Below are positions 1-42,824 of a stretch of DNA of 42,824 bases, piece by piece (within the stretch, counting starts at the first letter, position 1; each line of letters begins with the position of its first letter). The notes under the pieces were generated by a model that was given only the letters and a program-made list of their open reading frames with translations, made no database searches and was not told where the DNA came from. Both the position numbers and the translations under genes were made by a program. Source of the DNA: Thermodesulfobacteriaceae bacterium (lineage in GTDB: Bacteria; Desulfobacterota; Thermodesulfobacteria; Thermodesulfobacteriales; Thermodesulfatatoraceae); NCBI GenBank assembly GCA_015494065.1, contig WGCA01000015.1, forward strand, positions 1 through 42,824, read 5' to 3'.

Positions 1-253
1 ACGTAAAATGAAGGGTCTTTTTGAACTGTTCTCCGGCTTTATTGTGGCAGGAGAGGCAGGCCTTGGTAACTTCCTGTGGGCTCTTAAAGTCCTTCTTCAA
101 GGCCTCAAATTTGCTGTGATCCGCGGTGGACACCGGGGGCTTAAAATATTTAGGGGCCGCTATTTGTTCCCCAACGTTTTGCCCCCTTACACTTCCCCAC
201 ACCGTGGCCACGCTTAACCACCACCCGATTAAGACCCACACCGCTAAACGCAC
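1..253 (-). CDS. Octaheme tetrathionate reductase-type cytochrome c, N-terminal part (cut by window edge)
   Basis: Only the first 84 codons are in the window. The protein begins with a Sec-type signal (hydrophobic segment from about residue 3 to 19), followed by TADHSKFEALKKDF and a haem c motif CLSCH at residues 66-70 inside VTKACLSCHNKAG. That arrangement resembles the start of octaheme tetrathionate/nitrite/hydroxylamine reductases (OTR family), periplasmic enzymes that reduce tetrathionate, nitrite or hydroxylamine. I chose the GTG at 253 because AAGGGGG lies 8 nt upstream; an in-frame GTG at 262 has no room for a ribosome binding site. The leader holds a Fur-like palindrome, so iron control is likely. 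The remaining haem sites are outside the window, so the family call rests on the first one. Confidence 0.75.
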   Translation of the reverse strand, partial: MRLAVWVLIGWWLSVATVWGSVRGQNVGEQIAAPKYFKPPVSTADHSKFEALKKDFKSPQEVTKACLSCHNKAGEQFKKTLHFT

Positions 254-272
254 CCCGAACACCCCCTTAGTT

Positions 273-291
273 ATTGAGAATTAATCTCAAT
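273..291 (-). promoter_or_regulatory. Fur-like palindromic operator upstream of the octaheme cytochrome
   Basis: ATTGAGAATTAATCTCAAT is a perfect 7-5-7 inverted repeat lying 20-38 nt upstream of the GTG start. It resembles Fur boxes (TGATAAT-N-ATTATCA type, with the common TGAGAAT variant). The position between a probable -35/-10 and the start codon fits repression when iron is replete. The regulator is inferred, not seen in this window. Confidence 0.5.
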
Positions 292-299
292 CCCGCCAA

Positions 300-340
300 T
301 AAAGATGGGTTTTAGAGAAGGCTTGTCAAGATATGACAAA
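300..340 (-). promoter_or_regulatory. Possible promoter with an overlapping inverted repeat for the octaheme cytochrome
   Basis: On the minus strand there is a TTGACA -35 hexamer (324-329), but the -10 region is poor. The -35 is embedded in a second palindrome, TTGTCA-N5-TGACAA (324-340), which could bind a further regulator, for example one of the Crp/Fnr superfamily. The half-sites do not match a consensus exactly. Confidence 0.35.
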
Positions 341-392
341 AGTCGACGTTGTGACCGTAAAAAACTTAAGCGGGAGATAAAAAAACTTGTCG

Positions 393-1343
393 CTATCGGT
401 TAACAAAAGGCTTGAGTTTTTTGGTTAGAGGATCGACCACCAGACAATTACCGCCTCGCCGTTTGGCTTCATAGAGGGCTTCGTCCGCCCGTAAAATGAA
501 ATCGTCTACGTCTTGGGTCAGCGGGTTTTCTTCCCGTCTAATGAACCGGGCAATTCCTGCCGAAAGAGTAGTGGGTTCAAACTCTTCGGCCTGATATCGG
601 TTAAGGACCCGGCTTACCACTTTGCAGACACCCGGGGTATCGCATTGGGGAATTAAAAGGGCAAATTCGTCTCCGCCGTAGCGAAAGGGAAGGTCTACAA
701 ATCGACGGGTCGAAGAGATGATAAGGTTAGCAAAACGGCGCAGGAGCTCGTCTCCGGCCTGATGCCCATAAGTGTCGTTGTATTGTTTGAAATGGTCAAT
801 ATCAAACATAACCAGGTGCAGTGGGTAGCGTTGCCGCCAGGCTCGGTAACATTCTTCGGGGAGTTTTTCGGCAAAATAGCGCCGGTTAAAAATACCGGTT
901 AAAGGGTCTCGAATGGTTAAGGCCCGCAATTTGGCCCTAAGCTCTCTTTCTTTAAAAATACGGGCCAATTTGGCGTCCAATTCGTCAAAATCAAAAGGTT
1001 TTTTAATAAAATCGCTGGCCCCGGCCTTTATTACGTCTACGTATTTTACTTTTTGGGCGTGCCCTGTAATGGCAATGAAATCAATCTCTGGCCATTGTTC
1101 TTTGGCCCGGCGCATAAGGGTAAGACCGTCTAAGCGGGGCATAAATATATCGGTAATGATGATGTCGTAAGGACCGTTTTGCTCAAGTTTGGTCCAGGCC
1201 TCTTCTCCGTCCGCCGCCACCTCGCACTGGTAGCCCTGACTTTCTAAGTAGTGTCTCAAGGATTCCCGTACCAAAGGTTCATCATCGACAACGAGGAACT
1301 TTGGTTCGGAAGGTTTCTCTAGCCAAAATTTGGTCTTTTCCAT
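393..1343 (-). CDS. Response regulator with GGDEF output (REC-GGDEF diguanylate cyclase)
   Basis: This is a 316-aa PleD-like protein that probably makes cyclic di-GMP when phosphorylated. The receiver domain covers about residues 15-130, with acidic residues in VVDDEP, phosphoacceptor Asp65 in [11 protein letters not shown], and the conserved Lys in FIKKPF. The GGDEF domain covers about 140-310, with an intact GGDEF motif at 223-227. An RxxD inhibitory I-site (RFVD, 214-217) sits five residues before it, so both activity and product inhibition are expected. It is the last gene of the gatB-mtnA-IMPase-Nudix operon and overlaps the Nudix gene by 62 bp, which is unusually long. No cognate histidine kinase is adjacent. 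Confidence 0.92.
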
Positions 1344-1773
1344 AACGCCATTTTAGATAATCTGCCAAAATGCGACCATGATCAAATACCAATTCCTCTA
1401 AAGGGAGCTCTTCCGGAGAAAAAAGTTGGGCTTTTGCCGCGTCGTCTCCCCCTTTGGGTTCCCCCTTGGCCCGGGCTACGTAAACCGTAGTAACCGTATG
1501 AAAACGGGGGTCGCGGTTCGGTTCGGAATAGGTGTAAAACTGGCAAACAAGCTCTACGTCAAGACTAGTTTCCTCTTTGGCCTCCCGGATGGCCGCTTCT
1601 TCTAAACTTTCCCCATAATCCACGAAACCTCCCGGCAAGGCCCAGCCCTCTGGCGGATTTTTGCGCCGGATAAGGACTATACGGTGGTCGACTTCTATAA
1701 TGATGTCCACCGTGGGGAAGGGATTACGGTACACATGGACTTCTGCGCCGCAACGCGGACAAGTTTTCTTCAT
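1282..1773 (-). CDS. Nudix hydrolase with N-terminal zinc finger
   Basis: This 163-aa protein of the Nudix superfamily hydrolyses a nucleoside diphosphate linked to another group. The N-terminal CPRCG is half of a short zinc ribbon. The Nudix box is complete at about residues 48-71: [14 protein letters not shown] followed by REAKEE, giving the G-x5-E-x7-RE-x2-EE pattern that binds Mg2+. The substrate cannot be read from sequence; relatives act on ADP-ribose, NADH or oxidised nucleotides. Its ATG overlaps the TGA of the inositol monophosphatase gene (ATGA), so translation is probably coupled. The last ~20 residues lie beyond the Nudix fold and overlap the downstream regulator gene. Confidence 0.88.
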
Positions 1774-2523
1774 GGCACGTAATGCTGGGCAATGTCTACC
1801 AGCTCTTGATGAATCAAGCCGTTGGAAGCCAGAATATGGTTCTGGAATGGATCAAAGGCCTCTCCACGATAATTGGTTACCAGTCCTCCGGCCTCTTTGA
1901 CCAAGAGTATGCCGGCGGCGGTATCCCAGGGCTTGAGAAGCGGCTCCCAAAAACCGTCAAAACGGCCACAGGCCACGTAGGCCAGATCCAGCGCCGCCGC
2001 CCCGGCCCGCCGTACTCCTTGAGCCTTAATCAGGAAATTCCGAAAGGCACCCACCACCTTGTCCGGTTGTTCATGGACACCGTAAGGGAAGCCCGTGGCC
2101 AAAACGGCATCTTTGAGCTCTTTCACTTCAGAAACCTTGATCTTTTGGTTGTTAAGATAGGCCCCACTTCCCTTCTCCGCCCAAAAAAGTTCGTCAAGCA
2201 TGACGTGGTAAATCACGCCTAACACGGGCTCTCTGTCTTCCATAAGGGCGATGCTGGGGGCAAACCAGGGGAAACGGTGGGCGTAATTGGTGGTGCCGTC
2301 CAAAGGGTCGACCAACCAGTAACGCCCCGTGGGTTCCGTTTTGGCCATCTCCTCTCCCAAAATTGGAAGACCTGAAGACTCAAGTAGCGCTACGATTAGG
2401 GCCTCGCTTTTGAGATCTACTTCGGTAACTAGGTCAATTTCTCCCTTGTGGCGCACCTCAATAGGGCGGTTAAAATACTCCCGCTGTAAACGTCCCGCTG
2501 CCAAAGCCGCCGCCCGAGCCAGT

Positions 2524-2537
<14 letters not shown>
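1770..2537 (-). CDS. Inositol monophosphatase family protein
   Basis: This 255-aa Mg2+-dependent phosphatase of the SuhB/IMPase family would hydrolyse inositol-1-phosphate, or alternatively fructose-1,6-bisphosphate or NADP(H). The metal-binding motifs are visible: GEE near residue 66, [14 protein letters not shown] near 80-93, and the C-terminal [16 protein letters not shown] placed the start at the ATG at 2537, because a GGAGG lies 6 nt upstream and the family begins with [12 protein letters not shown]. An upstream extension would only duplicate mtnA coding sequence. It overlaps mtnA by 14 bp and the Nudix gene by 4 bp. An inositol-3-phosphate synthase at 19290-20396 makes an inositol role plausible. 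Confidence 0.88.
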
Positions 2538-3585
<1,048 letters not shown>

Positions 3586-3587
3586 GG

Positions 3588-5021
3588 CTATTCTCCCTCA
3601 AGGAGTTTGGTAAGGAGCTGGTTTACTACTTTGGGGTTGGCCTTGCCCCGGGTCTCCCGCATTACCTGCCCCACAAAGAACCCAAGCACATTTTTCTTGC
3701 CTTTCTTATATTTTTCGACCTCTTTGGGGTGAGCTTCCAAGATACGTTGACAAATTTCAAGCAAGGCCGCCTCGTCGCTTTCCTGTTTAAGCCCCTTTTC
3801 CTCGACGATCGCTTGCGGGTCCCTTCCTGTAGCGTACATTTCCGCAAAAACCTTTTTGGCCGCCGGAGCGCTGATCACCCCTTCGTCCAACAATTTCAAA
3901 AGGGTGGTAAAGTTTTCCGGGCTGAGTTTGGTCTCGTCGATCTCTTTCCCTTCCCGGTTTAACTCTCGCAGGACTTCGGTCATTATCCAGTTACTGACCA
4001 GCTTGGGTTTGGGTAACAATTTACAGCAGGCCTCGAAAAATTCCGCCAGCTTGCGGGAAGAGGTGATAATCTCGGCGTCATAGGCCGGAAGCTGGTATTC
4101 CTCCATAAAACGGGCCTTCTTGGCGTCCGGCAATTCGGGAAGCGTCTTCCTTATTTCCTCTATCCAGTCAGCGTCGATTTCTACCGGGACCAGGTCAGGG
4201 TCTGGAAAATAGCGGTAGTCGTGCGCCTCTTCTTTGCCCCGCATAGACTGGGTAACTCCCCGGGCGGCGTCAAAGAGCCTGGTCTCCTGGACCACTTCCT
4301 TGCCGTCTAAAATTAGGGCAATCTGCCTCTTGATTTCGTACTCCAAGGCCCGCTGGACGTGTTTGAAAGAATTCATGTTTTTGAGCTCTACCTTGGTGCC
4401 AAAAGTGGTGCTCCCTCTGGGGCGAACCGAGATGTTTGCGTCGCAACGGAGGCTTCCTTCTTCCATGTTGCCGTCACATATCTCAAGGTAGCGCAGAATG
4501 GAACGTAGTTTCTTGAGGTAAGCTACTGCTTCCTCAGGAGAGCGAATGTCTGGTGCACTGACAATCTCAAGGAGGGGGACCCCGGTACGGTTAAAATCAA
4601 CGTAAGATACCGGCCGTGCTTCGTCGTGGATAAGTTTGCCGGCGTCTTCTTCCATGTGAATCCGGACTAAGCCGATCCGCTTTTTGGTCTCCCCTACTTC
4701 AATTTCGATATATCCGCCTTCGGCCAAGGGGAGTTCATACTGAGAGATCTGATAACCCTTGGGCAGATCAGGATAAAAATAATTTTTCCGGGCAAAAACT
4801 GAGACCGGGTTTATCCGGGCCTGGGTAGCCAGGGCCAATTTGAGGGCAAAGTCTACCACCCGTTTGTTCAATACGGGCAGACTGCCTGGCATCCCCAGAC
4901 AGACCGGACAGACGTGCGAATTAGGAGCCGCCCCGAATCGGGTAGAACAGGCACAGAAGATTTTGCTTTCCGTAAGGAGCTGAGCATGCACCTCCAAACC
5001 TATCACCGCTTCAAATTCCAT
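3588..5021 (-). CDS. gatB: Asp-tRNA(Asn)/Glu-tRNA(Gln) amidotransferase subunit B
   Basis: GatB binds the mischarged tRNA and carries out the kinase and transamidation half-reaction of the GatCAB complex. The 477-aa protein starts [15 protein letters not shown] and contains the zinc-site cysteines (CACS, CPVCLG), the [16 protein letters not shown] signature and the C-terminal YqeY-like tail ([13 protein letters not shown]). The ATG at 5021 is preceded by AAGGAGG at 7 nt; a start at 5048 would only add a nine-residue basic leader. gatA and gatC are not in the window. It is the promoter-proximal gene of the 5021-393 operon. Confidence 0.96.
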
Positions 5022-5050
5022 CCCGGGCCTCCTTCTTTGGTTAACCATTG

Positions 5051-5078
5051 AACTTAGCTCTCAGGGAGCACTTGTCAA
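5051..5078 (-). promoter_or_regulatory. Probable sigma70-type promoter for the gatB operon
   Basis: On the minus strand TTGACA (5073-5078) is followed after 16 nt by TAAGTT (5051-5056), about 30 nt before the gatB ATG. It lies between the upstream terminator at 5109-5133 and gatB, where a new promoter is needed. Confidence 0.5.
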
Positions 5079-5108
5079 TCTGTACAGCCAGTACTTCGCC
5101 CAAAATAT

Positions 5109-5133
5109 AAAAGGGCGCTTGGCGCGCCCTTTT
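5109..5133 (-). terminator. Intrinsic terminator after the 78-aa HTH gene
   Basis: Perfect 10-bp stem AAAAGGGCGC / GCGCCCTTTT with a 5-nt loop (5119-5123), followed on the minus strand by a T-rich tail (TTTTATATTTT). It lies 34 nt past the stop of the 5167-5403 gene and ends that transcript. Confidence 0.8.
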
Positions 5134-5166
5134 CAAAAATCTTTGGTGGGGGATGGTTTGATTCTC

Positions 5167-5403
5167 TTAAGCTTTGCCTGCAGCTTTGAGTTCCTTAACA
5201 AAAGCATCAATAGGATTCTCTCTTTTACCAACCTTTTTGGGGATGTTTACCCCTCTTTTACGCAATTCAGTTACGATTTTCATCACCTGAAATTTGCTAA
5301 TTCCTAACTTTTCTGCGATTTCTGCGGCGGACATTTTGAGATAATTTTCATACACAAACTTGACATCTTCCTTGGTTACTGGACGACTACGCTTCCTGGC
5401 CAT
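5167..5403 (-). CDS. Small helix-turn-helix protein, unknown function
   Basis: A 78-aa, strongly basic protein. Residues about 11-50 (VKFVYENYLKMSAAEIAEKL then GISKFQVMKIVTELRKRG) read as a helix-turn-helix of the kind found in small transcription factors and transposase N-termini. The start has a good ribosome binding site (GGGAGGG about 6 nt upstream). It has its own promoter-like element upstream and a strong terminator downstream, so it is a stand-alone monocistronic unit, unlike nearly every other gene here. I do not recognise a named family. A chromatin or regulatory DNA-binding role is inference from charge and fold. Confidence 0.75.
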   Translation of the reverse strand: MARKRSRPVTKEDVKFVYENYLKMSAAEIAEKLGISKFQVMKIVTELRKRGVNIPKKVGKRENPIDAFVKELKAAGKA

Positions 5404-5432
5404 CTAAATCCCTCCCTTTTCGTTTTTAGTAT

Positions 5433-5462
5433 TACTTAGACAAAACAGGGAATTTTTGTCAA
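5433..5462 (-). promoter_or_regulatory. Probable promoter for the 78-aa HTH gene
   Basis: TTGACA on the minus strand (5457-5462), an 18-nt spacer and TAAGTA (5433-5438), about 30 nt before the ATG at 5403. It lies in the 78-bp gap after surE. Confidence 0.5.
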
Positions 5463-5481
5463 CCCTTAAATAAACTTTTTT

Positions 5482-6240
5482 TCAAAATTCTATTTGCCAG
5501 GAAGCAATTTTTGATAATAGTTCTGGGTCAGAAAGGTTATGCTGGAGGGGCGTAATGGTGATATAACCACTTTTTAAGGCTACTACATCCGTATCAGGAT
5601 CCTGCTCCGTAAATCTTTCTCCGCATTGCCAGTAATAAACATTACCATGCGGATCAACTCGCCGTTCAAATCTTTCTATTAACGGAGCCGTGCTCTGCCT
5701 AACAAATTTGATACCCTTTATTTTATTGGCTGGTAGGAAGGGAATGTTTATGTTCAAGCAAATTTTTGGATCTTTTAAGAAATTTTGGGCCAAAAAATCA
5801 ACCAATACGCTGGCAAAATAGGCAGCAAAACAATAATCCGGCTCTTTATATTCGTCTAAGGAAATGGCTAGCCCCGGATAGCCCAATATTACCCCTTCGG
5901 TTGCCGCTGAAACTGTTCCTGAATAAAGGACATTAATGCCAACGTTTGCCCCTCTGTTGATACCAGAAAGGACGAGATCTATTTCTGGACCAATTAACTC
6001 ATGAATGGCTATTTTGACGCAATCTGCCGGTGTGCCGTTTACGGCGTAACCAAAAAATACGTTACCCCTTTTTACTCTTTTGACGCGTAGCGGATCAGAA
6101 AGTGTGATGGCGTGTCCTACCGCGCTCCTTTCGGCTTCCGGAGCTACTACAAAAACTTCGTGATCCTGATATAAGGCATCATAGAGGGCACATAAACCCT
6201 CTGCAAAAATACCGTCATCGTTTGTGAGTAAGATGCGCAT
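5482..6240 (-). CDS. surE: 5'/3'-nucleotidase SurE
   Basis: SurE removes phosphate from nucleoside 5'- and 3'-monophosphates and is a stationary-phase survival protein. The 252-aa length is standard. The protein opens MRILLTNDDGIFAEG with the metal-binding Asp pair at residues 8-9. It has APEAERSAVGHAITL near 35, SGINRGANVG near 92, and YSGTVSAATEG. Its ATG shares one base with the stop of the small Cys-rich gene upstream (TAATG), so the two are probably translated in sequence from the argJ transcript. Confidence 0.96.
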   Translation of the reverse strand: MRILLTNDDGIFAEGLCALYDALYQDHEVFVVAPEAERSAVGHAITLSDPLRVKRVKRGNVFFGYAVNGTPADCVKIAIHELIGPEIDLVLSGINRGANVGINVLYSGTVSAATEGVILGYPGLAISLDEYKEPDYCFAAYFASVLVDFLAQNFLKDPKICLNINIPFLPANKIKGIKFVRQSTAPLIERFERRVDPHGNVYYWQCGERFTEQDPDTDVVALKSGYITITPLQHNLSDPELLSKIASWQIEF

Positions 6241-6365
6241 TATTTTTCGCGTTCTTTTTCAAGGAAATGGATTAAACAAGCCTTACGGTGCGGACAGTAA
6301 TCTTTAGGGTGTCGACAGCCCTTTGCCAAAGGGCTATATTCGCTGTCTTTGGCGCAAAAACCCAT
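6240..6365 (-). CDS. Small cysteine/histidine-rich protein, unknown
   Basis: About 41 residues from the ATG at 6365. An ATG at 6425 would add a 20-residue polar leader that overlaps the end of argJ in another frame. It holds four cysteines with flanking histidines, in the order FC, GCRHPKDYCPHRKAC, which looks like a compact zinc or Fe-S site. The gene fits exactly between argJ and surE and shares the TAATG junction with surE, which supports it being translated. I do not recognise the family; a metal-binding role is inference. Confidence 0.5.
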   Translation of the reverse strand: MGFCAKDSEYSPLAKGCRHPKDYCPHRKACLIHFLEKEREK

Positions 6366-6387
6366 TTCTTCTTGCGTTTCTTTCTTT

Positions 6388-7566
6388 TTAGGTTCGGTAT
6401 TCGGCGTTGATTTTGACGTACTCATAAGACAGATCGCAGGTCAAAATTTCAGCCGAACCATTACCTTCTTTTAGGTGAATTGTCAAAGAAAACTCCTGAT
6501 TTTTCATCTCCTCATGGGCTTTTCTTTCAGCTGCTAAACCTTTGCCCAGACCATTTTCTACGATTTGTACGCTGTTAATAAAAATATCGACACGCTCCGG
6601 GGCAAAATCTACGCCAGAACGCCCCATAGCGGCCAAAATACGGCCCCAGTTAGGATCTTCACCAAAAAAGGCGGTCTTGACCAGGAGGGATTCGGCTACG
6701 GTCTTACCGAGTCTAAAGGCCTCTTCGTCGTCCCGGGCCCCTACCAGGCGAATGCGAACCACTTTGGTCGCCCCTTCCCCGTCTCTGACAATCAGATACG
6801 CCAATCGTTGACACACCTCAGTTAAAGCTTCTTTAAAAAGGGCCTGTTCCTCGGCATTGTCCACTTGCCCGCTTGCCCCGTTGGCCAGGAGATAAACGGT
6901 GTCGTTGGTACTGGTATCTCCATCCACGGTGATACGGTTGAAACTGTTTTCCACCGCTTCCTTTAGGCTTTCCTGTAAAAACTCCCGAGGAAGCGCCGCA
7001 TCCGTAAGGATGAAAGCCAGCATGGTAGCCATCCGGGGGGCAATCATGCCAGCGCCCTTAGCCAGGCCCAGGAGCGAAATTTTTCTACCTCCGGCAAGGC
7101 AAAGTCTTTTCGTCTCCATTTTCGGAAAAGTATCGGTGGTCATCATGGCCCGGGCTACCTCTTCCACCCGCTGAGGATCAAGTGCTTTACTTAAGGTCTT
7201 GAGGGCCTCTTTTATCTTGGTCACCGGCAACCTCTGCCCGATCACCCCGGTGGAGGCGGGAAGTATCTCTTGTGGGGCTATCTCAAGCAGGGAAGCAAGC
7301 TGGGCCAGGATTTCTTCGGCATCAGCCAACCCCTCTTTACCGGTGCAGGCGTTGGCACAACCGCTGTTCACCAAAATGGCCCTTATTGGGCGGGCGGTGG
7401 CAAGCCTTGTTTGGGCCAAAAGGACGGGTGCCGCTTTGACTAAATTAGTGGTAAAGACCCCAGCGGCCTGGGCCGGTCTTTCACTCAAAATAAGCCCCAG
7501 GTCAAGCCCTTCTTTTTTGATACCACTTGCGGTAGCTGCAAACCAAAAGCCCTTTGGTATCTCCAC
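6388..7566 (-). CDS. argJ: Glutamate N-acetyltransferase / amino-acid acetyltransferase ArgJ
   Basis: ArgJ transfers the acetyl group from N-acetylornithine to glutamate in the cyclic arginine pathway, and in many bacteria also makes N-acetylglutamate from acetyl-CoA. The 392-aa precursor is self-cleaved before the Thr of the ATML motif, visible in GAGMIAPRMATMLAFILTDA near residue 190. Other family stretches are ILVNSGCANACTG and FNRITVDGDTSTNDT. The start is GTG at 7566 with AGGAGGG upstream. It leads an operon with the small Cys-rich gene and surE. Whether it is mono- or bifunctional cannot be told from sequence by eye. Confidence 0.95.
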   Translation of the reverse strand: MEIPKGFWFAATASGIKKEGLDLGLILSERPAQAAGVFTTNLVKAAPVLLAQTRLATARPIRAILVNSGCANACTGKEGLADAEEILAQLASLLEIAPQEILPASTGVIGQRLPVTKIKEALKTLSKALDPQRVEEVARAMMTTDTFPKMETKRLCLAGGRKISLLGLAKGAGMIAPRMATMLAFILTDAALPREFLQESLKEAVENSFNRITVDGDTSTNDTVYLLANGASGQVDNAEEQALFKEALTEVCQRLAYLIVRDGEGATKVVRIRLVGARDDEEAFRLGKTVAESLLVKTAFFGEDPNWGRILAAMGRSGVDFAPERVDIFINSVQIVENGLGKGLAAERKAHEEMKNQEFSLTIHLKEGNGSAEILTCDLSYEYVKINAEYRT

Positions 7567-7623
7567 TTTTTAATCCCTCCTGAACGCCTTGTAGAAGTAA
7601 ATTTTTCCTCATAAAATGCGCCC

Positions 7624-7899
7624 ATGGCCCGCATCCCCCTTGAAAAGGCCTTAAATTGGGCCTTAAGTCAAGCCCCTCAATTAAAAGAAGGGGACTGTCT
7701 GGACCTCCTTTGTAAAAAGAGGAACCGTTTGGTAAGGATTGTCAAATTGGAAAAAGGTTATCGCCTCGAGGAAAGGGGCTTTTTTAAAGAGGATCACCAG
7801 GCCGCTGAACTCAAAGAACTGGCCAAGGTACTTGCCAGACTCATTGCCCGGGAATTTCCCCGCAGCCATATGCTTTGGGCTTTCAAAAGAAGGGCCTAG
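7624..7899 (+). CDS. Conserved-looking 91-aa protein of unknown function
   Basis: A 91-aa soluble protein with alternating charged and hydrophobic residues and a helical C-terminal half (KELAKVLARLIAREFPRSHM). It has no signal peptide, transmembrane segment or motif that I recognise. It ends 3 bp before the ATG of the PF09818-type ATPase and shares its strand. The two probably form one transcript and could work together, but that is inference from position only. It is divergent from argJ. Confidence 0.65.
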   Translation: MARIPLEKALNWALSQAPQLKEGDCLDLLCKKRNRLVRIVKLEKGYRLEERGFFKEDHQAAELKELAKVLARLIAREFPRSHMLWAFKRRA

Positions 7900-7902
7900 T
7901 TT

Positions 7903-9591
7903 ATGGACGCCAAAAGTTTAGCCCAGAAAATTAAACGGTTAGACGGACGGGGGTACGGGGCCTATAAAGAACTAAAAGGAGTTTACCAGTTTGACACCTT
8001 CAAACTCTTTATTGACAAAGTCCAGGCGGATCCCTTTGCTTCTCCGAGCCTTTTTCGTCTCTGGCTCCCGGCGGAGGTGGCTTGTCTTCCCGCCTGGACC
8101 TTTGCCAACCGGGAGCGCAAAACAGGGCTTGAGAATTTTCTCGCCCACACCGCCGCGGTCAAGGCCCGGGCGCTGGCCAAACACCGGGGGACAGGCAAGA
8201 GCGGCCAGCTAATCGTACACGGCCCAGGGCAGGAGATGATTCCCCTGACCGCCGTAGAAGTAACGGGGGATGGAGCGGTAGAACTGCGCTTTTTTGTAGG
8301 GCTTCCAGCCGCCGGTCGGCGGATCCTGGCCCGCCAGGCCCAAGAACTGATACTGGAGGACATCCCTGCCCTGGCCCGGAGCCTCTGTTACCCTAATCTG
8401 GACCACGCCCTTCTTAAAAACTTTGTGGAGACCAACGAAGACGCCTCCTTTCTCCGCCAAAAACTGGGTGATCTCGGCCTCATCGCCTTTGTGGCGGACG
8501 GAAGCATTCTGCCCCGGGCCTCAGGAGTTGACCCCCGGCCCGCCAAAGAGGCCGTCCCCTTTGAGGCCCCGGCCTCTTTAGCCTTGGAGATCGAACTCCC
8601 CAACCGGGGTCGCGTAAGGGGGCTTGGCATCAGAAAAGGGGTTACCCTGATTACCGGAGGCGGTTTCCACGGCAAATCCACCCTGCTTAAGGCCTTAGAA
8701 GTTGGGGTTTATAACCACGTTCCCGGGGACGGAAGGGAACTGGTGGTAAGTGACGCTTCGGCCGTAAAAATTCGGGCCGAAGACGGACGCCAGGTAACCA
8801 GCGTAAACATCTCTCCTTTTATCACCCACCTTCCCTTCGGGAAGGACACCACTTCTTTTTCTACCCCTTGTGCTTCCGGTTCTACCAGCCAGGCGGCCAA
8901 TATCATGGAAGCCCTGGAAATAGGGGCCAAAGTCCTTCTGATTGACGAAGATACTTCCGCCACCAACTTCATGATCCGGGACGCCCGGATGCAGGCCTTA
9001 ATCGCCAAAGAAAAGGAGCCCATCACCCCTTATCTGGACCGCGTGCGGGAACTTTTTGAGCGTTTCGGGGTCTCAACGGTATTGGTAGTGGGGGGCTCGG
9101 GAGATTACCTTGAAGTGGCGGATACCGTAATCGCCATGGACCATTACCTCCCTAGAGACGTAACCCAAAAGGCCCGGGAAATTGTGGCCTCATTCCCTAC
9201 CCAGCGCAAGGTGGAGGCCTCCAGGCCCTTCGTTCTGCCGGAGAGCCGAAAATTTGCCCCGGAGAGCTTTCCCCGGGATCGTAAAGGCCCCCGGGCCAAA
9301 GGACGGGAGACCATCCTTTGGGGGCGCGAGAAAATCGACCTCTCCGCCGTGGAACAAATTGTTTGTCCTGAGCAGACCAACGCCCTGGCCCGGGCCCTGG
9401 AAAGGCTGGCCACTGAGATCGAAAAAGGAGCCTCTTTGCGGGAAGCGGTGGAAAACATCCAGCACCAGGTAGAAACCGAAGGACTCCTGTCCCTTTGCCG
9501 GCTACCGAGGGGAGATTTGGCCGCCTTCCGGCCCCATGAATTAGCCGCCGCCTTAAACCGCTTACGAAGCCTCAAACCGAAAGATGCCTAA
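7903..9591 (+). CDS. Predicted ABC-class P-loop ATPase (PF09818-like)
   Basis: A 562-aa soluble protein. The N-terminal region carries LDGRGYGAYKELKGVYQF and VQADPFASPSLFRLWLP, typical of the uncharacterised 'ATPase of the ABC class' family. The nucleotide-binding half has a Walker A variant GGGFHGKSTLL near residue 252, an aspartate-rich Walker B ALEIGAKVLLIDEDTSATNF near 350, and a later ISTVLVVGGSGDYLEVAD-like strand. There are no membrane segments, so it is not a transporter. A trypanosome relative is linked to RNA editing complexes, but the bacterial role is unknown. It overlaps the PBP gene downstream by 8 bp, which suggests co-translation. Confidence 0.88.
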   Translation: MDAKSLAQKIKRLDGRGYGAYKELKGVYQFDTFKLFIDKVQADPFASPSLFRLWLPAEVACLPAWTFANRERKTGLENFLAHTAAVKARALAKHRGTGKSGQLIVHGPGQEMIPLTAVEVTGDGAVELRFFVGLPAAGRRILARQAQELILEDIPALARSLCYPNLDHALLKNFVETNEDASFLRQKLGDLGLIAFVADGSILPRASGVDPRPAKEAVPFEAPASLALEIELPNRGRVRGLGIRKGVTLITGGGFHGKSTLLKALEVGVYNHVPGDGRELVVSDASAVKIRAEDGRQVTSVNISPFITHLPFGKDTTSFSTPCASGSTSQAANIMEALEIGAKVLLIDEDTSATNFMIRDARMQALIAKEKEPITPYLDRVRELFERFGVSTVLVVGGSGDYLEVADTVIAMDHYLPRDVTQKAREIVASFPTQRKVEASRPFVLPESRKFAPESFPRDRKGPRAKGRETILWGREKIDLSAVEQIVCPEQTNALARALERLATEIEKGASLREAVENIQHQVETEGLLSLCRLPRGDLAAFRPHELAAALNRLRSLKPKDA

Positions 9592-11608
9592 GAGACGGAA
9601 GAAAAATACCATACTAACCCACTTCCACCTCACGGTCTTTTTCTTTCTGGCCGCCGCGGTGGCCCTGGGGCTTATCTTTCTCGGAGTTTACGCCTATCTC
9701 TCCCTGGGGCTTCCTGACATTTCCAAGCTCATCAATTATGAACCCCCGGCCGCTACGGAGGTCCTGGACCGTCACGGAGAAACCCTGGCTTACTGGTACA
9801 AAGAGAGGCGTTTTCCCGTCCCCATCTCCCAGATCCCGCCACACCTCATCCAGGCTTTCGTTTCTGCAGAAGACGCCCGGTTCTATGAGCACAAGGGGCT
9901 TGACTTTTGGGGTATTTTACGCGCCGCTTTAAAGGACATAAAAGCCCGCCGCATCGTCCAGGGGGGCAGCACCATAACCCAGCAGGTAGCCCGTTCCCTC
10001 CTCCTTTCCCGGGAAAGGAGTTTTGTCCGCAAGCTCAAGGAGGCGATTCTGGCCTGGGAAATAGACTCAGCCTTGACCAAAGACGAAATCCTGACCATTT
10101 ACCTGAACCACATTTATCTCGGGGCCGGCGCCTATGGGGTGGAGGCGGCCGCCCGGACCTATTTCAACAAACACGTGTGGGAACTGAACCTTCCGGAGGC
10201 GGCCCTCATCGCTGGCTTGACCCCGGCCCCCAGCCGTTACAACCCCTTCCGGCATCCTGAGCTGGCCCTCAAACGCCGCGCCTACGTACTGCGTCGTATG
10301 GCAGAGGAGGGGTATATCAGCTGGGAAGAGGCCCAAGAGGCCGCCCGCAGCCCCCTCAAACTCAACCCAGGAGACTTTTCTCCCCGTCCTGAAGCCCTTT
10401 ATTTCCTGGAAGAACTCAAAAAATTGCTCGAAAAACGTTTCGGGCTGGCCCTTTACACCGGAGGTTATACCATATACACCACCCTTGACCTTACCTGGCA
10501 GGAAGAGGCGCAAAGGGCCCTCAACGAACAGGTCGTCCAGATTGCTAAAAGGCATCATGCCCGCGAAATCCCGCAGGCCGCGGTGGTCTGTCTGGAAAAC
10601 CGTACCGGAGCGGTACGTGTCCTGTTAGGTGGCCGCGATTTTAAGACTAGCCAGTTCAACCGAGCCGTCCAGGCCCGTCGTCAGCCAGGCTCTGCCCTCA
10701 AACCCCTTATCTGGGCCTTGACCCTGGAAAAGGACCTCGCCACCGTGGCCAGTGAAGTGGTTGACGAGCCCGTGGTCCTTCCCGGGGCCAAGCCCTTTAC
10801 TTATTGGCAACCCCGTAATTTTGATAAGGATTATCTGGGCCCCATCAGTTTACGGACGGCCTTGGTGCATTCCCGCAATACCGTGGCTGTCAAGCTTGCC
10901 TGGGCGGTAGGCCTTCCAGACCTTTTGACCTTCTGCACCGAGATGGGTATTAAAAGCCCCCTGGCTCCCAATTATTCGGTGGCCCTGGGGAGCTCGGGTC
11001 TCTCTCTCCTTGAACTCACCAGGGCCTATACGGTCTTTGCCAACCGGGGTCTCTTTCAGAAGGAATCTTACGTGGAAAGTATCTTTGACCGCCACGGCAA
11101 TCCCGTCTCTCTTGACTTTGGGGTAGAAAAACCTGTCCTCTCCCCGGAGACAGCCTACCAGATGGTCTTCTTGTTGAAAGAAGTGGTCCGTACCGGTACC
11201 GGCCGTTGCGCCAAGGCCTTAAAGGTTCCCGCTGGCGGAAAAACCGGTACCACGGATAATTACCATGACGCCTGGTTTATCGGTTTTACCAAAGAAGTGA
11301 CCTGTGGGGTCTGGGTGGGGTACGATAATTTAAAGAGTCTGGGGCACCTGGAGACCGGAGGGCGAGCCGCTTGTCCCCTTTGGCTCAAGGTAATGCTTAG
11401 CCGTCCGGAAGATTATAGCGGCGGAGACTTTGAACCTCCCCCGGATATTACCTTCGTCAGGGTAAAAGACTATGATCCCCTTCGGGGAGAGGAAGCCTTG
11501 TGGTTGCCCTTTGAGGAAAAAAACGTACCCGCCTTGAAAAACAAACTGCCACACAGCCGCTGGCCTAAATTTTTAAGAGAGCTTCTAAGGCCTCGGGGCT
11601 TTTGGTAG
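9584..11608 (+). CDS. Class A penicillin-binding protein 1A (transglycosylase/transpeptidase)
   Basis: A 674-aa bifunctional peptidoglycan synthase. A signal-anchor helix lies near residues 15-40. The GT51 glycosyltransferase domain follows, with the catalytic Glu in EDARFYEHKG, GGSTITQQVARSL and IYLNHIYLG. The transpeptidase domain has the SxxK serine in QPGSALKPLIW, SRN in HSRNTVAVK and KTG in GGKTGTTDNYHDAWFIG. All key residues are present. It catalyses glycan polymerisation and cross-linking on the outer face of the inner membrane. Its 3' end overlaps the convergent CBS gene by 44 bp. Possible activators (a binding-protein-like LpoA analogue and CpoB) are at 27497-29417. Confidence 0.93.
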   Translation: MPKRRKKNTILTHFHLTVFFFLAAAVALGLIFLGVYAYLSLGLPDISKLINYEPPAATEVLDRHGETLAYWYKERRFPVPISQIPPHLIQAFVSAEDARFYEHKGLDFWGILRAALKDIKARRIVQGGSTITQQVARSLLLSRERSFVRKLKEAILAWEIDSALTKDEILTIYLNHIYLGAGAYGVEAAARTYFNKHVWELNLPEAALIAGLTPAPSRYNPFRHPELALKRRAYVLRRMAEEGYISWEEAQEAARSPLKLNPGDFSPRPEALYFLEELKKLLEKRFGLALYTGGYTIYTTLDLTWQEEAQRALNEQVVQIAKRHHAREIPQAAVVCLENRTGAVRVLLGGRDFKTSQFNRAVQARRQPGSALKPLIWALTLEKDLATVASEVVDEPVVLPGAKPFTYWQPRNFDKDYLGPISLRTALVHSRNTVAVKLAWAVGLPDLLTFCTEMGIKSPLAPNYSVALGSSGLSLLELTRAYTVFANRGLFQKESYVESIFDRHGNPVSLDFGVEKPVLSPETAYQMVFLLKEVVRTGTGRCAKALKVPAGGKTGTTDNYHDAWFIGFTKEVTCGVWVGYDNLKSLGHLETGGRAACPLWLKVMLSRPEDYSGGDFEPPPDITFVRVKDYDPLRGEEALWLPFEEKNVPALKNKLPHSRWPKFLRELLRPRGFW

Positions 11609-12290
11609 TTTCTCCCTTGCGCGGGATCTGGGAAAGGTCATCTTTGACCCAGTAAAGAAGATTAAACTTCTGTTTGAGCTCGTTTATCAATTCTTTAAAT
11701 TTTTCCTCAGGCATGTCTGCCAGGCGTACGTATACCCTTCTCTTTTCCGGCTCCATCCCTTCGTAAGAGGTCAGGACACTGATAATGCGCCCGCCTTTTT
11801 CCCGAACCTCTTTGACCAATTCCGAGATCGTTCCCGGCTGGGTGCCCATCTCAAAGGCCATCTGCCAGGGGCCGTAATAAATGCCGGTGATGTTGATCAA
11901 GACCTTGAAGATGTCAGTTTGGGTGATGATGCCCACCACGTGGTTTTCGTCATCCACCACGGGCAGTCCGGAGATGCGATTCTCAAGCATGATCACCGCG
12001 GCGTACTCCACCGTTTCGTCCGGATGGATGGCGATGGGATTCGGGGTCATAATGTCTTTCAACTTGATCTCAGAAAGGAGGTAGTAGAGTTCGTGCACGT
12101 CAAGGGCCGTGGCCTTAGACGGTGTGGCTTCACGTACGTCCCGATCGGTCACAATGCCTACGAGCTTTCCGTCCCGAACCACGGGAATACGACGCATTCC
12201 GTGCTCTTTCATCACCTGGACGGCTTTCATGATGGAGGCGTTTTCATCAAGCACTATAGGGTCTTCCGTCATCCATTCTTTAACCAGCAT
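11565..12290 (-). CDS. CBS-domain pair plus ACT-like domain (AcuB-type) protein
   Basis: A 241-aa cytosolic regulatory protein. CBS1 covers about residues 6-60 (VKEWMTEDPIVLDENAS, GIVTDRDVREATP) and CBS2 about 78-134 (LKDIMTPNPIAIHPDETVEY, GIITQTDIFKVLINITG). The remainder (GTISELVKEVREKGGRIISV) looks like an ACT domain. Such proteins sense adenine nucleotides or amino acids; the Bacillus AcuB name comes from acetoin utilisation, but nothing here indicates acetoin. The ATG has AAAGGGGG about 6 nt upstream. No partner gene is co-transcribed, so its target is unknown. Confidence 0.85.
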   Translation of the reverse strand: MLVKEWMTEDPIVLDENASIMKAVQVMKEHGMRRIPVVRDGKLVGIVTDRDVREATPSKATALDVHELYYLLSEIKLKDIMTPNPIAIHPDETVEYAAVIMLENRISGLPVVDDENHVVGIITQTDIFKVLINITGIYYGPWQMAFEMGTQPGTISELVKEVREKGGRIISVLTSYEGMEPEKRRVYVRLADMPEEKFKELINELKQKFNLLYWVKDDLSQIPRKGETTKSPEALEALLKI

Positions 12291-12376
12291 GGCAGCCCCC
12301 TTTGTTTTCTTAAGCCAAAATAATTTGGCCTTTTATACCATCATCGCTTCTCAGCGCCAATGAGTTAAGCAAATTT

Positions 12377-13120
12377 TTAAGCCTTTTTTAACCAGATAAG
12401 AAACTCTTTATTGCCTGCCGGGCCCAAAATGGGACTTTCGGTAACCCCAAGGACCTTTAGGCCCAATTCCTCCCGGGCAAAAGTCGAAATTTTGGCCAGT
12501 ACTTCCTGATGGAGTTTGGGGTCCCTTACCACCCCTCCTTTGCCCACTTTCTTGGGCCCAACTTCAAACTGGGGTTTTATGAGAGCCACTATTTCGCCGT
12601 CCGGCTTCAAGATATTCAGGGCCGCTGGCAAAATTTTGGTAAGGGAGATAAAACTCACGTCAATAGTGACCAAATCAACAGGTTCAGGCAGATCCTCCGG
12701 GCGCAAATAGCGGGCGTTTACCCCCTCCATCAAGACCACCCGGGGATCACGGCGCAATTTGTAATGTAACTGGCCTTTACCCACGTCGATGGCGTAGACC
12801 CTTTTGGCCCCGGCCTGGAGGAGACAGTCCGTAAACCCTCCCGTAGAAGCCCCTATATCGGCACAGGTCAGCCCCTCCACCTTTATACCAAACTCTTTGA
12901 GCGCGTGGGCCAACTTTAGGCCACCCCTGGAGACAAAAGGCAGCCCCTCCCCTCTAAGCTCGATCTTGGCCCCTTCCCGAACCTTGGTCCCTGCCTTTTC
13001 GACCCGTTGTCCATTTACGTATACCTGCCCGGCCATGATGAGAGCCCGAGCCTTTTCCCTGGTCTCGGCCAGCCCGCGGTCTACCAGGAGTTTGTCAAGG
13101 CGTTCTTTTTTAACGCTCAT
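12377..13120 (-). CDS. tlyA: TlyA-family rRNA (2'-O) methyltransferase
   Basis: A 247-aa protein with an N-terminal S4 RNA-binding domain (RLDKLLVDRGLAETREKARA, residues about 7-60). An FtsJ-type SAM methyltransferase domain follows, with motif I CADIGASTGGFTDCLLQ near 85-101 and VDLVTIDVSFISLTKILP near 148. The family methylates C1409 of 16S and C1920 of 23S rRNA; the old name 'hemolysin A' is misleading. The ATG follows the proS stop directly with no gap, and AAGGTGG sits inside the proS 3' end, so it is probably expressed from the proS transcript. Confidence 0.92.
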   Translation of the reverse strand: MSVKKERLDKLLVDRGLAETREKARALIMAGQVYVNGQRVEKAGTKVREGAKIELRGEGLPFVSRGGLKLAHALKEFGIKVEGLTCADIGASTGGFTDCLLQAGAKRVYAIDVGKGQLHYKLRRDPRVVLMEGVNARYLRPEDLPEPVDLVTIDVSFISLTKILPAALNILKPDGEIVALIKPQFEVGPKKVGKGGVVRDPKLHQEVLAKISTFAREELGLKVLGVTESPILGPAGNKEFLIWLKKA

Positions 13121-14830
13121 TTAAGTTTGCGAGGCCACCTTCTCTTTGAGAAAGTTTACGGCCTCCTCTGGGCTTAAAAGCTGAAGCCCTTCCCCGGCGC
13201 GGGGTTTGACCTCAACCTTGCCGGTCTCTTTGAACTTTTTGCCCACCACCACCTTGTAGGGAAGGCCGATAAGGTCCGCGTCTTTAAACTTAACCCCCGG
13301 CCTTTCGTCCCGTTCATCCCAAAGGACTTCCACACCAGCCTGCGTGAGTCCCTGGTAAAGGGCTTCGGAGGCGCGCATGAGTTCGTCATCTTGAGGACCC
13401 AGGGTGAGTAAGGCTACGTGAAACGGGGCCAGGCTCAGAGGCCAGATAATCCCCTGGGCGTCGTGGTTCTGCTCGATGGCCGCCGCCACGGTGCGGGAGA
13501 CGCCTATGCCGTAACACCCCATGACCAAGGGGCGTTCTTTTCCTTCCCGGTCCAAAAAGGTAGCCCCCATGGCGGCGCTATATTTGGTGCCAAGCTTGAA
13601 GATATGGCCTACTTCGATCCCTCTGGTTAGGGTAAGAGGCTTGCCGCACCGGGGGCAGAGATCCCCTTCGGTCACGTTTCTTAAATCGTAAAAGGCCTCT
13701 GCCTTAAAATCGCGCGAAAAATTCGCGTTTACGTAGTGGGCGTCTTTTTCGTTGGCCCCTACCACGAAGTTTTTGAGACCCTCAAGTGCCCTGTCGGCGA
13801 TGATAGTGACCCGAGAGAGCCCGATCGGGCCGGCAAAACCTACCGGGGCCCCGGTTAACTTTTCCACCTCTTCAGGTCCCGCCATTTCTACCCTTTCGGC
13901 CCCTAACGCCCGGCGGAGCTTCACTTCGTTAAGCTCGTGGTCTCCCCTGATGAGGACCGCGTAAGGTTTGCCGTCAACAAGATAGATGAGGGTCTTGACC
14001 AATTTGGCAAGAGGCACCCCCAAAAAGGCCGCGACCTCTTCTGCCCTTTTTACCCCGGGGGTTGATACTTTTTGTAAAGGCTTTTCCTTTTCTTCAGGAT
14101 AGCTGAAACGGCGTGTTGCTTCGGCCATTTCTAAATTGGCAGCGTAACCGCAGGAGGGGCAGGAAGCGATCACGTCTTCTCCGGTCTCTGCCAGCACCAT
14201 AAATTCGTGGGAGACGTCCCCACCGATGGCCCCGGTGTCCGCAAGCACCGCCCGAAAACGCAAACCGCAACGGTTAAAGATCTTTTCGTAAGCCTCGTAC
14301 ATGAGCTCGTAGCTCCGGTTAAGGCCCTCCTCGTCGGCGTCAAAACTGTAGGCGTCTTTCATGATGAATTCCCGGCCACGCATGAGTCCGAAGCGGGGGC
14401 GAATTTCGTCACGAAATTTGGTGGCAATTTGATAAAGGATGAGGGGTAGATCCCGGTAAGAGCGGACTTCCTTGCGTACCAGGTCCGTAATTACCTCTTC
14501 GTGGGTGGGGCCTAGACAAAAGTCATGGTCCTTCCGGTCCTTGAAGCGCAGCAATTCTTTGCCGAATTTGTCCCAGCGGCCTGTCTCCTGCCAAAGTTCA
14601 GCAGGCTGCACCAAGGGCAGCAAGACCTCCAGGGCCCCGGCCTTATCCATCTCTTCCCGGACGATGCGCTCCACTTTACGCAGGACCCGCAGCCCCAGGG
14701 GGAGAAAACTATAGATCCCCGAGGCCAGACGCCTGATCATCCCGGCCCGCAACATCAATTTATGGCTGATCACTTCGGCCTCTGCCGGGTCCTCCCGAAG
14801 AGTAGGTAGAAAATAGCGACTGAGCCGCAT
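13121..14830 (-). CDS. proS: Prolyl-tRNA synthetase, bacterial type
   Basis: ProS charges tRNA-Pro. The 569-aa length and the YbaK-like editing insertion ([20 protein letters not shown] onward, residues ~255-370) mark the bacterial ProS type. Class II motifs are visible: [19 protein letters not shown] and [20 protein letters not shown] (motif 2 region), [20 protein letters not shown], and a late [17 protein letters not shown] (motif 3). The anticodon-binding domain is at the end (VALLTLG ... [18 protein letters not shown]). It is followed without a gap by tlyA. Confidence 0.97.
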
Positions 14831-14968
14831 AGACGCCTCCTCAAGTGGTTTCGTCTAAATCTAACAGTCCCTTCACAAATTTCACTTTAAATCAGCTTTC
14901 CAGACATGGCCCTAAAAATCCGAAAAGGACTGGCCAGGGGACCCGTTAGCTGCTAAGAATGTAAAGGC

Positions 14969-15733
14969 ATGAAGGTGGCGGTTTGTGGCAAAGGCGGTGT
15001 GGGCAAATCCACCATTGCGGCCCTGCTCTGCAACGCGCTTATAAACCGAGGTTATCAGGTCCTGGCCATTGATGCGGATCCCAGCCCCCATTTGGCGAGA
15101 CTTCTGGGGTTCAAAGAGGCGGACCAGGTCGTTCCCATCGCCGAAATGAAAGAGCTTCTAACAGCCCGGGCCGAAAAAGACGGCCCCTTTTATTCTCTCA
15201 ACCCTAAGGTTGACGACTTACCCGAAAAATTCATGCTTCGTAAAGACGGCCTCAAACTTATGGTATTGGGGGCGGTGCGTGAGGCAGGCGGGGGTTGCGC
15301 CTGCCCGGAACAGACGGTACTCCGGCGCCTCCTTTCGCTTCTTTTGCTCCAGAGCAAGGAGGCGGTGGTGGTCGACATGGAGGCCGGGGTGGAGCATTTC
15401 GGGCGGGCGACTATTTCAGCCATTGACGCCGTACTCATCGTCGTCCAGCCTTACCGGGGTAGCATCGAGACCACCAAACAGATTGAAAAAATGGCTCGGG
15501 ACTTAAAGGTCAAAAACACTTTTTTCGTGGGCAATAACGTAGTCTCTCCGGAGGACGAAAAATTCCTGGAAGAACAACTTCAAAAACCGCTCTTGGTGGC
15601 CTTTCCCCGAGACGAGGAACTAGCCCGCCTTGAAAGACAGGGGCTTCCCCTAAGCGAGACCCGGGGGCCTGCTTACCACACGGCGGAACTTCTGGCTGAA
15701 AAGTTGGAAAAAGCTTTAAGCCATGGAACTTAA
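14969..15733 (+). CDS. CooC-type MinD/ParA-family ATPase (CO dehydrogenase nickel insertion)
   Basis: A 254-aa P-loop ATPase beginning MKVAVCGKGGVGKST, with the deviant Walker A of the MinD/CooC class and IDADPSP near residue 34. A CxC pair (Cys110 and Cys112 in EAGGGCACPEQ) is at the place where CooC dimers bind nickel. CooC loads Ni into the C-cluster of carbon monoxide dehydrogenase, so a CODH/acetyl-CoA synthase is expected elsewhere in the genome. The gene overlaps folE2 by 11 bp, which links it by expression to folate synthesis. A paralogue for another nickel enzyme is possible. Confidence 0.82.
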   Translation: MKVAVCGKGGVGKSTIAALLCNALINRGYQVLAIDADPSPHLARLLGFKEADQVVPIAEMKELLTARAEKDGPFYSLNPKVDDLPEKFMLRKDGLKLMVLGAVREAGGGCACPEQTVLRRLLSLLLLQSKEAVVVDMEAGVEHFGRATISAIDAVLIVVQPYRGSIETTKQIEKMARDLKVKNTFFVGNNVVSPEDEKFLEEQLQKPLLVAFPRDEELARLERQGLPLSETRGPAYHTAELLAEKLEKALSHGT

Positions 15734-16502
15734 AGACATCCAGAGTCTGCCTGACCACCGCCATATCGAAATTGATAAGGTAGGGATAAAGGGTATCCGC
15801 TATCCGGTCTCTGTGCTTGATCGGCGCAAAGGGGTGCAGCATACCGTGGCGGTCATCAACATGTACGTTGATCTTCCTCACCATTTTAAGGGCACCCATA
15901 TGAGCCGGTTTGTGGAAATCTTAAACGAGTACCGGCACGAAATTCATATCAAGAAGATTCCCCGCATCCTTCAGGAAATGCGCACCCGTCTTTGCGCCAA
16001 AGTGGCCCATCTGGAAATAGATTTTCCCTTTTTTTTGGAGAAAGAGGCCCCGGTCTCCAAAGCCCTGGCCCTTATGGAGTACGGCTGTAAAATTGTCGGC
16101 TCCCTGGGGGAAGATTTCAAAGACCTGGTCCTTGAGGTGCGCGTCCCGGTGATGACGGTCTGCCCCTGCTCCAAAGAAATATCCGCGCGCGGGGCCCACA
16201 ATCAGCGGGGATTAGTGAGGGTCCGGGTACGTTTTAGGCGATTTGTCTGGATAGAAGAGTTGATCGAAATAGTGGAAAAATGTAGCTCCTCTCCGGTTTA
16301 TCCCTTACTCAAAAGGCCGGACGAAAAATTCGTAACCGAATACGCCTATGATCATCCCATGTTTGTAGAGGACGTGGTGCGCGAGGTCTGCCGACACTTA
16401 TTGGAACATCCGGCCATAACCTGGTTTGCGGTAGAGGCAGAAAACTTTGAATCTATTCACGCCCACAACGCTTACGCTTACATTGAACGGAAAAAAGATT
16501 AA
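15723..16502 (+). CDS. folE2: GTP cyclohydrolase FolE2 (type IB)
   Basis: FolE2 makes dihydroneopterin triphosphate from GTP, the first step of folate synthesis, and is the metal-promiscuous alternative to FolE. The 259-aa protein shows GIRYPVSVLDR near 21, VDLPHHFKGTHMSRFVE, the catalytic-metal Cys in MTVCPCSKEISARGAHNQRG near residue 140-160, and VEAENFESIHAHNAYAY at the end. It is coupled to the cooC-like gene by overlap. folK lies at 17610-18098. Its stop abuts the stop of the convergent zinc-ribbon gene with no gap. Confidence 0.94.
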   Translation: MELKDIQSLPDHRHIEIDKVGIKGIRYPVSVLDRRKGVQHTVAVINMYVDLPHHFKGTHMSRFVEILNEYRHEIHIKKIPRILQEMRTRLCAKVAHLEIDFPFFLEKEAPVSKALALMEYGCKIVGSLGEDFKDLVLEVRVPVMTVCPCSKEISARGAHNQRGLVRVRVRFRRFVWIEELIEIVEKCSSSPVYPLLKRPDEKFVTEYAYDHPMFVEDVVREVCRHLLEHPAITWFAVEAENFESIHAHNAYAYIERKKD

Positions 16503-16715
16503 TTACGCCGTCTGTTGCTCCTCAATTTCTAACTCCATCTCAAAAAAGCTCTCCCCGCAATCGTAACACTTCACGTCTAGAGTGTTGTCTAACAAAGACA
16601 CGTATATTTCTTCACAACCACAGGCCGGGCAGGGACCCTGAATTTGTTCCGTTACTATATTTTTTATTTCTTCCTGTAGTTCTGCCGGAATATCAGGATC
16701 AAAGAATATTTTCAC
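16503..16715 (-). CDS. Small zinc-ribbon protein
   Basis: A 70-aa acidic protein from the GTG at 16715, chosen because GAGGAGGG lies 5 nt upstream; an ATG at 16760 would give 85 aa with a poor site. Two CxxC pairs (CPACGCEE and CYDCGESF), 23 residues apart, form a plausible zinc ribbon; the ends are helical and rich in Glu. I do not recognise a named family; such short ribbons often bind nucleic acid or partner proteins. Confidence 0.65.
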   Translation of the reverse strand: MKIFFDPDIPAELQEEIKNIVTEQIQGPCPACGCEEIYVSLLDNTLDVKCYDCGESFFEMELEIEEQQTA

Positions 16716-16767
16716 CGTTCCCTCCTCTTCAAAGCGCCTGCATCTTAACAATCGCTCCATATATTGT

Positions 16768-16789
16768 AAAGCTGAGTTGAGCTTTTTTT
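16768..16789 (+). terminator. Weak hairpin with T-run
   Basis: AAAGCT-N6-AGCTTT stem followed on the plus strand by TTTT (to 16789), just before the stop of the transglycosylase gene. It would stop plus-strand readthrough from folE2; in the minus direction the T tract is poor. Confidence 0.35.
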
Positions 16790-17417
16790 AAGGATTTTGG
16801 CTCAAAAATTTGTAATTTTTTTGGCCACGGTAACGACGATAAAAGCTCAAGACACGACGGACGTAAACCTTGGTCTCGGGATACGGGGGGATTCCGCCGT
16901 AGGTCCTTACCTTTTCGGGCCCTGCGTTATAGGCCGCCAGCGCCAAGGACAAGTCGCCGAACTCGTCCAAGAGGTCGCGCAAGTAAGCCGCCGCCGCCCG
17001 GAGGTTCTCCCGAGGGTCGAACACCTCCCGGACCTGATAGGCCGAAGCAGTCTCGGGCATGAGTTGCATAAGCCCCTGGGCCCCTTTGGGAGAGACCGCT
17101 TGCGGATCGAAATTTGACTCCACCTTGGCGACGGCTTTGAGTAAAGCCGGATCTATTCCATAAAGGGTCCCTATTTGGTGAAAAAGTTCATCGGCCACGG
17201 ACCCGGCCCGCTTTGAAGGCCCGAAAGAAAAGGCCTGGTGGTTGGTGGGGATATTGGTCAAACAGAGGGTGCCGTTTTGGTCGCGGTAATAGTAGAGTTC
17301 GGCCTTGGCTGAAAAGGCTATCCCCAAAATTAGCCCACAGAGGAGGCAGACTCCTTTTCGGCCAAAAATTTTTGCCGGCACTCTTCGCTGCAAAAGTAAT
17401 AAACCTTTCCTTTCCAA
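16788..17417 (-). CDS. Periplasmic lytic transglycosylase (SLT domain)
   Basis: Up to 209 aa. A hydrophobic export signal (VCLLCGLILGIAFSAKA, about residues 23-39) is followed by a DUF4124-like segment (AELYYYRDQNGTLCLTNIP). The SLT domain has the catalytic Glu in KAVAKVESNFDPQAVSPKGAQ-type sequence near 115, then GLMQLMPETA and LALAAYNAGPEKV. It cleaves the MurNAc-GlcNAc bond with anhydro product formation. The start is uncertain: ATG 17417 lies inside the upstream YHS gene (88-bp overlap), and a GTG at 17381 is an alternative. Confidence 0.88.
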   Translation of the reverse strand: MERKGLLLLQRRVPAKIFGRKGVCLLCGLILGIAFSAKAELYYYRDQNGTLCLTNIPTNHQAFSFGPSKRAGSVADELFHQIGTLYGIDPALLKAVAKVESNFDPQAVSPKGAQGLMQLMPETASAYQVREVFDPRENLRAAAAYLRDLLDEFGDLSLALAAYNAGPEKVRTYGGIPPYPETKVYVRRVLSFYRRYRGQKNYKFLSQNP

Positions 17418-17626
17418 ATGGCCGTATAAGCCGAGCGTTTAGCGCAATAGACCCCGCAGACCGGATCTTTTACCAATTTATCGGTGACCTGAGGGGGAGC
17501 ACTTGAAGAAGCCGGTTTTTTCTTGTGGTAAGAAGAGGCCTTAAGATCCCGCCAGAGGGAGCGGGCCGCCCAATAGATGACCAATAATAAGCCAAGGATC
17601 AGGATCAGCCTAAACACAAAGTTCAC
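17330..17626 (-). CDS. YHS-domain membrane-anchored protein (PP0621-like)
   Basis: A 98-aa protein with an N-terminal transmembrane helix (about residues 4-22). A C-terminal metal-binding segment LVKDPVCGVYCAKRSAYTA then YYFCSEECRQKF resembles the YHS domain, with four cysteines. YHS domains appear in heavy-metal and heme-linked proteins; the function of this short form is unknown. The start is GTG 17626, overlapping the 3' end of folK by 17 bp. Its own 3' end overlaps the transglycosylase by up to 88 bp. Confidence 0.75.
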   Translation of the reverse strand: MNFVFRLILILGLLLVIYWAARSLWRDLKASSYHKKKPASSSAPPQVTDKLVKDPVCGVYCAKRSAYTAIWKGKVYYFCSEECRQKFLAEKESASSVG

Positions 17627-18098
17627 CTACAACTCTTATTTCCTTTTTTTCTTCAGGTGAAAGGTCCGCCAAAAGGCTCACAAAACTTCTATTCAGCATA
17701 GGATGTTTTTCTTCAGGAATCAATTCCACCAGGGGAAAAAGCACAAAACCCCGCAAGTGAAGGCGTGGGTGCGGCAAAGTCAGGGATTTGTCTCTCAAGA
17801 CCAAATTGTCATAAAGGAGTAGATCTAGATCCAAGGTGCGGTCGCCAAGCCTTCCTATGCGGAGACGTCCGCAGGAAAGCTCAATTTGCCAGAGCCGGAA
17901 AAGGAGTGCCTGAGGCGAAAGGGCCGTTTTTACCTCGCACACCAGGTTATAGAAATAATTTTTAGATGCAAAACCCATCGGTGGGGTAAGATAAATTTTT
18001 GACCAGCGCCTAAGCGTAATCCCCGGGGTCTTTGCCAGCGCGCGCAGAGCCCGTACACAAAAAGCCCTGCGCTCCCCCAGATTCGAGCCTACCCCCAC
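17610..18098 (-). CDS. folK: 6-hydroxymethyl-dihydropterin pyrophosphokinase
   Basis: FolK transfers pyrophosphate from ATP to 6-hydroxymethyl-7,8-dihydropterin in folate synthesis. Diagnostic stretches are GVGSNLGER at the start, NLVCEVKTALSPQALLFRLW, and the signature RIGRLGDRTLDLDLLLYDNL with the Mg-binding Asp residues, then LPHPRLHLRGFVLFPL. The GTG at 18098 is the only usable start after the last in-frame stop. It leaves the protein about five residues short of the usual first strand and has no clear ribosome site. The ORF stays open upstream (LSRAFVGVGSN), so a rare start codon is possible. Confidence 0.88.
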   Translation of the reverse strand: MGVGSNLGERRAFCVRALRALAKTPGITLRRWSKIYLTPPMGFASKNYFYNLVCEVKTALSPQALLFRLWQIELSCGRLRIGRLGDRTLDLDLLLYDNLVLRDKSLTLPHPRLHLRGFVLFPLVELIPEEKHPMLNRSFVSLLADLSPEEKKEIRVVGELCV

Positions 18099-18109
18099 AA
18101 AGGCCCGGC

Positions 18110-19273
18110 TTAAAACTTGAGGGCGGCTATCCGTGCCAGGGCCTCCTTGAGCTGGTTTTTATCCACCGTAAGGGCTACGCGGAAGAAGCCTTCCCCCGGT
18201 TCCCCGAAGCCGTGACCAGGGGTGACCACGATGCCAGCCTCCTGAAGGAGTTTGGCGGCAAAGGCTGCGGAACTGTATCCCTCAGGCACTCTTGCCCAAA
18301 CGTAAAAAGTGGCCCGGGGCGGGTCGAACTCAAAGCCTAGAGCCTTAAGGCCTTCAACCACCACGTCTCGTCTTTCCCGAAAAATCTTTCTGAATTCTTC
18401 TACACAGCTCTGGTCCCCGGAAAGGGCCGCTATCCCTGCCTCCTGAACCGCCTGGAAGGCCCCGGAATCCACGTTGTTTTTGACCTTGGCCAATCCGGCA
18501 ATCAAGGTTTCGTTCCCCACGGCAAAACCGATACGCCAACCGGTCATGCAGTAGGTCTTGGAAAGGCTGTGGAACTCGATGGCCACCTCTCTGGCCCCTT
18601 CTACCTCAAGGATGCTCGGGGGGCGGTAATCGTCAAAATAAAGCTCGGTATAAGCGGCGTCGTGGGCCACAATCAGCTTATGTTCCCGGGCAAAAGAGAC
18701 CACCCGGGCGAAAAAGTCTTTGGTGGCTACCGCGGCGGTGGGGTTATTGGGATAATTGAGCCAGATGATCTTGGCCCTAGAAAGGACGTCTTTGGGGATA
18801 CTTTCCAGATCCGGCAAAAAATCATTTTCCGGCCGCAGGGGTAAATAAAAGGTCTCTCCCCCCGCAAAAAGGGTCCCGATATGGTAGACGGGATAAGCCG
18901 GCGTTGGTACCAGGACCACGTCACCAGGATTTACAAAGGCCAGGGGAAAATGGGCGATCCCTTCTTTGGAACCGATGAGGGTAACTACTTCTGTTTCTGG
19001 ATTGAGCTTGACCCCGAAGCGCTTCTCGAACCAGCGGGCCGCCGCCTCTCTGAAGGCGAGCATCCCCACGCTTGAAGGGTAGTGGTGGTTTTCGGGTTTT
19101 TTCACCGCCTCCTCGGCGGCCTTAACGATATGGGCCGGGGTGGGAAGATCCGGGTCCCCCACCCCGAGATCTATCACGTCTACCCCGCGAGCCTTGGCCT
19201 CCGCTTTCAGCCGATCAAGCTCTACGAAGAGATAAGGCGGCAGTTTCTTTAAACGTTCAGAAAAGGAAAACAT
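18110..19273 (-). CDS. dapL: LL-diaminopimelate aminotransferase
   Basis: A 387-aa class I/II PLP aminotransferase that makes LL-diaminopimelate directly from tetrahydrodipicolinate (lysine and peptidoglycan supply). Supporting stretches: DLGVGDPDLPTPAHIV, HHYPSSVGMLAFREAAARWF, IGSKEGIAHFPLAFVNPGD, IIWLNYPNNPTAA and the PLP lysine near residue 239 in FHSLSKTYCMTGWRIGFAVG. The ATG at 19273 has AAGGAGG 7 nt upstream. The assignment to DapL rather than an aspartate aminotransferase is by resemblance of the N-terminal region and is the less certain part. Confidence 0.87.
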   Translation of the reverse strand: MFSFSERLKKLPPYLFVELDRLKAEAKARGVDVIDLGVGDPDLPTPAHIVKAAEEAVKKPENHHYPSSVGMLAFREAAARWFEKRFGVKLNPETEVVTLIGSKEGIAHFPLAFVNPGDVVLVPTPAYPVYHIGTLFAGGETFYLPLRPENDFLPDLESIPKDVLSRAKIIWLNYPNNPTAAVATKDFFARVVSFAREHKLIVAHDAAYTELYFDDYRPPSILEVEGAREVAIEFHSLSKTYCMTGWRIGFAVGNETLIAGLAKVKNNVDSGAFQAVQEAGIAALSGDQSCVEEFRKIFRERRDVVVEGLKALGFEFDPPRATFYVWARVPEGYSSAAFAAKLLQEAGIVVTPGHGFGEPGEGFFRVALTVDKNQLKEALARIAALKF

Positions 19274-19289
19274 CCGTGTCCTCCTTCTT

Positions 19290-20396
19290 TTAGCGCTCTC
19301 TCTTTCCTTCAATGAATTCCAGTACCATTTGGCGGGCGATATGATCCGGGTATTGTTCCGGCGGATGTTTCATGGTGTAAGCTGAAATAGAAATCAGGGG
19401 GCCAGCAATACCACGATCCTTGGCAAGCTTGGCACAGCGGATAGCGTCCATGGCCGAACCAGCCGAGTTGGGGGAGTCTTCCACGCTGAGCTTGAGTTCG
19501 ATGTACATGGGCACTCCCCCGAAAAGTTCTCCCTCCAAGCGGATATAGGCGATTTTATTGTCCTTGAGCCAGGGGATCCAATCAGAAGGCCCAATATGAA
19601 TATTGTCTTCGCCGATATCGTAAGGGAGTAGGGAAGTCACGGCTTCGGTCTTGGAGATCTTTTTGGTCTTAAGCCTTTCCCGGGCCAGCATATTCAGGAA
19701 ATCCGTATTGCCTCCGAAGTTTACCTGATAAGAACGCTTAAGCGGCACCCCGCGCTCTACCATCAATTCGGTAAGGACACGGTGTACGATAGTGGCCCCT
19801 ACCTGGCTCTTTATGTCGTCACCCACCGCAGGGATACCGGCTTCGGTGAAGCGTTTCCCCCAGTCTCCCGAAACGATAAAGGTGGGCATGGCGTTTACAA
19901 AGGCCACCCCAGCCCGAAGACAGGCTTCGGCGTAAAAACGGGCCGCTTCCTCAGAGCCCACGGGAACATAATTGATCAGGACATCGGCCTGAACTTCTTT
20001 CAACACCGCTACCACGTCTTCCAGCTCGTCTTCCTTTTCCTGAGAAAGGACAAAGGTCTTTTCTGCAGGATAATGGGCCATGTGGTCGGCGAAACCGTCT
20101 AAAACCTTCCCCTTCCTTACTTTCACGCCCAGTTTGGGAACATCGGGGTAAAAGACCGTGGTGCAGTTAGGTGGGGCAAAGATGGCTTCCGCTACATCCT
20201 TGCCCACCTTTCTTTCATCAATATCCCAGGCCGCTACTACTTCAACGTCCCAAGGTTTGTATCCTCCTATCTCGGGGAACATAACCCCTTGGGTGGGGTC
20301 TAAGCCTTTTTCCCGGTAGTAAAAAATCCCTTGTACCAAAGAACTGGCGCAATTTCCTACTCCCGCGATCGCCAGCCGAACCTTCTTCCCTGACAT
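19290..20396 (-). CDS. ino1: Inositol-3-phosphate synthase
   Basis: A 368-aa NAD-dependent enzyme converting glucose-6-phosphate to 1D-myo-inositol-3-phosphate. It has the Rossmann start VRLAIAGVGNCASSLVQGI, then VVAAWDIDERKVGKDVAEAI, and the family stretches NYVPVGSEEAARFYAEACLR, PAVGDDIKSQVGATIVHRVL and QVNFGGNTDFLNM. Length and motifs fit the short archaeal/actinobacterial type. A good ribosome site (AAGGGGG, 6 nt) precedes the ATG. With the IMPase at 1770-2537 and the CDP-alcohol transferase at 23729-24319 it suggests inositol lipids or inositol-based thermoprotective solutes. Confidence 0.93.
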   Translation of the reverse strand: MSGKKVRLAIAGVGNCASSLVQGIFYYREKGLDPTQGVMFPEIGGYKPWDVEVVAAWDIDERKVGKDVAEAIFAPPNCTTVFYPDVPKLGVKVRKGKVLDGFADHMAHYPAEKTFVLSQEKEDELEDVVAVLKEVQADVLINYVPVGSEEAARFYAEACLRAGVAFVNAMPTFIVSGDWGKRFTEAGIPAVGDDIKSQVGATIVHRVLTELMVERGVPLKRSYQVNFGGNTDFLNMLARERLKTKKISKTEAVTSLLPYDIGEDNIHIGPSDWIPWLKDNKIAYIRLEGELFGGVPMYIELKLSVEDSPNSAGSAMDAIRCAKLAKDRGIAGPLISISAYTMKHPPEQYPDHIARQMVLEFIEGKRER

Positions 20397-20496
20397 CTCT
20401 TACCCCCTTGCCCAAAAATTTACTCAAAATTAACCGCTGTTCATTTGAAAAATAGACTTTTTGCGTCCCTTAGCAAGCCGCAGCCCAAAAAGTTTA

Positions 20497-21381
20497 TTAA
20501 TCGGATTTGCGACAAAAATCCACAAAAATCTGGACCAAAGGTGGAGGGGTACGTCCTCGGGGTAGCACCAGATAGAAGTGCCTTTTAATTTGAAAGGGGA
20601 GCCGGATTTCTTGTAGTTCCTGGCGGTCCAGATCGTCGCTGGCGGCTATTTTGGAAAGGAAGGCCCCGCCTACTCCAGCCTTGACCGCCTGCTTTACCGC
20701 CTCAGTGGAACCAAATTCTGCCACAATGTTAAGCCCCGCTGGATCTATTCCCCTCTCTTGCAATGTCTGTTTTACCGTAAGCCAAGTGCCTGAGCCTTCC
20801 TCCCTGGCCACCAGCGGAAGAGCAAAAAGGTCAGTCAGGGAAGGGCTCGGTTTGACCTTCCACCCTTTGGGAACCACCAAAATTATTTCATCCTCCCACA
20901 AAGGTTCAAAAGTCAGTTCCTTATTGGGAAAACTGGCCCCTACTACCCCCAGGTCTAATTCCCCCTCACTTACCAAGCGTACAATCTCTCCAGAATCCGC
21001 CACTTTAAGGGTGATCTTGGTGGCAGGGTGAACCTTTTTGAAAGCCCCTAGGAGGGCCGGCAAGATGTATTGCCCCGGAATGGTGCTTCCTCCTAATAGA
21101 AGGGGGCCTTTGGTCCCGGTTCGGAAAAAGGCCATTTCTTTTTCAAGTTCTGTCAAAAGTTTAAAGATCTTTTTGGCGTAAGCGTAAAGGAGCTCTCCGG
21201 CCCGGGTGGGTCTGACTTCTCGGGTGTGACGGTCAAAGAGTGGAACCCCGAAAGTTTCTTCAAGGGCCTTGATGTGGCCGGAGACCGTAGGTTGTGAGAG
21301 ATAACACCTCTCTGCCGCCCGGGAAAAACTGCTCTCTTCAATCACCGCTAAAAAGACTTCCAGTTTTCTCAAATCAAGCAT
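20497..21381 (-). CDS. LysR-family transcriptional regulator
   Basis: A 294-aa regulator with a winged HTH at residues 1-60 (LEVFLAVIEESSFSRAAERC then YLSQPTVSGHIKALEETFG) and a co-inducer-binding domain from about 90 (GSTIPGQYILPALLGAFKKV). It resembles the CysB/CysL branch, including the group seen next to selenium-metabolism genes, but no selenium or cysteine gene is nearby, so the effector is unknown. Its ATG overlaps the end of the broken DUF1232 gene by 8 bp. Confidence 0.9.
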   Translation of the reverse strand: MLDLRKLEVFLAVIEESSFSRAAERCYLSQPTVSGHIKALEETFGVPLFDRHTREVRPTRAGELLYAYAKKIFKLLTELEKEMAFFRTGTKGPLLLGGSTIPGQYILPALLGAFKKVHPATKITLKVADSGEIVRLVSEGELDLGVVGASFPNKELTFEPLWEDEIILVVPKGWKVKPSPSLTDLFALPLVAREEGSGTWLTVKQTLQERGIDPAGLNIVAEFGSTEAVKQAVKAGVGGAFLSKIAASDDLDRQELQEIRLPFQIKRHFYLVLPRGRTPPPLVQIFVDFCRKSD

Positions 21382-21750
21382 GTTTTGTTTCGAAAGAACC
21401 CAGTACTGCTTCCCTGACCCGAGGCGGCAACACTTTGGCTCCCAACTCTACCAACCTTTTGATTATGGCTACGATGTCTCCTTCTCCTTCCCAGTGATCC
21501 TGCAAGACCTGTTCGTCGGTATGGTAAAGGAGCCTCAAAAGGGCCAGGGCCACGAGATAGAGGTCGTCTACCATCCCGAAGAAGGGGATCATATCAGGGA
21601 TAAAGTCTACGGGATTTAGCAAATAAGCCACTGCGCCGCCAAGATGGTCTTATCCTTAAAAGGGACCCGGGGATCCTTGAGCAGGCCGTAAAGGAGTTTT
21701 AAAAATTTGGGTACCAAAACTACGTAACGTTTTAGCTCTCTTATCTCCAA
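21374..21750 (-). pseudogene. Frameshifted DUF1232 (YkvA-like) membrane protein
   Basis: The C-terminal 85 residues (AYLLNPVDFIPDMIPFFGMV, DDLYLVALAL) are the core of DUF1232. The missing N-terminal part is found upstream in another frame. From a TTG at 21750 with GGAGG 6 nt before it, the sequence reads KRYVVLVPKFLKLLYGLLKD then PRVPFKDKTILAA, and stops at 21616-21618. The two halves join after TILAA if one base is restored near 21632-21642 (a GCGGCGC run), giving a protein of about 125 aa, normal for the family. It is either a recent frameshift, an assembly error or programmed frameshifting. Confidence 0.75.
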
Positions 21751-21833
21751 GCTAGCCTCCGAAACTTACGGTTTTAATGAAATTTTTGCCCAAAATGATA
21801 TAGTTTTCTAAAAGGCTTGACAAGCAAAGGAAG

Positions 21834-22910
21834 ATGAAACCCAAAAAGCGGCGTCCAACAAGGACCATTTACGTGGGAAACGTCCCGGTGGGAGGAGACC
21901 ACCCGGTGGTGGTGCAGTCTATGACCAATACCGACACCCGGGACGTAAAGGCCACGGTGGCCCAGATCAAACGACTGGAAGAGGTTGGGTGCGAAATAAT
22001 AAGGGTGGCGGTACCAGACGAAGAAGCGGCCCGGGCGATTTCCGCCATCAAAAAAGAAATCAATATCCCCCTGATTGCTGACATCCATTTTGACTGGCGC
22101 CTGGCCATCGCGGCCCTTGAGGCCGGGGCGGACGCCCTGCGCATAAACCCCGGCAACATTAAGGGACTAGAAAACGTCAAAAAAATCGTCCTGTCCGCCC
22201 AAGAAAGGGGAGCGGCTTTACGGATAGGGGTAAACGCCGGCTCCCTGGAAAAGGACCTTTACCGCAAATACGGAGGGGCTACAGCTGAGGCGCTGGTAGA
22301 AAGTGCCTTAAGGCACCTAGATTTTATCGTGGGAGACCTCGGTTTTGAAAATCTGAAGGTATCCCTTAAATCCTCCCATGTATGGACGACCATCGAAGCT
22401 TACCGACTCTTTGCGCAAAAGAGCAATTTCCCCCTTCATTTAGGGGTAACCGAAGCCGGAGGGCTTATCGCGGGGACCGTAAAAAGCGCCTTTGCCTTGG
22501 GGCTTCTCCTTTCCGAAGGCATTGGTGACACCATCCGGGTCTCCCTTACCCGGGACCCGGAAGAAGAGGTCCACGTGGCTTATGAAATTTTGCGCACGGC
22601 GGGTTTGAGGACCCGGGGGCCAGAAATAATCTCTTGTCCCACTTGCGGTCGCTGCGAAATAGACCTCTTTCCCATTGCGGCTGAAGTGGAAAAATTTGCC
22701 CGCACCATTGACCGCCCCCTCAAACTGGCGGTGATGGGGTGTGTGGTTAATGGTCCGGGAGAAGCCAGAGAGGCGGACGTCGGCCTGGCCGGAGGGAAAG
22801 GGGTAGGGATCATCTTCCGTAAAGGAAAGATCGTCAAAAAAGTGCCGGAGGAAGAAATCCTTTCGACCTTCTTTGCCGAGGTCAAACGTCTTCTGGCAGA
22901 GACTGCTTGA
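21834..22910 (+). CDS. ispG: (E)-4-hydroxy-3-methylbut-2-enyl-diphosphate synthase
   Basis: IspG (GcpE) reduces methylerythritol cyclodiphosphate in the MEP isoprenoid pathway using a [4Fe-4S] cluster. The 358-aa protein shows VVVQSMTNTDTRDVKATVAQ, IPLIADIHFDWRLAIAALEAG, ALRINPGNIKG and the cluster cysteines in ISCPTCGRCEIDLF and AVMGCVVNGPGEA. The ATG has AAAGGAAG just upstream. Its 3' end overlaps the convergent rsmI gene by 29 bp. Confidence 0.97.
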   Translation: MKPKKRRPTRTIYVGNVPVGGDHPVVVQSMTNTDTRDVKATVAQIKRLEEVGCEIIRVAVPDEEAARAISAIKKEINIPLIADIHFDWRLAIAALEAGADALRINPGNIKGLENVKKIVLSAQERGAALRIGVNAGSLEKDLYRKYGGATAEALVESALRHLDFIVGDLGFENLKVSLKSSHVWTTIEAYRLFAQKSNFPLHLGVTEAGGLIAGTVKSAFALGLLLSEGIGDTIRVSLTRDPEEEVHVAYEILRTAGLRTRGPEIISCPTCGRCEIDLFPIAAEVEKFARTIDRPLKLAVMGCVVNGPGEAREADVGLAGGKGVGIIFRKGKIVKKVPEEEILSTFFAEVKRLLAETA

Positions 22911-23754
22911 GCTTCAAGGCCAGCTGGTAGACCTCTTTTTTGGAGCAGCCGTACTTTTTTCGCACCTCAGAAACCGCCTCTTTTATGGTCTTGCCGGAGG
23001 TCAAGGCCTCCCTAAGGGCCTTTTCTACCTCTTTAAGGGGGACTGGTTCCTCTTCTTTTCCAGCCACGAGAAGGGTGAATTCGCCCCGGGGCTCTTCTTC
23101 CTCAAACCGGTTTTTGAGGGCGGAGAGCCGGCTCACCAGATATTCTTCAAAAGCTTTGGTCATTTCCCGGGCCAGGAAGACGGTCCGGTCTCCTAGGACC
23201 TCAAGGAGGGCCGCCAGGGTGTCCTTTAAGCGGTGGGGCGCCTCCAAAAAAAGGAGCGGCTTCCTTTCCTGCGCCAGGTCTTTTAAAAGACGCCTTTTGG
23301 CCGTGGCCCGGGCCGGTAAGAAGCCCAAAAAGACGAAACCCCCTTTGAGGTCAAAACCGCTCACGCTCAACGCGCAGGTAAGGGCAGAAGGACCCGGTAC
23401 CGGGCGTACCGGGATGCCCTCTTCGTGGGCCAACCTTACCAAGTAGGCCCCTGGGTCGGAGATCGCCGGGGTGCCTGCCTCACTCACCAGGGCTATGCTC
23501 TTTTGGGCCTTCAAGGCGGCGATCAATTCCGGGGCCTTTCGGGCTTCGTTGTGTTCGTGATACGCCACCAGCTTTGGCCCCTTTAAGCCGTAAAAATTAA
23601 AGAGTTTCAACGTGGTTCGGGTGTCTTCTGCCGCCACCAAGTCCACGCTGGCCAGGATATCAAGGGCCCTAAGGGTAATATCGCGGAGATTTCCGAGGGG
23701 GGTGGCCACTACATAGAGGACGCCAGGTTCAGCTCTTTGCGCTGCGGTAAACAT
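22882..23754 (-). CDS. rsmI: 16S rRNA (cytidine(1402)-2'-O)-methyltransferase
   Basis: A 290-aa SAM-dependent methyltransferase of the tetrapyrrole-methylase fold. Signature stretches: LYVVATPLGNLRDITLRAL, DLVAAEDTRTTLKLFNFYG, ALVSEAGTPAISDPGAYLV, VRPVPGPSALTCALSVSGF and KPLLFLEAPHRLKDTL. It overlaps the upstream CDP-alcohol transferase gene by 26 bp and ispG convergently. The exact start is uncertain because the ribosome site is weak. Confidence 0.95.
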   Translation of the reverse strand: MFTAAQRAEPGVLYVVATPLGNLRDITLRALDILASVDLVAAEDTRTTLKLFNFYGLKGPKLVAYHEHNEARKAPELIAALKAQKSIALVSEAGTPAISDPGAYLVRLAHEEGIPVRPVPGPSALTCALSVSGFDLKGGFVFLGFLPARATAKRRLLKDLAQERKPLLFLEAPHRLKDTLAALLEVLGDRTVFLAREMTKAFEEYLVSRLSALKNRFEEEEPRGEFTLLVAGKEEEPVPLKEVEKALREALTSGKTIKEAVSEVRKKYGCSKKEVYQLALKLKQSLPEDV

Positions 23755-24319
23755 GAAGAATGCGCTGAAGGGCCGTCAAGTTCGCTAGCAGGGCGATGAT
23801 GAATACCGCCACCTCCACCCATCCCACTAGCAGCCCCAGGGTCAGGATGGCCAGGCGCTCAAAACGGGTCAACAACCCCACTTTGCACTCGAAACCCAAG
23901 GCCTCGGCCCGGGCCCGCGTATAACTCACCATTAAGGAGCCAGCCAGGGCCAAAAAGGCCAGCAGGACCAGGAGGTTCTGGCCGTTAAAGACGGCAAAAT
24001 AGATGAGCCCTCCAAAGATGGCGATTTCGGCGTAGCGATCCAGGGTCGAATCCAAAAAGGCTCCAAAGGTGCTCTGTTTGCCGGAACGCCTGGCCAGTAA
24101 GCCGTCGACCGCATCTAAAGGGCCAAAACCAAGGAGTAAAAGACCGGCCAGACGCGGCCAACCCAAAGCCAGAGCCACCCCTACCGCCACGCACCCCAAA
24201 AAACCGATGACGGAGACCGTGTTGGGATGGACGTTTAGGCGGGCCAAAAAATCAGCTACCGGGGCCAGGATTGGCCGGCTCCACGCCCTCACACGGTCGG
24301 TAAGTGTAAAAGTAGCCAT
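23729..24319 (-). CDS. CDP-alcohol phosphatidyltransferase (possible inositol-phosphate type)
   Basis: A 196-aa integral membrane enzyme. The family signature D-x2-DG-x2-AR-x8-G-x3-D-x3-D is complete: DAVDGLLARRSG, then FGAFLDSTLDRYAE near residues 77-103. Several transmembrane helices follow. VSYTRARAEALGFECKVG near 140 resembles archaetidyl/phosphatidylinositol-phosphate synthases more than PgsA or PssA, and an inositol-3-phosphate synthase gene lies 3.3 kb away. The reaction would be CDP-diacylglycerol plus inositol phosphate. I chose ATG 24319 because the conserved TLTDRVRAW start follows; an ATG at 24352 is in frame. Confidence 0.83.
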   Translation of the reverse strand: MATFTLTDRVRAWSRPILAPVADFLARLNVHPNTVSVIGFLGCVAVGVALALGWPRLAGLLLLGFGPLDAVDGLLARRSGKQSTFGAFLDSTLDRYAEIAIFGGLIYFAVFNGQNLLVLLAFLALAGSLMVSYTRARAEALGFECKVGLLTRFERLAILTLGLLVGWVEVAVFIIALLANLTALQRILHVYRSAKS

Positions 24320-24449
24320 GTTTCCACTACCCTTTCTGGCTATATTAACCATCCCGCCAAGAATACGCCAAGTTTTTAGAACAAATTTTTCGTGTCAACC
24401 AGCAGGAAAAGCCTTGTTTAGGAGGATTAAAGGTGTTCTTTTTAAAGAT

Positions 24450-24536
24450 ATGAAGGAATTTTTGACTGAAATGCTAGCCATCGGTGTCTTCGTCGGGCTT
24501 ATCTGGCTTTACCTGGAATGGAAGGCCCGAAAATAG
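24450..24536 (+). CDS. Possible 28-aa single-helix membrane microprotein
   Basis: ATG at 24450 gives a 28-residue peptide, MKEFLTEMLAIG... ending in KARK, with one hydrophobic helix and a positive tail. A strong AGGAGG (24420-24425) lies too far away to serve this ATG. It is well placed for a GTG at 24433 that encodes only six residues and stops with a TGA overlapping this ATG (ATGA), so coupling from a leader peptide is conceivable. It sits in the 252-bp gap before waaF. Confidence 0.3.
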   Translation: MKEFLTEMLAIGVFVGLIWLYLEWKARK

Positions 24537-24571
24537 TTGCGCTTTAAAACTCCTCCTGTATTTTCATTTTC

Positions 24572-25561
24572 ATGGCCAAAACTTTTCCCCAACAAGGCCC
24601 TGTTCTGGTACGTCTACCCAACTGGATAGGGGACGCGGTCATGGCCTCACCGGTCCTGGTCAACCTGTTAAACGTCTACCCCTCTTTGGCCCTGGTGGGG
24701 CGCCCCCATATTCTGAGCCTTTTTGAGGGTTTGGCCGGACTGCAGAGGTCTTTTCCCTTGCTTCCGGGCCGGGCCCATCTTTTACGTCTGGCCCAAAGAA
24801 TACGTGGACGTTATAAAACCGGGCTCCTTTTGCCCAATTCCTTCTCCTCGGCCTTGCTCTTTTGGCTGGCCCGGGTTAAAAACCGGGCGGGCTACGCCAC
24901 GGACGGACGCCGGTTACTCCTCACCCATCCCGTCAAAAAACCGAAAGAAAAAATCCACCAGCGGGATTATTATTTGCGGCTTCTTGAGGCCCTGGGAATA
25001 GAAACACCTTTTAAAAAGCTACGGGTCTTCTTGTCCCAAGAAGCCCAGCGCCGGGCGGAACATTATCTTTCCGCCCTGCCCAGACCGAGGGCGGCCCTGG
25101 CCCCGGGGGCGGCCTTCGGGCCGGCCAAATGCTGGCCCCTGGCCCGTTACCGGGCCCTGGCTTATCATTTGAGGCGGCAGGGGTTTAGCTTGGTCATCCT
25201 GGGAGGAGCGGCGGAACACCAGGCCGGAGCAGAAATCGCCAAAGACCTGGCCAGGGCCCGTAACCTCTGCGGCCTGATAGACCTGGCCACCGCCGCCGCC
25301 ATTATTTCCCGGGTGGACCTCTTCGTAAGCAACGATTCGGGCTTGATGCACGTAGCGGCGGCCTTCGGTATTCCTCAGGTGGCCATCTTTGGCTCCACGG
25401 ACCCTGCCTGTACGGGCCCCTTGAACCCTAAAGCCAAGGTGGTCCGGGCTGAAGTTCCCTGTAGCCCCTGTTTTGCCCGGACCTGTTCCCAGGGTTATTT
25501 GTGCTTTGAGGCCATTGAGGTCACCAAGGTCCTTGAAGCCTGTCTTGAGGTCTGCTCATGA
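24572..25561 (+). CDS. waaF: ADP-heptose--LPS heptosyltransferase II
   Basis: A 329-aa GT9-family transferase adding the second heptose to the LPS inner core. Typical WaaF stretches: VLVRLPNWIGDAVMASPVL at the start, GRYKTGLLLPNSFSSALLFW, GYATDGRRLLLTHPV, LAPGAAFGPAKCWP, FVSNDSGLMHVAAAFGIPQV and AIFGSTDPACTGP, ending with a Cys-rich CSPCFARTCSQGYLC. It overlaps gmhB by 4 bp, starting a three-gene LPS heptose operon. Confidence 0.94.
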   Translation: MAKTFPQQGPVLVRLPNWIGDAVMASPVLVNLLNVYPSLALVGRPHILSLFEGLAGLQRSFPLLPGRAHLLRLAQRIRGRYKTGLLLPNSFSSALLFWLARVKNRAGYATDGRRLLLTHPVKKPKEKIHQRDYYLRLLEALGIETPFKKLRVFLSQEAQRRAEHYLSALPRPRAALAPGAAFGPAKCWPLARYRALAYHLRRQGFSLVILGGAAEHQAGAEIAKDLARARNLCGLIDLATAAAIISRVDLFVSNDSGLMHVAAAFGIPQVAIFGSTDPACTGPLNPKAKVVRAEVPCSPCFARTCSQGYLCFEAIEVTKVLEACLEVCS

Positions 25562-26121
25562 AAAGACCGGTGGTTTTCCTGGATCGAGACGGCACCATAA
25601 ACGAGGAGGTAGGTTATTTGAACCACCTTTCTCGTTTCAGGTTGCTGCCCAGGGCGGCCGAGGGTATCCGGCTCCTCAAAGAGGCGGGGTTTGCCGTGGT
25701 GGTGATCACCAATCAGAGTGGTATTGCCCGGGGGTTCTTCCCCAAAACCCTGGTGGAAGAGGTCCACGCCCTCATGCAGGAACTGCTGGCCCGGGAAGGG
25801 GCCATCCTGGATGGGATTTATTATTGCCCGCATCATCCCGAGGAGGGCTGTTACTGCCGGAAACCTCGGCCCGGGCTGGTAGAGAGGGCAGCCCAGGAAT
25901 TAGGGCTTGACCTTTCCCGGGCTTACGTGGTGGGGGATCGTTTCACTGACCTTCAACTGGCCAAGAATATTAAAGCCAAAGGGGTTCTGGTACTCACGGG
26001 TTACGGCCGCGGGGAACACCTCTATTATCTTCCCCGTCTGGGCCTCAAACCGGATCTGGTGGCAGAAGACCTCTTTGAAGCCGCCCAAAAGATTATCTCC
26101 CATGAGAATCTTAATCGTTAA
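25558..26121 (+). CDS. gmhB: D-glycero-beta-D-manno-heptose-1,7-bisphosphate 7-phosphatase
   Basis: GmhB is a HAD-family phosphatase in ADP-heptose synthesis. The 187-aa protein starts VVFLDRDGTINEEVGYL with nucleophile Asp9 and acid/base Asp11. It has VVITNQSGIARGFF (motif 2), the zinc loop YYCPHHPEEGCYCRKPRPGL, and VVGDRFTDLQLAKN (motif 4). It overlaps waaF by 4 bp and waaC by 20 bp. Confidence 0.94.
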   Translation: MKRPVVFLDRDGTINEEVGYLNHLSRFRLLPRAAEGIRLLKEAGFAVVVITNQSGIARGFFPKTLVEEVHALMQELLAREGAILDGIYYCPHHPEEGCYCRKPRPGLVERAAQELGLDLSRAYVVGDRFTDLQLAKNIKAKGVLVLTGYGRGEHLYYLPRLGLKPDLVAEDLFEAAQKIISHENLNR

Positions 26122-27094
26122 ACTCTCGGCCCTCGGGGACGTCATCCAGACGCTACCGGTACTCAAAGCTTTGAAAAGCGCCCGTCCCCAGGCCGAGATC
26201 CACTGGGTGGTAGAACCACCGGCCCAGCAAATACTTGAGGGGCACCCTTTGCTTGACCGTCTCCTGGTCTTTCCGCGGCGCCAGATTATTAAAGAAAAAA
26301 ACCGGGGTTTGTTGAGGGATTTTTGGTGTTCTTTAAGGGCCTTTTCTTACGACGTGGTACTCGATTTACAGGGTTTGTTGAAAAGCGCCCTGGTAGTGGC
26401 TGCCGCCCGGGCCAGGCTCAAGGTAGGTTTTGCTAACCACCGGGAAGGGAGCCCCTTTTTTTATAATTTGAAGTTGCCCCCGTACGACCCGGATTTACAC
26501 GCGGTACGCCGCTATCTCTTGGCCCTGGAGGTGTTGGGGGCAAGGGCCTCAGCACCAGTCTTCACCTTCCCCCCTTTGCCTGACCCGAAAGAGCTCTTTT
26601 CCCGGTACGGGCTTCAAGGGCCGGTGGCCGTCTTTATCCCCCGGGCCAGGTGGGAGAGCAAATTGTGGCGTGAGGACGGCTGGCAGGAACTCAGTCGTAA
26701 ATTTGAGGCCAAAGGTCTGCACACCGTCTTCGTAGGGGCCAAAGGAGACTTCCCCTATCTTTTAAGGCTTAAAGCCAACACCCGGGCCCAAATCCTGGCC
26801 GGCTTGAGACTTACCGAACTGGCGAGCTTACTAAAAGGGGCTTGGGTCATCGTGACGGTGGACACCGGCCCCATGCATCTGGCTGCTGCCTTGGGAAAAC
26901 CGGTGGTGGCCCTTTTTGGGCCCACCGCTCCCTGGCGCACCGGGCCCTTCGGGCGCGGGCACCAGATCCTAGGCAGGAAAAGCCCTTGTAGCCCCTGTTT
27001 TCGTAAAACCTGTGCGGAAAAAAGCTGTCTTAACCGGCTGGAGGCAGAAGAAGTCTGGGAAGCGTGCCAAAAATTGATTAATGGCTCTGTTTAG
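26102..27094 (+). CDS. waaC: LPS heptosyltransferase I
   Basis: A 330-aa GT9-family enzyme adding the first heptose to Kdo. It begins MRILIVKLSALGDVIQTLPV, typical of WaaC. It has VVLDLQGLLKSALVVAAARA, RVGFANHREGS-like sequence, VIVTVDTGPMHLAAALGKP and ALFGPTAPWRTGPFG. I chose ATG 26102; a longer reading from 25907 would only translate gmhB out of frame. Its end overlaps the convergent hsp20-like gene by 17 bp. Confidence 0.93.
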   Translation: MRILIVKLSALGDVIQTLPVLKALKSARPQAEIHWVVEPPAQQILEGHPLLDRLLVFPRRQIIKEKNRGLLRDFWCSLRAFSYDVVLDLQGLLKSALVVAAARARLKVGFANHREGSPFFYNLKLPPYDPDLHAVRRYLLALEVLGARASAPVFTFPPLPDPKELFSRYGLQGPVAVFIPRARWESKLWREDGWQELSRKFEAKGLHTVFVGAKGDFPYLLRLKANTRAQILAGLRLTELASLLKGAWVIVTVDTGPMHLAAALGKPVVALFGPTAPWRTGPFGRGHQILGRKSPCSPCFRKTCAEKSCLNRLEAEEVWEACQKLINGSV

Positions 27095-27479
27095 GCAGGA
27101 ATATCTTCAAAAGTCCCTCTTCAAAGACAGCTTCCGCCCCTTTGGAAGTAACCGGGAAGGGTAAGCGAATAAGGCGTTCAAACGGGCCATACTCTCCTTC
27201 CAGCTGGTAGACCCGCCCGCGCAAAGGATAAGAGCGGTACCCCTTCACGTAGAGAAAATGGCCGTCCAAACGGATATCAAAACGTTCCCGTTCCGCCCCC
27301 GGGCAAGTTACCACCACCACTAACGCCTGCGGAACCTCGAAGATATCCACCGGAGGTACCCAGCTTTCCGGCAGGGGCAAACAACGGACCTGATAATACA
27401 GGAGTTCGTTAAGATATGCCTGCATCTGGCGGTGGAGTTTACTCAGTCCCTCGCTCCAGAGGATCCGGATAACGGCCAT
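27078..27479 (-). CDS. Hsp20/alpha-crystallin-like small heat-shock protein
   Basis: A 133-aa protein with an alpha-crystallin fold. PPVDIFEVPQALVVVVTCPG starts the domain near residue 42, followed by FDIRLDGHFLYVKGYRS, YGPFERLIRLPFPV and the closing EAVFEEGLLKIFLPK. These are the usual Hsp20 strands with a short C-terminal tail; the IxI motif is not obvious. It would bind unfolded proteins without ATP. A good GGAGGA site precedes the ATG. It is the last gene of the comM-pyrD-cpoB-SBP run. Confidence 0.85.
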   Translation of the reverse strand: MAVIRILWSEGLSKLHRQMQAYLNELLYYQVRCLPLPESWVPPVDIFEVPQALVVVVTCPGAERERFDIRLDGHFLYVKGYRSYPLRGRVYQLEGEYGPFERLIRLPFPVTSKGAEAVFEEGLLKIFLPKQSH

Positions 27480-27496
27480 TTTCTCCTCCCCAAGGC

Positions 27497-28642
27497 CTAA
27501 AAAATATTGGCGGTTGGCTTACATACCGGCTCATAACGATACCACTGATACCTAAAGACCCCGACGCTGGCCGGCAATAAACCGTAGTGGTCATCTGTAG
27601 ATAGAAAGTAAAGTCCTGTCAAACCTTTGACAAGGCCTGCCCGCTCAAGCCCTCGCTTCCACCCGGCGGTACCACCTTTAAGGACACCTATCCTTAAGAA
27701 ATTCAAGGCGTCAGCGTAAGCCGCAAAGACTGGATGCCACCACGTGGATTTTGAAACATATAATTTTTCAAAGAGCCTTTTAAGCCCTTTATCTCCCGGA
27801 AAGTCGCTTTCGCTGAAAAAAGCGGCCCCGACAAAGGGGTGGGCGTAAAGTCCGGCGTGTTCTTTCAAAAAGAGTTCCCCGGCTACCAGGTGGGAAAAAT
27901 AGACCGGTATTCCGAAACGATTAGCCGTTATGTTTTTGGCCACCCGGTAAGAGGCCCCGGGAGGGGCCCAGCATACGACCGCGTCACAGGAAAGAAGGGC
28001 CTCAAGGTGCACGGAAACGTCCGTGTCTTTCAGACCAAAATACCGTTTACCGCCGATTTTTAGGGCAAATTCGGTGGCGTAAGCCAAAAGCCACCGCTCT
28101 CCCTCCCGCCCCACAGGGTCTTTGGTCAGGAGGAGCCCTATTTTGTGCCACCCCTTCTTTTTGAAACAGCGGTAAAGGACCTTTACCGCCGCCCTGGTAG
28201 AAAGACCGGTACGGAAATAGGGCCCCAAAGGGGTACGGAAACTTTTTACCGGGTGGAAATCACCGCTAGTAATAACCGCCGGCACCCCGAGCCGACGCGC
28301 TTCTGTTAAAAGGATCGGGGCACAGGCGGGCTGCGCCGGCCCCACCAACACGTTTAGCCCTTCCAGGAAGGCCATCTCTACCATTTGAGGCATTTTCCGG
28401 CAACGGCTGCCAGAGTCCAAAAAACGCAGCCGGAAGGAGAGACCGTAATTGCGGGCAAAATAGAGGTTAACTTCTTTCAGCCAGGCCTGTAAGGCCTGGC
28501 CTAACCGGGCCTGGTCGCCGGTTAAGGGGAGGATGACCCCCACTCTTAAAGAAGCGAGGACAGGGGCGGACCAGAAAAACAGGATTAAAATAGCTATCTT
28601 TAAGCTATTTTTTCCCCAGTTTAGCCAAGTACTTGCGTGCAA
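27497..28642 (-). CDS. Periplasmic type I binding protein (LivJ/LpoA-like)
   Basis: Up to 381 aa, exported: ILILFFWSAPVLAS is a Sec signal near residues 18-32. The mature part begins LRVGVILPLTGDQARLGQAL, typical of branched-chain-amino-acid-type binding proteins (PF13458 class), with VLVGPAQPACAPILLTEARR and KIGLLLTKDPVGREGERWLL. No permease or ATPase is near. The gene overlaps cpoB, so it may instead be a peptidoglycan-synthase activator of the LpoA kind; that is inference. The start is a TTG at 28642 inside cpoB, with GGAG 10 nt upstream, and is uncertain. Confidence 0.8.
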   Translation of the reverse strand: MHASTWLNWGKNSLKIAILILFFWSAPVLASLRVGVILPLTGDQARLGQALQAWLKEVNLYFARNYGLSFRLRFLDSGSRCRKMPQMVEMAFLEGLNVLVGPAQPACAPILLTEARRLGVPAVITSGDFHPVKSFRTPLGPYFRTGLSTRAAVKVLYRCFKKKGWHKIGLLLTKDPVGREGERWLLAYATEFALKIGGKRYFGLKDTDVSVHLEALLSCDAVVCWAPPGASYRVAKNITANRFGIPVYFSHLVAGELFLKEHAGLYAHPFVGAAFFSESDFPGDKGLKRLFEKLYVSKSTWWHPVFAAYADALNFLRIGVLKGGTAGWKRGLERAGLVKGLTGLYFLSTDDHYGLLPASVGVFRYQWYRYEPVCKPTANIF

Positions 28643-29417
28643 TACGAGCCTGCTCCGTACGGGGATAAAGACGCACTAATTTTTTAAATACGATGGCCGC
28701 CGCCTCGGTATCTCCCAAGCGCAAAAAGGACAGACCCTGCTTGAGCAGGGCGGCAGGGACCTTTCCGCTCTTGGGGAATTCGTCTATGACCTTTTGGTAT
28801 TGGAGAATGGCTTCCTCATAAAGTTTACGTTTGTAAAGGCATTCTCCGATCCAGAAGGTGGCGTTAGGTGCCCTTTTGCCCCGGGGATAACGGCGCAAAT
28901 ATTCCTCAAAAAGGGCCTGGGCCTCTTCGTATTTCTTCTGCCGGAAGAGGTTTAAGGCCTTCTTGTAAAGGGCCTCCTCGTCAACTTCTTTTTTGGGTTC
29001 AGGGAGCTTCTTTTTGGGGGCAAGGGCCTTTTCTAGACGGTCAAGCCGGGCCAGGATCTGAGTTTGAAATTCCTGGAAAAGCTCTCGGTCCTGCCCCTGC
29101 TGATAGAGGAGTTGTTCAAGCTGACCGCTCAGCCTGAGTTCTTCTGCCTGGAGCTTTTCCAGCTCGTTTGCCAGGTCCGCCTGCCGCTGAGCCAGCTCAT
29201 TCAGGCGGGTCTCCGTCTTTTCAAAGCGGGAAAATTTTTCGTTCAGGCGGGCCACTTCGGTCTCTAGGGCCGAAAGCCGCTTATCCAGGGCGTTAAGTTG
29301 GTTTTCCAGGTGGTAAACCTGGGTGTTTAAGGCCTCAACGTCTTGCTGCTGAGCCACACAACCCCAGAGAAAAGAAGATAAAAAAATTACCAGGAGGAAA
29401 AACGACCCTGCGCGCAT
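28605..29417 (-). CDS. cpoB: CpoB/YbgF-like cell division coordinator
   Basis: A 270-aa envelope protein. The signal ends in a lipobox-like FLWGC (Cys near 20), suggesting a lipoprotein. A long coiled coil follows (about 25-115, VEALNTQVYHLENQLNALDK onward). Three TPR-like repeats are at the C-terminus, starting EALYKKALNLFRQKKYEEAQ, ATFWIGECLYKRKLYEEAI and ALLKQGLSFLRLGDTEAA. This is the YbgF layout. In E. coli CpoB links PBP1B to Tol-Pal; tol and pal genes are not in the window. I chose ATG 29417 because it gives a clean signal; a TTG at 29453 is in frame. Confidence 0.88.
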   Translation of the reverse strand: MRAGSFFLLVIFLSSFLWGCVAQQQDVEALNTQVYHLENQLNALDKRLSALETEVARLNEKFSRFEKTETRLNELAQRQADLANELEKLQAEELRLSGQLEQLLYQQGQDRELFQEFQTQILARLDRLEKALAPKKKLPEPKKEVDEEALYKKALNLFRQKKYEEAQALFEEYLRRYPRGKRAPNATFWIGECLYKRKLYEEAILQYQKVIDEFPKSGKVPAALLKQGLSFLRLGDTEAAAIVFKKLVRLYPRTEQARIARKYLAKLGKK

Positions 29418-29442
29418 ATCTTGGTTTCTAGCCTGCCCCTCC

Positions 29443-30357
29443 TTACGCGTCAAGGCGCAGCGCCCCTCTTAGGGAAAAAAGTTTTTCTTCCTTCAAGGCT
29501 GTTAACAGTTTTTCGGCTTCCCGGAGGATCTTGGCCGGGTTTTCCGGATCAATTAAGGTGGCGGTCCCGATCTGGCAGGCCGCCGCCCCGCAGAGGATAT
29601 ATTCTAAGATGTCTCTTCCGGAAGAGATGCCCCCTGAGGCCAAGATAGGGGCCTTAAACCTTTGCCAAAGGTCAAAAACCAATTTCAGGGTAAGGGGCTT
29701 AATGGCTGGGCCGGAAAGCCCTCCGCCGGGGCGGCTCAGAGCCGGCCTGCGTTGCCACAGGTCAACCGCCAGGGCAGGGTAGGTATTGGCGGCGGTAAGG
29801 GCGTCGGCCCCGGCCTTTAAAGCCGCTTCGGCCACCGCCAACACCGGCCCTACGGGCGAGAGCTTGACGGACAAAAAACCTGTATAAATCGCTCTTACCT
29901 CCTGAACCAGGGTTTTTACCGCCTCTGGGTCCTGGGCAAAAGAAAGCCCGCCTTTTTCGACGTTCGGACAGGAAACATTGAGTTCAAACCCGGCGACGGG
30001 CTCTTCCTTTAGGGCCTCTATCACGGCCAAAAACTCTTCCTTACTCTCCCCAAAGACGTTCACCAGGATGGGACCTTTTATTTTGGCCAAGAGGGAAGGC
30101 AGGATCTTTTCCCGAAAGACTTTTACCCCCGGGTTTTCGAGCCCGATGGCGTTAATCAGCCCGCAGGGAGTTTCGGCCAGGCGGGGAGGCGGGTTCCCCG
30201 GCCTGGGGTTTAAAGAAATTCCTTTGGTGACCACCCCGCCCAGAAGGGAAAGATCCAGGTGATGTGAAAGCCCCTCCCCAAATCCCCAGGTTCCTGAGGC
30301 CAGCAACAGGGGGTTTTTTAAAGAAAGTGGTCCTACCTGCACGGAAAGGTCGGGCAT
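29443..30357 (-). CDS. pyrD: Dihydroorotate dehydrogenase, class 1B catalytic subunit
   Basis: A 304-aa FMN enzyme oxidising dihydroorotate to orotate in pyrimidine synthesis. Key stretches: NPLLLASGTWGFGEGLSHHL, VVTKGISLNPRPGNPPPRLA, INAIGLENPGV, and FELNVSCPNVEKGG with the catalytic Cys that marks class 1. SVKLSPVGPVLAVAEAALKA and ILASGGISSGRDILEYILCG complete the FMN barrel. PyrK at 37054-37794 is the electron-transfer partner expected for class 1B. It is in a minus-strand run after comM. Confidence 0.94.
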   Translation of the reverse strand: MPDLSVQVGPLSLKNPLLLASGTWGFGEGLSHHLDLSLLGGVVTKGISLNPRPGNPPPRLAETPCGLINAIGLENPGVKVFREKILPSLLAKIKGPILVNVFGESKEEFLAVIEALKEEPVAGFELNVSCPNVEKGGLSFAQDPEAVKTLVQEVRAIYTGFLSVKLSPVGPVLAVAEAALKAGADALTAANTYPALAVDLWQRRPALSRPGGGLSGPAIKPLTLKLVFDLWQRFKAPILASGGISSGRDILEYILCGAAACQIGTATLIDPENPAKILREAEKLLTALKEEKLFSLRGALRLDA

Positions 30358-30386
30358 AAGACCTTTTTAGCACAGCCTGGCCTCGT

Positions 30387-31886
30387 TTACCACGTCAAAC
30401 GGTCAAATACGCGGTACTGTAGGGCCTCAAGGAGGTGAGGGGCGTGGATATCTTCCTCTCCGGCAAGATCCGCGATGGTGCGCGCGATTTTGAGCAAGCG
30501 GTAGTAGGCCCTGGCCGAAAGATTTAACTTGCGGGCGGCCTTGTCTAGCAAGGCCCTCTCTTTTGCCTTGAGGGAGCAGAATTGCTTGAGCTCTTTGGTC
30601 CCCATTTGCGCGTTGGTCCGTCCTGACCCCAAGCGTTTTTCCTGCCGTTTACGGGCCGCCAAAACCCTTTCCCGGACTTGGGCCGTGGTTTCTCCGGGAC
30701 GTTGCAGGGAAAGATCATCATAATCTACCGCCGGCACCTCCACCTGAAGATCGATCCGGTCCAACAGCGGGCCAGAGAGTTTGTGGCGGTAACGCCGCAC
30801 CTCCTGCGGGGTGCACTGGCAAACACGCTGTTTGCTCCCGAAATAACCACAACGGCAGGGATTCATGGCACACAGGAGTAAGAACCGGGCGGGGTAGGTG
30901 ACCGTAAGCTGGGCCCGTGCAATGGTGATCTCCCCGGCCTCAAGGGGTTCCCTGAGGGTCTCAAGGGTGTTGCGTCGAAACTCCGGCAATTCATCCAGGA
31001 AAAGGACTCCGTTATGTGCCAGCGAGATTTCTCCGGGGCGGGGAGGGTTCCCGCCCCCGATGAGGCCGGCGTCCGAAATACTATGGTGTGGGGCCCTAAA
31101 AGGCCTCTGCCAGACCAGAGGATTTTCCCGGTTCAAAAGGCCTACTACGCTATAGATCTGGCTCGTCTCAAGGGCCTCTTGGTGGTTTAAGGGAGGCAAA
31201 AGACCGGGAAGCCTTCTGGCCAACATGGTCTTTCCTGCGCCCGGAGGCCCGATGAAGAGCAAATTGTGCCCTCCGGCGGCGGCTATTTCCAGGGCCCTTT
31301 TGGCCTGTTCCTGCCCCACCACTTCGGCCAGATCAGGGCCTTTTTCTTCAGACTTTACGGAAGAGACGGCAGGCACTTTTTCGTGTCCCAGGCCTGTTAC
31401 TGCCTCGGCCAGATGGCTGGCCCCCAAAACGGGCAGATCCCTTGCTAAAGCCGCTTCTGGGACATTTTCCGCCGGGCAGACCAGAGAAAGCTTTTCCCTT
31501 TTGGCTTTCAAGGCTACCGGCAGGACCCCGGAGACGGGCTTTAACCGCCCGTCAAGAGAGAGTTCACCAAAGAAGAGATATCTTTTGACTTTTTCTTGGG
31601 GTACAATGCCGGCAGCGGCCAAGAGGGCAAAAGCCATGGGCAGATCAAAGGCGCTGCCTTCCTTTTTGAGGTCAGCCGGGGCCAAGTTAACGGTGATCTT
31701 CTGGGTAGGGAAGGGAAAGCCCGCGTTTTTGAGGGCCGCTCTCAGCCTTTCCTTACTCTCTTTAACCGCTCCCTGGGGCAAACCCACCAGGGTGAACCCC
31801 GGCAATCCCTGAGAAATATCCACCTCAACTTCTATCAGGTGGGCCTCCACCCCAATAATAGCTGCCGAATAGACTTTGGCTAACAC
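30387..31886 (-). CDS. comM: YifB/ComM-family Mg-chelatase-like AAA+ ATPase
   Basis: A 499-aa protein. The N-terminal Lon-protease-like fold (VEAHLIEVEVDISQGLPGF, KITVNLAPADLKKEGSAFDL) precedes a ChlI-type AAA+ core with Walker A LLFIGPPGAGKTMLARRLPG, Walker B NGVLFLDELPEF, and ILLLCAMNPCRCGYFG with zinc-like cysteines. The C-terminal Mg_chelatase_C region is ARAYYRLLKIARTIADLAG. ComM is a branch-migration helicase in natural transformation. The start is GTG 31886 with GGAGG 5 nt before it; it is divergent from the 32224 gene. Confidence 0.95.
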   Translation of the reverse strand: MLAKVYSAAIIGVEAHLIEVEVDISQGLPGFTLVGLPQGAVKESKERLRAALKNAGFPFPTQKITVNLAPADLKKEGSAFDLPMAFALLAAAGIVPQEKVKRYLFFGELSLDGRLKPVSGVLPVALKAKREKLSLVCPAENVPEAALARDLPVLGASHLAEAVTGLGHEKVPAVSSVKSEEKGPDLAEVVGQEQAKRALEIAAAGGHNLLFIGPPGAGKTMLARRLPGLLPPLNHQEALETSQIYSVVGLLNRENPLVWQRPFRAPHHSISDAGLIGGGNPPRPGEISLAHNGVLFLDELPEFRRNTLETLREPLEAGEITIARAQLTVTYPARFLLLCAMNPCRCGYFGSKQRVCQCTPQEVRRYRHKLSGPLLDRIDLQVEVPAVDYDDLSLQRPGETTAQVRERVLAARKRQEKRLGSGRTNAQMGTKELKQFCSLKAKERALLDKAARKLNLSARAYYRLLKIARTIADLAGEEDIHAPHLLEALQYRVFDRLTW

Positions 31887-31948
31887 CCTGCCTCCAAAAA
31901 TTTGACACTCTAAAATCTCTTTCGTCTCAAGGGGAACAAAGCTTTATT

Positions 31949-31977
31949 TCGACAAAATCGACAAAATTTCGACATAG
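31949..31977. repeat. TCGACAAAA direct repeats in the comM upstream region
   Basis: TCGACAAAA occurs twice in tandem (31949-31957, 31958-31966), and a third TCGACA follows at 31969 in TCGACATAG. The spacing of about one helical turn suggests a regulator-binding array for comM (63-91 bp from its start), but no consensus is recognised. Confidence 0.4.
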
Positions 31978-32090
31978 CTGGCGAAAAATATTTTTTCTCC
32001 CAAAATTTTTAAGTCCTGCCTCCCGTTTTAAACCAGGGCTTTGGCACTACCAGAGAGACTTAAGAGCCGCTCTTTCTGCTTAGCGCAAAT

Positions 32091-32107
32091 TGGCACAGAT
32101 ATTGTAT
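32091..32107 (+). promoter_or_regulatory. Sigma54-like promoter (-24/-12)
   Basis: TGGCACAGATATTGTAT matches the sigma54 consensus TGGCAC-N5-TTGCW except that the -12 pair is GT instead of GC; the GG and GT are 10 nt apart as required. Start of transcription would be near 32117. A small palindrome (AAGAGC-C-GCTCTT, 32062-32074) lies upstream. Confidence 0.45.
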
Positions 32108-32116
32108 CTGAAGCTT

Positions 32117-32184
32117 TTAAAAAACTTGCCCGAATCCCCCTCCCTCTCACGTTTTGGGCCCCTTAACGGGGCCTTTTTCTTTTT
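32117..32184 (+). ncRNA. Candidate small RNA between the sigma54-like promoter and a terminator
   Basis: The predicted start at about 32117 and a strong intrinsic terminator ending at 32184 leave a ~65-nt transcript with no ORF. It carries a C-rich single-stranded stretch (32131-32149) before the terminator stem. The region is a divergent spacer, so the terminator cannot end a protein gene on this strand. It could be a small RNA or an attenuated leader. No known RNA family is recognised. Confidence 0.35.
32156..32184 (+). terminator. Intrinsic terminator in the divergent spacer
   Basis: Stem GGCCCC (32157-32162) / GGGGCC (32168-32173), loop TTAAC, followed by TTTTTCTTTTT on the plus strand. 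There is no T-run on the other strand, so it works in the plus direction. Confidence 0.75.
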
Positions 32185-32187
32185 GTC

Positions 32188-32215
32188 TTGAAGCTTTGTC
32201 CAAGAATAATATAGT
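32188..32215 (+). promoter_or_regulatory. Possible promoter for the 32224-37794 operon
   Basis: TTGAAG (32188-32193), 16-nt spacer, TATAGT (32210-32215). Transcription would start almost at the GTG at 32224, which would make the first message leaderless or nearly so. Confidence 0.4.
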
Positions 32216-32223
32216 GTGAAGGC

Positions 32224-34890
<2,667 letters not shown>

Positions 34891-34942
34891 AAAGCTCTTC
34901 CTTGTGATCATATTAAAGGCAGATTCCGTCGAGGAGGCGCCC

Positions 34943-36010
34943 ATGGGTGATTTAGTTTTCCGGAAGGAGACGCACATCAAGACCTTTCATAATCCTTTGA
35001 AAAATTTTGAACCAGAGGGCCAGGAAGTCGAACTTCGCTTTGATCCTTTGCTGGACCATTTTGCCGTCTTTAATCCAGCCCTTGAGGATAAGGCCCGACT
35101 TTTCTTTGGGCCTCAGGACTGGGAATTAGTCGAAAAGGTCGCAGAAGCCACCAGAGAAAATTGCTTCATGTGTCCGCCTAAAGTGTGGGAAATAACGCCC
35201 AAATATTCAGAGGACTTTATCCCTGATGGTCGTTTAAGACGGGGAGAATGTACCCTTTTTCCCAATCTTTTTCCTATCACTCCCAGACACGCCGTAATAG
35301 CGGTCGGGGAGGCCCATTTTCGGCGTCTTGAAGAATTTAGCCCCCAACTGGTGGCCGACGGGCTGGCTTTGGGCCTTGAATTTTTGAGGTTGGTGGCGGA
35401 AGAAGACCCGGTCATGCGTTTTGGCACCGTTTGCGCCAACTTTTTGCCGCCCGCCGGGGCCAGTTTGGTGCACCCACATTTTCAGGTGGTGGCGGCCAAA
35501 GAGGCCTTCCCCCAGCTCAAACGTTTTCTTGAAGCCAGTCTCAATTTTTATACGGAGAAAGGGAAAAACTTCTGGGAAGAACTGGCGGCTGAAGAAAAGG
35601 AAGGCCCCCGCTTCCTGGGGCAGAAAGGCCGCGTAACCTTCGTGGCGGCCTTCGCCCCTTTGGGGGGTAATGAGGTCATCGGTATTATTGAGGGGGCGCG
35701 GGGGCTGGCCGAAATTACCCAGGAAGACGTTTTGGACCTGGGGCGAGGGATTAGCGCGGTCTTAAAGGGTTACGCCGAACTCGGTTACGGCACCTTTAAT
35801 TTCACCCTCTTTCTGCCCCCTCTTGACGAAAGGACCGGCTGGTTTTGCCCCCACATACGCCTCATTACCCGCCAGAATTTTTACGAAAACTACCGCACGG
35901 ATGATTATTTTCTCCAACGTCAGCTGGGTTCAGAATTGATCATCACGCCCCCGGAAAGAGTCGCCGAAATAATACGCCCATTTTTCGCGCAGGAGGAGGG
36001 AAATGAATAG
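34943..36010 (+). CDS. GalT-like histidine-triad nucleotidylyltransferase
   Basis: A 355-aa protein from ATG 34943 (GGAGG 6 nt upstream). It carries NCFMCPPKVWEITPKYSEDF with a CxxC metal pair. ANFLPPAGASLVHPHFQVVA is the HPHxQ-like active site of galactose-1-phosphate uridylyltransferases, with F in place of G. FNFTLFLPPLDERTGWFCPH adds a further conserved region. It probably transfers a nucleotide or phosphoryl group to or from a sugar phosphate; the substrate is unknown, and no galactokinase or epimerase is nearby. It overlaps the YeeE gene by 8 bp. Confidence 0.75.
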   Translation: MGDLVFRKETHIKTFHNPLKNFEPEGQEVELRFDPLLDHFAVFNPALEDKARLFFGPQDWELVEKVAEATRENCFMCPPKVWEITPKYSEDFIPDGRLRRGECTLFPNLFPITPRHAVIAVGEAHFRRLEEFSPQLVADGLALGLEFLRLVAEEDPVMRFGTVCANFLPPAGASLVHPHFQVVAAKEAFPQLKRFLEASLNFYTEKGKNFWEELAAEEKEGPRFLGQKGRVTFVAAFAPLGGNEVIGIIEGARGLAEITQEDVLDLGRGISAVLKGYAELGYGTFNFTLFLPPLDERTGWFCPHIRLITRQNFYENYRTDDYFLQRQLGSELIITPPERVAEIIRPFFAQEEGNE

Positions 36011-36527
36011 AGGTTGGTCTCCTTATCTGGGAGGGTTTTTGACCGGGATTTTATTAATCGTCTCCGTGGTGGTTACCCAGAAATTTTTGGGGAAACCACA
36101 TTATCTCGGCACTTCTACCGCGTACGTGAGGGTGGCCGGGCTCCTTGAGAAGGCCATAAACCAAGGCTCGGAAGCGCTCTCTTACTACCAGAAATACCAA
36201 CCCAAGGTGGACTGGAAGGTGGCCCTGGTCTTCTTTGGGGTGCCTTTAGGGGCCTTTCTGGCGGCGGTTAAAAACGGTGAATTTTATGCTCACCTCATTC
36301 CCGCACGCTGGAAAGAAAGCTTCGGCCCCCGGCCGGCCTTAAGGGCTTTAACCGCCTTTTTAGGGGGTTTTCTTATCGTTTACGGGGCCAGACTGGCCGG
36401 AGGCTGTCCCAGCGGCCATGGTTTGTCGGGTATGTCTCAGCTTTCCCTGTCCGGATTCATCACGGTGGCAGGCTTTTTTATCGGGGGCATCCCCCTGGCC
36501 TTAATCCTTTACCGGAGGAGGAAATAA
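36003..36527 (+). CDS. YeeE/YedE-family sulfur transporter, N-terminal half as separate protein
   Basis: A 174-aa protein with four or five hydrophobic segments and GGCPSGHGLSGMSQLSLSGF near residue 138, holding the conserved Cys. TsuA-type proteins carry two such halves, with thiosulfate passing along conserved cysteines. Here the second half is the next gene, one base away. A periplasmic-loop stretch (VAGLLEKAINQGSEALSYYQ) is between the first helices. It imports a sulfur compound such as thiosulfate, by inference from the family. Confidence 0.85.
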   Translation: MNRGWSPYLGGFLTGILLIVSVVVTQKFLGKPHYLGTSTAYVRVAGLLEKAINQGSEALSYYQKYQPKVDWKVALVFFGVPLGAFLAAVKNGEFYAHLIPARWKESFGPRPALRALTAFLGGFLIVYGARLAGGCPSGHGLSGMSQLSLSGFITVAGFFIGGIPLALILYRRRK

Positions 36528-36528
36528 G

Positions 36529-37053
36529 ATGGAAATTCTGCTCGGTTTTCTAACCGGCCTTTTTTGGGGCTACATCTTCCAACGAGCAAGGATTTTGCGT
36601 TTTGAAAAACACATCGGGCTCTTGACCTTAAAAGATTTCACCATCCTTAAATTCCTTCTAAGCGGCGTGATCGTCGGAAGTTTTGGCGTCAATCTGTTGG
36701 CCCAATTCGGGGTAATCAGTTACGCGATAAAGCCCACCTATTTGCTGGCCAACCTTTTGGGCGGAATTATTTACGGCCTGGGCTGGGCCCTTTTGGGATA
36801 TTGCCCGGGAACTACCGGTGGTGCCTTGGCTGAAGGGGCCTTAGACGGCTTTTTCGGCCTTTTGGGAGGACTTGTGGGAGCCATCGTCTTTGCCCACACT
36901 TACGATTTCTGGAAGGAAAAGGTCTTGACCATCGGTGCCCTGGGCAAAACCACCATTCCTTCGTTAATAGGCGTATCCCCGGCCCTAGCGGGCCTGATCT
37001 TTAGCCTTTTGCTCATCGGTTTTTGTCTCTTCCTTGAGAGAAAAGGCCTTTAA
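36529..37053 (+). CDS. YeeE/YedE-family sulfur transporter, second half
   Basis: A 174-aa integral membrane protein (DUF6691-like) with about five hydrophobic segments and the conserved motif LLGYCPGTTGGALAEGALDG near residue 89. It presumably pairs with the product of 36003-36527 to make the full transporter; the two genes are 1 bp apart and of equal length. Its stop lies right before pyrK. Confidence 0.85.
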   Translation: MEILLGFLTGLFWGYIFQRARILRFEKHIGLLTLKDFTILKFLLSGVIVGSFGVNLLAQFGVISYAIKPTYLLANLLGGIIYGLGWALLGYCPGTTGGALAEGALDGFFGLLGGLVGAIVFAHTYDFWKEKVLTIGALGKTTIPSLIGVSPALAGLIFSLLLIGFCLFLERKGL

Positions 37054-37794
37054 ATGAAAGAATTCGTCCTTTGCCAAAACGAAGCACTGGCCCCCGGTTA
37101 TCACCGTTTGGTCTTTAAGGGGCAACTTGGGGGTATGCCGGGGCAATTTTTGATGATAAAAGCCTGGTCTACCCATGACCCTTTGCTGGCGAGGCCCTTT
37201 TCCCTACACGAAGTAGAAAAAGAACATTTTAGCATCTTTTTCCAGGTCCGCGGTCGGGGCACCGCTCTCCTTGCGCAACTGAAACCCGGTGACCGGGCCT
37301 CGGTGCTCGGGCCCTTGGGTCGCGGCTTCCCGTTAAACGAAAAGGGCCCCTTTATTTTGGTAGCAGGGGGGATTGGGATCGCCCCCTTTAAATTTTTGGT
37401 AAAGGCCCTCAAAGACGAGGAGATCTTTTTGTTTTACGGGGCTAAAAGGGCCGAAGAACTCCTGTTGCTGGAAGAGTTTCAAAAATTAGGGGTCAAGGTC
37501 TTTCCCGCTACCGAGGACGGAAGCGTTGGGTTCCACGGCCTGGTGACTAGGCCTTTGGAGGAATTTTTGGCTCAAAACGCCACTGGGACCATTTACGCCT
37601 GCGGCCCAAACCCCATGCTTAAAGAGGTAGCCAGATTAGCCCGGGCCTTTAACGTTAAGGCCTATCTTTCCCTTGAGGCACGCATGGCCTGTGGGCTCGG
37701 GCTGTGTCTGGGCTGCGTGATAAAAGGAAAAGGCGGACGCTTTCTTCACCTTTGTACCGAAGGGCCGGTGGTGCCGGCTGAAAAGGTCTTTTAG
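37054..37794 (+). CDS. pyrK: Dihydroorotate dehydrogenase electron-transfer subunit
   Basis: A 246-aa FAD/[2Fe-2S] protein that passes electrons from PyrD to NAD+. A ferredoxin-reductase-like FAD domain (LLARPFSLHEVEKEHFSIFF, residues ~44-63) and NAD domain (ILVAGGIGIAPFKFLVKAL, YACGPNPMLKEV) are followed by four cysteines, 213, 218, 221 and 234, in CGLGLCLGCVIK and LHLCTEGPVV. PyrD is at 29443-30357, 7 kb away, so the pair is split. It is the last gene of the operon from 32224. Confidence 0.93.
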   Translation: MKEFVLCQNEALAPGYHRLVFKGQLGGMPGQFLMIKAWSTHDPLLARPFSLHEVEKEHFSIFFQVRGRGTALLAQLKPGDRASVLGPLGRGFPLNEKGPFILVAGGIGIAPFKFLVKALKDEEIFLFYGAKRAEELLLLEEFQKLGVKVFPATEDGSVGFHGLVTRPLEEFLAQNATGTIYACGPNPMLKEVARLARAFNVKAYLSLEARMACGLGLCLGCVIKGKGGRFLHLCTEGPVVPAEKVF

Positions 37795-39386
37795 AGTAGT
37801 TCTTCTTTAAAGACCGGCCGTATCTCTATCCCTTTTTCCCGCAAATATTTTTTGACTTCTTCGATGGTTACTTCCTGGCGGTGGAAGATACCGGCCGCCA
37901 AGGCAGCTTCTACGTCTGTCTTGGCAAAGACCTCGTAAAAATGTTCCGGACAGCCCGCCCCGCTTGAAGCGATCACGGGAATGGAGACCGCTTCCTTGAC
38001 CGCCTTAATGAGTTCAATATCAAAGCCGAGATTGGTGCCGTCACGGTCAATACTGTTTAAGAGGATTTCTCCAGCCCCAAGTTTTTCACAGACCTGGGCC
38101 AGCGTGATGGCGTCAATATCCCGACCTTCCCGCCCTCCTTTGATGGTACACTGGAACCAACAGTAACGTTCCCCGTTGGGCCCGGGAATCTCCGTTTCAA
38201 TGACCGGGTGTTTGGTCTTGGCCGGGGAATCCACGTAGACTCTTCTGGGGTCGATGGAAATCACTACCGCCTGGGCCCCGTAAACCCGCGAAATGGTCTC
38301 AATCGAACTTTTACCGGTAGCCTTTCCCGTGCGCAGATATTCCTCGGCGATGAGTACTGCGTCGCTGCCGATGGAAACCTTATCCGCCCCGGAACGAAAA
38401 TATTCCGCCGCCACCTCAAGGGCCGAGTAAAAGCGGCCGTCCCGGTCTAAAAAATCTCGGATACCACCCCCGATGGTAAGGGGCACAAAGACGTTTTCTG
38501 AGGTCAGCTTGAGGACCTCAAGCATCGGGAGATCTTTCAGGGGAAAGTCGCGGAACCCGGTGATATTGAGGAAGGTTATTTCATCAGCCCCTTCCGTGTA
38601 GTAGCGTCTGGCCAATTCTACGGGTTTTCCCAGGTTGCGCACCCGGCCCTTTTCACGGACGTCGTATTGGTCACCCTTGGTCACCACCAGGTCTCCCTCG
38701 TCATTGGTGCGCACGTCAAGACAGGCCACTATCCTTTTGGCAAGCCGCGTCTTCTCTGGGGCCTTTTCGGGTTTTACCGGGGCCAGATTCCCTGCCAAAA
38801 AGTTCTTGAGCATTTTGAGCCCAGCCTGCCCACTCTTTTCCGGGTGAAACTGGGTGGCAATGATGTTTCCTTGCTGCACCGCACTTACAAACTCGTAGCC
38901 GTAGTCCGTGGTGGTGAGGATAATGGCGGCATCCTCCGGAACCACGTGGTAGGAATGGACGAAATAGAATTTTTCCTCTCCGGTTAGACCGGAAAATATG
39001 GGCGATGGTTTGGCCGGCTTCAGGCCGTTCCAGCCAATATGGGGGATAGACAGGTGGTGGTCAAACTTTTTCACGTAACCTTTGAAAAAGCCAAGCCCCG
39101 ACACCCCGGGGGCCTCTTCAGACCCTTCAAAAAGGGCCTGGAGTCCCAGACAGATGCCCCAGAAGGGGCGGTTTTCTGCAAGGTATTTTTTCAGGGGTTC
39201 AAAATAACCCTTTTGCCGCAGGGTCTCGATAAGGGAGCCAAAGTTGCCGACCCCGGGGAAGACCAATTTTTCCGCCGTCAGGATATCCTCTGGCCTTTTT
39301 ACTATTTTTACCGACTCTCCCAGCCTTTCGATGGCGTTTATCACGCTGCGGACGTTTCCGGCCCCGTAGTCAAGGAGCGTAACCAT
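37791..39386 (-). CDS. hisHF: Fused imidazole-glycerol-phosphate synthase HisH-HisF, eukaryote-like
   Basis: A 531-aa bifunctional enzyme converting PRFAR plus glutamine to IGP and AICAR. The glutaminase half (1-200) has Cys79 in FWGICLGLQALF and His181/Glu183 in QFHPEKSG. A short linker is followed by the cyclase half from about 217 (RIVACLDVRTNDEGDLVVTK, with Asp224) and VISIDPRRVYVDSPA with the second catalytic Asp. The cyclase carries the insert VTKGDQYDVREKGRVRNLGK and SSIETISRVYGAQAVVISID, close to the yeast/plant HIS7 type, not the separate bacterial HisF. ATG 39386 has AAGGAGG upstream. It overlaps pyrK by 4 bp, convergent. Confidence 0.95.
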   Translation of the reverse strand: MVTLLDYGAGNVRSVINAIERLGESVKIVKRPEDILTAEKLVFPGVGNFGSLIETLRQKGYFEPLKKYLAENRPFWGICLGLQALFEGSEEAPGVSGLGFFKGYVKKFDHHLSIPHIGWNGLKPAKPSPIFSGLTGEEKFYFVHSYHVVPEDAAIILTTTDYGYEFVSAVQQGNIIATQFHPEKSGQAGLKMLKNFLAGNLAPVKPEKAPEKTRLAKRIVACLDVRTNDEGDLVVTKGDQYDVREKGRVRNLGKPVELARRYYTEGADEITFLNITGFRDFPLKDLPMLEVLKLTSENVFVPLTIGGGIRDFLDRDGRFYSALEVAAEYFRSGADKVSIGSDAVLIAEEYLRTGKATGKSSIETISRVYGAQAVVISIDPRRVYVDSPAKTKHPVIETEIPGPNGERYCWFQCTIKGGREGRDIDAITLAQVCEKLGAGEILLNSIDRDGTNLGFDIELIKAVKEAVSIPVIASSGAGCPEHFYEVFAKTDVEAALAAGIFHRQEVTIEEVKKYLREKGIEIRPVFKEELL

Positions 39387-39492
39387 AAAGACCTCCTTCC
39401 AAGCCCCAAAGCTTAAACTCTCGCGCATAAGGAGACAAGGGAGAGAAATTTCTGCGCAAAAACTTCAAACAGAACGCAGGGCCTTCCGGAGG

Positions 39493-39522
39493 AAAAAGCC
39501 GGGCCGGAAGAAAAAGCCCGGC
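39493..39522 (-). terminator. Intrinsic terminator after the GYD gene
   Basis: Stem GCCGGGC/GCCCGGC (39498-39504 and 39516-39522) with an 11-nt loop. The AAAAA at 39493-39497 is the T-run on the minus strand. It lies 28 nt beyond the GYD stop. Confidence 0.65.
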
Positions 39523-39549
39523 CGGAAGGATAAAAGCGTTTTAGAAAAA

Positions 39550-39840
39550 TTAGCCAGCTTTAAGCATCTGGATGAATTCGTTAACCTCCTTGGCGGGCAT
39601 GCTGATAATCTGGACGGTACCCCTTGAGCCGATTTCTACCGACATTTTCATAATGGTCTCGTAGTCCGGGGCCTCCACGATATTTACAAAGTCGTAAGGA
39701 CCCAGCACGGCAAATTGTTGCAGCACTTTGACACCCATTTTTTCAAGCTCGCGGTTTACTTCGATAATACGTTCGGGTTTCTTCTTTATGGTCTTGCGGC
39801 CGTCATCGGTGAGGGTGCTCAAAATAACGAAAAGGGCCAT
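39550..39840 (-). CDS. GYD-domain protein
   Basis: A 96-aa protein of the GYD family (PF08734 type): MALFVILSTLTDDGRKTIKK, VLQQFAVLGPYDFVNIVEAP, MKMSVEIGSRGTVQIISMPA. The GPYD stretch stands in place of GYD. These are small ferredoxin-fold proteins of unknown function. It is preceded by AGGAGG and followed by its own terminator, so it is probably a single-gene transcript. Confidence 0.85.
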   Translation of the reverse strand: MALFVILSTLTDDGRKTIKKKPERIIEVNRELEKMGVKVLQQFAVLGPYDFVNIVEAPDYETIMKMSVEIGSRGTVQIISMPAKEVNEFIQMLKAG

Positions 39841-39991
39841 GGATAAGACCTCCTGAGGAATTTTTTCTATTTTACGCCAAAAATGGATTTTAAGTCCAGT
39901 TTTTAATTTGATAAACGCCTTCTACGCGGATTTTTACCACTTCTATGGGTTTATCTTTACTACTGATAAAAAATCATTTACCAGATTGATA

Positions 39992-40227
39992 TTAATGGGA
40001 GTTATCAAATAGTCGACATCGTTAGTTGTCATTACGTATATGCATCCGCCCTCAGTCATTGCGACCCCTGTCGTGGTTAAATCATCACGACAGGGGGAAG
40101 CAATCTCTGGAGATCGCCACGCCCCCTCCACGCTTCAGAATGCGTGGAGGGGCCTCGCGATGACTAACGGGGGTTTGTGATGATAATAAATACGATTAAG
40201 CATGTCGGCTAAAAATGCTCCCATTAA
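39992..40227. repeat. Outer 10-bp inverted repeat around the cloverleaf element
   Basis: TTAATGGGAG (39992-40001) and CTCCCATTAA (40218-40227) are perfect inverted copies about 54 bp outside either end of the 40055-40164 repeat. They may be the ends of a larger non-coding element or a coincidence in an AT-rich spacer. The 39841-40247 gap otherwise holds only promoter-like AT-rich sequence. Confidence 0.3.
40055..40164. repeat. Cloverleaf-forming palindromic repeat (REP/MITE-like)
   Basis: The 110-bp element has near-perfect ends GTCATTGCGA (40055-40064) and TCGCGATGAC (40155-40164). It contains two strong hairpins: CCCCTGTCGTG/CACGACAGGGG (40065-40075, 40086-40096) and CCCCTCCACGC/GCGTGGAGGGG (40123-40133, 40142-40152). 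A central GAAGCAATCTC-GAGATCGCC palindrome completes the fold. This layout (GTCATTGCGA ... GAAGCAATCTC) is familiar from dispersed REP-like elements of several bacteria. It is non-coding and lies in the 407-bp gap between the GYD gene and the haem lipoprotein. Copy number in the genome is not known from this window. Confidence 0.65.
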
Positions 40228-40247
40228 AACATAAGGGGGGTAACGAC

Positions 40248-40865
40248 GTGAAAAGATTTTCTTTTTGGCTAGGGATTTTTGGGTTGATCTTTCTGGCTTG
40301 TCAACCCGGGGATACCCATACTAACACGGCTGCCCTAATGAAAGAAGGGCGCCAACTGAGTAAACAATTTATGGGAGAATTGAAGCATGAATTACAACTT
40401 GCCCTCAAGGCAGGCGGGCCGTTAAACGCGATCCAAGTTTGCCAAAAACGGGCCCCTGAGATTGCCCAAAAACTTTCCCTAAAAAGTGGCTGGCAACTCA
40501 AAAGAACAAGTCTTAGGGTACGCAATCCTAAAAATGCCCCTGACGCCTGGGAAAGAAAGGTACTCGAGAAATTTACAGTCGAAATATCTGCCGGGCGTAA
40601 CCCACACACCCTTGAATACGGCGAAGTGGTAGTAGAAGACGGAAAACGCGTCTTCAGATACGCCAAGGCCATTCCCATGGGAAAAATTTGCCTTATGTGC
40701 CACGGAGCCAAGATCAGACCCGCCTTGCGGCAAAAAATTCTTGAACTTTATCCTGAAGATAAGGCAGTGGGCTTTAGGGAAGGGGAATTGCGAGGGATTT
40801 TTAGCTTTAAAAAGATTCTTGGTTGGTGCCCCCGGCAGGACTCGAACCTGCGACACCGAGATTAG
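40248..40865 (+). CDS. DUF3365-type haem-binding lipoprotein; 3' end crosses tRNA-Arg
   Basis: A protein of about 205 aa from GTG 40248 (AAGGGGGG 8 nt upstream). A short signal ends in lipobox FLAC (Cys18). The DUF3365/Tll0287-like domain follows, with AIQVCQKRAPEIAQKLSLKS and the haem c motif CLMCH (148-152), then a normal end GFREGELRGIFSF. The expected terminus is near residue 188, but the frame stays open and the last ~13 residues (WCPRQDSNLRHRD) are antisense to tRNA-Arg, with the stop inside the tRNA. It is probably a sensor or redox protein on the periplasmic side. Confidence 0.8.
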   Translation: MKRFSFWLGIFGLIFLACQPGDTHTNTAALMKEGRQLSKQFMGELKHELQLALKAGGPLNAIQVCQKRAPEIAQKLSLKSGWQLKRTSLRVRNPKNAPDAWERKVLEKFTVEISAGRNPHTLEYGEVVVEDGKRVFRYAKAIPMGKICLMCHGAKIRPALRQKILELYPEDKAVGFREGELRGIFSFKKILGWCPRQDSNLRHRD

Positions 40866-40900
40866 GAATCTCGTGCTCTATCCGCCTGAGCTACGGGGGC
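40824..40900 (-). tRNA. tRNA-Arg (CCU anticodon)
   Basis: On the minus strand: acceptor GCCCCCG / CGGGGGC, D-arm GCTC-N9-GAGC, anticodon stem CGAGA/TCTCG with loop TTCCTAA (anticodon CCT), T-arm GCAGG-TTCGAGT-CCTGC, discriminator A and an encoded CCA (40824-40826). All stems pair. A TATAAT is about 20 nt upstream of the 5' end (40920-40925). Confidence 0.97.
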
Positions 40901-40919
40901 AAAGCCCTGAATTCCTTGA

Positions 40920-40925
40920 ATTATA
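40920..40925 (-). promoter_or_regulatory. Likely -10 box of the tRNA-Arg gene
   Basis: TATAAT on the minus strand 20 nt before the mature 5' end of tRNA-Arg. The -35 region is unclear. Confidence 0.45.
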
Positions 40926-41343
40926 AGCATTTTAACCGGATCAATTTTTCCCTGCAAGATGGTCAAACCGATCAAATAGGTCAATGCAATCAATTTTGCT
41001 TGCAGATTTCCGGCTCCCAGGAACATAAGGCCTAGCTATTTCTCCCTTTGCGCAGAGGTTGAAGGAAAATGAACCGCGCGGATCCTGATCTTTTTGCTCC
41101 GAGCCTTTTCTATCCTTATTATAGGTTTCCCGCATTTTGAAAGAATGTCAGTTTGTATCAATAAACTGCAAAAACCGCCAAATTGGGCTCTTACATTTTA
41201 TAATTTTTAGGATTTTTGAGCTGAGATGCCAAGGTTCATTTTAGATGTTTCTGGCTCTTGTTGCTTCCCCGAAGATGTAGAACTTGTACTTGGTTTAATG
41301 AATCCGACTTTTTGCTCAATATGTATTGAAACTTAAAAATTTA
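40926..41343. other. Gene-free AT-rich spacer
   Basis: About 420 bp between the tRNA promoter and the R-M remnant. I see no convincing ORF, terminator, repeat or RNA. The composition is more AT-rich than the flanking genes, as expected of decaying or acquired DNA. Confidence 0.5.
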
Positions 41344-41346
41344 TAA

Positions 41347-41669
41347 ATCTACGATTCACGTCCAGTTGGTGACCTCGCTCGTCTGCCCATCCCTCAAAAG
41401 TCAAGCTTCCGCCTGCGTAAGCTGGTGGAAGAGGCCATAGAATTTCCCAAGAAAGACGCCGAAGAGGACGAGACCACCTGGGACTTCATTGCCCGCCGGA
41501 CTGGTCGGATGGGGTGGAGGCGGTCGCCAGGCGCCACGCCGAGCTTGCCGAAATAGAGCGCCAGGACGAAGAAGTCTATCGCATTTACGAAATTTCCGGA
41601 GAAGACCACCGGGCCATTGAGGAAGAGCTGGGATTGAAAGAAGCGGACGGCCAGATTAAACTTAGCTAA
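41347..41669 (+). pseudogene. C-terminal remnant of a type IIG R-M/PglX-like protein
   Basis: The first frame (41347-41498) reads SRPVGDLARLPIPQKSSFRL, RKLVEEAIEF, DETTWDFIAR. After a one-base shift near 41495-41499 the second frame reads DWSDGVEAVARRHAELAEIE, EVYRIYEISGEDHRAIEEEL, and stops at 41667-41669. This is like the end of Eco57I-type restriction-modification or BREX PglX methyltransferases, where a coiled 'AEIE...IYEISGEDRRAIEEELG' tail is usual. The catalytic part is missing, so the gene is dead. A TAA lies just before the fragment at 41344-41346. Confidence 0.6.
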
Positions 41670-41696
41670 ACCTAGCTAAATTAAGGTAAAGGGATT

Positions 41697-41948
41697 ATGC
41701 GCCTGGTTAATATGCACGAGGCCAAAAGTAAGCTCTCCAAACTGGTGGAAGAGGCCCTTGCCGGGGAAGAAATAGTTATCGCCAAGGCGGGAAAACCGTT
41801 GGTCAAACTTGTGCCCTACAAACCGGCTCCTGAGAAAAGGCGGTTTGGGGGCTACGAAGATGAGATTTACATTCCTCCTGACTTTGACGAGACCGACGAG
41901 GAGATAGTAAAGCTTTTTGAGGGCCAGGGTGAAAGGATATCTTCTTGA
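41697..41948 (+). CDS. Phd/YefM-type antitoxin
   Basis: An 83-aa antitoxin: MRLVNMHEAKSKLSKLVEEA and IVIAKAGKPLVKLVPYKP form the Phd/YefM DNA-binding fold, and the acidic C-terminus (IPPDFDETDEEIVKLFEG) would wrap the toxin. ATG 41697 has AAAGGG upstream. It overlaps the PIN toxin gene by 20 bp, and the operon is probably self-repressed. The family commonly pairs with PIN toxins in thermophiles and cyanobacteria. Confidence 0.88.
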   Translation: MRLVNMHEAKSKLSKLVEEALAGEEIVIAKAGKPLVKLVPYKPAPEKRRFGGYEDEIYIPPDFDETDEEIVKLFEGQGERISS

Positions 41949-42312
41949 TACGCAGGTTTTTCTATGGTGCCTGATAGACAGCCCCCGGCTCACCCCGAAG
42001 GCCAGAAGGATCATCGCCGACCCGTCCAATCCGGTCTTCGTGAGTGCGGTTACCAGTTGGGAGATAGCCATCAAAAAGAGCCTGGGAAAGCTTAAGGCCC
42101 CCGATGACATAGCCCGCATCGTTGAGGAGAGGGGCTTCTTTGAGCTCCCCATATACCTTTACCACGGTGACCGGGTGTTAAAACTCCCCTGGCACCACCG
42201 TGACCCTTTTGACCGGATGCTCATTGCCCAGGCCCTGGCCGAGGATCTCGTGATTATCACCGCGGACAGGAAGTTTGAAAAATATGGGGTAAAGCTGATA
42301 GGAGTCTGGTGA
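41929..42312 (+). CDS. PIN-domain toxin (VapC-like)
   Basis: A 127-aa ribonuclease toxin. It starts KGYLLDTQVFLWCLID with the first acidic residue, then NPVFVSAVTSWEIAIKKSLG with Glu, and DPFDRMLIAQALAEDLVIIT ADR with the remaining acidic residues, so the active site looks complete. GTG 41929 has GAGGG 6 nt upstream; a TTG at 41917 is in frame. It pairs with the Phd-type antitoxin upstream. The right end is next to the truncated IS3 copy. Confidence 0.9.
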   Translation: MKGYLLDTQVFLWCLIDSPRLTPKARRIIADPSNPVFVSAVTSWEIAIKKSLGKLKAPDDIARIVEERGFFELPIYLYHGDRVLKLPWHHRDPFDRMLIAQALAEDLVIITADRKFEKYGVKLIGVW

Positions 42313-42319
42313 TGGACCG

Positions 42320-42824
42320 TTAGCTCAAAAGCTCTTCGGGAAAAGAGATCAAGGACGTTGAAGATTCGAAAGGCCTTGCCGGAAGTGAGCCGATCATGGA
42401 TGAAGTCCACCTCCCAGATATGGCCAGGGTAAAGAGCTTTTTCGGGTTCAAAGGGCCTTGGTTTACGACGTTTCTTTCCGGCTCGTCTGCTGACAGGTCT
42501 CTGGAGACCCAGTTTACGGTAGATGCGGTAGACTTTTTTGTGGTTTACGGGATGGCCCAAGCGGTGGAGTTCAGCGGTGATCATGCGATAGCCCCAGGCC
42601 GGATGTTCCAGAGCCAGTTTCTGGAACAGGTTTACCAGCCATTCGGGATCTTTACGAGAGACATAATAGAAGGAGCGTCTAGGGATAGAGAAGCGCTGGG
42701 CCTGGATTTCGAGTTCTTTTTCGGCAAGGAGACGTTTGAGGCGAGCGTTTTCTTCTTCAAGGGCTTTGAGGCGTTTAGCTTCGGAGGCGGAAAAGCCGCG
42801 ATATTTTTGCGCCAACGGTAGATG
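42320..42824 (-). mobile_element. Truncated IS3-family transposase (orfA end plus orfB)
   Basis: Reading leftward from the window edge: IYRWRKK, then YRGFSASEAKRLKALEEENA, RLKRLLAEKELEIQ (orfA end and leucine-zipper region), RRSFYYVSRK, HPAWGYRMITAELHRLGHPV, VYRIYRKLGLQRPVSRRAGK and HIWEVDFIHDRLTSGKAFRI, the first catalytic Asp region of the DDE domain. The frame breaks once in a run of five A near 42804-42808. The sequence between the zipper and FSIPRRS looks shortened. After LFSRRAFEL the similarity stops at about 42320, so the second and third DDE residues are absent. It continues beyond the window. Confidence 0.75.

Follow-up and report, generated by a model that had tools for sequence, protein, structure and literature searches.

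The spacer between a comM-like gene and the pyrG operon carries a conserved σ54-type promoter, an invariant C-rich block and an intrinsic terminator. Computation also establishes an antisense match between the RNA predicted from this element and the Shine-Dalgarno (SD) region of rpoD, in which one position is compensated between clades. On balance we favour the interpretation that the element specifies a σ54-dependent, Hfq-independent small RNA (sRNA) blocking RpoD translation; transcription, repression and trigger are inferred, and there are no expression data. The window (the whole stretch of DNA analysed, 42,824 nt) is one contig (C15) of a 2.03-Mb genome, G000, that is 99.9% complete. Feature coordinates are collected in Table 1.

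Table 1. Features in and around the comM–pyrG spacer (window positions).
Feature	Position	Strand	Evidence
comM-like Mg-chelatase-family gene, divergent	30387–31886	−	Pfam Mg_chelatase, E 9e-99
Three TCGACA repeats, 122–142 nt upstream of the −24 box	31949–31974	+	Sequence count
σ54 −24/−12 promoter, TGGCAC-N5-TTGTAT	32091–32107	+	Sequence, relatives, same form at PII and rpoN
Predicted sRNA, about 65 nt	32117–32183	+	Promoter and terminator, folding, synteny in 4 of 10 family genomes
Invariant C/U-rich block AATCCCCCTCCCTCT, mostly single-stranded by prediction	32133–32147	+	Identical in four genomes
Seed CCCCUCCCUCUCA, 13-nt perfect antisense of rpoD SD region UGAGAGGGAGGGG	32137–32149	+	Watson–Crick run computation
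Intrinsic terminator of the sRNA	32156–32183	+	Terminator scan; differing hairpin sequence in G001 and G003
σ70-type promoter TTGAAG-N16-TATAGT of the ORF132–pyrG operon, 3′ of the terminator	32188–32215	+	Sequence scan
132-aa ORF (ORF132) without Pfam match, directly before pyrG	32224–32622	+	ORF list, Pfam
pyrG	32625–34295	+	Pfam CTP_synth_N, E 1.3e-127

The initial annotation had placed the element in the spacer between divergent comM and the pyrG operon, an assignment borne out by the open reading frames and their Pfam matches. Its statement that nothing is encoded between promoter and terminator also holds: the sole same-strand ORF of at least 40 aa across the stretch is a 41-aa TTG frame (32041–32166) that starts upstream of the promoter and is not credible as a gene. 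ORF132 was found in all ten family genomes. The N-terminus of its product is hydrophobic, and the protein is possibly LptC-like, which is a guess.

The earlier annotation had also named the −24/−12 element and the stem as features to be looked for in related genomes. At the ORF132 locus, promoter, block and terminator are kept in four of the ten family genomes (G000; its near relative G006, which matches an 821-base stretch of the window at 91%; G001; and G003) and the element is absent from this locus in the other six (G002, G005, G007, G004, G008 and G009), so that conservation was found in part of the family only. In all four carriers the distance from the start of TTGTAT to the start of the block is 29–31 nt, and 42–44 nt on from there, behind the GC hairpin, comes a T-rich tail. 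G000 has GGGCCCC...GGGGCCU as its hairpin and G001 has CCCCCGCC...GGCGGGGG; the hairpin is therefore retained while its sequence changes. When G001 was compared with the window, promoter plus sRNA aligned (score 44, null maximum 24), whereas the spacer upstream of the promoter did not (17, null maximum 25); for G003 the corresponding values were 43 (null maximum 28) and 51 (null maximum 27). Covariation in the stem is slight, with one pair changed on both sides and 41 of 500 shuffles reaching the covariation score. This figure comes from a structure-fitted alignment (A6); MAFFT shifted the block by one base (A1, A2) and misplaced the stem (A3). In the RpoD tree G002 stands beside G001 and G003 (supports 98 and 91); the joint tree lacks PyrG of G003, whose frame was not recovered. 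With G008 and G009, which represent the other genera, taken as the root, loss of the sRNA in G002 is probable, although separate gains are not excluded.

The promoter consists of TGGCAC (32091–32096), an AGATA spacer and TTGTAT (32102–32107), with a predicted +1 near 32117–32119. The −24 box is TGGCAC in G000, G006 and G001 and TGGCAT in G003, the −24/−12 spacing is exact, and the −12 box is identical in all four. The σ54-like element proposed at the outset is thus present and conserved, with the reservation that its −12 box has TTGT and departs from the canonical TTGC. RpoN is encoded in the same genome (PF04552, E 3.6e-62). The pattern TGGCAYN5TTGYW has 14 matches there against 5 for the reversed pattern, and TGGCAYN5TTGYWT has 102 against 11 over nine relatives. 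Three of the 14 sites fall within long same-strand ORFs, and ten have the start codon of an open frame 33–88 nt further on; at the window's site the next frame begins only at 133 nt, past the terminator. Pfam identified products at six of the ten start-adjacent sites: two ammonium transporters, P-II, FliL, a FlgE/F/G-type protein and an N-methylation (pilin-type) protein. The TTGTAT variant occurs in 17 of the relatives' 102 sites, three of which are the syntenic counterparts of the window element, and a site of this type, TTGGCACAAAGATTGTAT, precedes the PII gene of G000. Given the excess of σ54 sites and the same TTGTAT before PII and rpoN, we regard the window promoter as a member of a class in use, and we judge the RNA to be very probably σ54-driven. 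A crude script run on the fetched sites, covering 90 of the 102 listed (five in G006 and seven in G008 were left out), flagged only the three syntenic relatives as further σ54-driven, terminator-ended units. Separately, rpoN itself is preceded by TGGCACGGGAGTTGTAT, 48 nt before its start, in G001, G003 and G007 (L124, L197 and L207), which suggests autoregulation of σ54 in these three relatives; the gene was identified by Pfam Sigma54_AID, scanned for the G001 copy (L124) only.

A small palindrome upstream had been put forward as an activator site. The palindrome is there (AAGAG-CCG-CTCTT, 32062–32074), and G006, at 91% identity, retains both arms; the activator role did not find support, as the palindrome was not seen in G001 or G003 in the spacer read upstream of ORF132. 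It lies 16 nt from the −24 box, which is close for an enhancer site. Farther upstream, three of the eight plus-strand TCGACA hexamers of the window are clustered near the comM start (Table 1). G006 has the repeats at 123–143 nt upstream and G003 has two, at 113 and 134 nt. Three CGAC cores also occur upstream in G006, G003 and G001 (in G001 farther away and without the full repeat), and one occurs in G002, which lacks the sRNA. The TCGACA region is a weak candidate for activator binding, no activator having been identified, and the repeats may equally belong to comM.

The RNA predicted from this promoter ends in a GC stem (32156–32174) followed by a T-run on the same strand, about 50 nt 3′ of the promoter; a stem and T-run had been described there from the first and are kept in four genomes. 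Conservation carries the weight for this assignment, since a simple terminator scan did not exceed chance (three found, shuffle mean 3.9). The C-rich block, quoted as AAUCCCCCUCCCUCU, recurs together with promoter and terminator; CCCCCTCCCTC is present once in G000. The 5′ half folds weakly and is predicted to be mostly unpaired. Unpaired probabilities of the block's C positions exceed 0.75 in the four sequences, except at C14 (0.66 in G000, 0.48 in G006), and the folding energy of the whole G000 RNA is unremarkable (z −1.18). The initial annotation had called the C-rich stretch accessible, as prediction agrees, and had missed both its invariance and its match to rpoD. On computational grounds only, the element satisfies two criteria of a trans-acting base-pairing sRNA: it has its own promoter and terminator and no coding content, and it has a conserved seed, predicted to be unpaired, with complementarity to a distant mRNA. 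Hfq (PF17209) gave no match in the 99.9% complete genome, while 5 of 14 control genomes were positive. The original proposal of a σ54 promoter driving a terminator-ended RNA of about 65 nt with an exposed C-rich stretch is supported by synteny in four of ten genomes, by RpoN, by the σ54 regulon and by the σ70-type promoter past the terminator. We conclude that the sRNA is very probably real, with the caveat that no transcript data exist.

Targets were sought in the four genomes that carry the sRNA, with the single pattern GRGGGRGGGG, which is complementary to the C-rich core when G-U pairs are permitted. Its 94 sites are no commoner than those of the reversed control. We examined 91 of them; the three left out were G006:C201 and, in G001 and G003, the sRNA's own antisense. 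A site was scored as ribosome-binding (RBS) when it lay 0–21 nt before the start codon of an open frame. Among these 91 sites, no gene but rpoD had a complement at its RBS in every one of the four genomes. Its product contains σ-70 regions 1.2, 2, 3 and 4 (Pfam, G000 copy), from which we read it as the putative primary sigma factor, RpoD. The other homologous pair of RBS sites (L252 in G000, L281 in G006) is confined to two genomes, at a GTG possibly inside a gene.

In G000 the rpoD site UGAGAGGGAGGGG lies on contig C19, upstream of the ATG at 7882. The leaders are UUUGAGAGGGAGGGGUUUAUG in G000 and G006, CUUAGAGGGAGGGGUUUAUG in G003 and UUUAGAGGGAGGGGUUUUAUG in G001; the facing sRNA seeds are CCCCUCCCUCUCA in G000, CCCCUCCCUCUCAA in G006 and CCCCUCCCUCUAAG in G001 and G003. 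Uninterrupted Watson–Crick runs between each sRNA and its cognate leader are 13, 14, 13 and 14 nt (G000, G006, G001, G003), and 11 nt with the rpoD leader of the other clade. The base after UCU is C in G000 and G006 and A in G001 and G003, and the facing target base is G or U, a compensated change. With one G-U pair the duplex reaches 19 in G006 and 18 in G003, and the first rpoD codons add weak pairing on its other side. Against 420 candidate leaders of the own genome, taken from 133 kb of sources that the gathering had enriched in G-rich and σ54 sites, rpoD ranks first in duplex energy and alone has a Watson–Crick run above 9. Among examined sites its run is the longest in G000, G006 and G003 (the sRNA's own antisense excluded) and the second longest in G001, where a longer complement of 14 nt occurs at a site not flagged as an RBS. 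Dinucleotide-shuffled sRNAs reached the cognate energy in 3, 0, 3 and 0 of 2000 cases, and shuffled leaders in 0 of 2000 each. We judge it reasonably likely that rpoD is the best target of the sRNA.

These data leave a possible, though in our estimation unlikely, alternative: a real σ54-dependent sRNA that acts as a broad anti-SD repressor of many G-rich sites, with rpoD one target among them or not the main one. The block is itself anti-SD-like (CCCUCCC), and the purine-rich SD core of rpoD is also found in relatives without the sRNA, so that any C-rich RNA resembling an anti-SD would share some of this complementarity. Watson–Crick runs in these relatives are 9, 10, 10, 12, 9 and 9 nt (G002, G005, G007, G004, G008, G009). 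In a matrix of duplex energies over nine leaders (G009 left out), the G002 leader AAUAAAGGGAGGGG is the weakest with each sRNA (−25.1 to −27.2 kcal/mol). G004, which has no sRNA at the locus, still offers a 12-nt run and energies of −36.5 to −39.4 kcal/mol, hardly different from the −36.6 of the G000 cognate pair. For the G001 sRNA, its own leader (−35.6) ranks behind those of G003, G004 and G008 (−40.4, −38.9 and −36.0). From the G004 energies and the G001 cross-scores we infer that the purine-rich SD of rpoD either predates the sRNA or does not depend on it. Judged from the leaders, the presence of the sRNA is tracked only by a short extension upstream of the rpoD SD, and covariation amounts to essentially one compensated position between two clades. 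Uninterrupted pairing with rpoD does not account for the block's conserved AAUC and fifth C, and an ammonium transporter has an SD with GGGAGGG in G000 (L085) and G006 (L236), for example AACGGGAGGGUUUUUAUG. What speaks against a broad repressor is that rpoD stands alone among the 420 own leaders in run length and energy, and that the extension past the SD core follows the sRNA by clade.

At the scale of the phylum, a covariance model (R2) was run on 395 genomes; 89 of these contained matches at E ≤ 0.01, many of which covered the terminator alone. One of the best 30 loci is the window; by eye, the other 29 have no σ54 box within 75 nt upstream, three of these lying near contig ends where the printed stretch is possibly misplaced. 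The second-best match, at 36.6 bits in G329, combines a C-rich block with a terminator. The output of this R2 run did not include G001, G002, G003 or G006. When the block was searched at up to two mismatches in the ten family genomes, the promoter was seen only at the four syntenic copies (30 located matches, 60 nt upstream, by eye). Two loci of G007, a relative without the window element, were recorded in their own right. At G007:C41 (L048, about 1490–1540) a terminator-like hairpin after a cytochrome-c-like gene, found by eye, exposes in its loop AAATCCCCCTCCCTCC, 10 nt of which are complementary to that genome's own rpoD leader; this is possibly an analogous RNA. At G007:C1 (L058) a short gene encodes a Gly/Arg-rich protein; its end, TAATCCCCCTCCCTTA, precedes a terminator-like hairpin, and the C-rich stretch has 11 nt of complementarity to the same leader.

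The element might instead be a leader of the ORF132–pyrG operon, with σ54 transcription entering the operon and the terminator serving as a conditional stop. pyrG leaders are attenuators in Firmicutes, the terminator shares the strand of ORF132 and precedes it by about 40 nt, and an antiterminator might in principle form between the C-rich block and the terminator's G arm, a fold that was not tested. We dropped this as the main reading because a σ70-type promoter follows the terminator. Both of its boxes, TTGAAG and TATAGT, also occur in G001, G003, G006 and the element-less G002; by eye, the TTGAAG box was not seen in G005 or G007. Transcripts from this promoter cannot contain the terminator, which makes an independent RNA the simpler reading. 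In addition, ORF132 occurs without the element in six relatives, and the minimum-energy folds consist of the terminator and a largely open 5′ half, leaving an attenuator very improbable. Least probable of all is a chance arrangement of promoter- and terminator-like strings that yields no transcript and matches rpoD by coincidence: the terminator scan is no better than shuffles and reversed-control σ54 matches do occur in the relatives, but four genomes from two clades share block and TTGTAT without a change, and in G001 promoter plus sRNA align with the window where the upstream spacer does not.

In the σ54-dependent repression of RpoD that we favour, σ54-RNA polymerase would transcribe the sRNA of about 65 nt, which would end at the intrinsic terminator. 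The C-rich block in its unstructured 5′ half is predicted to pair with the SD region of rpoD mRNA, so occluding the ribosome-binding site and start codon, and RpoD synthesis would fall. Core polymerase is in limited supply, and sigma factors compete for it. Less RpoD while σ54 promoters are active could free core polymerase for σ54 and other sigma factors. Pairing may proceed without Hfq, on the strength of the long GC-rich duplex. The likeness of the promoter to that of PII makes nitrogen limitation a plausible trigger, an inference only. We give even chances to the full proposal of a direct RNA-level sigma switch, in which an sRNA made by σ54 and dedicated to the rpoD translation start would lower the σ70 supply in a thermophile without recognizable Hfq.

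To our knowledge, RNA control of sigma balance acts on alternative sigma factors, or through 6S RNA on the holoenzyme. If the proposal is true, it would be a new kind of wiring for an sRNA made by one sigma factor to shut off translation of the primary one, and the locus offers a concrete sRNA–target pair, open to test, in the Thermodesulfatator lineage. We saw no sRNA targeting rpoD mRNA among the papers listed by the literature searches, which covered open-licence PMC papers and in some cases listed only part of those matched. In some of these papers RpoD serves as a ChIP target and rpoD mRNA as a normalization control, and another names RpoD as a promoter class. Among the papers listed for Thermodesulfatator, none had a title on sRNA regulation in this genus.

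The RNA was not assigned to a known family: the sole gathering-level Rfam match in the window is a tRNA, and permissive matches below gathering scores differ among the four members, the best being SorX on G003 (25.3 vs 46.6 bits, E 0.011). The nearest functional analogue that we found is MmgR (αR8; Rfam RF00519, suhB) of Sinorhizobium meliloti. MmgR is a 77-nt, NtrC-induced RNA with an anti-SD motif that depends on Hfq and for which no direct target is described (PMC7143759). The RF00519 covariance model aligns to the window RNA end to end and on the right strand, but scores 15.8 bits against a gathering threshold of 41, by which test the window RNA is not a suhB/MmgR member; the family was not listed for the other three members (L034, L035 and L037) up to E 5. 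MmgR also differs in phylum and in its need for Hfq. NrsZ of Pseudomonas aeruginosa and GlnZ of Enterobacteriaceae are RpoN-dependent sRNAs, GlnZ belonging to the NtrC regulon (PMC9731577). They differ from the window RNA in locus and targets, GlnZ arising from the glnA 3′UTR. The Qrr sRNAs of Vibrio are σ54-dependent; they differ from the window RNA in having quorum-sensing targets and in being Hfq-dependent and multi-stem. They have a conserved pairing core and are switched on by the response regulator LuxO (PMC4211561). No gathering-level match to 6S RNA was found within the window, the only sequence scanned for it. 6S RNA binds RNA polymerase holoenzymes (PMC8998176). The two are alike in that each would lower σ70 activity, and differ in that 6S RNA acts on the holoenzyme whereas the window RNA is predicted to act on the translation of rpoD mRNA. 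The RNA itself is of a known kind; the target proposed for it, rpoD, is unusual.
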